A stretch of DNA of 64,000 bases from an uncultured beta proteobacterium (GTDB taxonomy: Bacteria; Pseudomonadota; Gammaproteobacteria; Burkholderiales; Burkholderiaceae_B), in contig CAIJKV010000205.1 of NCBI GenBank assembly GCA_903821335.1, forward strand, positions 62,001 through 126,000. The letters are read 5' to 3'. The position numbers and the translations under genes are program-made. How positions within the stretch are numbered: position 1 is the stretch's first letter; each line of letters starts with the position of its first letter. Below the pieces are notes generated by a model. That model was given only the letters and a program-made list of their open reading frames with translations, was not told the origin of the DNA and searched no databases. Positions 1 to 64,000 of the stretch are shown here, in pieces.

Positions 1-910
1 AGCCACTGACCGGGTTGAGAAACATCAGGTACTCAATCACGATGTAGATGCCGTAGGCGAACGAGCACAGCGAGACCACGAACCCCGTGATGCTGACCGC
101 GCGCAAGGGCCACGTGGTAAACGCGGTCAGCCCGGCAAGCGCCAGGCGCAACAGTTTCCAGTGGCTGAAGTGCGTTTCACCAAACTGGCGGTTATCGGGC
201 GTGTAGGTAATAGGCTCGGAGGGAAAACCAACCCAGGCATAGAGCCCCTTCATGAAACGATTGCGCTCGGGCAACTGAAGCAGGGCATCTACGACCGCAC
301 GATCCATGAGTCGAAAGTCACCCGCATGCGGCGGAACCTGAACGCCATGGGAACCTGCCATCAGCGAATAGAACATCCGTGTGCCGAATCGCTTGCCCCA
401 TCCCTCGTCTTTCCGGTTTTCGCGAACGGCATAGACCATATCGACGCCTGCCTGCCAGCGTTCCAGCATGGCGGGCACGAGATCAGGAGGATGCTGCATG
501 TCTGCATCAAGAATGATCACCACGTCACCCGTCGCCGCCTGCAGGCCAGCGGTAATCGCCGGCTCTTTGCCAAAGTTACGTGACAACTGGACGGTGCGAA
601 ACCCCGGATTACGGGTCCAGGCCGTCATCAGTGTAGAGGTGGCATCCCGGCTGCCGTCATCGACCACAATCACTTCCCAACTGGCCTGGGTACGGCCCAG
701 CACGGCCTGCAGCGCAGGAAGCAGCACGCCAAGATTTTTGCACTCGTTGTAGGCCGGAACCACGCAACTGATCATCACGCGGGCAATATCACGCGGCGGA
801 TGGCCGGCGTGCCCGGCCTGACCCGCCGCAACCGCCGGGTGCGTGGCGTCTGGCGCGGGTTCGCGAACGGTGTCGAGGGCGGTGTCTTGAGCGGTGTCGG
901 GTGACTTCAT
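1..910 (-). CDS. Glycosyltransferase family 2, GtrB/DPM1-like (3' end cut by window)
   Basis: The frame opens at ATG 908-910 and runs off the left edge after about 303 codons. After a roughly 45-residue Ala/Pro/Asp-rich leader comes a GT-A fold start (MISCVVPAYNE), then EVIVVDDGS and the metal-binding DAD of VVVILDADMQHPPDL. A hydrophobic stretch near the edge (FVVSLCSFAYGIYIVIEYL) begins the membrane part. This layout is that of polyprenyl-phosphate sugar transferases (GtrB, ArnC, DPM1), which load a sugar onto a lipid carrier at the inner membrane. The sugar and acceptor cannot be told. The gene lies 92 bp downstream of the EamA gene on the same strand and may share its transcript. Confidence 0.85.
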   Translation of the reverse strand, partial: MKSPDTAQDTALDTVREPAPDATHPAVAAGQAGHAGHPPRDIARVMISCVVPAYNECKNLGVLLPALQAVLGRTQASWEVIVVDDGSRDATSTLMTAWTRNPGFRTVQLSRNFGKEPAITAGLQAATGDVVIILDADMQHPPDLVPAMLERWQAGVDMVYAVRENRKDEGWGKRFGTRMFYSLMAGSHGVQVPPHAGDFRLMDRAVVDALLQLPERNRFMKGLYAWVGFPSEPITYTPDNRQFGETHFSHWKLLRLALAGLTAFTTWPLRAVSITGFVVSLCSFAYGIYIVIEYLMFLNPVSG

Positions 911-1002
911 GCGCGATCAGTCCTGATGGTCATGGTCACATCATAACTTTCATCGCGGGTATGCATTTGGCCTTTTTTGGTCGACATGACCCCGGCATGT
1001 TG

Positions 1003-1866
1003 CTAGTTGGCGTTTTTGATGGCCAGACTGGCACTCAGGATCGCCCCGATCATGATGCACCCGCCTATCAATGTCCGCACGCCCGGGGTCTGCCCAAACA
1101 GCATCCACGCAAAGGCGATCGCGTACACCGGTTCAAGGGCGACCACCAGGCCTGCGGTGCGGGCGTGCAGTTGGCGCAGACTCGACACGAACAAAAGGTG
1201 GGCAAGGCCAGTGCAGATCACACCTAACACCAGTATCCAGAACCAACTGTTCAGGCTGACCGCGCCAACGCTGGGCAAGGCCCAGGGACAAAGCAGGAGG
1301 AACACCACCAGGTTTTGGACGCCGGCCACCTGCAAGGCGTCCACGCCAGCCAATGACCGGCGGTTGATCACGGCGAGCAGACCAAACGTGGCACCCGACA
1401 CGAGCCCCCACAGCAAGCCTGTAGTCCCCGCGTTGTCGAGCGACAGGGACGGCGTCACCAGCACAAGCCCAACGGATACCAGCAACAGCCGCACCCATTC
1501 GGCCCGGGTGACCTGTTCGCGCAGAATGGCCCATTCGATAAAGGTGATGAAGGCTGGAAAGCTGGCAAACCCCAGCGTCGCCACGGCGATGCCGCCCACC
1601 TTGACGGAAACGAAAAAAGTCACCCAATGGACCGCCAGCATGGCCCCGGACAGCAACAACGCACGCCACCGATGACTGGCAGAGACTGGGTGTACGGGCC
1701 GGGTACCGAGGAATTTTCCGAACAACGTGAGCGCCACGACAGCAAACATTGCCCTCCCCCACGTGATGAAGGCCGCGTCGGCCTGGATCACCTCACCCAG
1801 AATTCCGCACACACCAAAACACAGGGCAACAAGGTGGATTGCAAGCAAGGACTGGGTTCTGGACAT
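1003..1866 (-). CDS. EamA/DMT-family transporter
   Basis: The protein has 287 residues and about ten hydrophobic segments arranged as two repeats, the usual size and layout of the drug/metabolite transporter superfamily (EamA, RhaT, YdcZ type). It starts with LLAIHLVALCFGVCGILGE. The ATG at 1866 is preferred to a TTG two codons upstream; no clear ribosome site precedes either. The substrate cannot be inferred; relatives export amino acids, metabolites or drugs. It is divergent from the polyamine-type ABC operon, and a 16-bp perfect palindrome lies in the shared intergenic region, so the two may be co-regulated. Confidence 0.85.
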   Translation of the reverse strand: MSRTQSLLAIHLVALCFGVCGILGEVIQADAAFITWGRAMFAVVALTLFGKFLGTRPVHPVSASHRWRALLLSGAMLAVHWVTFFVSVKVGGIAVATLGFASFPAFITFIEWAILREQVTRAEWVRLLLVSVGLVLVTPSLSLDNAGTTGLLWGLVSGATFGLLAVINRRSLAGVDALQVAGVQNLVVFLLLCPWALPSVGAVSLNSWFWILVLGVICTGLAHLLFVSSLRQLHARTAGLVVALEPVYAIAFAWMLFGQTPGVRTLIGGCIMIGAILSASLAIKNAN

Positions 1867-1890
1867 TAACAAAAGGTAAGAATTGTAAGT

Positions 1891-1906
1891 TTAGGGTTAA
1901 CCCTAA
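1891..1906. promoter_or_regulatory. 16-bp perfect palindrome between divergent transcription units (candidate operator)
   Basis: TTAGGGTTAACCCTAA equals its own reverse complement. It sits in the AT-rich region between the EamA gene and the ABC/putA operon, 61 bp before the first permease codon. Position and symmetry fit a dimeric repressor or activator site. No regulator gene adjoins it, and it does not resemble the GTTGCA sites described for E. coli PutA. Confidence 0.5.
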
Positions 1907-1966
1907 TAACTAAAAAGGTACAACCAGCCTAGTATTCGACAAATACTGAGCATCTGGAGCACCGCG

Positions 1967-2797
1967 TTGTCAACGAGCATATTACCCGTGCGGCGGTTAC
2001 GTCCAGGCAAATGGATCCTGCGGGTCTTTGTCACGCTCGTCTATGCCCTGATGCTCTGTCCACTGGTTTTTGTTCTGTGGCTGAGCTTTTTCAAAGACGC
2101 GATCCTGTATTTCCCACCCTCGGGCTACACGCTGCACTGGTATCTGAACGCTTGGGAAAACCAGGCCTTCGTCAACGGGTTCATCTTCAGTATGCAAATA
2201 GCGGTCATTGCCGCACTGGCCGGCGTGGTGCTGGGGGTGACGGCGGCCCTGGGCATCATCCGTTATGCGTTCCCCGGCAACAAAATCATCAATACCCTGC
2301 TGCTATCGCCACTGCTCATGCCCGGAATCGTCACAGGCATCGCCATCTACCTGTTCTATCTCCAGACGGAAAATTTCCTGGATCGCGATCTGGTCGGTAC
2401 GGCCGGCGGACTGGTGCTGGCGCATATCTGTCTCACCATCCCCTGGACCGTGCGTCTGGTGTCCGCCAGCATGCACGGCCTGGATCCTTCCATGGAAGAA
2501 GCCGCCCGCAACCTGGGGGCGAGCGGTCGCCTGGCGTTCTGGCGAATCACCCTCCCGCTGCTGCGCCCGGCGATCGTGGCGGCAGCTCTCTTCAGTTTCA
2601 TCGTGTCCTTCGAGAACCTGGAACTGTCGCTATCGCTGGTCGGACCTGGCAACACCACGCTGCCCATCGCGATCATGCAGTACCTGGAATTCAATCTGGA
2701 TCCCACTATCGCCGCGGTCTCTTCTGTGCAAATCCTGCTCCTGGGGATCATCATGCTGGTGACAGATCGCTTTGTAAAACTCAGTCAGGTGGTTTGA
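1967..2797 (+). CDS. ABC transporter permease, PotC/spermidine-putrescine family
   Basis: This 276-residue inner-membrane permease has six predicted helices and the EAA-loop signature MEEAARNLGASGRLAFW, which contacts the ATPase. The start is TTG at 1967, chosen because GGAG lies seven bases upstream; GTG 1988 is the next option. It opens a seven-gene operon (permease, ATPase, permease, PutA, amidohydrolase, GTPase, receptor). The PotC-like fold belongs to importers of polyamines, ferric ions or small organic cations and opines. Given PutA in the operon, proline-related substrates are plausible but unproven. Confidence 0.88.
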   Translation: MSTSILPVRRLRPGKWILRVFVTLVYALMLCPLVFVLWLSFFKDAILYFPPSGYTLHWYLNAWENQAFVNGFIFSMQIAVIAALAGVVLGVTAALGIIRYAFPGNKIINTLLLSPLLMPGIVTGIAIYLFYLQTENFLDRDLVGTAGGLVLAHICLTIPWTVRLVSASMHGLDPSMEEAARNLGASGRLAFWRITLPLLRPAIVAAALFSFIVSFENLELSLSLVGPGNTTLPIAIMQYLEFNLDPTIAAVSSVQILLLGIIMLVTDRFVKLSQVV

Positions 2798-2799
2798 TC

Positions 2800-3852
2800 A
2801 TGGCACGTGTTTCCTTGCAAAACCTGAATAAGAAGTTTGGCACCTCGGTTGCGGTGGAAGACTTTTCCCTCGATATCGCCGACGGCGAACTGGTCGCATT
2901 CCTGGGGCCCAGTGGATGCGGAAAGACAACGACGCTGCGCATGATCGCGGGCTTCATCGATCCCACAGCCGGACGCATCCTGATTGGTGATACTGATGTC
3001 ACCGACCTGCCGGTTCACAAGCGCAATACAGGCATGGTGTTCCAGCGTTACGCACTGTTCCCGCACATGACCGTGTCACAGAATGTGTCCTTCGGACTGG
3101 AAATGCACAAGGTTGCGCCGAATGATCGCGAAGCGCGCATTCGCGAGGCGCTGGACATGGTGCGCATGACCGCCCTGCGGGATCGCTATCCACGCCAATT
3201 GTCGGGCGGGCAGCAGCAGCGCGTGGCGATTGCGCGTGCACTGGCTATCGAGCCCAGGGTGTTCCTGCTCGACGAGCCCTTGTCGAACCTGGACGCCAAG
3301 CTGCGTCTTGAAGTGCGCGAAGAGATACGCGCATTGCAGCAACGCCTGGGGCTGACCACTATTTTTGTCACGCACGACCAGGAAGAGGCCCTTGCAATGT
3401 CCGATCGCATGGCAATCATGTACAACGGCTGCGTGCAACAAGTCGGAACACCTGATTCGCTCTACGAAAATCCAGCTAACCTGTTTGTCGCGGACTTCCT
3501 TGGAAAAATGAATTTCTTCGCAGGGCGGCTTCAAGGCCGCGGGGCATTCATGACCGAAGCGGGATGCGTTCTGTCCGTGGAGTCGACTCGGGGCGACGCG
3601 ACCAGGCTGGGCGTGCGGCCTGAGCGCATCCTCATCTCACGCACCCCCGGCACGTGCAACACGATCGCGGTCACGATCGCGTCACTGACCTACCTGGGCG
3701 CGCACGTTGATATCAAGCTCGATGGGCCCGGCAACATGCGTCTCGCGTGCCAGCTTCCGAATACGACAGCCAGCAGGGACCTGTCCCTGGCACCGGGGCT
3801 GCAGGCCTTCGCGAGCTTTCAGCCGCAAGACTGCGTGCTGTTTACGGAATAA
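2800..3852 (+). CDS. ABC transporter ATP-binding protein, PotA family
   Basis: The protein has 350 residues. Walker A is GPSGCGKTT, the Q-loop region reads MVFQRYALFPHMTV, the signature is LSGGQQQRVAIARALA, Walker B is VFLLDEPLSNLD and the switch His is in FVTHDQEEA. A C-terminal TOBE-like regulatory region follows residue 240, as in PotA, UgpC and FbpC. ATG 2800 is two bases after the previous stop, so the pair is translationally coupled. A longer reading in this frame back to 2011 overlaps the permease gene and is rejected. It powers the importer formed with the flanking permeases. Confidence 0.92.
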   Translation: MARVSLQNLNKKFGTSVAVEDFSLDIADGELVAFLGPSGCGKTTTLRMIAGFIDPTAGRILIGDTDVTDLPVHKRNTGMVFQRYALFPHMTVSQNVSFGLEMHKVAPNDREARIREALDMVRMTALRDRYPRQLSGGQQQRVAIARALAIEPRVFLLDEPLSNLDAKLRLEVREEIRALQQRLGLTTIFVTHDQEEALAMSDRMAIMYNGCVQQVGTPDSLYENPANLFVADFLGKMNFFAGRLQGRGAFMTEAGCVLSVESTRGDATRLGVRPERILISRTPGTCNTIAVTIASLTYLGAHVDIKLDGPGNMRLACQLPNTTASRDLSLAPGLQAFASFQPQDCVLFTE

Positions 3853-3861
3853 GGACGGCGC

Positions 3862-4743
3862 ATGACCCAACATTTTGCTGAACAGGCACGGCGAGCCCGA
3901 CTGGGCGGCACGCTGGCCTTCCCGGCTTCGCTGGTGGTGCTGGTCATCATCATGGTTCCGATCGTGCTGATGATGCGCTACAGCTTTAACCAGTTTGATC
4001 CTGTACAAATGATGAAAGAGGGCTTCACGCTTGAAAACTACGTGAAGTTCTTTAGCGACTCGTACTACAGAAACGTGTTTCTCAGCACGGTCGAAGTGGC
4101 TGCCATTTGCACACTGCTGGCACTGGGTTTGGGCTTTCCTGTTGCCTACTTCCTGGCCAAGACACAGACACGTCACAAGAGCCTGCTCATCATCCTGCTG
4201 GTATTCCCGCTCATGGTGGGCAACGTGGTGCGCGCCGCGGGGTGGATGGTCGTGCTGGGCAACGCCGGATTTGTGAATGCACTACTGGCATGGCTGGGCC
4301 TGATCGACCAACCGCTCAAGCTCCTTTACACCCCGATGGCCGTCGTGATCGGCACAACTGCGGTGGTGCTGCCCTACATGATCCTGACATTGCAAAGCGT
4401 GCTGGAAGGAATCGATTTTTCAGTCGAAGAAGCCGCACAGAATCTGGGCGCTGGCATGTTCACCACGTTCTGGCGGGTTGTTCTGCCGATTGTCGCGCCT
4501 GGCGTAGCTGCCGGAACGATGCTGGTGTTCATCCTGTGCATGAATGCCTACGCGACGCCTGTGCTGCTCGGCGGCAGCGGCATCACCATGATGGCACCCG
4601 CCGTGTACGGACAAATCGCCCGGGCATCGAACTGGCCGTTTGGCGCTGCGATGGCATTGATTCTGGTGGTGGCCACGTTGGCCATGGCACTCACGTCGAA
4701 CTGGATCATTCACAGGCGCTACCTCAGGACGATGTCGTCCTGA
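3862..4743 (+). CDS. ABC transporter permease, PotB family
   Basis: This 293-residue second permease carries the EAA loop VEEAAQNLGAGMFTTFW near residue 200 and six or seven membrane segments. It pairs with the PotC-like permease as the usual heterodimeric channel. It starts nine bases after the ATPase stop with GGA upstream of ATG 3862, and ends 37 bp before putA. In standard pot operons the receptor gene follows directly; here it is displaced by three enzyme genes and comes at 11387. Confidence 0.88.
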   Translation: MTQHFAEQARRARLGGTLAFPASLVVLVIIMVPIVLMMRYSFNQFDPVQMMKEGFTLENYVKFFSDSYYRNVFLSTVEVAAICTLLALGLGFPVAYFLAKTQTRHKSLLIILLVFPLMVGNVVRAAGWMVVLGNAGFVNALLAWLGLIDQPLKLLYTPMAVVIGTTAVVLPYMILTLQSVLEGIDFSVEEAAQNLGAGMFTTFWRVVLPIVAPGVAAGTMLVFILCMNAYATPVLLGGSGITMMAPAVYGQIARASNWPFGAAMALILVVATLAMALTSNWIIHRRYLRTMSS

Positions 4744-4780
4744 AGCACCGGGCACGCAAGCTTACGGGAAGTAATCATTG

Positions 4781-7700
4781 ATGGCTACCACCACGATAGG
4801 GGTCAAAGTCGACGAGTCACTGCGTGAACGTCTGCGCGTCGTCGCTGAACAAAACCACTGCACACCACACTGGTTGCACAAGCAGGCGCTGATTGCCCTG
4901 ATCGAGAAAATTGAACGCGGCGAGGAAGTGCCAGAATTGAGACACCTGGCCGCGAACCGGGATGACGCACCGCCGCATGCAGCAGCAGAGGGATTTTCCG
5001 TCGCGCCTTTTTATGAATTCGGTCAAGATGTACAGCCGCAATCCGTCTTGCGCGCTGCAATTACCGCCGCCTATCGTCGTCCGGAAACAGACTGCCTGCC
5101 CATGCTGATTTCACAAGCCCAAGCAAGCGACCCGGGGGCGGTCAGGTTGCTCGCGACACGTCTGGTTGAGGCGCTGCGGGCCAAGCGCAAGAGTGGCGGC
5201 GTCGAGGCACTGATTCAGGAATTTTCGCTTTCGACACAGGAAGGTGTCGCACTCATGTGTCTGGCCGAGGCACTACTGCGCATTCCTGATCGCGCCACGC
5301 GCGATGCGCTGATACGCGACAAGATTGCCTATGGCGACTGGAAGTCGCACGTGGGCGCATCACCATCGATGTTCGTGAACGCCGCCACCTGGGGCCTGGT
5401 GCTGACCGGAAAGCTGGTCTCGCAGAACAGCGAGAAAAATCTGTCCAATGCAATCTCGCGACTGATCACCAAAGGGGGCGAACCGGTCATCCGGCAGGGC
5501 GTCAACATGGCGATGCGCCTGATGGGTGAACAATTTGTCACCGGCCAGGTGATCTCTGAAGCGCTGGCCAACAGCGCAAAAATGCAAGCCAAGGGTTTTC
5601 GCTATTCCTACGACATGCTGGGCGAGGCAGCCACCACACGGAAGGACGCCAAACGCTATTTCACGTTGTACGAGCAAGCGATCCACGCGATTGGCAAGGC
5701 CTCCGCGGCACGGGGAATCTATGAAGGTCCAGGCATTTCAATCAAACTTTCGGCGTTGCATCCGCGCTACTCGCGTGCACAACGTGAGCGCGTCATGGCC
5801 GAACTGTTGCCCGACGTCGTGGCGCTGTCTCGCCTGGCGCGTCAGTACGATATAGGCATCAATATCGACGCCGAGGAAGCCGACCGACTAGAGTTGTCGC
5901 TCGATATCCTTGAGGCACTCTGTTTTGATCCTGCGCTGGCAGGCTGGAACGGACTAGGCTTCGTGGTGCAGGCTTATCAAAAACGGGCGCCCTTCGTGCT
6001 CGACTACCTGATCGACCTGGGGCGTCGCAGCCATCATCGCCTGATGATCAGACTGGTCAAAGGTGCCTACTGGGACAGCGAAATCAAGCGCGCCCAGCAA
6101 GATGGCCTGGAAGGCTACCCCGTCTACACGCGAAAAATATACAGTGACGTTTCCTACTTGGCTTGTGCGCGCAAGCTGCTTTCTGTACCCGAAGTCATCT
6201 ACCCGCAGTTCGCGACGCACAACGCCTACAGTGTGGCAGCCATTTATGAAATGGCCGGCCAGAACTACTACGCCGGGCAATATGAATTTCAATGCCTGCA
6301 CGGCATGGGCGAGCCACTGTACGAAGAAGTGACAGGGCCCGTCGCGCAGGGCAGGCTGGGCCGTCCCTGCCGGATCTACGCACCAGTGGGTTCGCACGAA
6401 ACATTGTTGGCTTACCTGGTGAGGCGCCTGCTTGAAAACGGCTCGAACTCGTCGTTCGTCAATCAGATCAACGATGACGCCATCGCGGTCGCTGACCTGG
6501 TCGCCGACCCGGTTGAGCAAGCCCGCAAGATCGTCCCCGCCGGCAGCCCGCATGACCGGATTCCCCTGCCCCGTGATTTGTTCGGGCCTGCGCACACGGG
6601 GGCACGCACTAACTCGGCGGGGCTTGACCTGAGCAATGAGCATCGCCTGGGTTCCCTGTCAGCCGCGCTGCTTCATCGTGCAAGCACACCATGGCGCGCG
6701 GGGCCAATCCTGGCACCGACCGACCCCGCGCACCAACGGGAGCTTGTTGATTCGTTGGCCGCACCGCAGGCGCGATCGGTGCTCAATCCGGCCAATCATC
6801 AGGATGTGGTCGGGCACGTCACCGATGCGCAACCGGAGAATGTTCGGCGAGCCTTCGCAAGCGCGGTGGCCGCCGCACCCATCTGGCAAGCGACACCACC
6901 GGCAGAACGGGGATGGTGCCTGCAACGCGCGGCCGATATGCTCGAGTCTGAAATGCAGACTCTGCTCGGCTTGTTGGTACGCGAAGCGGGGAAATCATTT
7001 TCCGCCGCGATCGCCGAAGTGCGCGAAGCGGTCGACTTCCTGCGCTATTACGCAGCACAGGCCTCTGGAACATTTTCAAATGATACGCACCGCGCCCTCG
7101 GACCGATCGTGTGCATCAGCCCATGGAATTTCCCTTTGGCGATTTTCACGGGGCAGATCGCAGCCGCGCTCGCAAGCGGCAACGTTGTCCTGGCCAAACC
7201 CGCCGAGCAAACCTGCCTGATCGCTGCGCAGGCCGTCAGGATCCTGCTTGCCTGCGGCGTGGCACCGGGCGCGCTTCAATTGTTGCCCGGAAACGGGGAG
7301 ACGGTCGGCGCGCAACTGATCGCGTCACCCGATTTGCGGGGCGTCATGTTCACGGGTTCAACCGAGGTCGCCCGCCTGATCGCCGCACAGTTGTCAAACC
7401 GACTCGACGACCTCGGCCAACCGATCGTTCTGATCGCCGAAACCGGTGGCCAGAACGCGATGGTCGTGGACTCTTCAGCACTGGCCGAACAGGTGGTGGC
7501 CGACGTGCTCGCCTCGGCCTTCGATTCCGCCGGGCAGCGTTGTTCAGCCCTGCGTGTGCTTTGCCTGCAAGTCGACAGCGCAGATCATGTGCTGGGGATG
7601 TTGCGCGGTGCCATGCAGGAACTGGACGTGAACCCGCCCGATCGACTTTCCAGTGATGTCGGTCCGGTCATTGACGCGCAGGCGATGGACGTGATCGAAC

Positions 7701-8626
7701 AACATATCGCTTCGATGAACCACGCAGGATATGCGATCACGCGGGTGCAGCTAGGATCGCACTGCAAGCGCGGCACCTTCGTGGCACCCACGCTGATCGA
7801 GATCGATTCCATCGACGTGTTGGGCAAGGAAGTATTCGGTCCGGTGCTGCACGTACTGCGGTATCGCCGCGAAGACATGGACGGGCTCATCGACCAGATC
7901 AATGCCACGGGCTATGGGCTGACCTTTGGCGTGCATAGCCGGATCGACGAGACCATCGACCGGCTGACCACGCGCATCCGTGCCGGGAACATTTATGTCA
8001 ACCGCAATGTCGTTGGCGCAGTCGTCGGCGTGCAGCCTTTTGGCGGTCTGGGCTTGTCGGGCACCGGTCCCAAGGCGGGTGGCCCACTGTATATGGGGAG
8101 ACTGCTGGCTACACGTCCGGGTGACCTGCCCGACTGGGCCAGCACCCTGGGTGGCTGGCCCCGCAAGAAGTTGCTCATGGGTCCGACCGGCGAGAGCAAC
8201 GTCTACAGCCTGGCGCCGCGTGGCACCGTGCTGTGCGCGGCGCACAGTACGTCCGGCGTGGCCGAGCAATGGAACGTGGTGCACGCCACCGGCAATCGGG
8301 CCATATGGCTGGATCACCCCTGCGTGCGGGCCTGGATCGCCGAGAACCATCCCGCCCGCGCACAGGACGCCGTGATGGTGACGAACGATGAACTCGACGC
8401 ACTTGAGTTCGATCTGGCGCTGTTCGAGGGTGACACCGACGCACTCCGGACCTTCAATCAACGCATGGCGCGGCGTGCAGGCCCGCTCGTGACGGTACTT
8501 GGGCTGAATACCGAATCGTTGGCACAGGGCCAGCACTACATGGCGGACCGCCTGTTGCACGAACAGTCGATCAGCGTCAACACCGCGGCGGCAGGTGGCA
8601 ACGCCAGCCTGATGACGTTGAGTTAG
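4781..8626 (+). CDS. putA: Trifunctional proline dehydrogenase / P5C dehydrogenase / DNA-binding regulator PutA
   Basis: The protein has 1281 residues, close to the trifunctional E. coli form (1320). Residues 1-47 form a ribbon-helix-helix DNA-binding domain (TTTIGVKVDESLRERL, TPHWLHKQALIAL). The proline dehydrogenase barrel spans roughly 190-520 (GISIKLSALHPRYS, VKGAYWDSEIKRA). The glutamate-semialdehyde dehydrogenase spans roughly 560-1030, with catalytic Cys near 920 in SAGQRCSALR and Glu in IAETGGQNAMV. A C-terminal ALDH-like cap follows. The enzyme oxidises proline to glutamate in two channelled steps and feeds electrons to quinone. ATG 4781 is preferred to the TTG just before it. Unusually, it sits inside an ABC-importer operon rather than with putP, and its regulatory domain suggests possible self-control of that operon. 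Confidence 0.97.
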   Translation: MATTTIGVKVDESLRERLRVVAEQNHCTPHWLHKQALIALIEKIERGEEVPELRHLAANRDDAPPHAAAEGFSVAPFYEFGQDVQPQSVLRAAITAAYRRPETDCLPMLISQAQASDPGAVRLLATRLVEALRAKRKSGGVEALIQEFSLSTQEGVALMCLAEALLRIPDRATRDALIRDKIAYGDWKSHVGASPSMFVNAATWGLVLTGKLVSQNSEKNLSNAISRLITKGGEPVIRQGVNMAMRLMGEQFVTGQVISEALANSAKMQAKGFRYSYDMLGEAATTRKDAKRYFTLYEQAIHAIGKASAARGIYEGPGISIKLSALHPRYSRAQRERVMAELLPDVVALSRLARQYDIGINIDAEEADRLELSLDILEALCFDPALAGWNGLGFVVQAYQKRAPFVLDYLIDLGRRSHHRLMIRLVKGAYWDSEIKRAQQDGLEGYPVYTRKIYSDVSYLACARKLLSVPEVIYPQFATHNAYSVAAIYEMAGQNYYAGQYEFQCLHGMGEPLYEEVTGPVAQGRLGRPCRIYAPVGSHETLLAYLVRRLLENGSNSSFVNQINDDAIAVADLVADPVEQARKIVPAGSPHDRIPLPRDLFGPAHTGARTNSAGLDLSNEHRLGSLSAALLHRASTPWRAGPILAPTDPAHQRELVDSLAAPQARSVLNPANHQDVVGHVTDAQPENVRRAFASAVAAAPIWQATPPAERGWCLQRAADMLESEMQTLLGLLVREAGKSFSAAIAEVREAVDFLRYYAAQASGTFSNDTHRALGPIVCISPWNFPLAIFTGQIAAALASGNVVLAKPAEQTCLIAAQAVRILLACGVAPGALQLLPGNGETVGAQLIASPDLRGVMFTGSTEVARLIAAQLSNRLDDLGQPIVLIAETGGQNAMVVDSSALAEQVVADVLASAFDSAGQRCSALRVLCLQVDSADHVLGMLRGAMQELDVNPPDRLSSDVGPVIDAQAMDVIEQHIASMNHAGYAITRVQLGSHCKRGTFVAPTLIEIDSIDVLGKEVFGPVLHVLRYRREDMDGLIDQINATGYGLTFGVHSRIDETIDRLTTRIRAGNIYVNRNVVGAVVGVQPFGGLGLSGTGPKAGGPLYMGRLLATRPGDLPDWASTLGGWPRKKLLMGPTGESNVYSLAPRGTVLCAAHSTSGVAEQWNVVHATGNRAIWLDHPCVRAWIAENHPARAQDAVMVTNDELDALEFDLALFEGDTDALRTFNQRMARRAGPLVTVLGLNTESLAQGQHYMADRLLHEQSISVNTAAAGGNASLMTLS

Positions 8627-8638
8627 GGTGCACAAAGA

Positions 8639-8667
8639 TTGACCGACGCCTACAACCTGCCTACTCT
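8639..8667 (+). promoter_or_regulatory. Possible weak internal sigma-70-type promoter
   Basis: In the 85-bp gap between putA and the amidohydrolase gene, TTGACC is followed after 17 bases by TACTCT. The -35 is good (5/6) but the -10 is poor (3/6). It could give extra expression of the last three genes of the operon, but this is only a sequence match. Confidence 0.25.
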
Positions 8668-8711
8668 TTGATGGTCCGATACTTCGATGACACAATTTTT
8701 GCGGAGCAAGC

Positions 8712-10325
8712 ATGTCAGACACCCCACAGATTGAAAACTACGACGTCGGTGAAGAATCTCGACTGATCAATGAACCCAAGGGCTGGTTTCCAGCCATCGC
8801 CGCGACGACCCGCGACCGGGGCGTGGGTCCGTTCAACAGAATGGTCCTGCGTGGTGCCGCAATCATCGACGGCACGGGCGCCCCGCCCTGGGGACCGGTC
8901 GACATCGTGGTCGAACAGGGACGCATCACGGGCATTGTCAACGTGGGGACACCCCATAAGCCGATCAACCCTGCGCGCCGCCCCGCGCCGGGTGACCATG
9001 AAATCGACTGTCATGGAAAATTTGTCACGCCAGGCCTGATTGACTCGCATGCCCACGTTGGCACCCCGTATCACTCGATGAGTGGCGTCGTACCGCCCGC
9101 CGACTACATCTACAAACTGTGGCTGGCCCATGGCGTCACGACCGTACGAGAGATGGGCTCGATGAACGGCCTGGGCTATATGCTGCAACAACGCGACGCG
9201 GCTGAACGCAATGAAATCGCAGCACCTCGCTTGCTTGTGCACGCCTATTTTCCCGCCGTCAACGACCGAATCAAAACGATTCATACGCCAGAGCAGGCAC
9301 GCGACTGGGTACGCAAGATCCAGGCGCGTGGCGCGGACGGGATCAAGTTTTTTGGCGCACCACCCGCGATCATGCAAGCAGCCCTGGATGAAGCGGCAAC
9401 AGTCGGTCTGCGCAGTGGTTGCCACCACGCACAAATGGCCGTCACGCGGGTCAACGCACTCACCTCGGCAAAGTGGGGGCTCACGAGTTCTGAGCACTAC
9501 TACGGAATCCCGGAAGCGTTATTCGAAAATCGCATCGTGCAGAATTTTCCGAATGACTACAACTACAGCGACGAGTACTTCCGGTTTTCAGTGTCGGGGC
9601 AGATGTTCATGCAGGGTGCCCAGCCGGGCAGTCAAAAATGGAACGAGGTGCTCGATCAGTTTCTTGAGGCCGGGCACACGTTCGTGCCAACCTTCAATAT
9701 CTATGACGCCAACCGTGACCTGATGCGCGCGCGCCGTGCCGACTGGCACGATGCTTATACGTGGAAAGCCATCTGGAAATATTTCCAGCCGCAGCGTGGC
9801 GGGCACGGTGCATACTGGTACAAGTGGAGTACCACTAACGAAATTGAATGGAAGCAGAACTACCGGATCTGGATGCAGTTCATCAATGACTACAAGAATC
9901 GTGGTGGTCGAGTCTGCGCGGGCAGTGACTCCGGTTTTATTTTCCAGATTTTTGGTTTCGGCCTGATTCGCGAACTTGAACTCCTCCAAGAGGCGGGCTT
10001 TCATCCACTTGAAGTGTTGCGCGCGGCGACCTCGCAGGGGGCGGCACTACTGGGCATCGAGGACGACACGGGTTCAATCGACCTGGGCAAGCGTGCCGAC
10101 CTGCTCGTGCACCACTGCAATCCACTGGAAGATTTCAAGCTTCTGTATGGAACGGGTGCGATGCGCCTGAACGACGATACAGGCGCTGTTGAATGGAAGC
10201 GGTCGTTGCAATACACCATACGCGCGGGCGTCGTGTATGACACGCAGGAATTGCTGGCCGATGTACGCACGATGGTCAATGACAGCTGGAGCGACGGTGA
10301 TGATGAACGACCACCAGCCCGCTAA
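8712..10325 (+). CDS. Metal-dependent amidohydrolase (imidazolonepropionase/prolidase-like)
   Basis: The protein has 537 residues and a binuclear subtype I amidohydrolase pattern: H113 and H115 in GLIDSHAHVG, a likely carboxylated lysine K212 in GIKFFG, candidate His ligands near 238-239 (SGCHHA) and 262 (SSEHYYG), and an Asp in VCAGSDSGF near residue 404. N- and C-terminal strands form the usual beta-sandwich (VLRGAAIIDGTG, GKRADLLVHHC). It hydrolyses an amide or peptide-like bond in the cytoplasm; the exact substrate is unknown. Its place between putA and the importer receptor suggests that it releases proline or a proline precursor from the imported compound. It overlaps the downstream GTPase gene by 26 bp. 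Confidence 0.9.
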   Translation: MSDTPQIENYDVGEESRLINEPKGWFPAIAATTRDRGVGPFNRMVLRGAAIIDGTGAPPWGPVDIVVEQGRITGIVNVGTPHKPINPARRPAPGDHEIDCHGKFVTPGLIDSHAHVGTPYHSMSGVVPPADYIYKLWLAHGVTTVREMGSMNGLGYMLQQRDAAERNEIAAPRLLVHAYFPAVNDRIKTIHTPEQARDWVRKIQARGADGIKFFGAPPAIMQAALDEAATVGLRSGCHHAQMAVTRVNALTSAKWGLTSSEHYYGIPEALFENRIVQNFPNDYNYSDEYFRFSVSGQMFMQGAQPGSQKWNEVLDQFLEAGHTFVPTFNIYDANRDLMRARRADWHDAYTWKAIWKYFQPQRGGHGAYWYKWSTTNEIEWKQNYRIWMQFINDYKNRGGRVCAGSDSGFIFQIFGFGLIRELELLQEAGFHPLEVLRAATSQGAALLGIEDDTGSIDLGKRADLLVHHCNPLEDFKLLYGTGAMRLNDDTGAVEWKRSLQYTIRAGVVYDTQELLADVRTMVNDSWSDGDDERPPAR

Positions 10326-11400
10326 AGCGCACCGCCCCACACCGGTCGACCTGATCATCCTGTGCGGTTTCCTGGGCAGCGGGAAAACCACCCTGCTGGT
10401 CGATTTCCTCGGGCAGCAAGCAGGCATGCACGACACCGCCGTGATCGTCAATGAGGCGGGTGCCGTTGGCATTGACGGTGCGCTGGTGACCGAGGGCGGC
10501 GGCGACGTCCCGATGACGTTGCTTGCCAATGGCTGCGTCTGTTGTTCTCTTCGCAGTAGTCTGATCCACACCGTGTCGCGCCTGCTCGATGCGCCACGGC
10601 CGCCCACTGCACCCGCGCTCGCGCGAATTGTGATTGAAACCAGTGGACTGTCACGCCCGGGGCCCATCATTGCCTCATTAACTGACCCGGAGCTGGCGCG
10701 ACGCGGGCTGCGTGTGTCAGTTGTCAGCACCTTTGACGCGGTGCTCGGCGGCCTGCGACTCCACCAGTTCGAAGAAGCCGCGGCGCAACTTGCCGCAGCG
10801 CAACGGATTGTGCTGACTAAACTTGACCTGATCGAGCCCGACGCCCTTGCCACGCTTATGGCTCAAGCCACATTGGTCAATCCGATGGCGCGCGTGCTTG
10901 GTCATGCGGACCGGCAGGCTCAAGTCCGCGAAGCGTTTTCCCACGAGGCGAACGAGACGACCGATCGCACCGCCGTGATGGCACTGATGCAACGTGCCGC
11001 CCCGCTGGCATCGGCACACCCTCGCTTGCATGTCATGCAAGGCACTGTCGCGCCCGGAACATGCTGGGATGAACTTTCCATATGGCTGGACAATCTGGCT
11101 GGCCTGTGCGGAGAGCGATTGCTGCGCGTCAAGGCGCTGGTGCACGTGACCGACTGCGAAGACCCGATCCTGATCCAGAGCGTGGGCACCACCTTCAGTA
11201 TTCCTCGACGCATGACGCAGCGTCGGGGCGCACCAGATGTTATTGTGGTCATCACACGGGACATCACCCCGAAAAAGCTCAGTGAGGATATGCCCGGGGC
11301 ATGCGTGCGTCTGGATCCTCTCATCGCAGCACCAACCCCCGATCTTCCCTCGGTCGGTTTGCCACTCTTCCACAAACGGAGTTCACATGCATTCCTCTAG
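10300..11400 (+). CDS. COG0523 (CobW/ZNG1-type) GTPase, putative metallochaperone
   Basis: The protein has 366 residues. Walker A is GFLGSGKT (residues 23-30), the metal-binding CxCC motif of the family is CVCC (79-82) in NGCVCCSL, and the guanine-specificity motif appears as TKLD. A CobW C-terminal domain follows (about 250-366). Family members hand metal ions, often zinc, to client enzymes using GTP. Tandem ATGs at 10300 and 10303 lie eight bases after GGAG, inside the end of the amidohydrolase gene. This tight coupling points to the amidohydrolase as the likely client, which is inference. Confidence 0.9.
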   Translation: MMNDHQPAKAHRPTPVDLIILCGFLGSGKTTLLVDFLGQQAGMHDTAVIVNEAGAVGIDGALVTEGGGDVPMTLLANGCVCCSLRSSLIHTVSRLLDAPRPPTAPALARIVIETSGLSRPGPIIASLTDPELARRGLRVSVVSTFDAVLGGLRLHQFEEAAAQLAAAQRIVLTKLDLIEPDALATLMAQATLVNPMARVLGHADRQAQVREAFSHEANETTDRTAVMALMQRAAPLASAHPRLHVMQGTVAPGTCWDELSIWLDNLAGLCGERLLRVKALVHVTDCEDPILIQSVGTTFSIPRRMTQRRGAPDVIVVITRDITPKKLSEDMPGACVRLDPLIAAPTPDLPSVGLPLFHKRSSHAFL

Positions 11401-12436
11401 CCTGAACCGACGCACTTTTCTGAAAACAGCTTCTGGGCTGCTCTTGGCGCCAGCCATGCCGATGATCGCGCGCGACGTGTCAGCGCAGGAGGCAAGCGTA
11501 GTGGTCGGCACCTGGGGTGGCGACTACCAGAACTTGCTGCAAAAAATCGTCAACCCACTGGCTGGCGGTGCCAATGTTGTGTTTGATACTGGCAACGCCG
11601 TCGCACGTGCCACGAAGGTGCGTGCCGAAAAAAATGCGCGTCGCGGCACCATGGATGTCGTGCTACTACAGGACGTCGACATGTACGATCTGTCGCGTGC
11701 CGAGGTGTTTGAAACCCTGACGGCCAAAGAAGTACCAAACATCGTCAATACGATCGAACTGTTCCGCACACCTTATTCGATCCCGCACATTTTTAGCGCC
11801 ATGGTGTTGGTCTACAACACCGAGAAATTCAAGACGCCACCCGAATCCTTTACTGCTGCACTTGATCCGGCCTTGCGTGGCCGCACGGGTTTTTCAGACA
11901 TTCTATTCGTTGCCAACACGCTTTTCGCAGGACTCGCGAATGGTGGAAACATGTCCAGTTTCGATCCTGGCATGAGGTTCCTGGGCGAGATCAAGAAAAA
12001 TGATCCAAAGATTTTCCCCTCCAACGAAGCCGTCGCCGCTGCGCTCAAGTCGGGCGAAATCTGGATGACCTGCATGTGGAAAGCGCGTGCGCTGCAATGG
12101 CAGGACGCCGGACTGCCGCTTGGCTTCGTGGTCCCCCGGGAAGGTGCGGTGGCCGTCACGTTCGAAGGGGCCGTGCCACGCAACTCGCGCAATAAGTCGG
12201 GTGCGCAGAAATACCTTAACGCGATGCTTGACCCTAAAGGTCAGGTCGAATTTGCCCGCGCGATGGGCTACGCCCCCACGGTTCAGAACGCGGACATGCC
12301 AGCCGACCTGAAGGCCCGCGTAAGCTTTACTGAAGCGGAACTCCAACGCGTCAAGCCCTACGACTCGAAGTCGCTGGCGGACTTGAAGAACGGTTGCCTG
12401 GAATACTGGAACAAATCGTTCAAGGCTGGCGCCTGA
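11387..12436 (+). CDS. Periplasmic substrate-binding protein of the PotABCD-like importer (Tat-exported)
   Basis: The 349-residue protein begins with a twin-arginine signal (NRRTFLKTASGLLLAPA) and a likely AQEA cleavage site. The mature part starts VVVGTWGGDYQNLL, the form of family 1 solute-binding proteins of the PotD/opine type. It is the missing receptor for the two permeases and ATPase at the start of the operon. ATG 11387 has GGAG just upstream and overlaps the GTPase stop by 14 bp, confirming operon membership. Tat export implies folding in the cytoplasm before secretion. Confidence 0.88.
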   Translation: MHSSSLNRRTFLKTASGLLLAPAMPMIARDVSAQEASVVVGTWGGDYQNLLQKIVNPLAGGANVVFDTGNAVARATKVRAEKNARRGTMDVVLLQDVDMYDLSRAEVFETLTAKEVPNIVNTIELFRTPYSIPHIFSAMVLVYNTEKFKTPPESFTAALDPALRGRTGFSDILFVANTLFAGLANGGNMSSFDPGMRFLGEIKKNDPKIFPSNEAVAAALKSGEIWMTCMWKARALQWQDAGLPLGFVVPREGAVAVTFEGAVPRNSRNKSGAQKYLNAMLDPKGQVEFARAMGYAPTVQNADMPADLKARVSFTEAELQRVKPYDSKSLADLKNGCLEYWNKSFKAGA

Positions 12437-12474
12437 GCCAGCCTGCAACGCCAATGCAGTGCGGTCAGTGACCC

Positions 12475-12521
12475 GTTCTGGTGCAGGTCACGGTCCGGAT
12501 GACAGAATCACGCACCAGAAC
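12475..12521. promoter_or_regulatory. Inverted repeat upstream of the sigma-54 promoter (candidate enhancer site)
   Basis: GTTCTGGTGC (12475-12484) is perfectly repeated in inverse as GCACCAGAAC (12512-12521), with a nested GTCA (12487-12490)/TGAC (12500-12503) inside. The element is 70-115 bp upstream of the -24 box, the usual place of an activator site for sigma-54. There is no T-tract, so a terminator for the preceding operon is less likely. Confidence 0.5.
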
Positions 12522-12588
12522 TGGGCTTGAACGCCAAGGGTGTTGGACCCGTGCCACACCCAGCTTTAAAACATGAAACTCGGTGTGG

Positions 12589-12604
12589 TGGCACAGTACT
12601 TGCT
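12589..12604 (+). promoter_or_regulatory. Sigma-54 (RpoN) -24/-12 promoter before the peptide ABC operon
   Basis: TGGCAC-AGTAC-TTGCT matches the sigma-54 consensus TGGCAC-N5-TTGCW at every specified base. It lies 84 bp upstream of the first permease codon, in a 251-bp intergenic region with no other gene. Such promoters need an ATP-dependent activator, often NtrC-like, pointing to nitrogen or amino acid control. Confidence 0.8.
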
Positions 12605-12687
12605 TACTCAATGTTGTTGGGCACGATGTGGGTTGAGCAAAGCCATCCCGCACTATCGCACTACTGCGCTACGAGAGATGGATTTAA

Positions 12688-13641
12688 ATGCTGAGTTTTT
12701 TGTTGCGTCGCATTATTTATACGCTGCCAATCATGCTGGGGGTGGCGCTGGTCTGTTTCGCCCTGGTGCATCTGGCGCCCGGTGATCCGCTGGTCTCCAT
12801 TTTGCCGCCCGACGCTTCGCAAGAACTGCAGGCCAAGCTCATGGAGCTTTACGGTTTCAACCGCAGTTATCCGGAACAATTCGCCAGCTGGGTCTGGCGC
12901 GCGCTGCATGGAGACCTGGGGACCTCCATCGCATCGGGGCGCCCCGTCACCACGGAAGTCTTGAGAGCGGTGGGCAACACGTTGCGCCTGGCGGTGTTCG
13001 GCACGCTGATCGGGTTTCTGTTTGGCTGTCTGTTCGGGTTCGTGGCGGGTTATTTCCAGAATTCATGGATCGACAAGGCAGCGTCTCTGACTTCCGTGCT
13101 GGGCGTCAGCGTGCCCCACTACTGGCTGGGCATGGTGTTGGTCATCATTTTCAGCTCGACGCTGATGTGGCTGCCTCCCAGCGGCGCCGGTCCAGGCGGG
13201 TCGGCGGACTGGCAATGGAACTGGGAGCACGTCAGATACCTGATCTTGCCGGCGGTGACCATGAGCGTGATTCCCATGGGCATCATCGCGCGCACCGTGC
13301 GCGCACTGGTGGCCGACATTCTCGCGCAGGAATTCATTGTCGGCCTGCGGGCCAAGGGCCTGACCGATGTCGGGATTTTTTTTCACGTCGTCAAGAACGC
13401 AGCACCGACTGCGCTGGCGGTGATGGGACTGCAACTTGGGTACCTGCTTGGCGGTTCAATCCTGATCGAAACCGTGTTTTCATGGCCAGGCACGGGGTTT
13501 TTGCTGAACTCAGCCATTTTTCAACGTGACCTGCCTTTGCTGCAAGGCACAATCCTGGTGCTGGCCATGTTCTTCGTGATCCTTAACCTCGTCGTTGACG
13601 TCATCCAGACGTTACTCGACCCGCGCATTGCGCGCAGCTGA
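12688..13641 (+). CDS. Peptide-type ABC transporter permease, DppB/OppB family
   Basis: The protein has 317 residues with the family start FLLRRIIYTLPIMLGVALVC, a periplasmic loop (LAPGDPLVSILPP) and five further membrane segments. The ATPase-contact region is RAKGLTDVGIFFHVVKNA. It forms one half of the channel of a dipeptide, oligopeptide or nickel-type importer. It is the first gene of a five-gene operon under a sigma-54 promoter. Peptide identity and chain length cannot be told. Confidence 0.92.
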   Translation: MLSFLLRRIIYTLPIMLGVALVCFALVHLAPGDPLVSILPPDASQELQAKLMELYGFNRSYPEQFASWVWRALHGDLGTSIASGRPVTTEVLRAVGNTLRLAVFGTLIGFLFGCLFGFVAGYFQNSWIDKAASLTSVLGVSVPHYWLGMVLVIIFSSTLMWLPPSGAGPGGSADWQWNWEHVRYLILPAVTMSVIPMGIIARTVRALVADILAQEFIVGLRAKGLTDVGIFFHVVKNAAPTALAVMGLQLGYLLGGSILIETVFSWPGTGFLLNSAIFQRDLPLLQGTILVLAMFFVILNLVVDVIQTLLDPRIARS

Positions 13642-13657
13642 CGGACGGGGAACATTC

Positions 13658-14551
13658 ATGCTTAATATTTCCGTTGATCCAGCCAAAGTACCCGCCCTGC
13701 CAATGGAAAAGTCCATTGGCTACTGGCAGAACGTCGGACGACGCCTGTGTCGTGATCGGCTCGCGATGTTCGCCGCGTTCGTCATACTGATCCTGCTGGT
13801 GATGGCCGTGTTCGGGCAGTCGATCACGCCCTACGATCCTTATGCGGCGTCCATCATGAAACGGCTCAAGCCGATTGGCTTTGCCGGGCACCTTCTGGGA
13901 ACTGACGAGCTGGGTCGCGACATGCTGTCAAGGCTCATCGTCGGCACCAGGTTGTCACTATTCATGGGCATCACGCCGGTCGTGCTGGCCTTTGGCATCG
14001 GTTCGGTCATCGGCATCATCGCGGGCTACGCGGGCGGTATGACCAACACCTTGATCATGCGCACCATCGACGTGTTTTACGCGTTTCCTTCCGTGCTGCT
14101 GGCCATTGCCTTGTCAGGTGTGCTGGGTGCTGGCATTACCAATTCGCTGATCTCGCTCACGATCGTTTTCATTCCGCCGATCGCGCGCGTAGCCGAGAGT
14201 GTGACCACGCAGATTCGCGAACGGGATTTCGTGGAGGCTGCCCGCGCCTCGGGCGCGAACGCATTCACCATCGTTCGCGTACATGTGCTGGGCAACGTGC
14301 TCGGCCCCATCTTTGTCTACTCGACCAGCCTGATCGCCGTGTCGATGATCCTGGCTTCAGGACTGAGCTTTCTTGGGCTTGGCGTCAAACCTCCGGAGCC
14401 AGAGTGGGGCCTGATGCTCAACACGCTGCGCACGGCCATCTACGTTCAGCCCTGGATTGCCGCCCTACCCGGAGTGATGATCTTCGTGACCTCCATTGCG
14501 TTCAACCTGCTTTCAGACGGTCTGCGTACCGCCATGGAAATCAAGAATTGA
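13658..14551 (+). CDS. Peptide-type ABC transporter permease, DppC/OppC family
   Basis: The protein has 297 residues. It has a short cytoplasmic N-terminus, then a membrane segment (AAFVILILLVMAVFGQSI), the family phrase LLGTDELGRDMLSRLIVGTR and the EAA-type loop VEAARASGANAFTIVRVHVL. It is the partner of the upstream permease. ATG 13658 is preceded by a GGGGAA ribosome site; reading further upstream would overlap the previous gene. Confidence 0.92.
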   Translation: MLNISVDPAKVPALPMEKSIGYWQNVGRRLCRDRLAMFAAFVILILLVMAVFGQSITPYDPYAASIMKRLKPIGFAGHLLGTDELGRDMLSRLIVGTRLSLFMGITPVVLAFGIGSVIGIIAGYAGGMTNTLIMRTIDVFYAFPSVLLAIALSGVLGAGITNSLISLTIVFIPPIARVAESVTTQIRERDFVEAARASGANAFTIVRVHVLGNVLGPIFVYSTSLIAVSMILASGLSFLGLGVKPPEPEWGLMLNTLRTAIYVQPWIAALPGVMIFVTSIAFNLLSDGLRTAMEIKN

Positions 14552-14552
14552 T

Positions 14553-15617
14553 ATGAATACTCTGTCAAATATCAACCAGGATATCGGCGGGGCCGCACAG
14601 CCCCTGCTGATGGTGCAGAACCTGGTCAAGTACTTCGCACTAAAGAAAGACATGCTGGGCCGGGGCGGTGGTATGGTGCGCGCCGTGGATGGCATCGATT
14701 TTGCCGTGCGCAAGGGCGAAACACTGGGTGTGGTCGGCGAGTCCGGCTGCGGGAAATCCACGACGGCCAGACTGCTGATGAGCCTGATCCCGCCCGATCA
14801 TGGTGAAATTATTTTTGACGGCCAGGCAGTCGGCGGGCGCGACCTGTCACTCAAGGAGTTTCGCCGCCAGGCGCAAATGGTGTTTCAGGATAGCTATGCG
14901 TCGCTTAACCCCAGGCTGACGATCGAAGACTCCATCGCCTTTGCCCCACAAGTGCATGGTGTCAGGAAGCAGGCTGCTATCGACCGGGCATGCGATCTGC
15001 TTGCTCGGGTCGGACTCGAGCCACGACGGTTCGCCGAGCGCTATCCCCACGAACTGTCCGGCGGTCAGCGCCAGCGCGTCAATATTGCGCGCGCACTGGC
15101 TTTGCAGCCGCGTCTGATCGTCCTGGACGAAGCGGTCTCCGCACTGGACAAGTCAGTCGAGGCGCAGGTGCTGAACCTGCTGCAGGATCTGAAAGACGAT
15201 TTTGGCCTGACTTACGTATTCATCAGCCATGACCTGAACGTGGTGCGTTTTATTTCTAACCGCGTCATGGTGATGTATCTGGGGCAGGTGGTCGAAATTG
15301 GTGACAGCGAGACGTTGTTCAAGTCGCCCCTTCACCCCTACACGCGTGCGCTCCTGACCTCGATTCCCTCAATGGATCCTGACCGCCGCACCCAAGAGCC
15401 GCCTCTGTCGGGAGATCCGCCCAACCCCATTAACCCCCCCTCAGGTTGCCGCTTCCACACCCGTTGTGTGCACGCGCAACCGGTATGCGCGCGGGAAATG
15501 CCCAAACTGGTCGCCAATGTGCACGGTCATGCCGTGGCTTGCCTGATGCACGTGACTGGCAGTGGCCACACAGAAGCCCCGATCGCAAGCGAGGTGAGAG
15601 CATGCGCAGCACTGTGA
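14553..15617 (+). CDS. Peptide ABC transporter ATPase, OppF/DppF type
   Basis: The protein has 354 residues. Walker A is GESGCGKST, the signature is LSGGQRQRVNIARALA, Walker B is LIVLDEAVSALD and the switch is FISHDLNVV. It ends with the oligopeptide-transporter C-terminal domain (HPYTRALLTSIP and a Cys-rich CRFHTRCVHAQPVC), which often carries an iron-sulfur cluster in this family. The start is one base after the previous stop, so translation is coupled. It acts with the next gene as an ATPase heterodimer. Confidence 0.92.
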   Translation: MNTLSNINQDIGGAAQPLLMVQNLVKYFALKKDMLGRGGGMVRAVDGIDFAVRKGETLGVVGESGCGKSTTARLLMSLIPPDHGEIIFDGQAVGGRDLSLKEFRRQAQMVFQDSYASLNPRLTIEDSIAFAPQVHGVRKQAAIDRACDLLARVGLEPRRFAERYPHELSGGQRQRVNIARALALQPRLIVLDEAVSALDKSVEAQVLNLLQDLKDDFGLTYVFISHDLNVVRFISNRVMVMYLGQVVEIGDSETLFKSPLHPYTRALLTSIPSMDPDRRTQEPPLSGDPPNPINPPSGCRFHTRCVHAQPVCAREMPKLVANVHGHAVACLMHVTGSGHTEAPIASEVRACAAL

Positions 15618-16657
15618 CAGACCACCCGGTGCGGGCCCAAACCCCGTCACTCGCCGACGTCGAAGTCCCTTTTGTGGATATCCGCAATCTCAATGTGACC
15701 TTCACCGGGGGGAAAAAGCCCGCTCGGGCTGTCGCCGACTTGAGCCTTCAGGTCAAACGCGGCGAAGTCGTCGCACTGATAGGTGAATCAGGCTCTGGCA
15801 AAAGCGTGACCCTCAGATCCGTGCTGCGTCTGCACCCACCGCGCAGATCCAGAGTCGAGGGGCAGATACTGGTGGACGGACAAGACGTGTTGCAACTATC
15901 CGCAGCCGATCTGTCTGCGTTTCGCGGTGGCGTGGCGTCGATGATTTTCCAGGAGCCTTTGCTGGCACTTGACCCCGTCTATACGGTGGGCGATCAGATC
16001 ATTGAAGCCATTCTGCGTCACGAAAAGATAGGCAAAACAGCGGCACGCGCGCGGGCGCTCGAACTCTTTGAGCGTGTGCGCATTCCCAGCCCCGCACGCA
16101 GGCTTGACGCGTATCCGCATGAAATGTCCGGCGGCATGCGCCAGCGTGCAATGATTTCCCTGGCGTTGGCCAGTCGGCCCAAGTTGTTGCTGGCTGACGA
16201 GCCGACTACGGCATTGGATGCGACCGTGCAGATCCAGATTTTGCTGTTGTTACGTGAGTTGCAGCGAGAGCTAGGCTTGTCCGTCATCTTTGTGACGCAC
16301 GACATCGGTGCGGCGGTCGAAGTGGCTGACCGCATCGCCGTCATGTATGCCGGCCGCATTGTCGAAGAGGGACCCGCCCGCACCTTGCTACGCTCGCCCC
16401 GTCACCCCTATACGCGCGCGTTGCTCAAGAGCCTGGCCCACGGCTCGGTGTCCAAGGGCAGTCGTCTGGAAACGATTGCTGGCTCGCCTCCCGACCTGAC
16501 CGCATTGCCACCAGGCTGCGTGTTTGCGCCCCGTTGCAGCCTGGCGCTGGAGAGCTGCCGGGAGACATTGCCCGACATCACGAAACTGAGCATTGATCAC
16601 AGTGCGCGATGCTTGAGGCTTGACCAGACGGTCACAGTTGGCACAGTATTTGCTTGA
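15602..16657 (+). CDS. Peptide ABC transporter ATPase, OppD/DppD type
   Basis: The protein has 351 residues. Walker A is GESGSGKSV, the signature is MSGGMRQRAMISLALA, Walker B is LLLADEPTTALD and the switch is FVTHDIGAA. The C-terminal oligopeptide domain has HPYTRALLKSL and the Cys pattern CVFAPRCSLALESC. The start at 15602 overlaps the preceding gene by 16 bp. The end of the gene contains the second sigma-54 promoter, which drives the receptor gene. Confidence 0.92.
   Translation: MRSTVTDHPVRAQTPSLADVEVPFVDIRNLNVTFTGGKKPARAVADLSLQVKRGEVVALIGESGSGKSVTLRSVLRLHPPRRSRVEGQILVDGQDVLQLSAADLSAFRGGVASMIFQEPLLALDPVYTVGDQIIEAILRHEKIGKTAARARALELFERVRIPSPARRLDAYPHEMSGGMRQRAMISLALASRPKLLLADEPTTALDATVQIQILLLLRELQRELGLSVIFVTHDIGAAVEVADRIAVMYAGRIVEEGPARTLLRSPRHPYTRALLKSLAHGSVSKGSRLETIAGSPPDLTALPPGCVFAPRCSLALESCRETLPDITKLSIDHSARCLRLDQTVTVGTVFA
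16639..16654 (+). promoter_or_regulatory. Second sigma-54 promoter, inside the ATPase gene end, before the receptor gene
   Basis: TGGCAC-AGTAT-TTGCT matches the sigma-54 consensus fully and differs from the operon's first promoter by one base over the 16. It ends 50 bp before the receptor start codon. It would let the binding protein be made in excess over the membrane parts, as is common for ABC importers. Confidence 0.75.
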
Positions 16658-16704
16658 AAGCGTTCACCTCCTTGTCCCACTTACGCAAATCCGCTGGAGA
16701 AGTT

Positions 16705-18378
16705 ATGAAAAAAATCGTGTTAATTCCCACTCGCCTTTCACGGCCACTCGGCCTGACCATGCTCGCCGCTGCGATGGCTGTCGCAGCCCTCCCCGCCACG
16801 GCTCAGGAAAAAGTGTTGCGTATCGGCATGACCGCCGCGGACATTCCGCGCACGCTCGGGCAGCCAGACCAGGGCTTTGAGGGAAACCGTTTTACCGGCA
16901 TCCCGATGTACGACTCGCTGACGCAATGGGACCTGTCCAAGGCCGATGCCCCCAGCGTGGTGATCCCCGGTTTAGCCACCTCCTGGGCGGTCGACGCGAA
17001 CGACAAGACCAAGTGGATTTTCAAGCTGCGCCCCGGCGTCAAGTTTCATGACGGCTCTGACCTGACCGCTGACTCGGTCGTCTGGAACGTGCAAAAAGTA
17101 CTGGACAAAGACGCACCGCAATTCGATGCCAGCCAGGTTGGGGTCACCGCCTCACGTATGCCAACCCTGCGCAGCGCGCGCAAAATTGACGACCTGACGG
17201 TCGAACTGACCACCAGTGAGCCGGACGCTTTTTTACCGATCAACCTGACCAACCTGTTCATGGCCTCACCCAAGCATTGGGAAGCCAAGCTCAAGGCGGT
17301 ACCCGCTACCGTGACCGATCCAGCTGAACGCTCCAAGCAAGCGTGGGCAGCGTTCGCCGCCGACGCCTCGGGCAGCGGCCCCTTCAAGATGGCGCGTTTC
17401 GTTCCGCGTGAACGCCTTGAACTGGTTGCCAACAAGGCATACTGGGATCCCAAACGCCTGACCAAGCTTGACCGCGTCGTGATGATCCCGATGCCCGAAG
17501 CCAACGCGCGCACTGCCGCACTGTTATCGGGTCAGGTTGACTGGATTGAAGCGCCCGCCCCCGACGCGATTCCTCAGATCACGCAACGTGGCTTCAAGAC
17601 CTACAGCAACGTGCAGCCGCACGTCTGGCCCTGGCAGCTGTCTTTTGCGGAAGGCTCACCCTGGCTGGACAAGCGTGTGCGTCAGGCCGCCAACCTCTGC
17701 GTGGACCGAGAGGGTCTGAAAACCTTGCTCGGCGGCATGATGGCCGTGCCCAAGGGCACTGTCGGCCCCGGTCATCCCTGGTGGGGCAACCCCACGTTTG
17801 ATATCAAATATGATCCTGCTGCCGCCAAAAAACTGATGGCCGAGGCTGGCTACTCCGCTGCAAAACCGATGAAGACCACGGTACAAATTTCAGCGTCAGG
17901 CTCGGGCCAGATGATGCCGTTGCCGATGAACGAGTTTGTGCAGCAGTCGCTTAAGGATTGCTTCTTCGATGTCCAGTTTGATGTCATCGAATGGAACACG
18001 TTGTTTACCAACTGGCGCAAGGGTGCGAAAGATCCTTCGGCCAACGGTGCACAGGCCACCAACGTCAGTTTCGCGGCCATGGATCCATTCTTTGCAATGG
18101 TCCGATTTACCAGCACCAAGGCCTTTCCGCCTACGTCCAACAACTGGGGCTATTTTGGCAATGATGAGTTTGACAAACTGATCGCGACCGCGCGCACCAC
18201 GTTCGAGGACAAGGAACGCGACGCCGCCCTGGCCAAACTCCATGCACGGATTGTCGAGGAAGCGCCATTTGTGTGGATCGCCCACGACGTTGGCCCGCGC
18301 TCGATGAGCCCGAAAGTCAAGAACGTGGTGCAGCCGCAGAGCTGGTTCATCGACATTGCGCCAATGACGATCGAGTGA
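16705..18378 (+). CDS. Peptide-type ABC substrate-binding protein, family 5
   Basis: The 557-residue protein has a Sec signal peptide of about 33 residues (LTMLAAAMAVAALPATAQ). The mature protein has the family 5 features: LRIGMTAADIPRTLG at the start, then GLATSWAVDANDKTKWIFKL and LRPGVKFHDGSDLTADSVVW. It binds a peptide or related solute in the periplasm and delivers it to the upstream permeases. ATG 16705 follows a CTGGAG ribosome site; a TTG 51 bases upstream lies within the promoter and is rejected. The gene ends before a strong terminator. Confidence 0.92.
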   Translation: MKKIVLIPTRLSRPLGLTMLAAAMAVAALPATAQEKVLRIGMTAADIPRTLGQPDQGFEGNRFTGIPMYDSLTQWDLSKADAPSVVIPGLATSWAVDANDKTKWIFKLRPGVKFHDGSDLTADSVVWNVQKVLDKDAPQFDASQVGVTASRMPTLRSARKIDDLTVELTTSEPDAFLPINLTNLFMASPKHWEAKLKAVPATVTDPAERSKQAWAAFAADASGSGPFKMARFVPRERLELVANKAYWDPKRLTKLDRVVMIPMPEANARTAALLSGQVDWIEAPAPDAIPQITQRGFKTYSNVQPHVWPWQLSFAEGSPWLDKRVRQAANLCVDREGLKTLLGGMMAVPKGTVGPGHPWWGNPTFDIKYDPAAAKKLMAEAGYSAAKPMKTTVQISASGSGQMMPLPMNEFVQQSLKDCFFDVQFDVIEWNTLFTNWRKGAKDPSANGAQATNVSFAAMDPFFAMVRFTSTKAFPPTSNNWGYFGNDEFDKLIATARTTFEDKERDAALAKLHARIVEEAPFVWIAHDVGPRSMSPKVKNVVQPQSWFIDIAPMTIE

Positions 18379-18425
18379 CCGGACATCTCTTGTCAGCGCC
18401 TGAGTAACCGAAGGCGGGGGACGCT

Positions 18426-18464
18426 AAAAGCCGGCTGGTTCGTCTTCGAACCAGCCGGCTTTTT
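18426..18464 (+). terminator. Strong intrinsic terminator of the peptide ABC operon
   Basis: A 17-bp perfect stem (arms 18426-18442 and 18447-18463) closes on the tetraloop TCTT and ends in a T run. It lies between the receptor gene and the convergent clpB gene, so it can serve both directions. Confidence 0.92.
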
Positions 18465-18525
18465 CCCGCTTACACCGTACTTGCCAGGCCACGTCTACTG
18501 TGCGGTCAGCACTTGACCCCAGGCC

Positions 18526-21114
18526 TTACTGCAACGTGCGCTCGAACACGAACTTGCCATCGCGCCAATCGACTGGCACGACATCCCTGGGCCCGAATTT
18601 TCCTTCGAGAATCATCTTCGCGATGGGATTTTCCAGCTGCTGCTGAATCGCACGTTTCAGTGGGCGCGCACCATAGACCGGATCAAAGCCACTGCGTGCG
18701 AGTTCCGCCAGCGCCGCGTCTGAGACTTCAAGTTGCATTTCCTGCTGCGCCATGCGTTTGGCAAGACGCTTGACCTGTATACCCGCTATTTTCTCGATGT
18801 GTTGCGCGCCGAGGGCGTGGAACACGACGATCTCATCAATACGATTCAGGAACTCAGGACGGAAATGCTGCTTGATCTCGTCGAGCACCACTTCCTTGAC
18901 GGCTTCGTATGGCTTGCCGACCATCGCCTGGATGTGGTGCGACCCCAGATTGGAAGTCATCACCACTACCGTATTGCGAAAATCGACCGTGCGCCCATGA
19001 CCATCCGTCAGGCGACCATCATCCAGCACCTGCAGCAAGATGTTGAACACATCCGGGTGCGCCTTCTCGACTTCGTCAAGCAGAATCACGCTATAGGGCT
19101 TGCGACGCACGGCCTCGGTAAGATAGCCACCCTCTTCGTAGCCGACGTAACCCGGTGGCGCACCGATCAGACGGGCCACGGAATGTTTCTCCATGAACTC
19201 GCTCATGTCGATGCGGATCAGGTGCTCGTCCGAGTCAAACAGGAAATCTGCCAGTGCACGGGTGAGCTCGGTCTTGCCAACGCCGGTTGGCCCCAGGAAC
19301 AGGAATGAACCATAGGGTTTGGACGGATCCGACAAACCAGCCCGCGAACGGCGGATGGCATCAGCAACCAGACCGACGGCCTCATCCTGACCGATCACGC
19401 GACTATGCAGACGGTCTTCCATGCGCAACAGTTTGTCACGCTCGCCCGTCATCATCTTGGACACGGGAATGCCAGTGGCGCGCGACACCACTTCTGCGAT
19501 TTCTTCGGCACCGACTTGCGTACGCAGCAAGCGTGGATGCTCGGTCGGGCTGTTGCCAGCCACTTCCGCGGACTTCAGGCGTGCTTCCAGTTCAGGCAAT
19601 TTGCCGTACTGAATTTCGGCCAGCTTGTCGAACTGGCCTTTACGTTGCAGCTCAGCCATTTCGGCACGCGCACGCTCAATCTCTTCTTTGATGGACTGCG
19701 TGCCCTGGACAGCTGCCTTTTCGCTTTTCCAGATGACTTCAAAATCATTGAATTCACGTTGCAGTGTCTCGAGCTCTTCCTCGATGATCTGGAACCGGCG
19801 CATCGAGCCTTCGTCCGTTTCTTTCCTGACGGCCTCACGTTCGATCTTGAGCTGGATGATGCGTCGATCCAGTCGATCCATCACTTCAGGTTTGGAGTCG
19901 ATTTCCATGCGGATGCGCGAGGCAGCCTCGTCGATCAAGTCGATTGCCTTGTCCGGCAGGAAACGGTCGGTGATATACCGATTGGACAACTCGGCGGCAG
20001 CCACGATGGCCGGATCGGTGATTTCTACACCATGGTGCAACTCATAGCGTTCCTTCAAACCACGCAGGATCGCAATGGTAGATTCGACATCGGGTTCGTT
20101 GACCAGCACTTTCTGGAACCGGCGTTCAAGTGCTGCGTCCTTCTCAATGTACTTGCGGTACTCATCAAGTGTCGTGGCACCAATGCAATGCAACTCACCA
20201 CGCGCAAGCGCGGGCTTAAGCATGTTGCCGGCGTCCATGGCACCCTCGGCCTTGCCGGCGCCAACCATGGTGTGAATCTCGTCAATAAAGACAATGTTGT
20301 TGCCCTCGTCCTGCGAGAGTTCCTTGAGCACCGCTTTCAGGCGCTCTTCAAATTCGCCGCGAAACTTGGCACCTGCCAGCAAACTGGCCATATCAAGCGA
20401 CAGCACGCGTTTGCCGCGCAGGGATTCAGGCACCTCATCGTTGACGATGCGCTGGGCCAAGCCTTCGACGATGGCGGTTTTACCCACGCCAGGCTCACCG
20501 ATCAGGACGGGATTGTTCTTGGTGCGACGCTGGAGGATCTGGATCGCGCGACGAATTTCGTCATCACGGCCGATCACCGGGTCAAGTTTGCCCTGACGGG
20601 CGCGCTCAGTCAGGTCCATGGTGTATTTGGACAACGCTTCGCGGTTGGATTCGCCTTCCTGATCGTTGACGGACTCGCCGCCACGTACAGCGTCAATGGC
20701 AGACTCCAGTGCTTTGCGCTGCAGACCGGCCTCTTTCAGCAAACGACCGGCATCGCCTTTGTCATCAGCCAGGGACAGCAAAAACAGTTCGCTGGGGATA
20801 TAGGTGTCGCCACGCTTGGCGGCTTCTTTATCGGTGCGGGTGAGTACGCCCAGCAAGTCGCGACCAACCTGGATGTTGCCGTCACTACCCTGCACCTGGG
20901 GCAGCGCTTTGATGGCGGTGTCCAGAGCCGGCAGCAGACGGTTGACCGCCACACCGGCACGCGACAACAGACTGCCTGCGCCACTTTCGGCATCTGCGAG
21001 GAGCGCGCTGAGTACGTGTACGGGCTCAATATATTGATTGTCATTGCGCGCGGCCAGACTCTGGGCGTCTGCCAGCGCTTGCTGGAATTTTGTCGTCAGT
21101 TTGTCGAAACGCAT
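18526..21114 (-). CDS. clpB: ATP-dependent disaggregase chaperone ClpB
   Basis: The protein has 862 residues (E. coli ClpB 857). An N-terminal Clp repeat domain begins [17 protein letters not shown]. The first AAA+ module has Walker A GEPGVGKT near residue 205, followed by a coiled-coil middle domain (about 410-530). The second AAA+ module has GPTGVGKT near 610. It pulls proteins out of aggregates together with DnaK. ATG 21114 matches the family N-terminus; an upstream in-frame extension of 61 codons lacks family similarity. I could not find a convincing sigma-32 promoter upstream. It is convergent with the peptide operon and divergent from fnr. Confidence 0.97.
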
Positions 21115-21287
21115 GATGGAATCCCTATAGAGATAAGCAAAAGCATGAAAGCCATTTTTCAATGAGCAATAGATGCGGCCGGAATACAAAATATCAATGG
21201 TCAACCCGGCAACTCGATTACAGATTAGTCTCAACGGGGTCAAGGCATCATAAAAACAGACTGAAACCATTTTTTTTATACTAGCGA

Positions 21288-21301
21288 TTGATTTCAATCA
21301 T
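21288..21301. promoter_or_regulatory. FNR-type box upstream of fnr
   Basis: TTGAT-TTCA-ATCAT matches the FNR/ANR consensus TTGAT-N4-ATCAA at nine of ten bases. It is about 141 bp before the fnr start codon and about 180 bp before clpB. It suggests autoregulation of fnr. Confidence 0.55.
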
Positions 21302-21342
21302 TTTTTTGTATTCAGGCCACTAGAAATAAATTGAACTTTGTG

Positions 21343-21357
21343 ACAGGACAATCCTGT
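21343..21357. promoter_or_regulatory. Short perfect palindrome upstream of fnr
   Basis: ACAGGA-CAA-TCCTGT has two perfect 6-bp arms around three bases, 79 bp before the fnr start. It could be an operator or a small hairpin in the fnr leader; its role is unknown. Confidence 0.3.
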
Positions 21358-21435
21358 GCCAACAGCGATACAATTGGAAATAGAGTGGTTTTGCGCACAT
21401 AACGGCTGCGCGGCGAAAATCGGGTGAACAGAGCT

Positions 21436-22161
21436 ATGCAAAAACGCGTTCCAGTTGGCAACGACTCTCCACATTGTGGATCTTGCATGATGGGTCACGT
21501 CTGCCTGCCCGTAGGTATGCCCGCTCAGGAAGTCGAACAACTCGACATGTTGGTCAAGGAACGGATCCGCGTCGAGAAAGGCGACTCGCTTTACCGACAC
21601 GGCGAAAAATTGAATGCCCTGTTTGCCTTGCGACTGGGTTCCATCAAAACCCAACTTGAAGAACAAGGTGGTCAAGTCCAAATCACGGGATTTTTCCTGC
21701 CAGGTGACATCATTGGCCTGGACGGCATGATTGAGGGCGCGCACAGCTCAACTGCCGTGGCAATGGAAGACTCTGAGGTTTGTGTCGTCAGGCTCGACGA
21801 AATCGACGAAATCAGCCGATATGTGCCCACGTTGCAGCACCAGATCCGCCGTCTGATGAGCAAGGAGATTGGCAGGTCGCACCAAGTGCTGCTGGCCCTT
21901 GGCTCAATGCGATCCGAACAGCGTCTGGCAGCTTTCTTGTTAAATCTCTCGCAACGGCTATCGGCGCTGGGCTATTCGTCGACCGACTTCATCATGCGCA
22001 TGAGCCGCGAGGAAATCGGCAACTATCTTGGGTTGACGCTCGAGACAGTCAGCAGGCTGTTTTCACGCTTTGCCCGCGAGGGACTGATCCGGGTCAGTCA
22101 GCGCGAAGTCCGTATCCTGGACCTCGTTGCGCTCAACGAGCTAGTTGGCAAGCCCTGCTAG
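21436..22161 (+). CDS. fnr: Oxygen-sensing transcription regulator of the FNR/ANR type
   Basis: The protein has 241 residues. Four cysteines match the FNR iron-sulfur ligands: C14, C17 and C23 in HCGSCMMGHVC, plus C116 in SEVCVVRL. A cyclic-nucleotide-binding fold follows. The C-terminal helix-turn-helix is SREEIGNYLGLTLETVSRLF, whose E-x-x-S-R reads the TTGAT half-site. When oxygen falls, the [4Fe-4S] dimer binds DNA and activates low-oxygen genes such as ccoN. ATG 21436 has GGGTGA eight bases upstream; a GTG four codons earlier is the alternative. The gene overlaps the convergent acyl-CoA dehydrogenase by 21 bp. Confidence 0.93.
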   Translation: MQKRVPVGNDSPHCGSCMMGHVCLPVGMPAQEVEQLDMLVKERIRVEKGDSLYRHGEKLNALFALRLGSIKTQLEEQGGQVQITGFFLPGDIIGLDGMIEGAHSSTAVAMEDSEVCVVRLDEIDEISRYVPTLQHQIRRLMSKEIGRSHQVLLALGSMRSEQRLAAFLLNLSQRLSALGYSSTDFIMRMSREEIGNYLGLTLETVSRLFSRFAREGLIRVSQREVRILDLVALNELVGKPC

Positions 22162-23172
22162 TGAACATTCGGAAAATAGCACCGTCCGAATGAAGTCCAC
22201 TGTGTTCAATTCCGATTTCAAAACATGTCGTCCCAGTATTTGCGCCCAGTAGGCCGGCCCCGCGCCGGCACGCACCCACTCATGCAGGCGCCGGGTATAA
22301 AGCTGTAAATCGTATTCATATGTCACGCCGATCGCACCATGCACAGCGTGCGCCACAGCCGCGATGCGGGCCACAGACTGAGAGGCCTGCAGCTTTGCGA
22401 GCGCCGCCAGTGCCGGTTGTGGCTGCCAGGTATCACTGCGGCAAGACATCTGTGACGCCATTCTCGCACCAAACACCTGCTCAGCCACCTCGCTGACTTG
22501 TTGCTGCAACGCCTGGAACTTGCCGATTGGTTTACCGAACTGCACACGCTGGCAAGCGTATTCGAGCGTCATTTCAAACGCACGATCGGCGGCACCGGCA
22601 ATCAGGACTGCCAGTGACAGTGCCTGCAGGTCCTGGAACTGCGGGGCGTCCCATTCGCCCAGGAGGCAGTCTGCGGCAATCTCATTGGCCCAGAACAAAT
22701 CTGCATCCAGCGAGCCGTGTGCACCCGATGGTTCGGACTCTGCAAACGCCACGGGCAGCAACCAGACGCGACTGCCGAGCTGTGCCAGCACCCAGGAGGC
22801 GACCTTGCCAAAACTGACCGCGTGCGCGCGCAGACCTTGGGACGTGTGCGAGACCTGAAAAGGTGCGAACGTGACCGGCCCCTCGGGACACACCTGCTGT
22901 GCCTGATTCAGCCAGGCACGCGCCAGCATGGTCTGGGCCAACGGCAACGGCACGGCATGGCGACCCATACAAAACAAGATGGGCCACACGTCTGAGAGGG
23001 TGAGGCCGGCGCCTGCTGCGCTTTCGGGTAACAACGCGTCACCAAAACCAGACGATTCGAGCATCGCCCACAAGGCAGTGGTGTCTGCGCCCTGCTCGAT
23101 CTGGCGAATGATCGCGGGCGTGCACTCTTGGGCAAACAGGCGGTCTGCCGAATCAAAAAAAGAATTGTCCAT
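22141..23172 (-). CDS. Acyl-CoA dehydrogenase-like protein (short partner subunit)
   Basis: The 343-residue protein has acyl-CoA dehydrogenase architecture: an N-terminal helical part (LWAMLESSGFGDALLPES), a divergent middle sheet and a C-terminal helical bundle (YACQRVQFGKPIGKFQALQ, AVHGAIGVTYEYDLQLYTRR). It is shorter and less conserved than the dehydrogenase encoded six bases upstream. The pairing resembles heteromeric acyl-CoA dehydrogenases in which each subunit supplies part of the active site. The substrate is probably an unusual acyl-CoA made by the CoA transferase nearby (inference). Its end overlaps fnr. Confidence 0.85.
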   Translation of the reverse strand: MDNSFFDSADRLFAQECTPAIIRQIEQGADTTALWAMLESSGFGDALLPESAAGAGLTLSDVWPILFCMGRHAVPLPLAQTMLARAWLNQAQQVCPEGPVTFAPFQVSHTSQGLRAHAVSFGKVASWVLAQLGSRVWLLPVAFAESEPSGAHGSLDADLFWANEIAADCLLGEWDAPQFQDLQALSLAVLIAGAADRAFEMTLEYACQRVQFGKPIGKFQALQQQVSEVAEQVFGARMASQMSCRSDTWQPQPALAALAKLQASQSVARIAAVAHAVHGAIGVTYEYDLQLYTRRLHEWVRAGAGPAYWAQILGRHVLKSELNTVDFIRTVLFSECSLAGLAN

Positions 23173-23178
23173 CGTGGT

Positions 23179-24330
23179 TTACCTCAGTCCCAGGCCGCGG
23201 GCAATGATGCCACGCAAAATTTCACGCGTACCACCGCGCAACGAGAACGTCACGTCCATTTGCTCAAGATAGCCGAGCGTGCGCAGCATGTCGGATGACA
23301 CCACGAAATCAGGATGTGCCCCGAGCCATTCGCCGATCCGGCGCACCAGGCGCTGTTCGAAATCAGTTCCATAATCCTTGACCACCGAGGCCTCGATTGC
23401 CGGACTGTGTCCATCGACCAGCTTTTGGGTGACTGCCAGCGACAGCGCACGCAGAACAGCCATTTCGCCCACCAGTGCCCCAAGTGTGGCGCAGGTTTCA
23501 GGGTCCTCGACTTGCTGGGCGCGCAACGCGAGTATCCAGCAGTCGAGCAAGGCGATGCTGGAGTAAATCCGTTCCGGTCCACTGCGCTCAAACGCGAGTT
23601 CAGCGTTCACCTGTTCCCAGCCCTGACCCTCGGCCCCGATCAAGGCGTCGTCCGCCAGCTGGACGTTGTCAAAAAACACTTCTGAAAAATGTGCATCCCC
23701 AGCCATATCGACGATGGGACGCACGGTGACGCCAGGTAAACCAAGATCGATAATGACCTGAGACAAGCCTTTCTGGCGGTCCAAGGCCTCGCCCGAGGTG
23801 CGCACCAGTGCGATCATGTACTGACAGTGTTGGGCATTGGTGGTCCAGATCTTGCTGCCATTAAGCGACCACCCCCGGGCGTTGCGCTCGGCGCGCGTGC
23901 GGATGCTGGCCAGGTCTGAACCCGAATTTGGTTCGCTCATGCCGATACAGAAAAAGGCCTCTGCCCGGCAGATGCGGGGGATATAAAAGTGACGCTGTGC
24001 GTCGGTGCCAAAACGCAGAATCAGGGGTGCGCTCTGGCGGTCGGCGATCCAGTGACTTGCCACGGGTGCGCCAGCCGCCAACAATTCTTCAGACAACACG
24101 AAGCGCGACAAAAAACCTTTTCCAGAACCGCCATACTGCACCGGAATCGTCAGCCCCAACCATCCTTTACGAGCCAGCGCCCGGCTGAAACCGGCGTCTG
24201 ATCCCATCCAGGAACGCGCACGCAAATGGAAAGGATAGTCGGGCAATGCTTCATTTAAAAACGCACGAATCTCGGCGCGAAACGATTGCTCGTCCGCCGG
24301 GACTTGCGTGAACTCAAGTGCAGTCAACAT
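23179..24330 (-). CDS. Acyl-CoA dehydrogenase
   Basis: The protein has 383 residues and the full fold: helical N-domain (EQSFRAEIRAFLNEALPDYP), FAD-binding middle (FFCIGMSEPNSGSDLASIRT, WTTNAQHCQYMIALV) and C-terminal REILRGIIARGLGLR. It oxidises an acyl-CoA to the enoyl-CoA and passes electrons to ETF. ATG 24330 fits the family N-terminus; a longer reading upstream is not family-like. It forms a two-gene unit with the next dehydrogenase and diverges from the CoA transferase gene. Confidence 0.9.
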   Translation of the reverse strand: MLTALEFTQVPADEQSFRAEIRAFLNEALPDYPFHLRARSWMGSDAGFSRALARKGWLGLTIPVQYGGSGKGFLSRFVLSEELLAAGAPVASHWIADRQSAPLILRFGTDAQRHFYIPRICRAEAFFCIGMSEPNSGSDLASIRTRAERNARGWSLNGSKIWTTNAQHCQYMIALVRTSGEALDRQKGLSQVIIDLGLPGVTVRPIVDMAGDAHFSEVFFDNVQLADDALIGAEGQGWEQVNAELAFERSGPERIYSSIALLDCWILALRAQQVEDPETCATLGALVGEMAVLRALSLAVTQKLVDGHSPAIEASVVKDYGTDFEQRLVRRIGEWLGAHPDFVVSSDMLRTLGYLEQMDVTFSLRGGTREILRGIIARGLGLR

Positions 24331-24370
24331 GGATAACGGTGTCCCCGGGGTCACAGCGTTGCAGCCGGGC

Positions 24371-24395
24371 CGCAACATGGTAATGTCGCAACATG
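24371..24395. repeat. Two 9-bp direct repeats in the divergent acyl-CoA dehydrogenase / CoA transferase region
   Basis: CGCAACATG occurs at 24371-24379 and 24387-24395, 16 bp apart start to start. The spacing is close to one and a half helical turns. It may be a regulator site for the divergent genes, or chance. Confidence 0.3.
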
Positions 24396-24503
24396 CCTGT
24401 CTGCACATGACGCGTCTAACATTCTTTGCAAATTTGTCGATACCCAAAAGATATCACTTAACAACCACCGCGGTCACCCGACCAAGGTACTTACCTGCCT
24501 TTG

Positions 24504-25742
24504 ATGAACAACTCTGATACCGACCAGTCAAGCGCCCCCTCCACGACCGCCTTGGGCGGAATCAAGGTACTGGACCTGACGTCCGTTGTATTCGGGCCCT
24601 ATGCCAGCCAGATTCTTGCCGACTATGGCGCCGAGGTCCTCAAGATTGAATCACCGGAGGGCGATTCGACCCGACATACGGGTCCACGACTTGAAGAGGG
24701 GTTGTCGGCCATTTTCCTGGGCGTCAATCGAAACAAGAAAAGTGTTTGCCTGAATCTGAAAGTGGCCGATGCGCGCCTTGCACTGTTAAAACTGGTAGAT
24801 ACGGCCGATGTGTTCATGCACAGTGTACGCCCGCAGAAAATGGCGGCACTCGGCCTGGACCCTGAGACCCTGCGTGCCCGCAATCCGCGACTGATTTATG
24901 CCGGCCTGCATGGCTTTGGCAATGGGGGTGCCTATGCAGGGCGCCCGGCATACGACGATATCATCCAGGGGCTGAGCGGCATCGCAGACATCATGACCAT
25001 CCAATCAGGCACGCCGCGCTATCTGCCGACAATTGCCGCTGACAAGACTTGCGGGGTGGCTGCCGCCCACGCAATCCTTGCTGCACTTTTTCAGCGTGAA
25101 AGGACTGGTGTGGGTCAGTTCATCGAAATCCCGATGTACGAAACGATGACGTCGTTTGTGCTGGTCGAACATCTTTACGGTCACCACCTGCCAGGCAAGT
25201 CGGATGAAATTGGGTACCCAAGGGTGCTGACAGAATGGCGCAAACCCTATCAGACATCCGACGGGCATGTCTGCATGATGCCTTACACGGACAAGCACTG
25301 GTGGACATTTTTCAGTGAAACCGGTCACCCGGAACTGGCAATCGACCCGCGCTTTACGTCGATCAGCTTGCGCACGCGCCACATCGCGACACTGTACGAA
25401 CTGGCAGGAAAAATTGTCGCCAATCAGCCGACCCGTTTCTGGCTGGACTTTTGCGATACCCATCAGATTCCGGCGGCGGCTGCCAACAGGCTGGAGGATC
25501 TTGAGAGTGATCCACACTTGACGAGCGTGGGCTTCTTTAACGACATCGAGGATGACACGGGCAACACGTATCGCTTTACGCGTAACCCGATCCGGATGGA
25601 AAACTCACAGGTGCCACCCACGATGCCGCCACGACTGGGTGAACATACGCGTGACGAACTGCTCAAGGCAGGTTTATCGGCTGAATCCATCGAGGCACTA
25701 CTATCGACCGGCGCCGCACAACAGCATCGTTCCAGAAGCTGA
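24504..25742 (+). CDS. Class III CoA transferase (CaiB/BaiF family)
   Basis: The protein has 412 residues. It opens with GGIKVLDLTSVVFGPYASQILADYGAEVLKIE, split here as GIKVLDLTSVVFGPY and ADYGAEVLKIE, the typical family III start. The expected catalytic aspartate is D180 in TIAADKTCG. It moves CoA between carboxylic acids and thus activates an imported acid. The divergent acyl-CoA dehydrogenases and following Bug receptor suggest a catabolic locus for an organic acid whose identity is unknown. ATG 24504 is preceded by an in-frame TTG that I did not choose. Confidence 0.9.
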   Translation: MNNSDTDQSSAPSTTALGGIKVLDLTSVVFGPYASQILADYGAEVLKIESPEGDSTRHTGPRLEEGLSAIFLGVNRNKKSVCLNLKVADARLALLKLVDTADVFMHSVRPQKMAALGLDPETLRARNPRLIYAGLHGFGNGGAYAGRPAYDDIIQGLSGIADIMTIQSGTPRYLPTIAADKTCGVAAAHAILAALFQRERTGVGQFIEIPMYETMTSFVLVEHLYGHHLPGKSDEIGYPRVLTEWRKPYQTSDGHVCMMPYTDKHWWTFFSETGHPELAIDPRFTSISLRTRHIATLYELAGKIVANQPTRFWLDFCDTHQIPAAAANRLEDLESDPHLTSVGFFNDIEDDTGNTYRFTRNPIRMENSQVPPTMPPRLGEHTRDELLKAGLSAESIEALLSTGAAQQHRSRS

Positions 25743-25774
25743 CCCACAACAATCACTCAAGCAAGGGGATTCGT

Positions 25775-26752
25775 ATGAACAAACCAACAAGCAAGGCAGC
25801 CATCGCCTTGCTGCTCGTAGCTGGGGTACTTGCCAGTGCGTCAGCACAGACAACGGACTGGCCGACCAGAGCTGTCACGATGGTCGTGCCGTTCCCACCT
25901 GGTGGGCCGACGGACCTGATCGCGCGGGTGCTGGCCAAACAGTTGACCGACCAACTGGGCCAGACGTTTGTGATCGACAACAAGGGTGGTGCCAATGGCA
26001 ACATCGGTGGGCAAGCGGTGGCGTCAGCCAAACCTGACGGGTACACGGCGCTCTACAACACGTCTTCTCTTGCGCTGAGCCCGAGTTTGTATAAGGATTT
26101 GTCTTACAACCCGCAAAAGGACTTGGTGGCGGTCACGACGACGGCGGTCGTGCCGCTGGTGCTGGTGGTGAATAACAAGCTGCCGGTCAATACCATCCAG
26201 GAATTCATTGCCTACGCCAAGAAAAATCCCGGAAAGCTCGCCTATGGTTCGTCTGGGAATGGCAACATCACCCATCTTGGGGCCTTTTTACTGAACCAGG
26301 CGACGGGCATCGACGCGGTGCATGTGCCGTATCGCGGAAGTTCACCAGCGATGACGGACTTGGTGGGCGGTCAGATTCAATATGACACCAATACGCTGAA
26401 CGACACGGTGCCGTTTATTCGTGACAAGCGGGTCAAGGCGCTGGCGGTAACGAGTGCGGCGCGCAGTCCTGTATTGCCCGACGTGCCTACGGTTTCCGAG
26501 ACGGTATTGCCCGGGTTTGAGATGGGAGCCTGGCAGGGGATTGTGATGCCTGTGGGGACAGATGCTGCGATTGTGAAAAAATTCAATGCCGAGGTGCTCA
26601 AGGCACTGAAGACGCCTTCTGTGCTTAAGCAACTGGAAGATCAGGGGGCGCAGGCACTGGGGTCTACGCCTGAAGAGTATCGGGACTACCTGGCTAGTGA
26701 GGTCAAGCGGTTTGCCAAGATTGTGAAGGACGCCGGGGTGACGTTGAACTGA
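25775..26752 (+). CDS. Bug-family (TctC-like) periplasmic solute receptor
   Basis: The 325-residue protein has a signal peptide (AAIALLLVAGVLASASAQ) and the Bug signatures WPTRAVTMVVPFPPGGPTD and GGANGNIGGQAVA. These receptors bind carboxylates in the periplasm. They are greatly expanded in Bordetella and relatives, mostly as orphans without adjacent TctAB membrane parts, as here. The gene lies 32 bp after the CoA transferase and is probably co-transcribed, suggesting that it binds the acid that enzyme activates. Confidence 0.92.
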   Translation: MNKPTSKAAIALLLVAGVLASASAQTTDWPTRAVTMVVPFPPGGPTDLIARVLAKQLTDQLGQTFVIDNKGGANGNIGGQAVASAKPDGYTALYNTSSLALSPSLYKDLSYNPQKDLVAVTTTAVVPLVLVVNNKLPVNTIQEFIAYAKKNPGKLAYGSSGNGNITHLGAFLLNQATGIDAVHVPYRGSSPAMTDLVGGQIQYDTNTLNDTVPFIRDKRVKALAVTSAARSPVLPDVPTVSETVLPGFEMGAWQGIVMPVGTDAAIVKKFNAEVLKALKTPSVLKQLEDQGAQALGSTPEEYRDYLASEVKRFAKIVKDAGVTLN

Positions 26753-26762
26753 GTCAGGTCGC

Positions 26763-27011
26763 CTAAAAACCTATGTCGTGACCGTTGTTGTCGTTGTCTC
26801 TGGGGTACATATAAAGAGACAGGACGCTCGATAGCGAAGCAATGGCCCAGAAGAGGAAAAATCCCCCGGCATAGAGTATTTCGCGATCGGGACGGATGTA
26901 GCCGAAAATGGCGACGTCAAGGGGATCGATCAGCGCGAAGACCACCGCGCTGCCTACACCGGCCATCAGGAATGCTGGCCATAAAATACACATCAATGAA
27001 CGCCATTTCAT
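26763..27011 (-). CDS. Small conserved two-helix membrane protein at the end of the cco cluster
   Basis: The 82-residue protein has two hydrophobic segments (CILWPAFLMAGVGSAVVFAL and LYAGGFFLFWAIASLSSVLS) and a polar Asn/Asp tail. I believe similar small proteins accompany cbb3 clusters in Burkholderiales, but I cannot confirm this here. ATG 27011 has GGGGGTGA just upstream; an earlier in-frame start at 27029 is possible. Function unknown; a role in oxidase assembly is suggested only by position. Confidence 0.7.
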   Translation of the reverse strand: MKWRSLMCILWPAFLMAGVGSAVVFALIDPLDVAIFGYIRPDREILYAGGFFLFWAIASLSSVLSLYMYPRDNDNNGHDIGF

Positions 27012-27025
27012 GGTCACCCCCGTGA

Positions 27026-27241
27026 TCAACGTGATTCAGAAACCTGCGCGTTGACAGGTGCTTTTTCAACCACCAGACCACGCTTGACACCACCGTCGAG
27101 TATGGGTTGATCCGAGAAGTTCTTGAACGCCAGCGTCATGGTGATCGCGCAGCCAATAATTGCGACCGCAGGACCCGCCATCAATATCCAGGGCCAGGGT
27201 TGACGCCACCAGGGGCCAGCGTAGGTGTTGTTGTTGGTCAT
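27026..27241 (-). CDS. ccoH: Short FixH/CcoH-like protein
   Basis: The 71-residue protein has PWWRQPWPWILMAGPAVAII leading into a single membrane helix, then DQPILDGGVKRGLVVEK, which resembles the post-helix segment of FixH. FixH proteins are usually about 150 residues with a periplasmic beta domain; that domain is absent here. It follows ccoG by ten bases, the usual place of ccoH. FixH is needed to assemble cbb3 oxidase; whether this short form is active is unknown. ATG 27241 is chosen over a start 14 codons upstream inside ccoG. Confidence 0.75.
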   Translation of the reverse strand: MTNNNTYAGPWWRQPWPWILMAGPAVAIIGCAITMTLAFKNFSDQPILDGGVKRGLVVEKAPVNAQVSESR

Positions 27242-27251
27242 GATGTCTTCC

Positions 27252-28787
27252 TCATTTCGGGAATATAAAGCTGGAGGCTTCACGCACCTCGGTTGCGACA
27301 GTGCCGTCCGGACGCGTGGACTTGGTCACAAATGTAATCGGATATGAGCCTGGCTTGGTGGACTCGGCCGGTACGCGTACGACGATGGGTACCATACGGT
27401 TGGTGGCCGGCGGTATATCGAGGTGCGAGGAAGACTGCGCAGTTTCACCCGTTTTGACGCGGGTGTCCGGTGCGTCGGCCACCAGGACCTTCATGCCTTC
27501 AAGCCCTTGGCCGGTAATAGAAAGTACGAGCGGCTGTTCAGAGGCATTGATGATCTGCAGGCGGTAGACGTTTTCGATCATTCCTCCGGCGACTTCACGG
27601 CCCAGCATGCCGCGATCGCGAATCACATCGACGCGCAGGGTGGTGCGTGTTGCCAGTGTGGCGATGAAGACCGAGATGATGATCAGCATCAGGGTTGAAT
27701 AAATCAGTACACGCGGTCGGATCAGGTGATGCCGGATCTCGGACACCGACAGGTTTTCAACCATGGCGCGTTCGGAGGTGTATCGGATCAGGTCTGGCGG
27801 GTAACGAAGTTTTTCCATGACCTGGTTGCAGGAATCGACGCACGCCCCGCAACCAATGCACATGTACTGCAAGCCATTGCGAATATCGATGCCAGTCGGG
27901 CATACCTGCACGCAAATGTCGCAGTCGACACATTCGCCCAAGCCTGCGGCCTTGTAGTCGATTTTGCGTGAACGTGAACCGCGTGGTTCGCCACGCGTCT
28001 TGTCATAGGTAACGACGAGCGTGTCACGGTCAATCATGACGCTTTGAAAGCGCGCATAAGGACACATGTATTTGCATACTTGTTCACGCAGGAAGCCTGC
28101 GTTGCCCCAGGTTGCAAAGCTGTAGAACAAGAGCCAGAACCACTGCCAGGGGCCCAGGGCAAAGGCCATCAAGTCGTGACCCAGGCCACGAACGGGAGCA
28201 AAGAAACCGATGAAGGAAAAGCCAGTCCACAGTGCAACCAGTATCCACAACAATTGCTTGGTCGCCTTCAGGCGTACTTTGCGAACCGACCAGGGCGATT
28301 CATCCAGGCGAATGCGGGCAACGCGATCACCTTCGATCTTGCGCTCGATCCACATGAAAATTTCGGTATAGACGGTTTGCGGGCATGCATAGCCGCAAAA
28401 CAGGCGTCCGGCGATGGCGGTAAACAGGAACAAGCCCAGGGCGGAGATGATCAGCAACAGCGTCAGGTAGATGACGTCCTGTGGCCACAACACCATGCCA
28501 AAGATATAAAATTTACGCGCGCCAAGATCAAACAGAACAGCTTGGCGACCGTTCCAGTTGAGCCACGGCAAACCATAGAAAATGGCTTGTGTCAGTGCAA
28601 CAAGAATCCATCGCCACCGGGCGAAGACACCCTTGACAGAGCGCGAGTAGATTTTCGCCCTGACATCGTTAATGGTTTCTTCTAAAGTCTCGCTGCCTGC
28701 CGGCCGCTCCCTCGCCCCTGCCGGTCGCCATGGTGGCGGCTGATCATTTGTGTTGGCAGGGGTCGGTGGAAGCGTTTCAACAGGCAT
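27252..28787 (-). CDS. ccoG: Cytochrome c oxidase accessory protein CcoG (FixG/RdxA)
   Basis: The 511-residue membrane protein has an N-terminal set of helices including FCGYACPQTVYTEIFMW and EQVCKYMCPYARFQS. Two ferredoxin-type [4Fe-4S] motifs follow (CVDCDICVQVCP and CIGCGACVDSCN). After another helix comes a periplasmic immunoglobulin-like C-terminal domain. CcoG has been reported to reduce Cu(II) to Cu(I) for delivery to cbb3 oxidase. It lies between ccoP and ccoH, the expected order. Confidence 0.96.
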   Translation of the reverse strand: MPVETLPPTPANTNDQPPPWRPAGARERPAGSETLEETINDVRAKIYSRSVKGVFARWRWILVALTQAIFYGLPWLNWNGRQAVLFDLGARKFYIFGMVLWPQDVIYLTLLLIISALGLFLFTAIAGRLFCGYACPQTVYTEIFMWIERKIEGDRVARIRLDESPWSVRKVRLKATKQLLWILVALWTGFSFIGFFAPVRGLGHDLMAFALGPWQWFWLLFYSFATWGNAGFLREQVCKYMCPYARFQSVMIDRDTLVVTYDKTRGEPRGSRSRKIDYKAAGLGECVDCDICVQVCPTGIDIRNGLQYMCIGCGACVDSCNQVMEKLRYPPDLIRYTSERAMVENLSVSEIRHHLIRPRVLIYSTLMLIIISVFIATLATRTTLRVDVIRDRGMLGREVAGGMIENVYRLQIINASEQPLVLSITGQGLEGMKVLVADAPDTRVKTGETAQSSSHLDIPPATNRMVPIVVRVPAESTKPGSYPITFVTKSTRPDGTVATEVREASSFIFPK

Positions 28788-28796
28788 GCATTACTC

Positions 28797-29741
28797 TCAT
28801 TTTGCCGCCACTGGCGCCGAGGCGGATGCCGTGACGTCGTGCCCACCAGACAATCCCCACACGAAGGCAGTCAGCAAACGAATCTGCTCGGTGGTCAGGT
28901 TGGCTTCTTGAGCGGGCATGCGGTTGTTACGACCGTTCAGGATGCCGTTGACAATGGTGGCCTCTGAACTGCCGTACAACCAGACATCATCGGTCAGATT
29001 GGGGGCACCCAGCGCTTTGTTGCCTTTCCCGTCAGGACCATGACAGGCGACGCAACTGTTCATGAACTCACGCTTGCCACGCACAATACGGATCTGATCA
29101 GCAGCGAGGCCAGACAGCGAGCGCACGTACTGGGCAATGTCACCAGCCGTGGCGGGATCAATGGAGTCTTTGAACGCAGGCATGATGCCATTGCGACCCA
29201 GCGTAATGGTCGCCTGAATCGCTTCGGGCGTGCGACCGTACAGTGAATCACCGTCAACCAGGTTGGGAAAGCTTGGCGCACCCTTGGCGTCAGAGCCGTG
29301 GCACTGCGCGCAATTGTTCAGAAACAGGCGCTGACCAATCACACGCGCTTCAGGATCCTTGGCGATGGCGGGAATGTCCATCTTGGCAAAGCGCGCGTAG
29401 ATAGGCGCGACCGAAGCGTCAAGTTGCGCCTGATCTTGCTTGACCTCTTGTGCCGTGGTGAACCCAAGCGTGCCCTTGTAGGCACCCAGCCCCGGATACA
29501 GAACCAGGTAACCCAGTCCAAAGAAACACATGCCTACGTACATGATGGTCCACCAGCGTGGAACCGGATTGTTCATCTCACGCAGGTTGCCATCCCAGAC
29601 GTGTCCGGTGTCTTCTACCTTGACGGTACTGACGCCCAGCCATTTACGTTGTGAGAATATCAGCCACAAGCACCAGAAAATGCCCAACAAGGCGATGCCG
29701 CCGACGTAATAGCCCCAAAAGCCGTTTACAAAATCGCTCAT
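28797..29741 (-). CDS. ccoP: cbb3 cytochrome oxidase dihaem subunit CcoP
   Basis: The 314-residue protein has two N-terminal membrane helices and two cytochrome c domains with haem sites CAQCH (144-148) and CVACH (230-234). It carries electrons from soluble cytochromes c to CcoO/CcoN. The N-terminus SDFVNGFWGYYVGGIALLG matches the two-helix form. Its ATG overlaps the ccoQ stop (ATGA). Confidence 0.97.
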   Translation of the reverse strand: MSDFVNGFWGYYVGGIALLGIFWCLWLIFSQRKWLGVSTVKVEDTGHVWDGNLREMNNPVPRWWTIMYVGMCFFGLGYLVLYPGLGAYKGTLGFTTAQEVKQDQAQLDASVAPIYARFAKMDIPAIAKDPEARVIGQRLFLNNCAQCHGSDAKGAPSFPNLVDGDSLYGRTPEAIQATITLGRNGIMPAFKDSIDPATAGDIAQYVRSLSGLAADQIRIVRGKREFMNSCVACHGPDGKGNKALGAPNLTDDVWLYGSSEATIVNGILNGRNNRMPAQEANLTTEQIRLLTAFVWGLSGGHDVTASASAPVAAK

Positions 29742-29908
29742 GGCCGATTTACCTCTTTTTGTTGCGGTTGTGCTTCGTCAGGCAGTGCGAACGGCAACAT
29801 CGCCGCGTCGTGATTAGCCTTTCGGCGACCTTTGGAAAAGGCCCACCAGACGATGCCAAAAAATGTGATCATTGCCAGAACGGTTGAAAGTGCGTTCAGG
29901 TAAGCCAT
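29738..29908 (-). CDS. ccoQ: cbb3 oxidase small subunit CcoQ
   Basis: The 56-residue protein consists of one hydrophobic helix (TVLAMITFFGIVWWAFSKGR) and a charged cytoplasmic tail ending KEVNRP. Size, topology and position between ccoO and ccoP identify it. CcoQ stabilises the oxidase. ATG 29908 lies nine bases after GGAGG; an ATG two codons earlier sits too close to that site. The stop overlaps the ccoP start by four bases. Confidence 0.9.
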   Translation of the reverse strand: MAYLNALSTVLAMITFFGIVWWAFSKGRRKANHDAAMLPFALPDEAQPQQKEVNRP

Positions 29909-29910
29909 GA

Positions 29911-30564
29911 TCATTTACCTCCGGCAGACTTCTGCTGGGCAGCGCGCACGCCAGTTCCGAGACCTTGCAGGAATGCAACCAGCGCATCTTCCTCAGACTT
30001 GCCAACAAGAGCTGCGGGTGCCGCCGCAATTTGCGCGTCAGTGTAAGGAACACCCACGATACGCAAGGCACGCATGCGATCACCAATGTTGGCGCCTTCC
30101 ACGGTACCCTTGGCAAGCCATGGATAACCGGGCATGTTGGACTCGGGCACGACCGCGCGCGGGTTGTTCAGGTGGATGCGGTGCCAGTCGTCAGAGTAGC
30201 GGGCGCCCACGCGCGCAAGGTCAGGACCCGTGCGCTTGGAACCCCACAGGAACGGGTGATCGAAGACTGATTCACCTGCGACCGAGTACGGGCCATAGCG
30301 CTGGACTTCGGCGCGCAGCATACGGACCTGCTGTGAGTGACAGCCAACGCAGCCTTCGCGTATGTAGATGTCACGTCCCATCAGGCGCAGTGGATCATAC
30401 GGCTCGACCCCGGGTGCCGCTTCGGTGGTGGAATGCTGGAAGAACAGCGGCACAATTTGCACCAGTCCGGCAAACAGCACCACAACAATGCTGGCAATGA
30501 TCATCAGGCCGATATTTTTTTCCAGCGTCTGATGTGAAAAGAAACCATGTTTTTCGTTTGCCAT
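29911..30564 (-). CDS. ccoO: cbb3 cytochrome oxidase monohaem subunit CcoO
   Basis: The 217-residue protein has an N-terminal anchor ([19 protein letters not shown]) and a cytochrome c domain with haem motif CVGCH (72-76), followed by the family sequence SQQVRML. It relays electrons to the CcoN catalytic subunit. It lies nine bases after ccoN and two bases before ccoQ, so the set is one transcript. Confidence 0.97.
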
Positions 30565-30573
30565 GATGTCCTC

Positions 30574-32034
30574 TCAGGCTTTTGCCGCGGCGGCGGTTGT
30601 TGAATGGGCGTTGTTCGGGATCGCAGGATTCACTGCGGTTTGCCCGACAACCGTTTTGAACACGTTGTACGCCATGATCAGCATGCCGACCAGGTACAAC
30701 GCACCACCACTCAGACGAATCGCGTAGAACGGCAGCGTGGACTTGACTGATTCGACGAAGCTGTAGGTCAGCGAACCGTCTGGCTCGGTAGCACGCCACA
30801 TCAGGCCCTGCATCACACCGGCAATCCACATCGAGGCGATGTAGAGCACCACACCGATCGTGGCAACCCAGAAGTGCACTTCGATCAGGCGCACGCTGTA
30901 CATTTTTTCACGGCCCCAGAGGCGCGGGATGATGTAATAGAGCATACCGAAAGTGATCATGGCGACCCAGCCCAGCGCACCGGAGTGCACATGGCCAATG
31001 GTCCAGTCGGTGTAGTGCGACAGCGCGTTGACGGTGCGGATCGACATCATCGAGCCTTCGAAGGTCGACATACCGTAGAACGACAGCGACACCACCATGA
31101 ACTTCAGGATCGGGTCAGTACGCAGCTTGTTCCAGGCACCGGACAGTGTCATCACGCCGTTAATCATGCCGCCCCATGAAGGTGCGAGCAGTATCAGCGA
31201 GAACACCATGCCCAAGGACTGCGTCCAGTCAGGCAGTGAGGTGTAGAGCAAGTGATGAGGACCTGCCCACATGTACGTAAAGGCCAGTGCCCAAAAGTGA
31301 ACAATCGACAGGCGATACGAGTAAATGGGGCGCTCGGCTTGCTTGGGGATGAAGTAGTACATCATGCCCAGGAAGCTGGTGGTCAGGAAAAAGCCCACGG
31401 CGTTATGACCGTACCACCACTGCACCATGGCGTCCTGGACACCGGCGTAGGCCGAGTAGGACTTGAACAGCGAAACCGGGATTTCGATGTTGTTGACAAT
31501 GTGCAGAATGGCAATGGTCAGGATGTACGAGCCAAAGAACCAGTTGGCCACGTAGATGTGCGCGGTTTTGCGCTTGACGATCGTGCCGAAGAACACAATC
31601 GCGTAGGCGACCCAGACCAGCGTGATCAGGATGTCGATCGGCCATTCGAGTTCTGCGTATTCTTTGCTGGTGGTGATCCCCAGGGGCAGCGTGATGGCTG
31701 CACTCAGGATCACGAGCTGCCAGCCCCAGAAAGTGAAGGACGCCAGCCATCCGGCGAACAGGCGAGCCTGACAAGTTCGCTGCACAACGTAATAAGACGC
31801 GGCGAAGAGCGCACTGCCACCAAATGCGAAAATAACGGCATTGGTGTGCAGCGGCCGGAGCCGTCCGTACGTCAGGAAAGGGATGTCCAGATTGAGCTGG
31901 GGCCACAGCAACTGCGCTGCGATCACAACCCCAACCAGCATGCCGACGATGCCCCAAACCACAGTCATGATGGCAAATTGCCTGACGACTTTGTAGTTGA
32001 AGGTATCGGCTGTTGCGATGGGCGAACTAGCCAT
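30574..32034 (-). CDS. ccoN: cbb3 cytochrome oxidase catalytic subunit CcoN
   Basis: The protein has 486 residues and 12 or so membrane helices. It holds the haem b and b3-CuB site histidines, visible in [36 protein letters not shown] and [15 protein letters not shown]. It reduces oxygen to water at very low oxygen and pumps protons. ATG 32034 ([15 protein letters not shown]) is chosen; a reading 22 codons longer runs towards the FNR box. A perfect FNR box lies 68 bp upstream, as expected for this microaerobic operon. Confidence 0.97.
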
Positions 32035-32102
32035 GATTTGCGTTCCTCTCTGAAAATCGGTTCTACATGCAAACATGATCAACTGAGACGTGTCAATCAC
32101 AT

Positions 32103-32116
32103 TTGATCTAGATCAA
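32103..32116 (-). promoter_or_regulatory. Perfect FNR/ANR box upstream of ccoN
   Basis: TTGAT-CTAG-ATCAA matches the FNR consensus at all ten specified bases and is fully palindromic. It is centred about 75 bp before the ccoN start codon. It strongly implies anaerobic or microaerobic activation of ccoNOQPGH by the fnr product encoded 10 kb away. Confidence 0.88.
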
Positions 32117-32225
32117 CTTCATTGTTGAAGTCTTGAAACTTTTTGACAACTATTGCGCGTTGCAGCATACGCGCAACAACGAGGGTAAAAGTGCCGGCCT
32201 GCAAGGCGACGACCATGCCTGGCGA

Positions 32226-32384
32226 CTACTGTCCCGGAGTGGGACGATCGTCGTCGTTCAGGATCGCCTGACTGGCAGCGTCGGGGTCGTCGTATTGACC
32301 AGAAAACACTGCCCACCACAGTACGCCACCAATCAGGGCGATGATCGCCAGGGACAGGGGCAACAGCAGGTAAAGTATTTCCAT
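32226..32384 (-). CDS. ccoS: cbb3 oxidase maturation protein CcoS
   Basis: The 52-residue protein starts MEILYLLLPLSLAIIALIGG, a single membrane helix, then WWAVFSGQYDDPDAASQAIL with the conserved family run GQYDDPD. CcoS is required for cofactor insertion into cbb3 oxidase. It lies 12 bases after the ccoI-like gene and upstream of ccoN, the usual place. Confidence 0.9.
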   Translation of the reverse strand: MEILYLLLPLSLAIIALIGGVLWWAVFSGQYDDPDAASQAILNDDDRPTPGQ

Positions 32385-32396
32385 CTATCGTCCGCG

Positions 32397-33368
32397 TCAG
32401 GCTGCGCCGGGCTGCGCCGGGTGTGACTGAGCGATGGGCACCAAGGCGGGCGCTGGAATGCGGTACAGACGCCAGGCGTTGAGCACAACGGCGGTCGAGG
32501 ACATGAGCATCGCGAGCGCAGCGACCCAGGGTGTCACCAGCCCGATGGCGGCAAGCGGCATGGTCAGGAGGTGCCAGGCAAGGGAGCCATAGAGGTTTTG
32601 CCGGGTGATGCGCCGTGACCTGGCAAACAGCGCGTCTTGTTGGGAGGCAGTCATCTGGGGGTAAGCGGCCAGGGTGGCATGGGTGGCGGCCAAGGAGGCA
32701 GGAGCCGCAAGTGACAATGCACAGGGGCAACTCATGACCAGTAGCGACACCATGACGGGCATGGCATGTTCGGGGTTGGTCGCCCACCAGAAGGCCGCGA
32801 CAATGAGTGCGAGGGTCAACTGTGTCAGGACAAACAGGGTCGCCACACGATCGGATTGTCGGATGAGCGGGTCGCACAGGGCAACCAGCGCCTGGTTGGG
32901 TTCTGACTGGTCGACTGACTGACGCGCACGCATCTCAAAGTACCGGGCAGTGAGCAAAAAGGCGACGAACATGGTGACGGAGTCGAAATAGACCTCGCCC
33001 CGGCCCAGGATGGTCGAGATGGCGCTGGGGACAAAGGCGGCGATGATGCTGATTGCCACGGGAATGTCCATGGTGATGCGCCGTTGGGTCCAGGCGCGGA
33101 CCACGCCACCCCAGACTGGCCAGGCTGAATACAGGATGACCGGGACGGTGAGTGCGAAGCTTGCCCAGTTCATCAGGAAGATCGCCCATTCGAGGACGGC
33201 GAGGCTGTCATTGGGGCCGGCTTCTATGCGAAGGTATCCGGGTAACGCAAACATCATGACCTGCATCATGGCCAGCCAGGCGAGCCCCAGACGCACAAGG
33301 GTGCGGCGTCGGTCAGCCATTTCGGCGGGCGACAGCGGCCGGTTCAGGGCGAAGATAGATTTGGCCAT
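32397..33368 (-). CDS. CcoI/FixI-like copper P-type ATPase homologue lacking the catalytic domains
   Basis: The 323-residue protein aligns by eye with the membrane core of CcoI. It has two leading helices, the M1/M2 pair (MDIPVAISIIAAFVPSAIS, RGEVYFDSVTMFVAFLL), M3, M4 with the copper-binding CPC (residues 214-216), and M5/M6 with MLMSSTAVVLNAWRLYR. The actuator domain between M2 and M3 is cut to about 24 residues (no TGE). The phosphorylation and nucleotide domains between M4 and M5 are cut to about 25 residues (no DKTGT). No N-terminal metal-binding domain is present. It keeps its place before ccoS and an open frame. It cannot hydrolyse ATP as an ordinary P-type ATPase; a passive copper conduit or assembly factor is possible. 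Confidence 0.85.
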   Translation of the reverse strand: MAKSIFALNRPLSPAEMADRRRTLVRLGLAWLAMMQVMMFALPGYLRIEAGPNDSLAVLEWAIFLMNWASFALTVPVILYSAWPVWGGVVRAWTQRRITMDIPVAISIIAAFVPSAISTILGRGEVYFDSVTMFVAFLLTARYFEMRARQSVDQSEPNQALVALCDPLIRQSDRVATLFVLTQLTLALIVAAFWWATNPEHAMPVMVSLLVMSCPCALSLAAPASLAATHATLAAYPQMTASQQDALFARSRRITRQNLYGSLAWHLLTMPLAAIGLVTPWVAALAMLMSSTAVVLNAWRLYRIPAPALVPIAQSHPAQPGAA

Positions 33369-33493
33369 GGTGCGTAATGTTAGCGCGTTGGCGAGGAGGC
33401 AAGGTTGATATATGTCAAGATGGATAGGGCCAGTTTAGAGGTGAGTGGGCCTTGTTGGCCCGCTTTGACGACTCATCCTTTCTGAATCAATGC

Positions 33494-33520
33494 AAAAAGC
33501 GGCTTTTTGAGCCGCTTTTT
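33494..33520 (-). terminator. Intrinsic terminator after aceA
   Basis: Arms AAAAAGCGGCT (33494-33504) and AGCCGCTTTTT (33510-33520) form an 11-bp stem with a five-base loop and T tracts on both strands. It lies 84 bp beyond the aceA stop and before the ccoI-like gene. The 232-bp intergenic region also has a short TTTGATAATCAAA palindrome (33569-33581) of unknown role. Confidence 0.85.
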
Positions 33521-33603
33521 GATACTTTTTGGAGCTTTATTGGCTATTTAAGTCAATATCTGATAATTTTTGATAATCAAATATTGTTTAAAAAATGCGC
33601 TTT

Positions 33604-34923
33604 TTAGGCATGTACTGCTTCTTCCTGGTCTTCGAACTGGGCCTCTTCGGTTGAACCGTGCAAGGCCGTGGTCGATGATTTGCCGCCTTCGATAGTCTGG
33701 GTCACAGCATCGAAGTAGCCTGTGCCGACTTCGCGCTGGTGTTTGACTGCGGTGAAGCCTTTGTCGGCAGCGGCGAATTCTTTTTGCTGCAGTTCGACGA
33801 AAGCACTCATGTTGTTGCGTGCATAGCCGTGTGCCAGTTCGAACATGCCGTAGTTCAGGGCATGGAAACCAGCCAGGGTGATGAACTGGAACTTGTAACC
33901 CATGGCACCCAGTTCGCGCTGAAACTTGGCGATGGTGGCATCGTCCAGGTTCTTTTTCCAGTTAAAGGAAGGCGAGCAGTTGTAGGCCAACAGCTTGCCG
34001 GGGAACTGACGGTGAATCGCTTCAGCGAACTTGCGGGCGTATTCCAGGCTCGGGGTACCGGTTTCACACCAGATCAGGTCTGCATAAGGTGCATAGGCCA
34101 AGCCACGCGAGATGCCCTGGTCGATGCCGGCACGTGCGCGGAAAAAGCCCTCGACGGTGCGCTCGCCAGTCAGGAACGGGCGATCGTTTTCGTCCACATC
34201 GCTGGTCACCAGGTCAGCTGCGTCGGCATCGGTGCGAGCCAGCAGGATGGTGGGGGTGCCCATGACATCGGCGGCGAGGCGCGCTGCGTTGAGCTTGCTG
34301 ACGGCTTCGCGGGTCGGGACCAGCACTTTGCCGCCCATGTGACCGCATTTCTTGACAGAAGCCAGTTGGTCTTCAAAGTGCACACCAGCGGCGCCGTTGT
34401 CGATCATGGACTTCATCAGTTCGAAGGCGTTCAGCACGCCGCCAAAGCCAGCTTCTGCGTCGGCGATGATCGGGGCGAAGTAATCAATGTAGTCTGAATC
34501 GGTCGGGTCCTTGCCTTCCATCCACTGGATCTGGTCACACCGTGTCAGCGCGTTATTGATGCGGCGCACTACCTGGGGCACGGAGTTGACGGGGTACAGT
34601 GATTGGTCAGGATACATTTCGCCAGCTACGTTGGCGTCGCCTGCGACCTGCCAGCCCGAAAGGTAGATGGCCTTGAGACCGGCCTTGACCTGTTGCATGG
34701 CCTGGTTGCCGGTCATGGCACCGAGCGTGTTGACGAACGGTTCGCTGTGCAGCAGGCTCCAGAGTTTTTCTGAACCGCGGCGTGCCAGGGTGTGCTCAAT
34801 GGGAAGCGAGCCGCGCAGACGGACGACTTCTTCGGCGGTGTAGTCACGCTTGATACCCTTCCAACGAGGATTTTCGGCCCAGTCTTTCTGCAAAGCACGC
34901 ACTGCATTTTCACGTGTAGTCAT
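33604..34923 (-). CDS. aceA: Isocitrate lyase
   Basis: The protein has 439 residues, near the E. coli enzyme's 434. The catalytic motif KKCGH is at 191-195 (Cys193), and DAEAGFGG with VHFEDQ lies before it. It splits isocitrate into glyoxylate and succinate, the first step of the glyoxylate bypass used on acetate, fatty acids and other C2 sources. That fits the many acyl-CoA genes here. No malate synthase gene is in the window. It is transcribed alone, towards a terminator, and shares a 311-bp divergent region with queF that contains repeated TGTGAAA sites. Confidence 0.97.
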
Positions 34924-35234
34924 CTCAAAACTCCTTATCGGGGGGAATTAGTGGCACAACAAACTGTGTTGCCATGTGAAACAGTCTAAAGATATGTCGC
35001 ACCGCAATACAACTGAACGCCAAGAGAATTCAAAAAATATTATCTAACATAATCAAATAGTTACAGTGGTCGTTTCGTATTGTGAAAAAGAATTTGCACC
35101 TGTGAAACGCACAGTTGTGGCGGTGCAGCAATATTTTTCATCAGACGAGATTCATTTTTCACATTGCGAAAAATGGCGCGCATTTCGTTAAAATACGGGC
35201 ACCCTTTTGATCTCACTCATTTGAAAAGCAGCGA
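34924..35234. other. aceA/queF divergent intergenic region with repeated TGTGAAA motifs (311 bp)
   Basis: No gene is visible. TGTGAAA occurs at 35081-35087 and 35101-35107, exactly 20 bp apart, and inverted (TTTCACA) at 35157-35163. The last copy overlaps a palindrome with perfect 8-bp arms, CATTTTTC (35153-35160) and GAAAAATG (35168-35175). The region is AT-rich next to aceA. These are candidate sites for an aceA regulator, which is not encoded nearby. Confidence 0.5.
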
Positions 35235-36068
35235 ATGAACCACGTTCCTGACGATGCGCCTCTTGGCAAAGCAGTCACCTACCCGACCGGCTATGACGCC
35301 AGCCTGCTGTTTCCGATTGCGCGTGCCTCTGCGCGCGCCGATATCGGTATTGACGCAAGCGCCCTGCCCTTTATCGGTGGGGATTTATGGAACGCCTATG
35401 AGATGTCATGGCTCAATCAACGTGGGCTACCACGCGTAGTCCTTTTGCGCGTGCAGGTGCCCGGTCACAGCCCGAACATCATCGAATCCAAATCGTTCAA
35501 GCTTTACTTGAATGGCTTTAACCAGACGTGTTTTGCCACAAGCGCGGATGTCATTGTCCGTTTGACAACCGATTTATCGGCTGCTGCCGGGGCAGCCGTG
35601 TCTGTCCACCTGATTGAAGCCAGTGCGTTTGCACAGGAACGCATTGAAGAACTCGATGGAACAGACCTGGACGTGCAGGAGGTCGCGATTGACAGGTACG
35701 AACCAGAGCCAGCGTACCTGCAAAGTGCAGCCGGACAACCCGTTGTCAGTGAAAAAATGTTTTCCCGCTTGCTGAAATCAAACTGTCCCGTCACCGGACA
35801 GCCGGACTGGGCCTGTGTGCAAATCGCCTACACCGGTCATCCAATTGATCACGTGGGTCTGCTGAAATACATTGTTTCGTTTCGCATGCACAGCGGTTTT
35901 CATGAGCATTGTGTCGAACGGATGTTTACCGACATCATGCGGCGGTGCCGACCACAGTCGCTGTCGGTTTATGCGCGCTACACCCGCCGAGGTGGCATGG
36001 ATATCAACCCCTGGAGGGCCACGCACGATATGCCCGCGCCAACCTACGCCCGCAGCGCCAGGCAATAG
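35235..36068 (+). CDS. queF: NADPH-dependent 7-cyano-7-deazaguanine reductase QueF (long form)
   Basis: The protein has 277 residues, the long two-domain (YqcD-type) form as in E. coli (282). The NADPH-binding motif is ESKSFKLYLNGFNQ (84-97). The catalytic Cys184 and Asp191 lie in SNCPVTGQPDW. It reduces preQ0 to preQ1 for the tRNA base queuosine. Other queuosine genes are not in the window. No terminator is seen after it; three imperfect 12-bp tandem repeats cover its stop codon. Confidence 0.95.
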   Translation: MNHVPDDAPLGKAVTYPTGYDASLLFPIARASARADIGIDASALPFIGGDLWNAYEMSWLNQRGLPRVVLLRVQVPGHSPNIIESKSFKLYLNGFNQTCFATSADVIVRLTTDLSAAAGAAVSVHLIEASAFAQERIEELDGTDLDVQEVAIDRYEPEPAYLQSAAGQPVVSEKMFSRLLKSNCPVTGQPDWACVQIAYTGHPIDHVGLLKYIVSFRMHSGFHEHCVERMFTDIMRRCRPQSLSVYARYTRRGGMDINPWRATHDMPAPTYARSARQ

Positions 36069-36098
36069 GGCAAGCAATAGGCCAAGCAATTTGCCAGA
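36063..36098 (+). repeat. Three imperfect 12-bp tandem repeats at the queF stop
   Basis: The units CAATAGGGCAAG, CAATAGGCCAAG and CAATTTGCCAGA follow one another without gaps from 36063, 36075 and 36087. The first contains the queF TAG stop. This looks like simple slippage duplication. Confidence 0.5.
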
Positions 36099-36157
36099 CA
36101 CCATTGCGCTGGGCTTTCCAGACCGGTGCGGCCGGGAAAACTGGGCAAGCAAAGATT

Positions 36158-36730
36158 TTAGTTGGCTTTTTCGCGGATGACCGGCCAGGCCTTGCGCAGG
36201 TAATACAGCATCGACCATACCGTCAGGATGGCTGCGATGACCACCAGCACCTGCCCGAGCAACGCGACGGGGAGCCCCCAGGCGTCACGATGGTAGAGCA
36301 GGCAGGGAATGGCAATCATCTGGGCTGCAGTTTTGAACTTGCCCAGCCAGTGCACCGCCACGCTGGCACTGGCGCCAATCTGGGCCATCCATTCGCGCAG
36401 GGCTGAAATCGTGATTTCGCGACCGATGATGACCAGCGCAATCATGACGTCGACACGGCCAAGTTGCAACAACACGAGCAAGGCCGCTGACACCATGAGT
36501 TTGTCAGCGACGGGATCAAGGAATGCGCCAAACGACGAAGTCTGGTTCCAGCGCCTGGCCAGCCAGCCGTCAAACCAGTCCGTCAGTGCGGCGACGACAA
36601 ACGCCCAGGCGGCCCAGGTGTCACGCACGGGCGCGGACACCCAGCTATCGGGTAGATAGAACATACCCACGACGAGCGGAATCATGGCTATGCGAAGCCA
36701 CGTGAGGATAATGGGAAGATTGACTGGCAT
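36158..36730 (-). CDS. pgsA: CDP-diacylglycerol-glycerol-3-phosphate 3-phosphatidyltransferase PgsA
   Basis: The 190-residue membrane enzyme has the full CDP-alcohol phosphotransferase motif, from D51 and D54 in DWFDGWLAR through G68, D72 and D76 in FGAFLDPVADK. It makes phosphatidylglycerol phosphate, the first committed step to phosphatidylglycerol and cardiolipin. It is the last gene of the minus-strand housekeeping block, 112 bp after uvrC, the same pairing as in many proteobacteria. Confidence 0.95.
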   Translation of the reverse strand: MPVNLPIILTWLRIAMIPLVVGMFYLPDSWVSAPVRDTWAAWAFVVAALTDWFDGWLARRWNQTSSFGAFLDPVADKLMVSAALLVLLQLGRVDVMIALVIIGREITISALREWMAQIGASASVAVHWLGKFKTAAQMIAIPCLLYHRDAWGLPVALLGQVLVVIAAILTVWSMLYYLRKAWPVIREKAN

Positions 36731-36777
36731 ACGCCGTATGCTAACTCAGATATCGATTTCGCTCATTGCGCAAAGGG

Positions 36778-36803
36778 CGCGGTTCCACTTGCGCTGAACC
36801 GCG
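36778..36803. other. Hairpin between uvrC and pgsA
   Basis: CGCGGTTC (36778-36785) and GAACCGCG (36796-36803) form a perfect 8-bp stem with a ten-base loop. No T run follows on the minus strand, so it may be an attenuating or processing structure in the uvrC-pgsA transcript rather than a full terminator. Confidence 0.4.
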
Positions 36804-36842
36804 ATTTGATGACGTGCCTGGGCATCCGGACAGCATGCAAGA

Positions 36843-38678
36843 TCAGCGCAGCGCGAAATAGATTTTCTCAGCCAGGGCGGGCGATATGCCCTCGACCGAC
36901 GTCAGGTCTTCAATGCTCGCGTTGGCGACGCCGGAAAACCCGCCGAACCGGGCCAGCATACGCTGTCGCCGCTTTGCGCCCACGCCTTCGATGTCCTCAA
37001 GACGGGAGACATTGCGGGTCTTGGCACGGCGGGCTCGCATGCCTGTGATGGCGAACCGGTGGGCTTCGTCGCGGATCTGGGCAATCAGCATGAGTGCGGC
37101 CGATTCGCCGCCCAAGGCAAGCGGGGCACGGTCATCGGCGAACACCAGCGTTTCCAACCCGACCTTGCGCCCTTCCCCTTTGGCAACGCCGACAATCACC
37201 TCGATGTCGAGCCCGAGTTCAACAAAGACCTGCCGCGCAATTTCAACCTGGCCACGACCACCATCAATCAGGACCAGTCCGGGCATCAGGGCATCGCCGT
37301 CGGCGACCTTGCCAAAACGGCGTGTCAATACCTGGCGCATGGCTGCGTAATCATCACCCGGGGTGATGCCCGCAATGTTATAGCGCCGGTACAAGGAGGG
37401 TTGCATGGCGTGGTGGGCGTACACCACGCAGGAGGCCTGGGTCGCCTCACCAGCCGTATGACTGATGTCGAAACACTCTATGTGCAGGGCTTCGAGTATT
37501 GCAGGATCGGTATCGAGCTCCAGCACTTCGGCGAGCGCCAGCGTACGGGCACTGCGGGCACCAGATTCCGACAAGGCGTTGGTCAGTGCCATTTCGGCGT
37601 TGCGCGTGGCCTGTTCAAGCCAGGCACGACGCACGCCCTGTGGGCGACTAATAAAGCGCGCCTTGGTGTGACGGGCATCGGCAAGCAAGTCGATGAGTTC
37701 TGCGTCTGGCAACGGGTGTGACCCAACGACCACCGCTGGCAGGGGATTATCGATGTAATGCTGTGCGATAAAGACCTCAAGCACTTCAGCGGACGAATCT
37801 CCATCCGTGTGGGTAGGAAAAAACGCGCGATCGCCCAGATGCCTTCCACCACGCACCATCGCAAGGTTCACGCAGACACGGCCGCCCGCCGAGGTGACGG
37901 CGATGATATCGATGTCGGTGCTACCGGTGTCTTCCATCGTCTGCTGATGCAGCACTTTGGCCAGTGCACCCATCTGGTCGCGAAGCAAGGCGGCCTGTTC
38001 AAATTCCAGTAACTGCGACGCGGCCAGCATGCGTTGCTCAAGGTCGCCCATGATTTCCTGGGTCTCGCCATTTAGGAATCGCGCCGCGCGATTCACGTCG
38101 CTCGCGTAGTCCTCGACTAAAATTTCACCGACGCAAGGCGCCGAGCAGCGCCCGATCTGGTAGAGCAAGCAGGGTCGGGAACGGTTGGCAAAGACCGTGT
38201 CTTCACATGTACGCAGTCGAAACACTTTTTGCAGGATCTGCATGGTTTCGCGCACGGCCCAGGCACTGGGGTACGGGCCAAAGAACTGCCCCTTTTTTTG
38301 AGTGGATCCGCGGTAATACGCAACGCGCGGCGCGGCATGCGCGCTGATCATCAGGTAGGGGTAAGACTTGTCGTCACGGAACAGAATGTTGTAGCGTGGC
38401 CGAAGGCTCTTGATCAGATTGTTTTCAAGGATCAGCGCTTCGGCCTCGGAGCGCGTGACCGTGATTTCGATGTTGGTCACACGTGCGACCATGTGCCCGA
38501 TGCGCGGGCTCGACGGGGTCTTTTGAAAGTAGGATGACACGCGCTTTTTAAGGTCGCGTGCCTTGCCTACATACAGCACCTCGCCGGAAGCATCGATGTG
38601 ACGATACACACCCGGCAGATGCGGCAGCCGGGATAAAAATGCCTTGACGTCAAAGGCACCGGATTCAGCTTCGCTCAT
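36843..38678 (-). CDS. uvrC: Excinuclease ABC subunit C
   Basis: The protein has 611 residues (E. coli 610). An N-terminal GIY-YIG nuclease ([20 protein letters not shown]) makes the 3' cut. A UVR motif near 205-240 binds UvrB. An RNase H-like nuclease ([22 protein letters not shown]) makes the 5' cut, and tandem helix-hairpin-helices close the protein ([13 protein letters not shown]). It acts in nucleotide excision repair. ATG 38678 lies inside the end of nagZ (14-bp overlap). Confidence 0.96.
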
Positions 38679-39726
38679 TGAGTACGCGCACAGCTTCAAG
38701 AGCACGACGATACGCGGCAATACCCTGCAACGTTTTCCAGTCAGGCGCGTCAGAGACAGGCATCAGGCGCTTAATACGCGACTGCGCCACGGGGTTGTGG
38801 TCAACGGTCAGGCGATCAAGCAAATCATCGGCCATATCCGGACGATTGCAGACCAGCGCCATGTCGCACCCTGCGCCCAGGGCGGCTTGCGCGCGGGCAA
38901 GGATATCGCCCGCGACGGCGGCTCCCTGCATGGTGAGGTCATCAGAGAAAACCACGCCGTCGTAGCCTAGTTTGGCACGAAGGATTTCCTGAATCCAGCG
39001 GCGTGAAAAGCCCGCGGGCTGGTCGTCGACCGTGGGATAAATCACGTGGGCTGGCATGACGGCGCCGATGACCTGGTCGCCCAGCCATTGATAGGGCGCG
39101 GCGTCTTCCTGAAGGATGCGGGCCAGTGAACGCGGATCGCTCGGAATTTCATGATGAGAATCAGCCGCGACGGCACCATGACCGGGAAAATGTTTGCCGC
39201 AAGCGGACATGCCCGCGAGCGACAGGCCTTGCGCCAAGGCCCGTGCCAGCATCGCGACCACACGCGGATCGCGATGAAAGGCGCGATCACCAATTACCTT
39301 ACTCACGCCATAATCCAGGTCCAGCACGGGTGTGAAACTCAGATCGACACCGCAGGCTCGCAATTCCGCGCCCAATACGTAGCCCACATCGGTCGCCATG
39401 TGCATCGCAACCAGTGGGTCGTCCATCCAGAAATCACCCAACTGTCGCATGGACGGCAGTACCGTAAACCCGTCGGTACGAAAACGCTGCACGCGTCCGC
39501 CCTCGTGATCGACGGCGATCAGCAGGCGCGGTGAACGCAGTTTGTGAATTTTGCGTGTCAGGTCGACCAGTTGCTTGCGATTTTCAAAGTTGCGTGAAAA
39601 CAGAATGACACCACCCACCAGAGGATGCGACAACCGCTTTTTCTCGTCCTGTGTCAACCCGAAACCGGCCACATCAACCATGAGGGGGCCACGGGGCAGG
39701 GATACATATTTTTTATTGCGTGACAT
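38665..39726 (-). CDS. nagZ: Beta-N-acetylhexosaminidase NagZ (family GH3)
   Basis: The protein has 353 residues. GH3 features include [28 protein letters not shown] and the NagZ loop [16 protein letters not shown], whose His/Asp pair helps catalysis; the nucleophile Asp lies in [12 protein letters not shown]. It removes N-acetylglucosamine from anhydro-muropeptides during cytoplasmic peptidoglycan recycling and so influences AmpC-type signalling. It lies between acpS and uvrC in one minus-strand series. Confidence 0.95.
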
Positions 39727-39778
39727 ATTGAATAACCTCTAGGCGTATCGTTTGATGACCGGATGCGCGCACGCCGCG

Positions 39779-40186
39779 TCACGAGTTCCGAAGGGATTCC
39801 ACCACGACATAGGCGGCACCATATTCAGACTCGTCAGTCAGTGACACATGCGCAGCACCAAAGCGGGCTTCATACCACTCACGCAGCGGCGACGACAGCA
39901 CCACGCAAGGGCGCCCGCCCGGTGCATTAAGCGTCTGCATCCGCGTCCACCACATTGGCGCGCGCATGCCCAGCCCCACGGCTTTTGAAAAAGCTTCCTT
40001 GGCGGCGAACCTTGTGGCCAGGTAGCGCACCCCCCGGACCCGGTCACGCGCGGCGCGGGCATGAAATATCTTGAGTTCGTCCGCACCCAGGATTTTTTCT
40101 GGGAAGCGTTCAGGATGACGCAGCCACGCGCGGTCAACGCGATCCATCTTGATCAGATCCGTACCGATACCGGCAATCGCATTCAA
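39779..40186 (-). CDS. acpS: Holo-[acyl-carrier-protein] synthase AcpS
   Basis: The protein has 135 residues. The magnesium-binding motif is at the start ([14 protein letters not shown]), and the CoA-binding [13 protein letters not shown] follows at about residue 60. It attaches phosphopantetheine to acyl carrier protein. It is 12 bases downstream of pdxJ, an association conserved across proteobacteria. Confidence 0.95.
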
Positions 40187-40198
40187 GGCGGCCTCTCC

Positions 40199-40963
40199 CT
40201 AGTCCTTGCGTGCCTGGAGCAGACTGCCGCGGCGAGCGGCGAGGCAAGCCTGAATCATGCAGGCTTTCATGTCACGCACGGCCTTTTCCCATCCATCAAA
40301 AATGGCCTGTGAGACGATCGCATGACCGATATTCAGTTCGGCAATGCCTTCCATCGCCGCGATTGGCGCCACATTGCCAAGGTGCAAACCATGCCCGGCG
40401 TTCACACGCAACCCCAGGCCCGCCGCCACGCGGATCCCCGCGCGCAAACGCCCAATTTCAATCGCCAGTTGTTCGGCTGACGAAGCCTCGGCGTAGGCCC
40501 CGGTGTGCAACTCGATGACTCTCGCACCGGCTTGCGCGGCAGCGCGTATCTGGGCGGTGTCAGGATCGATAAACAGTGAAACGCGTATGCCAGCGGCGTG
40601 CAACTGGTCAACGGCGGCACTGACGCTGGAATACCCCCCCACCACGTCAAGGCCACCTTCTGTCGTGAGCTCGGTCCGCTTTTCAGGAACCAGGCAGACG
40701 TCCTGGGGCAACACCTGGCAGGCGATATCGAGCATTTCAGCTGTCACGGCGCACTCCAGGTTCATTCGGGTACGCAACAACGGACGCATCCGGAACACGT
40801 CGGCGTCCTGGATATGGCGGCGGTCCTCGCGCAGGTGCAGTGTAATGAGATCAGCACCCGCGTCTTCAGCCCGCAGGGCCGCCTCGATGGGGTCCGGGTA
40901 CGGAGTGTGACGCTGCTGGCGCAAGGTTGCAACGTGGTCGATGTTGACACCGAGATCGATCAT
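40199..40963 (-). CDS. pdxJ: Pyridoxine 5'-phosphate synthase PdxJ
   Basis: The protein has 254 residues and begins [18 protein letters not shown], the typical start. Conserved active-site pieces are [20 protein letters not shown] and [16 protein letters not shown]. It condenses deoxyxylulose phosphate with aminoacetone phosphate to pyridoxine phosphate, the last steps of vitamin B6 synthesis. A reading extended 42 codons upstream crosses into the preceding gene and is rejected. Confidence 0.96.
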
Positions 40964-40994
40964 GCTCTTTGACTGCCTTGTAAAACGAAATTGA

Positions 40995-41627
40995 TCAGCG
41001 TGCGGGTGGCTTGGGGCCACCTGCTGGATTGCCATTGCCACCTGAACCCGGACCCGTGATGGATGGCACCGCGAACGGATACCTGGCAAAGATCTGGCTC
41101 ACGATCGTGTTGATGGCTACGTCTGACTGCGCTTGCTGCAAATCGTCCACAATCGAAGTACTGACGCCTTCCCACACCATCTGCCTGCGACGGGCGTCAA
41201 TCAGGTCGATGTTGAGCACACCCTGTGTGTACTGGACCACATCGGGTGCCATGGCGTAATCAGGCCAATAGCTGTAATACCCCATACGGTAACCGTAATA
41301 ATTGGCGCCCCAGGGCATGGGCGGCGGGGGCACATACTCGGTTTTTTGCTGAGCCTGGGCCTGGAAATTGACCAGCAGATCAGGGGCACGCTCATCGTAG
41401 ACATAGCCACGCGACTCCATTTGCAGGCGCGTCGCGTTCTTGAGTCGCTCAGTCAGCAGTGTCGCGTAGCCAGCCTGGCTGGTGCCAAGTGGCTGCATGA
41501 ATGCAAAGGTCCGGTAGGACGCGAAATCGGCATTGTGGTCATAATCGGTCCGTATATCGGGCCCACTGGCGCACGCAGACAACAGCGCAATGATGCAAAG
41601 CGAAACCAGCGAACGCCAGACTGACAT
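40995..41627 (-). CDS. DUF4136-family lipoprotein
   Basis: The 210-residue protein has a lipoprotein signal ([16 protein letters not shown]) with lipidated Cys at about residue 19. The mature part, starting [20 protein letters not shown], is the DUF4136 type found in many proteobacterial envelope lipoproteins. A Tyr/Pro-rich middle and a Gly/Pro-rich tail follow. Function unknown. It lies 31 bp upstream of pdxJ on the same strand. Confidence 0.88.
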
Positions 41628-41704
41628 GATGTATTCCCAGAATGCTATCGGAATGACTGTATCACGCGCAAACGTGATCGACCCACCGCAAACCTGACCG
41701 TCAC

Positions 41705-42685
41705 CTACCTCTGGACCCGTTCGGCACCCTTGATGACTGCGTCGGAGAACGTCACGCCCTGCTTTTGGGCGGCAGGCAAGTTCAGGTGAATCTGTGGACG
41801 CGTGACGACCTCGGGCGCAACCGAGCCCAACCTGGCACCGCGCAGAAATTTGACGACCATGCGACCGGCCTGCAGCCCAACGTCACGGTCACTCACGAAA
41901 ATCGCCGCCATGGCACCACGCTTGAAGCCGTCCAGATCGGTCGCCACGAGCGGGATTCTGGCATCGTTGGCCACTTTGACCAGGGCCTCGTAGGCTTTCG
42001 AGACGTTCACATCGGCCACGGTATAAATCACGTCGACCTTGCCGATCAGGCTGCGCGCCGCCGACCCGACATCAACTGGACGCGGGGCCAGCACTTCGAC
42101 CAGCACAACGCCTGACCGCGATCCGGCGTCCTGCAATTGTTTGAGCAACTGAACCGTCGCGGCTTGCGCCGGGGTATAAACCACGCCAACACGGCGCGCA
42201 CCCGGTACCAAGGACTTGAGCAGGTCAAGTTGCCGCAGGGGTGCGACGACACCCGACACGCCGGTCACGTTGCCCCCGCCGCTGCTCCCGGCGGTGCCGG
42301 GCGTCGCAGTCAGACCGGACTCGGCGGGGTCGTCGACCCCCGTGTAGACAACCGGAATCAACCGCGTCGCAGCCATTGCGGCGGCGGCCGCCGGGGCGGA
42401 AATCGTCACGATCACATCGGAACGGTCGGCGACCGCTTTTTTGACGATGCGTGTGAGACGGTCGTCGTCGCCCTCTGCGCTCTGGTCAACCAAGCGCAGT
42501 GCCTTGCCTTGCGCAAAGCCGCCGGCTTTCAAGGCATCACGAATCCCGTCACGCATGGCTTCGGTGCCAGGTTGATTGTCGAACGCAAGCACTGACACTG
42601 TTTTTTGCTGAGCTTGCGCAGGAGCGACACCAGCCGCGCCCAGCAAAAACAAACAGGCCAACCCGGAGAAAAATTTCAGAACCAT
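41705..42685 (-). CDS. Orphan ABC-type substrate-binding protein (COG2984/TrpX-like)
   Basis: The 326-residue protein has a signal peptide (SGLACLFLLGAAGVAPAQAQ). The body resembles periplasmic binding proteins of the COG2984 group: VSVLAFDNQPG, LDLLKSLVPGARRVGVVYTP, IPLVATDLDGFKRGAMAAI. These receptors normally sit beside a permease and ATPase gene; neither is adjacent. ATG 42685 (MVLKFFSG) gives a standard signal peptide; an upstream start would add a charged extension. The ligand is unknown; some relatives bind aromatic amino acids. Confidence 0.82.
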   Translation of the reverse strand: MVLKFFSGLACLFLLGAAGVAPAQAQQKTVSVLAFDNQPGTEAMRDGIRDALKAGGFAQGKALRLVDQSAEGDDDRLTRIVKKAVADRSDVIVTISAPAAAAAMAATRLIPVVYTGVDDPAESGLTATPGTAGSSGGGNVTGVSGVVAPLRQLDLLKSLVPGARRVGVVYTPAQAATVQLLKQLQDAGSRSGVVLVEVLAPRPVDVGSAARSLIGKVDVIYTVADVNVSKAYEALVKVANDARIPLVATDLDGFKRGAMAAIFVSDRDVGLQAGRMVVKFLRGARLGSVAPEVVTRPQIHLNLPAAQKQGVTFSDAVIKGAERVQR

Positions 42686-42791
42686 CCCGTTCTCTTCACA
42701 CCAAAAAAATAGGACACCAGTCAAAAACGATGTCAGCCAGCAAAACGCGCCGAATCGTCGCCGCGTGGTCTGCAGTCAAAGCGTGATTGTC

Positions 42792-43559
42792 TCAAACGCT
42801 AAGAATGCCGTCCTGCGACCGGCCAATCAGGGCGCGTGCCCAGCGCCGCGCCGGCAGGCGGTATAGCGACTCGACTTCCTCAGCGCGGGTGAGTAACTGG
42901 TCGACCGGCACATTGATCGGTGGCCCCTTGAAAGCCAGCACGACCTGGTTGCCCGCGTCGATCTGAGGCAGAGTCAGGATGCGCCCTCCGAAGGCCTTGC
43001 TCAGGTTGCGAATGTTGCGGGCGTAGCTTTCATGCGCGCCAAACAGGTTCACCGTGAGCACACCCACGTCGGTCAGGACCCGGTGGCAATGCTGGTAAAA
43101 CTCGAGCGAATCCCGCACGGGTCCTCGCGCATCCGCGTCATAGAGATCCAGCATCAGTACAGCCATCTGCCCGATGTGCCTGGGATCGGCCACCCAAAGG
43201 CCGGCATCCTGGTGATCAATGTGCAGCCGCGCGGGCTGAGGCAGCTTGAAGTACATCCGGCAGGCCTGCGTGACGAGGGGACTCCATTCGACGACATGGA
43301 CTGGATTGGCGAGATGTTTGAGGCAGAAACGCACCAGGGAACCGGCCCCAAGGCCAAGTGTGCCGACCGACTGTGCCCGTGGGGGAGCCAAAAAAAGCAG
43401 CCAGGCCATCATCTGGGCCGTGTATTCCAGCACCAACTCGACTGGGTCGGCGACCCACATTGCCCCTTGCACCCATTCAGTGCCAAAGTGCAGGTACCGC
43501 ACACCCGCTGACTCGGAAATCGTGGGCATATCGTGGCTGACACTGTGTTTTGACAACAT
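42792..43559 (-). CDS. Spermidine-synthase-like methyltransferase-fold protein
   Basis: The 255-residue protein has the Rossmann fold of SpeE: VGTLGLGAGSLVRF (glycine-rich motif), VVEWSPLVTQACRMYF (acidic strand 2) and VLMLDLYDADARGP where SpeE has its active-site Asp. The N-terminal tetramerisation domain of SpeE is nearly absent. No speD is nearby. Many such short SpeE relatives in beta-proteobacteria have no proven polyamine role, so substrate assignment is open. Confidence 0.8.
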   Translation of the reverse strand: MLSKHSVSHDMPTISESAGVRYLHFGTEWVQGAMWVADPVELVLEYTAQMMAWLLFLAPPRAQSVGTLGLGAGSLVRFCLKHLANPVHVVEWSPLVTQACRMYFKLPQPARLHIDHQDAGLWVADPRHIGQMAVLMLDLYDADARGPVRDSLEFYQHCHRVLTDVGVLTVNLFGAHESYARNIRNLSKAFGGRILTLPQIDAGNQVVLAFKGPPINVPVDQLLTRAEEVESLYRLPARRWARALIGRSQDGILSV

Positions 43560-43596
43560 TTTCTCCCTGAAGGCGCCATGCAGAATAACATCCTGA

Positions 43597-43625
43597 TTGC
43601 GGCAAATCGCCGGTCAAGGTAGAAT
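43597..43625 (+). promoter_or_regulatory. Sigma-70-type promoter for rpmE2
   Basis: TTGCGG, 17 bases, then TAGAAT, ending 75 bp before the rpmE2 start codon. Both boxes and spacing are good for a housekeeping promoter, consistent with a ribosomal protein gene. Confidence 0.6.
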
Positions 43626-43700
43626 GACGGGTTGATTTCTGGATACGTTGCCGAGAACCGTTCACTTGGCTGGCGACCCGTAATTTTTTAAGGATAAATG

Positions 43701-43967
43701 ATGAAAGATGGCATTCACCCCGAATACCGCGAAGTCGTGTTCGCTGACCTGCAGACAGGTAACAAATTTGTCACGCGTTCAACCCTGAACAGCCGTGAAA
43801 ACATCGAAATCGATGGCAAGACCTATCCACTGTTCAAATGTGACGTGACCTCAGAATCGCATCCCTTCTACACCGGCGCGCAAACCCGCCTGGTGGAAAC
43901 TGGTCGCGTCGAGAAATTCCGTGCACGTTTTGCACGCACTTCCGGTGCCAAAAAGGCTTCCGCCTGA
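43701..43967 (+). CDS. rpmE2: 50S ribosomal protein L31 type B
   Basis: The protein has 88 residues, starts [20 protein letters not shown] and has the L31 motif SHPFYTG. The single Cys (in FKCDVTS) shows that it is the zinc-free (C-minus) paralogue rather than zinc-ribbon RpmE. Type B copies often replace the zinc form under zinc limitation; no Zur site was recognised here. Of two consecutive ATGs the second has the better distance from AAGGA. Confidence 0.95.
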
Positions 43968-44002
43968 TTGTTCCCTTCGAGGGCACAGCCGGCGTAATCC
44001 GG

Positions 44003-44025
44003 GGCAGCCGCTGGCTGCCTTTTTT
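44003..44025 (+). terminator. Intrinsic terminator of rpmE2
   Basis: GGCAGCC (44003-44009), a three-base loop and GGCTGCC (44013-44019) are followed by TTTTTT. Confidence 0.9.
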
Positions 44026-44037
44026 ATGTCCGCCAGT

Positions 44038-44051
44038 TTGATCTTGATCAT
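44038..44051. promoter_or_regulatory. FNR-like box upstream of the GT39-MATE pair
   Basis: TTGAT-CTTG-ATCAT matches nine of ten consensus FNR bases. It is centred about 51 bp before the GTG start of the glycosyltransferase gene, right after the rpmE2 terminator. It could place this pair under oxygen control, but one near-match of this kind could be chance. Confidence 0.4.
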
Positions 44052-44095
44052 TCAGTACCAGCCGCTCCGGCGATCACTAAAGGTTACAGTCAAGC

Positions 44096-45832
44096 GTGCA
44101 TCAACATAACCAGTCCACCCCCGCCAGACTGACAGCCACTGCCACGGTAAAACTACCGCGGCTGGTACTGTTTGCGCTGGCCCTGGTGTACATCGTGGCC
44201 GGACTGTTTGGTCGCGACCCATGGAAAACCGATGATGTCGTTGGCCTGGCTGCGATGCTGTCGGCGCTGGATGCCGGCGGGCAAGCGTGGCTACTGCCCC
44301 ACGTGGGGCCCATGGCATTGTCCCAGGACGGCCCCATGGTCATGTGGATGGGTGCAGGCCTGATTCATCTGCTTGGGCATTGGCTGGGTGATATCACCGC
44401 GTCGCGCATTGGCAACCTGCTCTGGTTCGCCATGACAATGTGGGCCATGTGGTACGGCACCTACCTGCTGGGTCGTCGGGCTGAAGCCCAACCCCTGGCG
44501 TTGCCCTTCGGCGGCGAACCAACGATCAAGGATTATGGTCGCATGCTCGCGGACGCCGCAGTGCTGTTGCTGCTGGCCACGGTCGGGATTCTGGTGCGCA
44601 TGCACGAAACCTCGATCGTGCCCGCCATCATTGCCTGGCAGGCACTTGCCTTCTACGCGCTGGCTCGCATGCTCGACAAGCCGGTACTGGGGTCCACCGT
44701 GCTTGGCATTGCGCTGGCCGGCGCCTTCCTCACGCGGGCCTGGCCCGGCACGGTGCCTATTTTGCTGGCCGTCCCGATTGTCTTCGTTCCGCGCAGCGCC
44801 CTCTGGTCTGCCCGGCGCTGGGTGCTCTGGGCCTTGCTGCTGGCCATGACACTGGTGCTGGCCTGGTGGGAACCCGCCCGTCGGGCTGACCCGGCATGGA
44901 TGCAAGCCTGGGCCAACTGGAACGAATCGTTTTTCGGGCTTCCCGACTACGAGGTCGCCCTGCGCCCCCTGCGCGATCTGCCCTGGTTCCTCTGGCCAAT
45001 CTGGCCGCTGGCCTTGCTGTCGGTCTGGCAATGGCGTCACTGGATTACGGCACCCCACATCTGGATTCCCCTGGCCTTCGTGTTGGGCGTGCTGCTGACC
45101 TTGCCGGTCATGACCGAGCACTCCGAACCCGATTATATTTTGTTGACGTTGCCGCTCGCCGTGCTCGCCGCGTTCGCCCTGCCGACCATGCGACGTGGTG
45201 TGATCAATACACTGGACTGGTTCGCACTGATGTGCTTTTCCGTCACGATCGTATGCGTATGGCTGGGCTGGTTTGCTCTGCATTTCGAAATACCCAAGCA
45301 GATTTCAATCAACATCGGCCGCCAGACGGTAGGCTTCGAACCTCATATTTCCTGGTGGGCCGTCATCGTGGCGGTGCTGGTCACACTTGGCTGGGTGGCC
45401 ATGGTTCTCTGGCGCGTGCGATATCATCCCAGCATGCTGTGGCGCGGGGCGGTGCTCTGCGCCGCAGGCATCACCGCAACGTGGGCATTGCTGGTGCTGC
45501 TCTGGATGCCGGCGGTGGATTATGTGCGTAGCTATCGCCCCATGTCGGCGCAGGTCAGGCACGTCCTGACCGAACTCAGTGAGCAAGGCGGCAAGCCTGC
45601 ATGCCTGCGAGAGCAAGGTCTGTCCCTGGGGCCGCGTGCGTCGCTCTATGTCTTTGACAAGATCGTGTTCTCGTACGATTCGTCCTGCCCGTTCGTGCTG
45701 CAACAAACGACCTTAAAGCAACTGCAGGATGGCACAGCTGGCTACAGCGATGGCGCCAAGGTGCTATGGCTGGGGTCACGCGGCGCCGACCGGTTTGACC
45801 GCTACCGGCTGCTGCAAGTGCAGACAAAATGA
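44096..45832 (+). CDS. Membrane glycosyltransferase, GT39/ArnT-like
   Basis: The 578-residue protein has about 12 hydrophobic segments. The first periplasmic loop holds the acidic pair of the PMT/ArnT superfamily (GRDPWKTDD), and a soluble C-terminal part follows residue 490. Enzymes of this family transfer a sugar from a polyprenyl phosphate carrier to lipid or protein on the outer face of the membrane. The acceptor here is unknown. The start is GTG at 44096. It overlaps the MATE gene by four bases, so the two products are made together. Confidence 0.85.
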   Translation: MHQHNQSTPARLTATATVKLPRLVLFALALVYIVAGLFGRDPWKTDDVVGLAAMLSALDAGGQAWLLPHVGPMALSQDGPMVMWMGAGLIHLLGHWLGDITASRIGNLLWFAMTMWAMWYGTYLLGRRAEAQPLALPFGGEPTIKDYGRMLADAAVLLLLATVGILVRMHETSIVPAIIAWQALAFYALARMLDKPVLGSTVLGIALAGAFLTRAWPGTVPILLAVPIVFVPRSALWSARRWVLWALLLAMTLVLAWWEPARRADPAWMQAWANWNESFFGLPDYEVALRPLRDLPWFLWPIWPLALLSVWQWRHWITAPHIWIPLAFVLGVLLTLPVMTEHSEPDYILLTLPLAVLAAFALPTMRRGVINTLDWFALMCFSVTIVCVWLGWFALHFEIPKQISINIGRQTVGFEPHISWWAVIVAVLVTLGWVAMVLWRVRYHPSMLWRGAVLCAAGITATWALLVLLWMPAVDYVRSYRPMSAQVRHVLTELSEQGGKPACLREQGLSLGPRASLYVFDKIVFSYDSSCPFVLQQTTLKQLQDGTAGYSDGAKVLWLGSRGADRFDRYRLLQVQTK

Positions 45833-47226
45833 CGGCTGTCGATACCGGCCCGCAGTCATTTGCAGCAACGCTGCATGCCATTCTCAAACAATCCTGGCCC
45901 ATCCTTGTCAGTTCCTGGGCCAGCATGGCGTTTGGCGTACTGGACACCTCCATGACGGGCCACTCGAGTCCGACTGACCTGGCTGCCATGGCACTGGCGA
46001 TCTCGGTCTACATCACAGTATTTGTCGGTCTCATGGGTGTCATGCACGCCCTGATCCCGATCCAGGCCCAATATGTCGGCGCCGGCGATCTGGAACGGGT
46101 CGGACACGCCTGGGGTCAGGGTATCTGGCTGTCGCTGGCACTGTCAGTGCTGGGCGGCGCGGTCATGCTGTTCCCGGATATCTGGCTGAGTTTCTCGGGT
46201 GAGGTCGCAGCCGATGTCCGCTCGCGCATGGCCGACTACCTGCTGGCACTGACCTTCGCACTCCCTGCGGCCCTGATGTTTCGTACCGTGTACGCGCTGG
46301 CCAATGCCGTGTCGCGCCCCAAGCTCATCATGATGATCAACCTGGGCGGGATCGCGCTTAAGGTGTTTCTCAACTGGCTGCTGATTTTTGGCAACTGGGG
46401 CCTGCCCGCACTGGGCGCGCCGGGCGCGGGCATGGCCTCAGCCATCGTGTTCTGGATCAGTCTGGGAGTAGGCTTGTGGGTCGTCATGCGCACCCCTTTT
46501 TACCGACAGTTCCATCTGCGCATCGGTCGGCCCGACATCGCAGCCCTTTGGAATATTCTCAAACTTGGACTGCCAATGGGTGGCTCGTACCTCGTCGAGG
46601 TCTGCGCCTTCACCTTCATGTCGCTGCTGGTCGCACAAGAAGGCACGGCCGTCATCGGCGGGCACCAGATCACCGCCAACCTTGCTGCGCTCGCCTACAT
46701 GACGCCCATGGCAATCGGGGTGGCGACCTCAGCCCTGACCGCGCGGGCAATTGGTGCACGCCAGCTCGAGCAGGCGCATCGCACGGGCATGATGGGGCTG
46801 GTGGTCGGCCTGTGTGCCGCAGTGATCACGGCCTCCTGCCTGTTTGCCGGACGTGAGTTGATCGTGTCGCTCTACACCAACAACCCAAAGGTCGCGGCCG
46901 TCGCACTATCGTTGCTGGTGTTGTTGCCCTGGTTCCACATCGTCGACTCCATGCAGTGCATCAACAGCTATCTGTTGCGTGCACACAAAATTGCAACAGT
47001 ACCGATGCTGTTACAGACCTTCGCACTGATGATCATTGGCTTGTTGGGTGGCTGGTGGTTCGGGTTTGGACCCGGGCTGGGTTTCATGGACCCATTGCGC
47101 AACGTGCTTCTGGCGGGTTCGCCCATTGGTGCCGGAACCATGTGGCTGATGGCCACCCTTGGACTGTCGGTCTCGACCCTGCTCCTGCATAGCTGGTATC
47201 GCTACATCGTCAGGCGCGAAGCCTAG
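45829..47226 (+). CDS. MATE-family efflux transporter (NorM-like)
   Basis: The 465-residue protein has 12 membrane segments in two halves, each with MATE features. It opens ILKQSWPILVSSWASMAFGV, and the second half has LGLPMGGSYLVEVCAFTFMS and VGVATSALTARAIGARQ-like sequence (GVATSALTARAIGAR). MATE proteins export cationic drugs or metabolites using Na+ or H+; they also belong to the superfamily of lipid-linked sugar flippases. Overlap with the glycosyltransferase gene (ATGA) raises the possibility of a joint envelope role. Confidence 0.92.
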   Translation: MTAVDTGPQSFAATLHAILKQSWPILVSSWASMAFGVLDTSMTGHSSPTDLAAMALAISVYITVFVGLMGVMHALIPIQAQYVGAGDLERVGHAWGQGIWLSLALSVLGGAVMLFPDIWLSFSGEVAADVRSRMADYLLALTFALPAALMFRTVYALANAVSRPKLIMMINLGGIALKVFLNWLLIFGNWGLPALGAPGAGMASAIVFWISLGVGLWVVMRTPFYRQFHLRIGRPDIAALWNILKLGLPMGGSYLVEVCAFTFMSLLVAQEGTAVIGGHQITANLAALAYMTPMAIGVATSALTARAIGARQLEQAHRTGMMGLVVGLCAAVITASCLFAGRELIVSLYTNNPKVAAVALSLLVLLPWFHIVDSMQCINSYLLRAHKIATVPMLLQTFALMIIGLLGGWWFGFGPGLGFMDPLRNVLLAGSPIGAGTMWLMATLGLSVSTLLLHSWYRYIVRREA

Positions 47227-47282
47227 CCACGCGCCTGCCTGTGCAGCCGGGTGAGCCCCTGCACGGGACGCACCGGTGCCAA

Positions 47283-47978
47283 TCAAACTTTCAGAAACAC
47301 GTCCCGATAGTATTTGAGCTCGTCGATCGACTCGTAAATATCGGCAAGCGCCTCGTGCTTGCTGCGCTTCTCAAACCCCTTAAGCAGTTCGGGCTTCCAG
47401 CGACGGGCCAGTTCCTTGAGCGTACTGACATCAATGGTGCGGTAGTGGCAGAACTGCTCAAGCTTGGGCATGTACTTGAACATGAAACGTCGGTCCTGAC
47501 TGACGGTGTTGCCGCACAGGGGTGACTTGCCTGGCGGCACATGCTTGGCCAGGAACTCGAGCAACTGCGCCTCGGCCTGCGACTCGTCGATCAGCGACGC
47601 CTTGACCTTGTCGGTCAGTCCGCTCTTGCCGTGTGTGGCACGATTCCAGCTATCCATCGCGTCAAGCAGGCTATCGGGCTGGTGAATCACCAGCACCGGG
47701 CCCTGCGCCACGATTGTCAGGTCCGGCTCGGTAATCACGATGGCGACTTCAATGATCCGTTCTGTTTCAGGGTCAAGACCGGTCATTTCCATGTCGAGCC
47801 AGATCAGCCGGAACTCATTGAGCGGCGGGGCGGCCACGCGTTTGGACACGTTGGCAGGCGTGGTGGTCAAGGCAGTGACCGGGGCGACGATCAGGCTGGT
47901 GGCCGAATCGCCCGCGGAACTGCCCGCCGAAATCGTGTCAGGTACTGAGGGAGGGTTGGTCGCCATATAATCATTCAT
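47283..47978 (-). CDS. orn: Oligoribonuclease, with an N-terminal extension
   Basis: The 231-residue protein has a DEDDh exonuclease core starting near residue 58 ([16 protein letters not shown]), with [21 protein letters not shown] and the C-terminal [16 protein letters not shown]. It degrades two- to five-residue RNA fragments, including pGpG from cyclic-di-GMP. E. coli Orn has 181 residues; here about 54 Ser/Thr/Ala/Val-rich residues precede the core. ATG 47978 has AAGG nine bases upstream; later in-frame starts inside the extension would not remove it fully. Confidence 0.93.
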
Positions 47979-48066
47979 CCGTTTAAACCTTGGGCTGGCC
48001 TGAGACATTCATACAGGCTCGACCCCAATTTTCTCACACCACAAGTCACAGGGCTGACAAGGTCGC

Positions 48067-49311
48067 ATGCTCACCATTCTTTTTGTTGCCTTCCTGCTTA
48101 TCACCGTCGTCCTGCGCTTGTGGCTGGCCAGCAGGCAAATCCGGCATGTCGCAGCGAACCGCGGCACCGTACCTGCCGAGTTTGCATCCCGAATCGGACT
48201 GATCAGCCACCAGCGTGCCGCAGACTACACCGTCGCACGCGTGCGTCTCAGTATGCTCGAAGGGATATTCGACGCAGCCGTGCTGATCGGCCTGACGCTG
48301 CTCGGTGGCCTGCAGGCAATCGACACACAGGTCAGTGCCCTGACACAGCACGCACTCTGGCACCAGGTGTTACTGGTCGTGGTGGTGGGGCTGTTCCTGG
48401 GCCTGCTGGGCCTGCCTTTTTCCATCTATCACCAGTTCGGGCTCGAATCAAAATTCGGCTTCAACCGGATGACACCGGGACTGTTCGTCAAGGACATGCT
48501 GACAGGCTTGCTGGTGGGTGCCATCCTGGGTGTACCCCTGGTCGTGGCGGTGCTGTGGCTGATGGCCAGCAGCGGCACGTACTGGTGGCTGTGGGCCTGG
48601 GGACTGTGGGTCGCTTACATGCTGCTGATCATGCTGATCGCCCCGGTGTGGATCATGCCCCTGTTCAACAAGTTCACTCCGCTGGCCGATCCTGCGCTTG
48701 CCGACAACATTCACGCACTTGCACGTCGCTGCGGTTTTTCCTTGAGTGGCCTGTTCGTCATGGATGGGTCCAAACGATCGGCGCATGGCAACGCTTTCTT
48801 TACCGGCTTTGGGAAATCACGCAGGATCGTGTTTTTCGACACACTGATGTCGCGCCTGACACCAGACGAAATTATCGCTGTCCTGGCGCACGAACTGGGG
48901 CATTTCGCGCACAAGCATATTATCAAGCGCCTGGCCATGAGCTTTACCGGCGCACTGATATTCTTTGCCCTGCTGGGATGGCTGGCCAGGCAAACCTGGT
49001 TCTATACCGACCTGGGCGTCATGCCGCAACTGGGCATGCGCAACGACGGGATGGCGCTGATCCTGTTCTTTCTGGTCGTCCCTGTCTTTACGTTCGTGCT
49101 GACACCCGTGTTCAGCTGGTTTTCACGCAAGGATGAATTCCAGGCAGATCACTATGCCAGCACGCAAAGCGCCTCCGATCAACTCGTGTCGGCACTGGTC
49201 AAACTGGTGGATGACAATGCCTCAACCCTGACCCCCGATCCCGTTCATTCGGCGTTCTACGACAGCCATCCTCCTGTAGCCATTCGTATCCGCAAGTTGC
49301 TTGCGTCATGA
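48067..49311 (+). CDS. M48-family membrane metalloprotease (Ste24/CAAX protease 1-like)
   Basis: The 414-residue protein has several membrane segments and the zinc motif HELGH near residue 277 (VLAHELGHFAHKH). A third zinc ligand Glu is expected in the DEFQADHYAS region. The layout follows Ste24-type proteases rather than HtpX, which is shorter. It probably takes part in membrane protein quality control. It overlaps rsgA by four bases (ATGA), a linked arrangement with orn seen in Burkholderiales. Confidence 0.92.
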   Translation: MLTILFVAFLLITVVLRLWLASRQIRHVAANRGTVPAEFASRIGLISHQRAADYTVARVRLSMLEGIFDAAVLIGLTLLGGLQAIDTQVSALTQHALWHQVLLVVVVGLFLGLLGLPFSIYHQFGLESKFGFNRMTPGLFVKDMLTGLLVGAILGVPLVVAVLWLMASSGTYWWLWAWGLWVAYMLLIMLIAPVWIMPLFNKFTPLADPALADNIHALARRCGFSLSGLFVMDGSKRSAHGNAFFTGFGKSRRIVFFDTLMSRLTPDEIIAVLAHELGHFAHKHIIKRLAMSFTGALIFFALLGWLARQTWFYTDLGVMPQLGMRNDGMALILFFLVVPVFTFVLTPVFSWFSRKDEFQADHYASTQSASDQLVSALVKLVDDNASTLTPDPVHSAFYDSHPPVAIRIRKLLAS

Positions 49312-50213
49312 GCGGGCGCACACAGGGACGCGTGATTGCGGCACACGGCCGGCACTACACCGTAGAGCTTGTCGACGGCACACTGATCAAATGTTTCCCG
49401 CGTGGCAAAAAAAATGATGCAACAGTCGGCGATAACGTCGAGATCACGCTACAGGGGCACAATGAGGGCGCACTGGAAACCATCTTGCCGCGCAAGAATC
49501 TGCTGTATCGGTCCGATGAATCGCGCAGCAAACAATTTGCGGCCAACGTCGATCAACTTCTGTTTGTGATCGCCGTCGAACCCCAGTTTTCCGATGACCT
49601 GCTGGGTCGCGCGCTGGCTGGCGCCTGGTCGGCCGACATCACTCCGGTCATCCTGCTCAACAAGATCGACCTGGTGGATGGCCTTGAGGCCGCCCGCGTC
49701 AAACTTGCGCCGTTTCGCCAGTTGGGTGTGCAAATCATCGATGTCTGTGCGCATGACCCGGAGCAGTTAAACACCAACCTGTTGCCCTTGCTCGCAGGCA
49801 AGACCTCGTTGCTGCTGGGTCAAAGTGCCATGGGCAAGTCGACCTTGCTCAATACACTCATCCCGAAGGCACAGGCCGCGACCCAAATGCACTCCGTAGC
49901 GCTCGGTGCGGGCAAGCACACCACCACCAGCACACGGCTCTACCACTTGCCCGACGCAGGGGGTGACCTGATCGATTCGCCGGGTTTCCAGGGTTTTGGG
50001 TTACTGCACCTGACGCACAAGGATATCGAACGCGGTTTTCCTGAGTTCACTACGCACACACCTTCTTGCCGCTTCTATAACTGCACCCACCAGCACGAAC
50101 CCGGCTGTGGTGTGCTCGCCGCACTGGCGCGCCACGAAATCGATGCCGCGCGACATGCCCTGTATATTCGATTGATACTCGCCAAGTCGGCGCATGAGAG
50201 TCACTACAGCTAA
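49308..50213 (+). CDS. rsgA: Ribosome small subunit-dependent GTPase RsgA
   Basis: The 301-residue protein has an N-terminal OB fold and then a circularly permuted GTPase: G4 (LLNKIDLV) comes before G1 (GQSAMGKST) and G3 (DSPGFQ). The C-terminal zinc knuckle is CRFYNCTHQHEPGC. It helps late maturation of the 30S subunit. The start codon overlaps the protease stop, implying coupled translation. Confidence 0.96.
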   Translation: MSGRTQGRVIAAHGRHYTVELVDGTLIKCFPRGKKNDATVGDNVEITLQGHNEGALETILPRKNLLYRSDESRSKQFAANVDQLLFVIAVEPQFSDDLLGRALAGAWSADITPVILLNKIDLVDGLEAARVKLAPFRQLGVQIIDVCAHDPEQLNTNLLPLLAGKTSLLLGQSAMGKSTLLNTLIPKAQAATQMHSVALGAGKHTTTSTRLYHLPDAGGDLIDSPGFQGFGLLHLTHKDIERGFPEFTTHTPSCRFYNCTHQHEPGCGVLAALARHEIDAARHALYIRLILAKSAHESHYS

Positions 50214-50237
50214 CACGGCAACCCGCACGGACATCGG

Positions 50238-50963
50238 CTAAGTTGCCGACTCAGACAAGATCTGACACAGTCCACGCAACATCGCTGCCGTGGCGCCCCA
50301 GATGAAGTAGTGCTCCCAGGGGGCTGAGTAGTACTGGCGCGTCGTGCCGTCAGCCAGGGTGGCACGGTGTAGCCGGTAGTGCGCCGGGTTTGTCAGGTAC
50401 GACAACGGCACCTCGAAGATCTCAGCCACCTCAAAGGTATCGGGCGTCAAAGCAAAACCCGTCCGAACCAGTGCGGTGATCGGCGTGATGGCGAAACCTG
50501 ACGACGTCAGGTAGCGAGGCAACCCGCCCAGCACTTCGACGAAATCCCTCGACAAACCTGTTTCCTCTTCAGTCTCGCGCAATGCGGCGGCAGTCGGACT
50601 GGCGTCGAGCGTTTCGATGCGACCACCGGGAAAGGCAATCTGACCAGCGTGATCGTTGAGGTGCGCAGTCCGCTGGGTCAACAGAACCGTCACGCCAGTC
50701 GGTCGCATCACCAGGGGCACCAGAACTGCGGCTTCGACAGGCGTGCCCTCGCGTCCAGGATAGCGCTTGGCGGACTCGTCAGGAATATCAAGCAAGCGCT
50801 CATGCTGGGCCGACAGCACGGCACGCAACGCGTCCGGCGTCAGGCAGTCGGGCGAGACAGCGGCAAACGTCGATGTTGACGCGACCCACGGCTGGCTCTG
50901 AGGGTCGAATGCGGTCCGCATGGGTGGACGGCGAGTGCGTGGCGGCGGATTGGGAGACGACAT
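50238..50963 (-). CDS. Nudix hydrolase, CoA pyrophosphatase (NudL/YeaB) type
   Basis: The 241-residue protein has both family marks: the CoA-specific motif VLLTQRTAHLNDHAGQIAFP, running into FPGG, and the Nudix helix AAALRETEEETGL. Such enzymes split CoA or oxidised CoA into phosphopantetheine and 3',5'-ADP. ATG 50963 is the longest start; ATG 50921 is an alternative and neither has a clear ribosome site. It is convergent with rsgA and divergent from the amidohydrolase-Liv operon. Confidence 0.9.
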   Translation of the reverse strand: MSSPNPPPRTRRPPMRTAFDPQSQPWVASTSTFAAVSPDCLTPDALRAVLSAQHERLLDIPDESAKRYPGREGTPVEAAVLVPLVMRPTGVTVLLTQRTAHLNDHAGQIAFPGGRIETLDASPTAAALRETEEETGLSRDFVEVLGGLPRYLTSSGFAITPITALVRTGFALTPDTFEVAEIFEVPLSYLTNPAHYRLHRATLADGTTRQYYSAPWEHYFIWGATAAMLRGLCQILSESAT

Positions 50964-51072
50964 GGATAAAACTGATCAAGACTGATAGAAAAACATACAG
51001 ACTCCTTTTTAACCGAATCTGGCCCACATTATGGAATAATGAATTTCAAATTTTGTTTAACACAGAGATACT

Positions 51073-52302
51073 ATGACAGTCATGTTGATTCAGGGCGGGA
51101 ATGTCCTTGATATTGAAACCCTGACCCTCCAGGCAGCCTGCGTGCTGCTTCAGGATGGCCTGATCGTAGCGGTCGGCCCAAATCTCACCGCGCCGCCCGG
51201 CGCGCACATCATCAACGCCAAGGGTCTGACGGTCATGCCCGGCATGATTGACTGCCACACGCACATCGTTGCGTCACAGGTCAACCTGGGCATCAACGCC
51301 AACCTGCCCAACGCCCTGGCGACCTTGCGTGCGGTGCCCATCCTGTCGGGCATCCTGATGCGCGGGTTCACAACCGTGCGTGACGCCGGTGGCGCCGACT
51401 GGAGCCTGGCCGAGGCGACACGCACAGACACGATCGACGGTCCGCGGATTTTCCCGGCCGGACGTGGTTTGTCCCAGACCGGTGGTCACGGGGATTTTCG
51501 TGCACGCAATGACATCATCGAGCCTTGCGCCTGTTCCCAGAAAGTGGGCAACATTGCCCGCGTGGTCGATGGCGAGGACAACGTACGGATCGCCGTGCGT
51601 GAAGAAATCCAGAAGGGTGCCACGCAGATCAAGATCATGGCTTCGGGCGGCGTGGCGTCGCCCAACGACCCGATTCATTTCCTGGGGTATTCGCAAACAG
51701 AAATACGCGCTATTGTCGAAGAAGCCACCAATGCCGGCACCTACGTCATGGCACACGCCTATACGCCACGTGCCATCAGCCGCGCCGTACAGTATGGGGT
51801 GCGCACCATTGAACACGGCAATTTGGTCGATGCTGACACCGCGCAGGTCATGCACGACCACAACGCGTTCATGGTGCCAACGCTGGTGACCTACGAAGCG
51901 CTGGCCACCGAGGGCGCAAGCCTCGGATTTCCCGCCGAGTCGCTTGCCAAAATCGAAGCCGTGCGGGGTGACGGCAAAAAATCACTTGAAATACTTGCCA
52001 AGGCTGGCGTCAAGATGGGCCTGGGCACGGATCTGCTGGGTGCGATGCACCGGCACCAGTCCGAGGAACTCAAGATCCGTGCCGACATTCTCGGCACAGG
52101 CATGGTTCTGCAACAGGCCACGCTGGTCGGTGCCGAAATCATCGGCATGTCAGGCCGCCTGGGCGTGATCAAGCCAGGTGCCATCGCCGACCTGCTACTG
52201 GTTGACGGCAATCCGATTACCGATATCTCTTGCCTGCTGGGCCAAGGTGAGCACATCCGCGTCATCATCAAAGATGGCAAAACCTATAAAAGCCAGAACT
52301 GA
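51073..52302 (+). CDS. Prolidase-like metal-dependent amidohydrolase
   Basis: The protein has 409 residues and binuclear metal ligands: H62 and H64 (MIDCHTHI), the likely carboxylated K187 (QIKIMASGGVASPNDP), H228 (VMAHAY), H248 (TIEHGN) and an Asp in GLGTDLLG. The phrase KIMASGGVxSPxD is shared with amidohydrolase-fold Xaa-Pro or Xaa-amino-acid dipeptidases, so hydrolysis of an N-acyl amino acid or dipeptide is the best guess. It is the first gene of an operon with a complete LivKHMGF importer 21 bp downstream, implying that the importer brings in its substrate. Confidence 0.88.
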   Translation: MTVMLIQGGNVLDIETLTLQAACVLLQDGLIVAVGPNLTAPPGAHIINAKGLTVMPGMIDCHTHIVASQVNLGINANLPNALATLRAVPILSGILMRGFTTVRDAGGADWSLAEATRTDTIDGPRIFPAGRGLSQTGGHGDFRARNDIIEPCACSQKVGNIARVVDGEDNVRIAVREEIQKGATQIKIMASGGVASPNDPIHFLGYSQTEIRAIVEEATNAGTYVMAHAYTPRAISRAVQYGVRTIEHGNLVDADTAQVMHDHNAFMVPTLVTYEALATEGASLGFPAESLAKIEAVRGDGKKSLEILAKAGVKMGLGTDLLGAMHRHQSEELKIRADILGTGMVLQQATLVGAEIIGMSGRLGVIKPGAIADLLLVDGNPITDISCLLGQGEHIRVIIKDGKTYKSQN

Positions 52303-52323
52303 ACGTCTCTAAGGGGTACCTCG

Positions 52324-53550
52324 ATGGATCGTAGAAGCTTACTAAAACTCTCGGCCGTAACCGGCGCGTTGCAAATGCTGCCAGGGCTCGCCTTCGCGCA
52401 GCAGGCTGGTGTATTTCGAATTGGATCGCTCTGCCCAATCACGGGTGCCGGCAGCCCCTACGGCCCCGGCATGCAACAAGCCATACGCATGGCCGTTGAC
52501 GAAGTCAACGCCGCTGGTGGCACCGGTGGCGTCAAGTTTGAACTCTTTTCCGAAGACGACCAGACCAAGCCCGACGCTGGTGTACTGGCTGCAAAAAAGT
52601 TGATTGAAATCAATAAAGTGCAAGCCCTGCTTGGCACCTGGGCCTCAGGCGTGACGCTTGCCGTCATGCCCCTCACCGAGGCGGCCGGCATCATCGAGAT
52701 GAACACTTCGGGCGCACCTGCGATTTCCACGCTCGACACCAAGGACCTGGTCTGGCGGTTCCAGGCGACCAACGACCGGTTCGGTCAGGCCTTCGCCGAA
52801 ATTTGTAAAAAGAATGGTTACAAGCGGCCTGCCACCATGGCGTTCAACAACGCCTCAGGCCTTGGTAATACGCAGGGGTTTACCAAAGCCTGGGAAGCCG
52901 CAGGCGGCAAAGTGGTTGCCCATGTCACGTATGAACCCAATCGTCCAAGCTATCGTAGCGAACTGCAAAAAATCCTGGATGCCAAGCCCGACGTCATCGT
53001 GACCGGGTCCTATCTGCCCGACACGACGATCATTCTGCGCGAATGGTTTCAGTCTGGGGTACCCGTCAAGTGGATCATGCCGGGTTGGGCTGCCAGTCCA
53101 GACCTGGTCAAGGCCCTGGGCCCTGAGGTCTGCGAGGGGATTATTTCTGTCGACAGTATCTCGAACGAAAAGAGCAAGTCCTACGAGCACTTCGACGCAC
53201 TGTACAAGAAGGCAACCGGCAAGAATGGTTCGACGAACGTCTACGCCGCGATGACCTACGACATGGTGATCGTTCTTGCCCTGGCAATCGAGGCCGCAGG
53301 ACCCGGTGCGACGGTCGAACAGGTCAACGCCAAGCTGCGCGAGGTCGGCAACCCGGGTGGCACGCCCGTGTTTACGTTCGCTGAAGGCCGTGCACTGCTC
53401 GCCAAGAAGGAAAAGGTCAACTACGAGGGTGCCTCAAGCAAACTCGACTTTGATAAGTATGGCGATGTCACGCCGGACTTTGGCGTCTACGTGATCGAAA
53501 AAGGTGAACTGGTTCGACGCGATGTCGTATCGATCCCGGCAGGGGTCTGA
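52324..53550 (+). CDS. Branched-chain-amino-acid-type ABC substrate-binding protein
   Basis: The 408-residue protein has a twin-arginine-like signal (MDRRSLLKLSAVTGALQML, cut after LAFA). The mature part opens FRIGSLCPITGAGSPYG, the LivK/Periplas_BP_6 form. It is the receptor of the following permeases and ATPases. Given the upstream amidohydrolase, the ligand may be a dipeptide, amide or N-acyl amino acid rather than leucine. The next gene starts directly after its stop. Confidence 0.92.
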   Translation: MDRRSLLKLSAVTGALQMLPGLAFAQQAGVFRIGSLCPITGAGSPYGPGMQQAIRMAVDEVNAAGGTGGVKFELFSEDDQTKPDAGVLAAKKLIEINKVQALLGTWASGVTLAVMPLTEAAGIIEMNTSGAPAISTLDTKDLVWRFQATNDRFGQAFAEICKKNGYKRPATMAFNNASGLGNTQGFTKAWEAAGGKVVAHVTYEPNRPSYRSELQKILDAKPDVIVTGSYLPDTTIILREWFQSGVPVKWIMPGWAASPDLVKALGPEVCEGIISVDSISNEKSKSYEHFDALYKKATGKNGSTNVYAAMTYDMVIVLALAIEAAGPGATVEQVNAKLREVGNPGGTPVFTFAEGRALLAKKEKVNYEGASSKLDFDKYGDVTPDFGVYVIEKGELVRRDVVSIPAGV

Positions 53551-54420
53551 TTGACCCAGTTCCTGAACCTCCTGATCAACGGCCTGATTGAAGGCCTGGT
53601 CGTCGCCCTGCCTGCACTGGCGATGACATTGGTCATGGGGGTCAACCGCTTTCCAAACGCTGCGACCGGTGACTTGATGACAACGGGCGCCTACGTTGCC
53701 GTGGCGGCGCAGGTAATGGGCCTGCCGTCGCTCGCGCTGGCGACCATTGCCGGTGCCGCGGTCACCGCCCTGGTTTCGGCGGCGTCCTATGAACTGATTT
53801 TCAAGAAGCTCGCCCGCCGGGCGATGATCGCATCGCTCCTGGCCTCGATTGGCCTGGGTTTTTTCATGCGTAGCGTGATTTCCTTTTTTGCCGGGCATGA
53901 TCAACGCACGTTCAGCGTGCCTCTGGTACGTGCCTGGAATTTTGATGGTGTCCGCATCCTGCCGTCCGACCTGACCATTGCCGCGACTGCTTTGGGTTGC
54001 CTTCTGGTGGTATTTTTCCTGCTCTACAAGACCAGCTTCGGCCGCCAATTGCGTGCAGTGTCGGACAATCCTGATCTGGCACGCGCAAGCGGCATTCGTG
54101 CACGTGGCCTGATGATCGGTTTATGGTTACTGGTGGGTGCGCTGTCTGCCGTAGGCGGTGTACTGCTTGGCATGAAAGCGGTCGTACAGCCGGACCTGGG
54201 CTGGGACCACCTGATCCCAGCCTTCGCCGCGATGGTCCTGGGCGGAATTGGCAGCCCCGTCGGCGCCGTCATCGGTGCGCTGCTCATGTGTGTTGCTCAA
54301 GAACTCTCGGTGCCTGTGCTCGGGCCTTCCTACAAACTGGTGCTGTCCTTTGGCGTCCTGGCACTGGTCTTGCTGGCGCGTCCCGCAGGGCTCATGGGAC
54401 GCATCGAGCTGGTGAGGTAG
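53551..54420 (+). CDS. Branched-chain-type ABC permease, LivH family
   Basis: The 289-residue permease has eight or so helices. The LivH features are LLINGLIEGLVVALPALAMT at the start and the ATPase-contact stretch RAVSDNPDLARASGIRARGL. The start is TTG 53551, immediately after the receptor's TGA; no ATG is suitably placed. It forms the channel with the LivM-like protein. Confidence 0.92.
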   Translation: MTQFLNLLINGLIEGLVVALPALAMTLVMGVNRFPNAATGDLMTTGAYVAVAAQVMGLPSLALATIAGAAVTALVSAASYELIFKKLARRAMIASLLASIGLGFFMRSVISFFAGHDQRTFSVPLVRAWNFDGVRILPSDLTIAATALGCLLVVFFLLYKTSFGRQLRAVSDNPDLARASGIRARGLMIGLWLLVGALSAVGGVLLGMKAVVQPDLGWDHLIPAFAAMVLGGIGSPVGAVIGALLMCVAQELSVPVLGPSYKLVLSFGVLALVLLARPAGLMGRIELVR

Positions 54421-54422
54421 CC

Positions 54423-55304
54423 ATGACTGCATACCTTCTCGCCATCGGTATCGTCGCCCTGATTTACGCTTTGCTTGCGTTAGGTCTGAACCTGCAATTC
54501 GGTCTGACACGACTGGTCAATTTTGGTGTCGTCGCCTTTTTTGCAATTGGTGCCTATACCTCTGCCCTGCTGGCCATCGCAGGCGTGCCGTTGCCGCTGT
54601 CGTTCGCCGCTGCGGCGGTACTTGCCGGCCTGTCCGCCCTGCCGATCGGACTGCTCTCGCTACGCTTGCGTGATGACTACCTGGCCATCGTGACGCTTGG
54701 TTTTTCAGAGGCCGTGCGCATCACCATCCAGCAGGAAGAATGGCTCACCAAAGGCGTGCAGGGCTTGCCCGGCATACCAAGGGTATTCGCGACGCTTGGG
54801 CCCGGCGCATCGGACATTGCACTCTTTTCGGTCCTGGCACTGGTCACGGCGTTTGTGGCCTGGGGCACCGTGCGCCTGACACGCAGCCCGCTTGGACGAC
54901 TGCTGCGCGCGATCGGGGATGATGAGCCTGCGCTCATGGCGCTGGGCAAGAACCCGACGCGTTTCAAAGTTCAGATCTTCATGGTGGGTGCAGCACTGGC
55001 GGGGCTGGCCGGTGCTTTCTATGCACACTTCATCACCTTTATCAGTCCGGAACAATTCATCCCACTGGTGACTTTTTACGTCTGGATGGGTCTCATCATG
55101 GGAGGCGCAGGCAGCGTGCGCGGCGCCCTGGGTGGTGCCATGCTGCTGATGATTTTCCTCGAAGGTTCCCGGTTCATCAAGGACTGGATTCCTGGTGTCT
55201 CCGAGGTTCAAATGGCAAGCGTACGACTGGCAGTCGTTGGCCTGGCACTGATTCTGGTGACGCTATATCGCCCGGACGGTCTGTTCGGCAGGAGCCAGAA
55301 ATGA
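54423..55304 (+). CDS. Branched-chain-type ABC permease, LivM family
   Basis: The protein has 293 residues with LivM features LNLQFGLTRLVNFGVVAFFA, LRLRDDYLAIVTLGFSEAVR and RAIGDDEPALMALGKNPTRF. A longer upstream reading would overlap LivH and is rejected; ATG 54423 is two bases after the LivH stop. It overlaps the next gene by four bases. Confidence 0.92.
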   Translation: MTAYLLAIGIVALIYALLALGLNLQFGLTRLVNFGVVAFFAIGAYTSALLAIAGVPLPLSFAAAAVLAGLSALPIGLLSLRLRDDYLAIVTLGFSEAVRITIQQEEWLTKGVQGLPGIPRVFATLGPGASDIALFSVLALVTAFVAWGTVRLTRSPLGRLLRAIGDDEPALMALGKNPTRFKVQIFMVGAALAGLAGAFYAHFITFISPEQFIPLVTFYVWMGLIMGGAGSVRGALGGAMLLMIFLEGSRFIKDWIPGVSEVQMASVRLAVVGLALILVTLYRPDGLFGRSQK

Positions 55305-56059
55305 TTCTGCAGGCACAGAGCATCAGCTGCCGCTATGGTGGTTTTACTGCCGTGGACAACGTGTCACTCAGCTTGCAGGCTGGTGAAATACTTGGCATCG
55401 CGGGTACCAATGGCGCGGGCAAAAGCACGTTGTTCGCTGCCATCGCAGGTCAGCAACAACCGAGCGCCGGCACAATTACGTTTGACGGGAAAAACATCAC
55501 GCGGCTGGCACCCTTTGAACGCGCCCAGCGCGGTCTGGTGCGCACCTTTCAGGTGCCGCGCGAATTCAAGTCGCTGACCGTGCATGAAAATCTGATGGCT
55601 GCCGCCCCGAATACGGAGGGTGAACAGCTCTTCGCCGCTCTGGTCAACACCGCCGCGCGCAGGCGCAGGGAAGCCGCCATCACTTACAAGGCCGACGCAA
55701 TTCTGAAGTTCTTGAATCTTGCGGCTGTGCGCAATGTACCGGCGGTCAATCTGTCTGGTGGACAAAAAAAACTCGTAGAACTGGGTCGCGTACTGATGCT
55801 GGACCCACGCTGCATATTGCTCGACGAACCGTTTGCAGGTGTGAATCCAGTGCTGATCCAAGAAATTTGCAGTCATGTGCGTGTCTTGAATGGACAAGGG
55901 ATCGCTTTCATCCTCATCGAACACCACCTGCAAGCACTCAAGTCGCTGGCCGGACGTCTGATTGTCATGGATCGCGGCCTGATCCTGGCTGAGGGCAGCC
56001 CTGAACAAGTCCTTGATGATCCGCGCGTCCAGGTGGCCTACATGGGAGGCATCGCATGA
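55301..56059 (+). CDS. Branched-chain-type ABC ATPase, LivG family
   Basis: The protein has 252 residues. Walker A is GTNGAGKST, the signature is LSGGQKKLVELGRVLM, Walker B is CILLDEPFAGVNP and the switch His is in LIEHHLQAL. The LivG insert RGLVRTFQVPREFKSLTV is present. It pairs with LivF. It overlaps the genes on both sides by four bases each. Confidence 0.93.
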   Translation: MILQAQSISCRYGGFTAVDNVSLSLQAGEILGIAGTNGAGKSTLFAAIAGQQQPSAGTITFDGKNITRLAPFERAQRGLVRTFQVPREFKSLTVHENLMAAAPNTEGEQLFAALVNTAARRRREAAITYKADAILKFLNLAAVRNVPAVNLSGGQKKLVELGRVLMLDPRCILLDEPFAGVNPVLIQEICSHVRVLNGQGIAFILIEHHLQALKSLAGRLIVMDRGLILAEGSPEQVLDDPRVQVAYMGGIA

Positions 56060-56757
56060 GCCTGTTGACGCTCAAGGCACTCGGTGGCGGCTACAGTGAA
56101 GTCGACATCATCCACGGCATCGACCTGGATGTGCGTGCAGGTGAAATCGTCACGATTGCCGGAACCAACGGAGCCGGCAAATCCACGCTGGTAAAAGCCC
56201 TGCTCGGCTTGCTGCCGCGTGTGCATGGCGACGTCATCCTGGACGGACAGTCCATCACGGCCCTGCAGGCCGAAGATCGTTTCTATGCCGGCCTGGCCTA
56301 CGTGCCACAGGTCGCGAACGTGTTCCAGTCTCTGACCGTACGTGAAAATCTCCTGGTCGTGCGCGGTGTCAAGAACATCACTTCACGCATCGACGAGGTC
56401 TTGCAGGCGTTTCCCGCATTGATTGAGAAACTTTCTCAACGTGCTGGCAATTTGTCGGGTGGTGAACGCCAGCAGCTGGCGTTTGCGCGTGCGTTGATGC
56501 CTGCCCCCAGGCTCATGATCCTCGATGAGCCAACCGCGGCCCTTGCACCCGCGCTGGTTGAAAAAGTATTCTCACTGGTTGCGGACCTTCCCGCGCGTGG
56601 TGTTGCCGTCCTGATGGTCGAGCAACGCGCCCGTCAGGCACTCGAAATCAGCCAGCGTGGCTACATTCTGGATCAAGGTCGCTGTGTCTTGTCGGGTGAG
56701 GCCAGTGCGCTGCTTTCAGACAGCAGGATGACGCAGCTTTATCTGGGTACGCACTAG
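56056..56757 (+). CDS. Branched-chain-type ABC ATPase, LivF family
   Basis: The protein has 233 residues. Walker A is GTNGAGKST, the signature is LSGGERQQLAFARALM, Walker B is LMILDEPTAALAP and the switch region is MVEQRARQAL. LivF has the short insert AYVPQVANVFQSLTV. It is the last gene of the amidohydrolase-Liv operon and is followed by a bidirectional terminator. Confidence 0.93.
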   Translation: MSLLTLKALGGGYSEVDIIHGIDLDVRAGEIVTIAGTNGAGKSTLVKALLGLLPRVHGDVILDGQSITALQAEDRFYAGLAYVPQVANVFQSLTVRENLLVVRGVKNITSRIDEVLQAFPALIEKLSQRAGNLSGGERQQLAFARALMPAPRLMILDEPTAALAPALVEKVFSLVADLPARGVAVLMVEQRARQALEISQRGYILDQGRCVLSGEASALLSDSRMTQLYLGTH

Positions 56758-56778
56758 CTGGAAATGAACCAAAAACAA

Positions 56779-56806
56779 AAAAAAGGCACCCAAGGGTGCC
56801 TTTTTT
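56779..56806. terminator. Bidirectional terminator between livF-type gene and rplS
   Basis: GGCACC and GGTGCC flank a CAAG loop, with six A before and six T after, giving a 12-bp stem and a U tract on either strand. It serves the convergent Liv operon and rplS. Confidence 0.9.
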
Positions 56807-56848
56807 AACTCAGCCGTGGTGACGAGAGCCACGCACAGCCTGGACTGA

Positions 56849-57244
56849 TCAGGAAGCGGTTGGGACGGCAGCAGGAACGGCCTTGCGAACCAATTTTTCC
56901 TTGATACGTGCGGACTTGCCTGAACGATCACGCAGGTAGTAAAGCTTGGCACGGCGCACATCACCACGACGCTTGACTTCAATCGAAGCGATTTGGGTGG
57001 AGTACAGCTGGAACGTACGCTCAACGGCTTCGCCAGAGGAAATCTTGCGAACGATGAAAGACGAATTCAGACCACGGTTGCGGCGGGCGATGACAACACC
57101 TTCGAAAGCCTGGGTACGCTTACGAGCACCCTCAACCACGTTAACGCTGACAATGACGGTGTCACCAACAGAGAAAACCGTCACGGGTTTGCCGCCGGTC
57201 AGGCGCGCAATTTCTTCTTGTTCTAGCAATGCGATTAAATTCAT
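56849..57244 (-). CDS. rplS: 50S ribosomal protein L19
   Basis: The 131-residue protein has the L19 core [19 protein letters not shown] and [17 protein letters not shown]. It sits at the 30S-50S interface. In most bacteria rplS closes the rpsP-rimM-trmD-rplS operon; here the upstream neighbour is an EamA gene on the opposite strand and rplS has its own promoter. Confidence 0.97.
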
Positions 57245-57374
57245 AACAACTCCAGGTCATCATGCTCTCGGCCGAGTTTCTAACGGACGGAAACCCACAA
57301 TGGTATTTATTTTCGCGTGGCCTGAACCATTCAGACCGCGCCGCCGGGCAGAGGATGCGTTAACAAAGCCGTTG

Positions 57375-57404
57375 ATATTACACGATTTTTGGCTATTTCC
57401 GCAA
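57375..57404 (-). promoter_or_regulatory. Sigma-70-type promoter for rplS
   Basis: Read on the minus strand, TTGCGG is followed after 18 bases by TAATAT. The start site would be near 57368, giving a leader of about 120 bases before the rplS codon. The rest of the 273-bp gap holds no gene I can support. Confidence 0.5.
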
Positions 57405-57517
57405 ATGCATCGCGGCCAGGCGACAAGGAATTACGTGATCAATAGTGACCAAAGCGCAACGACCATAGCGGATGCATCGGTCTGAGTTGCCAGGTTTTTA
57501 CGCTTTAATACAAAAAT

Positions 57518-58390
57518 ATGACAACCACCGCCCTGCTGATGGTCTTTGCGGCCGCCCTTGCCCACGCCACCTGGAATCTGCTCGCTAAGCGAGCCGCCCA
57601 CGTGGGGCCCGTCTTTGTTTTCGCCTACAGCCTGTGCGGCGTGCTTATTTTTTCGCCCTGGGTCGCCTGGGTACTGATCCATGATGACATTCAATGGGCC
57701 ATCCCGGTGGTCGTCTGCATTGTCATATCCGGGGCGCTGCACCTGGCCTATGGCTTGTGCCTGCAACGGGGATACCAGGTGGCAGATTTGTCTGTGGTGT
57801 ATCCGGTTGCCCGGGGTACGGGTCCGTTGCTTTCATCCATCGGGGCATTACTATTTTTACGTGAACCGGCCTCGGTGACCGGTGTCGGGGGCATGCTGTG
57901 CGTGGTGCTTGGCGTCATGATGATTGCCACACAAGGTCAAATCCGCCGCTTGTTACAGACACAAGCCATGCTTGGGGTGCGCTGGGGCATCCTGACTGGC
58001 GCGCTGATTGCCATGTATACCCTGCTCGATGCCTATGGAGTCAAAACGCTGCTGATCGCGCCAGTTGTGTTTGACGTGGCAAGTACGGCGTCAAGAGCGG
58101 TGCTCATGCTTCCACACCTGTTGCGCAAACCCAGGCAATCCGTGCTGGCCATGCGGGGGCAATGGCATCTGGCCTGGGCAGTCGGGCTTTTGTCGCCCCT
58201 GGGATACATTCTGGTGCTATTTGCACTACGCGACGGGGCACCAGTCAGCCTGGTCGCCCCTGCGCGGGAGATGTCGATGCTACTGGCAACCTTGGCAGGG
58301 CTGTACCTGCTTCGCGAACCAGTTGGCTGGGGCAGGCTGGCCGGTTGCTGCGCGATTGGTGCAGGTGTGGTGCTGCTGGCAAGTAGCTAG
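57518..58390 (+). CDS. EamA/DMT-family transporter
   Basis: The 290-residue protein has ten hydrophobic segments in two EamA repeats (AAALAHATWNLLAKRAAHVG in the first, ALRDGAPVSLVAPAREMSML in the second). It is not closely similar to the EamA protein at 1003-1866. Its substrate is unknown. It lies alone, divergent from rplS and convergent with the small membrane protein gene that follows. Confidence 0.88.
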   Translation: MTTTALLMVFAAALAHATWNLLAKRAAHVGPVFVFAYSLCGVLIFSPWVAWVLIHDDIQWAIPVVVCIVISGALHLAYGLCLQRGYQVADLSVVYPVARGTGPLLSSIGALLFLREPASVTGVGGMLCVVLGVMMIATQGQIRRLLQTQAMLGVRWGILTGALIAMYTLLDAYGVKTLLIAPVVFDVASTASRAVLMLPHLLRKPRQSVLAMRGQWHLAWAVGLLSPLGYILVLFALRDGAPVSLVAPAREMSMLLATLAGLYLLREPVGWGRLAGCCAIGAGVVLLASS

Positions 58391-58405
58391 CAGCACAAAC
58401 GATGT

Positions 58406-58570
58406 TCAGAAACCAGCGGCGTTACCCAACCAGAGGAAGGTCGGGATCATGGCACCCCAGAATGCCAGCATCATCACGTCAGAACACACGCGGCGAAAGC
58501 TGGGCGATTGATCAACGCCTACTGACGAAACAAACGAAGGCGAATAGCTGTTACGGGTATCACGACGCAT
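58406..58570 (-). CDS. Small membrane protein, 54 residues
   Basis: The frame starts at ATG 58570 with GGAG six bases upstream, a strong ribosome site. The protein begins MRRDTRNSYSPSFVSSVG, a polar region, and ends in one hydrophobic helix (VMMLAFWGAMIPTFLWLGNA) with the stop soon after. Ribosome site, single helix and absence of other coding potential support a real gene. Function unknown. Its upstream region carries three palindromes shared with the divergent thiamine-diphosphate enzyme gene. Confidence 0.6.
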   Translation of the reverse strand: MRRDTRNSYSPSFVSSVGVDQSPSFRRVCSDVMMLAFWGAMIPTFLWLGNAAGF

Positions 58571-58706
58571 GGTGGACTCCTGTATTTGTAGGGACCACCC
58601 CAACCGCTTGCGAGGCCGAGGTGGTTGTCGGGGACCTGGAACCGACAAAATCTGAGGGCTGATGCTGCTTGTGGTGTAAGGTACTGATGAAGTTGCATTG
58701 CCCATG

Positions 58707-58736
58707 AACAGTACTGTACACCCATACAGTACTGTT
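58707..58736. promoter_or_regulatory. Paired palindromic operators (ACAGTACTGT twice)
   Basis: AACAGTACTGTA (58707-58718) and TACAGTACTGTT (58725-58736) are perfect inverse copies around six bases. Each arm also contains the 10-bp palindrome ACAGTACTGT, with centres 18 bp apart. This is the layout expected for two dimers of one regulator bound on nearly the same face of DNA. Confidence 0.6.
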
Positions 58737-58737
58737 T

Positions 58738-58755
58738 GCAAATACAGTTATTTGC
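58738..58755. promoter_or_regulatory. Third palindrome, 18 bp, next to the paired operators
   Basis: GCAAATA-CAGT-TATTTGC has perfect 7-bp arms and begins two bases after the paired operators. It lies 153 bp before the thiamine-diphosphate enzyme start codon. It may bind a second regulator or be part of one compound site. Confidence 0.5.
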
Positions 58756-58907
58756 CCGTCACGCCCTGAGCAATGTTGAATTGACATACCTGGTGTTGCA
58801 CACGATGCCATTGATGAAAGGTTCAGAACCACTCAGAATAGCGACTGCGTTCAGGGCATCTTGCTGATCAACGTCCTGACCCTGTCCTTCTCAAATTTCA
58901 CGCTGAC

Positions 58908-60539
58908 ATGACAACTCTGACTTCAAGCCACGCGCTCTTCCAAGTGTTTGCCGACCACGACATGGATCGTGTATTTCTGGTCCCGGGTGAAAGCTACCTT
59001 GGCTTGTTAGACGCGCTGGTCGACTTCCCCCAGATCGACGTGGTGACTTGCCGCCACGAAGGCGGGGCCGGCTACATGGCTCTGGCGGATGGGCGACTGA
59101 CAGGGCGACCGGGTGTGGCACTGGTCAGTCGTGGGCCAGGCGCCTCGAATGCGGCAATCGCCGTGCACACTGCGCAGCAGGATGCGGTTCCCATGATCCT
59201 GATCGTCGGGCAAATCGCTGCGCGCGACCTGCGCCGTGAAGCCTTCCAGGAAATCGATTACCAGAAGATGTTTGGGTCAATCGCCAAATGGGTGTTTGAA
59301 TGCCGCACACCCGACCAACTCGCTGAGGCGGCCTTCAAGGCGGTGCGCATGGCGACCTCCGGCGTCCCAGGCCCTGTCGTGCTGGTGGTTCCCGAAGATA
59401 TCCAGCAACAACCCGCCCCAAAACCAGCATTTAAAAATCACCCGCAAGTATTTGGCCTGCCCTCGCCAGACACCATTGAGGCGATCACTCAGCAGCTGGC
59501 GCGGGCGTCAAGACCGCTGATCATCGCGGGTGGCATGTTTGATTCCCCCGGCGGGCGCCAGGCACTCCAGGCCTTCGCGCATCATTGGCAGTTACCCGTA
59601 ATGGTGTCCTTTAGGCGTCACGATGTGTTCCCCAATGACGATCCGCTATATGTGGGCGACCTGAATCTGGGCAATCCTGCCCCACAAATGGCGACATTGC
59701 AACAAAGCGATTTCATCCTGGCGCTTGGCACACGCCTGGGCGACATCACCACACAAAACTATGTGTTCCCACGCTATGCGCAGGCACCCCAAGCACTGCT
59801 GCACTGCTATCCAGACTCCCGCGTGGTCGGGTGGGACACTGTCGCCGACTACCCCTTGGTATGCGATCCGGTAGGCTTGGTCCTGGCACTCAGCAAACAG
59901 CCGGCACCTCCGCCCAGTGCGTCGCGACAGGCTTGGCATCAAGAGCTTCGCGCCCATGCCCAGGCCTGGTGGAAATGGCCCGATCGTCAGGCGTTGCAAG
60001 GAATCAATTTTGTCGAGGTCGTGAAATCTGTCATGGAACAGGCGCCAGCCGACACGACCATCTGCCTGGATGCCGGCACCTTCGCCGCCCCGGTGTATCG
60101 CCACTTTACGTTTCGTAGCGGGCAACGTCTGATGGCGCCTCTCGCGGGTGCCATGGGCTACGGCACGCCCGCGGCACTTTCGTGTGCCCTGCGCGCGCCC
60201 GAACGCACCACCGTCTGCATGGTGGGCGACGGTGGGTTCATGATGACCGGCAACGAAATGATCCTGGCCGTTGAGCGTCAACTACCTATCGTGTTCATCG
60301 TCGCAAACAATGGCAGTTACGGTTCCATACGGCTGCACCAGGAGCGTGGCTACCCGGGGCGCGTCAGCGGCACCACACTCTTTAACCCTGACTTCCACGA
60401 CCTGGCGCGCAGTTTTGGAATGGATGCCGTGCGACTGACCCATCAGGATGAAATCAGCACAGTGATCGGGCAAGCACTCAGGGCGCGCAAACCGGTGCTG
60501 ATTGACGTCAAGGCCAGTCTTGATGCAATCCTGCCCTGA
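58908..60539 (+). CDS. Thiamine-diphosphate-dependent enzyme, acetolactate synthase/decarboxylase family
   Basis: The 543-residue protein has the three-domain TPP fold. The catalytic Glu is E51 in CRHEGGAGYMA. The central domain begins near 200 (SRPLIIAGGMFDSPGGRQA), and the cofactor motif is GDGGFMMTGNEMILA, ending in ANNGSYGS. The family includes acetolactate synthase, benzoylformate decarboxylase and sulfoacetaldehyde-type enzymes; the sequence alone does not fix which 2-oxo acid is used. No small regulatory subunit is adjacent, so a catabolic role is likelier than valine synthesis. Confidence 0.88.
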   Translation: MTTLTSSHALFQVFADHDMDRVFLVPGESYLGLLDALVDFPQIDVVTCRHEGGAGYMALADGRLTGRPGVALVSRGPGASNAAIAVHTAQQDAVPMILIVGQIAARDLRREAFQEIDYQKMFGSIAKWVFECRTPDQLAEAAFKAVRMATSGVPGPVVLVVPEDIQQQPAPKPAFKNHPQVFGLPSPDTIEAITQQLARASRPLIIAGGMFDSPGGRQALQAFAHHWQLPVMVSFRRHDVFPNDDPLYVGDLNLGNPAPQMATLQQSDFILALGTRLGDITTQNYVFPRYAQAPQALLHCYPDSRVVGWDTVADYPLVCDPVGLVLALSKQPAPPPSASRQAWHQELRAHAQAWWKWPDRQALQGINFVEVVKSVMEQAPADTTICLDAGTFAAPVYRHFTFRSGQRLMAPLAGAMGYGTPAALSCALRAPERTTVCMVGDGGFMMTGNEMILAVERQLPIVFIVANNGSYGSIRLHQERGYPGRVSGTTLFNPDFHDLARSFGMDAVRLTHQDEISTVIGQALRARKPVLIDVKASLDAILP

Positions 60540-60570
60540 CCGAACATCTTGACACCATACTGACAACGCA

Positions 60571-60625
60571 CCAGCGAGGCAAAAAAAAGGTGGTCACCCG
60601 CGAATGGGGCACCACCTTTCGCTGG
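60571..60625 (-). terminator. Terminator of the peroxiredoxin gene
   Basis: On the minus strand, TCGCTGG/CCAGCGA outer arms and an AAAGGTGGT/ACCACCTTT inner stem (60586-60594 and 60611-60619) precede a T run (the A run at 60581-60588 on the plus strand). It may also stop the convergent TPP-enzyme transcript. Confidence 0.75.
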
Positions 60626-60641
60626 TCGTCACGCGCCGTGA

Positions 60642-61295
60642 TCAGGAGACCGGCTTTTTGATCGGCTGAGACACCATCCGCAAGTAAGGAAGGACTTCCT
60701 TGTAACCGTGGGGGAACTTCTCTTTGATCACGTATTCATCTTTCAGCGACGGAACGATGATCACGTCCTCACCATCCTGCCAGTTCACGGGCGTGGCGAC
60801 GGGAAACCTGTCGGTCAACTGCAGTGAGTCAATGACACGCAGGATTTCATCAAAATTCCGACCCGTGCTGGCCGGGTACGTAATGATCGTACGAATTTTC
60901 TTGGCCGGATCAATAATGAACACGGAACGCACGGTCAACGTGGCGTTGGCATTCGGGTGGATCATGTCATACAGCGTCGACACTTTGCGATCCTCATCGG
61001 CCAAAATGGGGAAATGCACCTCGGTGTGCTGCGTCTTGTTAATGTCTTGAATCCACTCATTATGCGAGGCGGCACTATCAACCGACAAAGCAATCACCTT
61101 GACATCGCGTTGACCAAACTCATTGAAGAGCCTGGACGTGTAGCCGAGTTCAGTGGTGCAGACAGGTGTGAAATCAGCAGGGTGCGAAAAAAGCACGCCC
61201 CACTTATCACCTAGCCAGTTGTGGAAATGAATCTGCCCGACCGATGAGTCTTGCTCAAAATCTGGAGCGATGTCGCCTAAACGCAGTGTTGCCAT
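60642..61295 (-). CDS. 1-Cys peroxiredoxin (Prx6-like)
   Basis: The 217-residue protein has peroxidatic Cys46 in FSHPADFTPVCTTE and a long C-terminal extension after residue 170 (PVATPVNWQDGEDVIIVPS), as in Prx6-type enzymes. It reduces peroxides in the cytoplasm. Only this one Cys is present, so a thiol partner is needed to recycle it. It stands alone, with its own terminator, next to the acyl-CoA dehydrogenase gene, a possible source of H2O2. Confidence 0.94.
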   Translation of the reverse strand: MATLRLGDIAPDFEQDSSVGQIHFHNWLGDKWGVLFSHPADFTPVCTTELGYTSRLFNEFGQRDVKVIALSVDSAASHNEWIQDINKTQHTEVHFPILADEDRKVSTLYDMIHPNANATLTVRSVFIIDPAKKIRTIITYPASTGRNFDEILRVIDSLQLTDRFPVATPVNWQDGEDVIIVPSLKDEYVIKEKFPHGYKEVLPYLRMVSQPIKKPVS

Positions 61296-61382
61296 GGTGT
61301 GTATCCCCTTACAAAAACTTGTTGTAGTTAATTTTGGTCTAAAAAACCGAAAATAATGAACAATTGTTCGTATATATTTTTG

Positions 61383-63197
61383 TTACAGATCAGAGTACTT
61401 CATTGCCCGCTCTATTGTCACGCCTTGGTGGATGGCTGCGTCCAGAGCCTGCACGCGCGGCAAAACATAACCCGCATAGAACACAGCCGTCGCAAATTTG
61501 TTTTGCATGAAGGTGTCGTCCCCACCCGTCGCCGCACACACCAGCGCAGCACGCGCCATATGCCAGCCACCCAGCACGTAGCCTGTCAGCATCAGATAGG
61601 GCACGCTGCCCAGGAACACCGCACGCACATCTGCCTGGGCGTGATCCAGCACGTACTGGACTGAGGCACGGTAAGAGTCGATGGCAAGACTGAGCTGGTC
61701 ATGGATCAGTGTCAGTCCAGCCTGCTGCCCCGGCTGCGCCTGCGCGACGAAGTCGGCAAGCTCACCGACCGTACGTTCCATTTGTTCAGCAAGGCTAAAG
61801 GCGGTGGCACCCCCATCACGCACGGTCTTGCGACCCACCAGGTCATTGGCCTGGATCGCCGTGGTGCCTTCGTAAATCGTCAGGATACGGGCATCGCGGT
61901 AGTACTGCGCCGCGCCGGTTTCTTCGATAAAACCCATTCCGCCATGTACCTGCACGCCCAGCGAACTGACCTCCAGCGAACATTCAGTCGAGAAACCCTT
62001 GACCACGGGCACAAGGTAGTCGTAAAGCGCCTCGTTGACCTTGCGCACCTGTTCATCGGGGTGCGCGCGGATCATGTCGTCGGCTGCTGCCGCCACGCAG
62101 GCGATCATGCGTGGCGCCTCGGTCAGCGACCGCATGGTCAGCAGCATGCGCTGAATGTCGGGATGATTGATGATGGCCACCGGACCCGCCGACCCTTCGA
62201 CAGCACGGCTCTGGATGCGGTCGCGCGCATAACTCAACGCCAGTTGCGTGGCGCGTTCGCTGACCGCAATGCCCTGCAGGCCGACCGCGAAGCGCGCGGC
62301 ATTCATCATGATGAACATGTATTCCAGGCCGCGGTTTTCTTGCCCGACAAGCGTGCCGATGGCGCCCTCGCCCACGGCGCCCTTGCCGTCGCCAAACAGC
62401 AATACTGCAGTGGGACTCGCGTGAATGCCAAGTTTATGTTCAAGCGAGGCACACCACACGTCGTTGCGCGCACCCAGCGAGCCATCGTCGTTGACCAGGA
62501 ACTTGGGCACGACAAAAAGCGAAAGCCCCTTGACGCCAGCCGGAGCATTCGCCGTGCGTGCCAGCACCAGATGCACAATGTTCTCGGCAAGGTCGTGTTC
62601 ACCGTAGGTGATGAAGATTTTCTGACCGAAAAGGCGATAGGTACCATCTTCCTGCGGCACGGCGCGCGTACTGACCAGGGACAGGTCTGATCCAGCCTGC
62701 GATTCGGTCAGGTTCATCGTGCCAGTCCACCGACTTTGCACAAGCGTCTCCACGTACAGCTGTTTTTGCTTGTCGGAACCCGTCAGCAACAAGGCTTCGA
62801 TCACGCCATCGGTCAGCATAGGGCACAACGAAAACGCAATATTGGCTGCAGAAAAGTTTTCCGAAATCGCGGCCGACAGCAAATTCGGCAAACCCTGACC
62901 GCCCCACTCTTCGGGATGCCGCAAGCCCTGCCATCCACCTTCGGCATATTGTGCGAAGGCTTTGTGAAATGATGCGGGGGATTTCACCACACCGTCTTTC
63001 AACTGAGGCGGATTTTGATCGCCGTCCCAGTTCGTGGGTGCCACGACCTCTTCGGTGAAACGGGCATTTTCCTCAAGGACCGCATCAATCAAGTCGGCTT
63101 CCACTGCGGAGTACGCAGGCAGCTTCAACAGCTCTGGCAGGCCGGCGATATGCTGGAAAATAAAACGGAACTCTTGGACAGGGGCGCAATAAGTCAT
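61383..63197 (-). CDS. Acyl-CoA dehydrogenase, DmdC-like long form
   Basis: The 604-residue protein is longer than ordinary acyl-CoA dehydrogenases (about 380) because of the N-terminal segment (VQEFRFIFQHIAGL) and a C-terminal dehydrogenase extension typical of the DmdC/AidB-related group. Substrate-site features are TGTMNLTESQAGSDLSLV and the catalytic-base region LTIYEGTTAIQANDLVGRK. Relatives act on 3-methylmercaptopropionyl-CoA or medium-chain acyl-CoAs; the substrate here is not determined. The ETF alpha gene follows 160 bp upstream of its start on the same strand, the likely electron acceptor. Confidence 0.92.
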   Translation of the reverse strand: MTYCAPVQEFRFIFQHIAGLPELLKLPAYSAVEADLIDAVLEENARFTEEVVAPTNWDGDQNPPQLKDGVVKSPASFHKAFAQYAEGGWQGLRHPEEWGGQGLPNLLSAAISENFSAANIAFSLCPMLTDGVIEALLLTGSDKQKQLYVETLVQSRWTGTMNLTESQAGSDLSLVSTRAVPQEDGTYRLFGQKIFITYGEHDLAENIVHLVLARTANAPAGVKGLSLFVVPKFLVNDDGSLGARNDVWCASLEHKLGIHASPTAVLLFGDGKGAVGEGAIGTLVGQENRGLEYMFIMMNAARFAVGLQGIAVSERATQLALSYARDRIQSRAVEGSAGPVAIINHPDIQRMLLTMRSLTEAPRMIACVAAAADDMIRAHPDEQVRKVNEALYDYLVPVVKGFSTECSLEVSSLGVQVHGGMGFIEETGAAQYYRDARILTIYEGTTAIQANDLVGRKTVRDGGATAFSLAEQMERTVGELADFVAQAQPGQQAGLTLIHDQLSLAIDSYRASVQYVLDHAQADVRAVFLGSVPYLMLTGYVLGGWHMARAALVCAATGGDDTFMQNKFATAVFYAGYVLPRVQALDAAIHQGVTIERAMKYSDL

Positions 63198-63303
63198 GGC
63201 GTTTTCACCGAGTGGTCATTTGATTAAATGGTACTACCAGCGTGTGACAACATACAGTCACAGCGCTCCGAACGTCAGGCGTGCGTCAGCGATCGATCAG
63301 GCA

Positions 63304-63330
63304 GAAAAAACCCCGCCGCAAGGACGGGGT
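63304..63330 (-). terminator. Terminator of etfA
   Basis: On the minus strand ACCCCG and CGGGGT arms (63325-63330 and 63310-63315) close over a nine-base loop and are followed by a T run. It separates etfA from the acyl-CoA dehydrogenase gene. Confidence 0.85.
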
Positions 63331-63360
63331 GTTCAGGGTGTTCAACCGCTCAGACCCTGA

Positions 63361-64000
63361 TCACAACGCTGCGACCAGTTCCGGAACAGCGGTAAACAGA
63401 TCCGCCACCAGACCGTAGTCAGCCACACCAAATATCGGTGCTTCGGCATCCTTGTTAATGGCCACAATGACTTTCGAGTCCTTCATACCTGCCAGGTGCT
63501 GGATGGCGCCGGAAATACCAACGGCAACATACAGCTGCGGTGCAACGATCTTGCCGGTCTGACCGACCTGCCAGTCGTTGGGAGCATAACCAGCGTCCAC
63601 GGCAGCACGCGAGGCACCCAGGGCGGCACCCAATTTGTCGGCCAGCGGGTCGAGTATCTTGAAGTTCTCGGCGCTGCCCATGCCACGACCACCTGACACG
63701 ACCACGCGCGCGCCAGCGAGCTCGGGGCGATCGTTCTTGGCAACCTCACGACCAATGAACGTTGACTGGCTGCCGCCGGCCACGGCCGAGACGGCCTCGA
63801 CCGGTGCGCTGCCACCTTCTGCTGCCGCGTCGAAACCTGTCGTACGGACGGTGATCACCTTGACGGTGTCAACAGACTGTACGGTCGCGATTGCACTACC
63901 GGCATAAATCGGGCGCTGGAACGTGTCGGCCGAGTCCACAGCAGTAATGTCCGAAATCTGACTGACGTCCAGACGTGCGGCCAGTCGCGGTGCAACGTTT
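63361..64000 (-). CDS. etfA: Electron transfer flavoprotein alpha subunit (5' part outside window)
   Basis: The last 213 residues are present; the start is beyond the right edge. The FAD-binding domain is clear: [40 protein letters not shown], the adjoining [20 protein letters not shown] and the final [20 protein letters not shown]. EtfAB takes electrons from acyl-CoA dehydrogenases, such as the three in this window, and passes them to the quinone pool. The usual partner etfB is expected just outside. Confidence 0.95.

Follow-up and report, generated by a model that had tools for sequence, protein, structure and literature searches.

At the ccoI position of a cbb3 oxidase operon, the window, i.e. 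the whole 64,000-nucleotide stretch of DNA analyzed here, encodes a P-type ATPase homologue of 323 residues that is reduced to its membrane core. The sampled copies of this short form have a single origin, are conserved, are linked to the cbb3 genes, and no full-length CcoI was detected alongside them; copper binding, the direction of transfer, and the partners of the protein are what we infer. Based on sequence comparisons, we regard the short CcoI, with moderate confidence, as a functional ATPase-less CcoI descendant of single origin that serves cbb3 assembly, most likely through a membrane-embedded Cu(I) site.

The short ccoI gene and its operon

An earlier note on this DNA had placed a 323-residue protein in the ccoI position of a cbb3 cluster, and both the open reading frame and our reading of the operon confirm it. 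The frame extends on the minus strand from the ATG at 33368-33366 to the stop codon at 32399-32397 (323 codons), and the plus strand over 32397-33368 is interrupted by stops. The features are listed below; the names ccoS and ccoQ are presumed from gene position.

32397..33368, minus strand: mini-CcoI, a CcoI/FixI homologue cut to an eight-helix membrane core, 323 aa (ORF, alignment, AlphaFold)
32847..32924, minus strand: stub replacing the actuator domain, residues 149-174 (0/12 positions invariant in full-length CcoI retained in at least 90% of short forms)
32721..32729, minus strand: CPC copper motif in M4, residues 214-216 (invariant in 69/69 distinct copies)
32607..32702, minus strand: stub replacing the phosphorylation/nucleotide domains, residues 223-254 (2/14 positions invariant in full-length CcoI retained in at least 90% of short forms)
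32571..32573, minus strand: H266 in M5, at the N of the full-length YN pair (H in 69/69 short forms, N in 22/22 full-length)
32496..32510, minus strand: MxxSS motif in M6, residues 287-291 (M287 and S290 invariant, S291 in 97% of 69)
32226..32384, minus strand: ccoS (in 55/56 fetched loci)
30574..32100, minus strand: ccoN, cbb3 catalytic subunit (TIGR00780, 791.8 bits for a cut-off of 583; the true start may be internal to the ORF)
29911..30564, minus strand: ccoO (TIGR00781)
29738..29914, minus strand: likely ccoQ, 58 aa (ORF between ccoO and ccoP)
28797..29741, minus strand: ccoP (TIGR00782)
27252..28787, minus strand: ccoG, cupric reductase homologue (TIGR02745)
27026..27241, minus strand: short CcoH/FixH-like protein of about 71 aa, start chosen by us (PF05751 positions 1-36, E 3.6e-4, below cut-off)

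The gene is linked to the cbb3 operon, as is characteristic of CcoI/FixI. The order in the window, 5' to 3', is short ccoI, ccoS, ccoN, ccoO, likely ccoQ, ccoP, ccoG, and the short FixH-like gene, with aceA upstream of the operon after a gap, as in 28 of the 56 relatives fetched. The order short ccoI-ccoS-ccoN-ccoO-ccoP was found in 50 of these 56 loci; four of the remaining six are without the later genes and two differ solely in the frame start of ccoS. In most of the fetched operons, ccoG follows ccoS-ccoNOP downstream from short ccoI.

For the CcoH/FixH gene located after ccoG (27026-27241), the match to the FixH profile was confined to its N-terminal part. FixH-profile matches at E 0.001 were detected in 102 of the 268 genomes of the family, mostly in short frames. 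A tie between short FixH and short CcoI was not supported, since short FixH frames also occur beside full-length CcoI (G003, G222, and G226).

Comparison with full-length CcoI

The short CcoI had partial matches only in NCBIfam, far under the curated cut-offs and none above, and its sole Pfam match was to positions 110-179 of the 181 positions of PF00122, the last third of the profile. The comparison was made on an alignment of 69 distinct short forms with 22 full-length CcoI. The N-terminal domains are absent from the short forms, the core beginning near residue 200-250 in full-length frames. Between M2 and M3, 98-107 residues are missing, and 215-277 plus 30 residues are missing between M4 and M5. 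Two defining features of P-type ATPases are lacking: the actuator domain with its TGE loop between M2 and M3 is absent (the letters TGE occur somewhere in the sequence in 5/69 copies), and the DKTG phosphorylation motif was found in 0/69. The loss of the N-terminal metal-binding, actuator, and phosphorylation/nucleotide domains, which had been read from the window alone, is confirmed by this alignment. The remnants are longer than the earlier note had estimated: not about 24 residues between M2 and M3, but a spacing from A148 to A176 of 27 residues in 44/69 copies (range 27-44), and not about 25 between M4 and M5, but a spacing from P223 to L259 of 35 residues in 64/69. Since the ATP-binding domains are absent, ATP-dependent Cu(I) transport by the short form is not expected and, judging from its sequence, the protein cannot be ATP-driven through its own domains.

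The domains might be borrowed in trans from another ATPase, such as CopA, or from a soluble subunit. A complete CopA-like ATPase is indeed present in the genome of the window and in two other genomes of the family (G249 and G250). This explanation is nevertheless highly improbable, as the stubs have been stripped of nearly all conserved residues and the genome of the window has no orphan actuator. A separate soluble actuator subunit was sought among its six PF00122 matches, and the five other than the short CcoI are frames of 698-923 aa.

The membrane part has been retained. All eight helices (MA to M6) of the P1B copper ATPase membrane domain are found both in the alignment and in the AlphaFold model, as are CPC in M4 and MxxSS in M6, in agreement with the earlier assignment of MA, MB, and M1-M6, of CPC at 214-216, and of an MxxSS-type motif. 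Short and full-length forms have in common most of MMQVMM (MA), MDxPV (M1), GExYFDS (M2), SCPCA plus the following proline (M4), and M-x-x-S-S (M6). Sixty positions reach at least 95% conservation in each of the two forms, and 64 residues are invariant across the 69 distinct short copies, although not every one of them is kept in the most divergent copies (N at position 101 in that of G250). The residue invariant in the short forms differs from the commonest residue of full-length CcoI at W31, G44, N67, W86, A111, P114, A148, Q183, H266, and P280.

The change at H266, absent from the first reading, affects the YN pair of M5, of which Y and N are each kept in 0% of the short forms. The tyrosine is replaced by W265 in at least 90% of 51 aligned sequences, and six further short forms (L173-L178) also carry WH. 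Since the YN pair is lost, the copper site would differ from the classical P1B site. Compared to CcoI/FixI, the CopA2-type P1B ATPase of cbb3 assembly, the short form thus shares the operon position, the eight helices, CPC, MxxSS, and the exit glutamate; it is devoid of the N-terminal metal-binding domains, of the actuator, and of the DKTGT phosphorylation/nucleotide domain, and has exchanged the asparagine of M5 for histidine and, mostly, the tyrosine for tryptophan.

The AlphaFold2 model (51 sequences; mean pLDDT 83.5, pTM 0.79) contains helices MA, MB, MB', and M1-M6 as expected. The ten best Foldseek matches in the PDB were all copper P1B ATPases (E 6e-4 to 3e-2), with query TM-scores of only 0.40-0.50; past rank ten, the only related match was to a zinc P1B ATPase (rank 19). 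When the PDB sequences were searched with a profile, the ten listed were those of eight copper, one zinc, and one cadmium ATPases. The best solved structures by both profile and fold were those of CopA, a CopA1-type exporter (e.g. PDB 4BBJ, 3RFU, and 7R0G), to which the modeled fold is only modestly similar. The low TM-scores indicate that the helix packing differs or is imprecise, and no precise copper site is therefore claimed from the model. The copper route of CopA can be mapped onto the short form by motif. In contrast to the short form, CopA is ATP-driven and acts mainly in detoxification, and the genome of the window encodes a CopA-like ATPase separately.

Distribution, origin, and selection

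In the genus of the window, 27 of the 32 genomes gave a match, comprising 26 short forms, two of them cut by contig ends, and one full-length CcoI (G003). For G016, of which residues 1-125 only are visible, classification as a short form was based on 81% identity. The same architecture was then sought in the 268 genomes of the family, at most 8 candidates per genome being scored. Matches were obtained in 205 genomes: 184 short forms (E of at most 2e-51, part of them assigned as short by E-value alone), 20 full-length CcoI (that of G259 fragmented over two contigs), and a distant match alone in a 761-aa frame of G175, left unclassified. The short form was present in 31 of the 43 genera, and 6 further genera had matches and no short form. 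Named carriers include Sheuella amnicola, Zwartia hollandica, many Achromobacter, several Bordetella, Pusillimonas, Paenalcaligenes, Candidimonas, and Parapusillimonas. The short CcoI is a family-wide trait and is not peculiar to the strain of the window.

The ccoN gene was present in 203/268 family genomes (E 1e-100 or better). The short form accompanied it in 180 of these and a full-length CcoI in 19; the 4 genomes with neither were G128 and G162, in both of which ccoN is at a contig start, and G198 and G200. Conversely, ccoN was present in 180 of the 184 short-form genomes, the exceptions being G016, G050, G097, and G078. In G078 (L183, G078:C1), ccoN is broken, the best matching frame being of 170 aa, and the adjoining short ccoI is open. 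In G198 and G200, ccoN is present and neither a short nor a full CcoI was detected.

A second, full-length ccoI was sought in the genome of the window (94.7% complete) and was not found. PF12156, the N-terminal cysteine metal-binding domain typical of CcoI/FixI, also had no match in this genome; it matched in 8/268 family genomes, none with the short form, the profile missing 12 of the 20 full-length proteins. No genome with both forms was seen in a partial check of the 268 family genomes. Ten short-form genomes gave two matches at E 1e-8. The second matches, accounted for in seven of the ten genomes (G051, G072, and G097 are left out), include split matches of one frame (G005, G008, and G025), a 718-aa ATPase (G109), the two halves of an interrupted copy (G115), and a CopA-like enzyme that is the only other P-type ATPase of G250. 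Two matches were recorded for each of three genomes of one genus (g2), G051, G052, and G072; short ccoI is duplicated in G052, and ccoN in both G052 and G072.

Outside the family, no single match spanning the query was found among the matches listed for the order, of which 399 genomes were searched and 241 gave a match; those listed were pieces of longer frames. The search of plasmids yielded only one distant match, to a P-type ATPase gene of Shewanella and over 48% of the query.

In a tree built with FastTree from 280 core columns of 72 sequences, the 30 short forms selected formed, without exception, a single clade (support of 1.0) located among full-length betaproteobacterial CcoI, and the 16 full-length proteins of the same family fell elsewhere. 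The short form arose once within the family, for the sampled copies. Selection was evaluated by the Nei-Gojobori method on pairs with dS of 0.1-1.2 (300/1485 pairs for the short form). Median dN/dS was 0.31 for short ccoI, 0.31 for ccoP, 0.26 for ccoG, and 0.15 for ccoN. Short ccoI is under selection, constrained like ccoP and ccoG and less than ccoN. Together with the recurrence across the family, this ratio bears out the proposal that the core was maintained under selection after the loss of the domains.

These data also bear on whether the gene is a pseudogene or an assembly artefact. Recurrence in 184/268 genomes and the presence of one copy on a single 1.73 Mb contig exclude chance or assembly error, and a deletion specific to the strain was rejected on the same grounds. 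In favor of a pseudogene, dN/dS is double the value for ccoN, the copy of G115 is interrupted, and one TGA lies inside the match of G118. Apart from G118, however, there was no internal stop among the short-form matches listed, 64 residues are invariant, and the ccoN match of G115 is also much weaker than usual (6e-131), both genes appearing to decay together. For the family, conservation across 31 genera refutes the pseudogene reading, to which we attach almost no probability.

The strongest argument that the short form still works is the inventory of G249 and G250, both listed as 100% complete. Each has a single match to the COX1 family, at ccoN, within an intact cco operon; a family search gave no match for cytochrome bd; and the only P-type ATPases are the short form and one that is CopA-like by its motifs. 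Their oxidase content resembles that described for Taylorella, in which cbb3 is reported as the single terminal oxidase (PMC3250509).

L182 (G257:C41), a 672-aa ORF of the same family, is a CcoI without the N-terminal metal-binding region and with room for the actuator and phosphorylation domains, i.e. a different, partial reduction. L181 (G003:C9) is the full-length CcoI that a member of the window's genus carries in its cco operon. Natural complementation in G003 was not supported, since its operon partners, too, resemble those of Cupriavidus or Ralstonia more than those of the window; this applies to ccoP, ccoG, and, less clearly, ccoN, with no difference in closeness for ccoO and weak tree supports. 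Two metagenome-assembled genomes titled Bordetella parapertussis (L027 and L036) have short CcoI 63-69% identical to that of the window and cores identical to those of copies from the genus of the window (L015, G005); both genomes seem to be mistitled.

Copper-route residues and candidate function

The CcoI of Rhodobacter capsulatus is reported to be ATP-driven and to depend on its membrane CPC (PMC8475189): CcoI without both of these cysteines supports 2% of cbb3 activity, and about 10% with added copper. Oxidase activity is reported to be almost gone in Campylobacter ccoI and ccoS mutants and to be rescued by excess copper (PMC8267372), indicating that some oxidase can form without any CcoI, a point against our reading.

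Residues of the copper route were taken from a study of AfCopA (PMC9433437). They were transferred onto the short form by motif. The exit glutamate is the one reported in work on LpCopA. M100, C214, C216, H266, M287, and S290 are invariant in the 69 copies; E125 is conserved in 96%, S291 in 97%, and E145 in 94%. D173, an entry site in CopA, is D in 68% of the copies and N in the remainder (22/69). Invariant residues thus account for 6/10 copper-route sites versus 64/290 core positions (hypergeometric P 0.009), an enrichment that provides only moderate support for a copper role.

Positions invariant in full-length CcoI were then counted by region as kept or not at 90% or more in the short forms, with helix boundaries set by hand from the model and the alignment. 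The periplasmic loops kept 9/10 of these positions and the two cytosolic stubs together 2/26. In the membrane helices, 20/28 were kept in the periplasmic third, 16/31 in the middle third, and 18/35 in the cytosolic third. The MB' segment kept 3/8. Conservation of the periplasmic loops and loss in the cytosolic stubs lean toward a relay on the periplasmic side, as far as a residue pattern can tell; counter to it, the middle of the membrane helices is kept no better than the cytosolic third.

A rival reading is a passive conduit, in which Cu(I) would cross from cytosol to periplasm, in the direction of the pump, either by following its gradient or by way of thiol ligands. Most of the CopA-type route is retained (M100, CPC, M287, and E125), E145 at the cytosolic entry is conserved in 94%, and MB' has nearly kept its net positive charge (+2.7 versus +3.05 in full-length CcoI). 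Against it, some cytosolic residues that do not vary in full-length CcoI are relaxed (R91, R94, and G99, with D173 changed to N in 22/69), while the periplasmic loops are kept. For a loss of the CopZ-docking platform the evidence is mixed, with single residues relaxed and net charge kept. Free cytosolic copper is very low, and an open Cu(I) path is hard to reconcile with this condition. We consider a conduit unlikely. A copper-free scaffold, in which the core would stabilize contacts with CcoN, CcoS, or CcoG and the cysteines would be kept for packing only, seems slightly less likely again. Many invariant residues are aromatic, proline, or glycine rather than ligands, including the new W31, G44, W86, and P114, and the excess of copper-route sites among the invariant positions is only moderate. 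The invariance of M100, of both CPC cysteines, and of M287, and the replacement of the M5 asparagine by an invariant potential ligand, H266, argue against a purely structural role.

The ATP-independent conduit or scaffold suggested by the earlier note stands in part: selection on the core, the lack of a phosphorylation motif, and the place in the cbb3 operon are supported, and among conduit, relay, and scaffold the conservation pattern leans toward a relay. We tentatively propose that the short CcoI acts as an energy-independent Cu(I) carrier or insertion factor, with its motor removed and its site re-tuned from Asn to His; it would be the only CcoI of most of the family and, in some members, would serve to build the only terminal oxidase. 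Copper would arrive at the membrane or periplasm by another route, e.g. CopA export or periplasmic chaperones. CPC, Met287, and His266 in M4-M6 would take up Cu(I), which would be handed via the retained periplasmic side to CcoN or its helpers. ATP-driven alternation would play no part.

P-type ATPases are assumed to need their cytoplasmic domains. Our observations suggest that, across most of a family, the pump has been replaced by its membrane part, copper being delivered to cbb3 without the pump's own motor. If this is true, selection of a motorless form in dozens of genera would show that the membrane core serves a purpose by itself, and the short CcoI would offer a small membrane protein for the study of Cu(I) binding in a P1B core without the ATPase cycle. 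It would also become testable whether the essential task of CcoI for cbb3 is to pump copper or to present it to CcoN. A distant parallel is provided by solitary ECF S-components, such as BioY, the membrane part of which reportedly works without its ATPase partner. Fold and substrate are unrelated, and the ATPase is in that case a separate subunit rather than domains cut from one chain. The earlier note knew of no described protein of this kind and, in the accessible text of the open-access literature (subscription journals being outside the scope), we likewise found no description of a CcoI or other P-type ATPase reduced to its membrane core.

The short form bears on how copper supply should be read in Bordetella and Achromobacter, for which the pump of R. 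capsulatus serves as the reference model. CcoI is mentioned once in each of two papers on copper in Bordetella, in one case with regard to R. capsulatus and in the other within the title of a cited work. Counting against a functional short form, a study of Bordetella bronchiseptica reports that no strain living on cbb3 alone was obtained despite high ccoN transcript, and the authors suggest limits in translation, assembly, or cofactors (PMC11257404). In Bordetella pertussis, ccoN is reported to be broken (PMC13038864).
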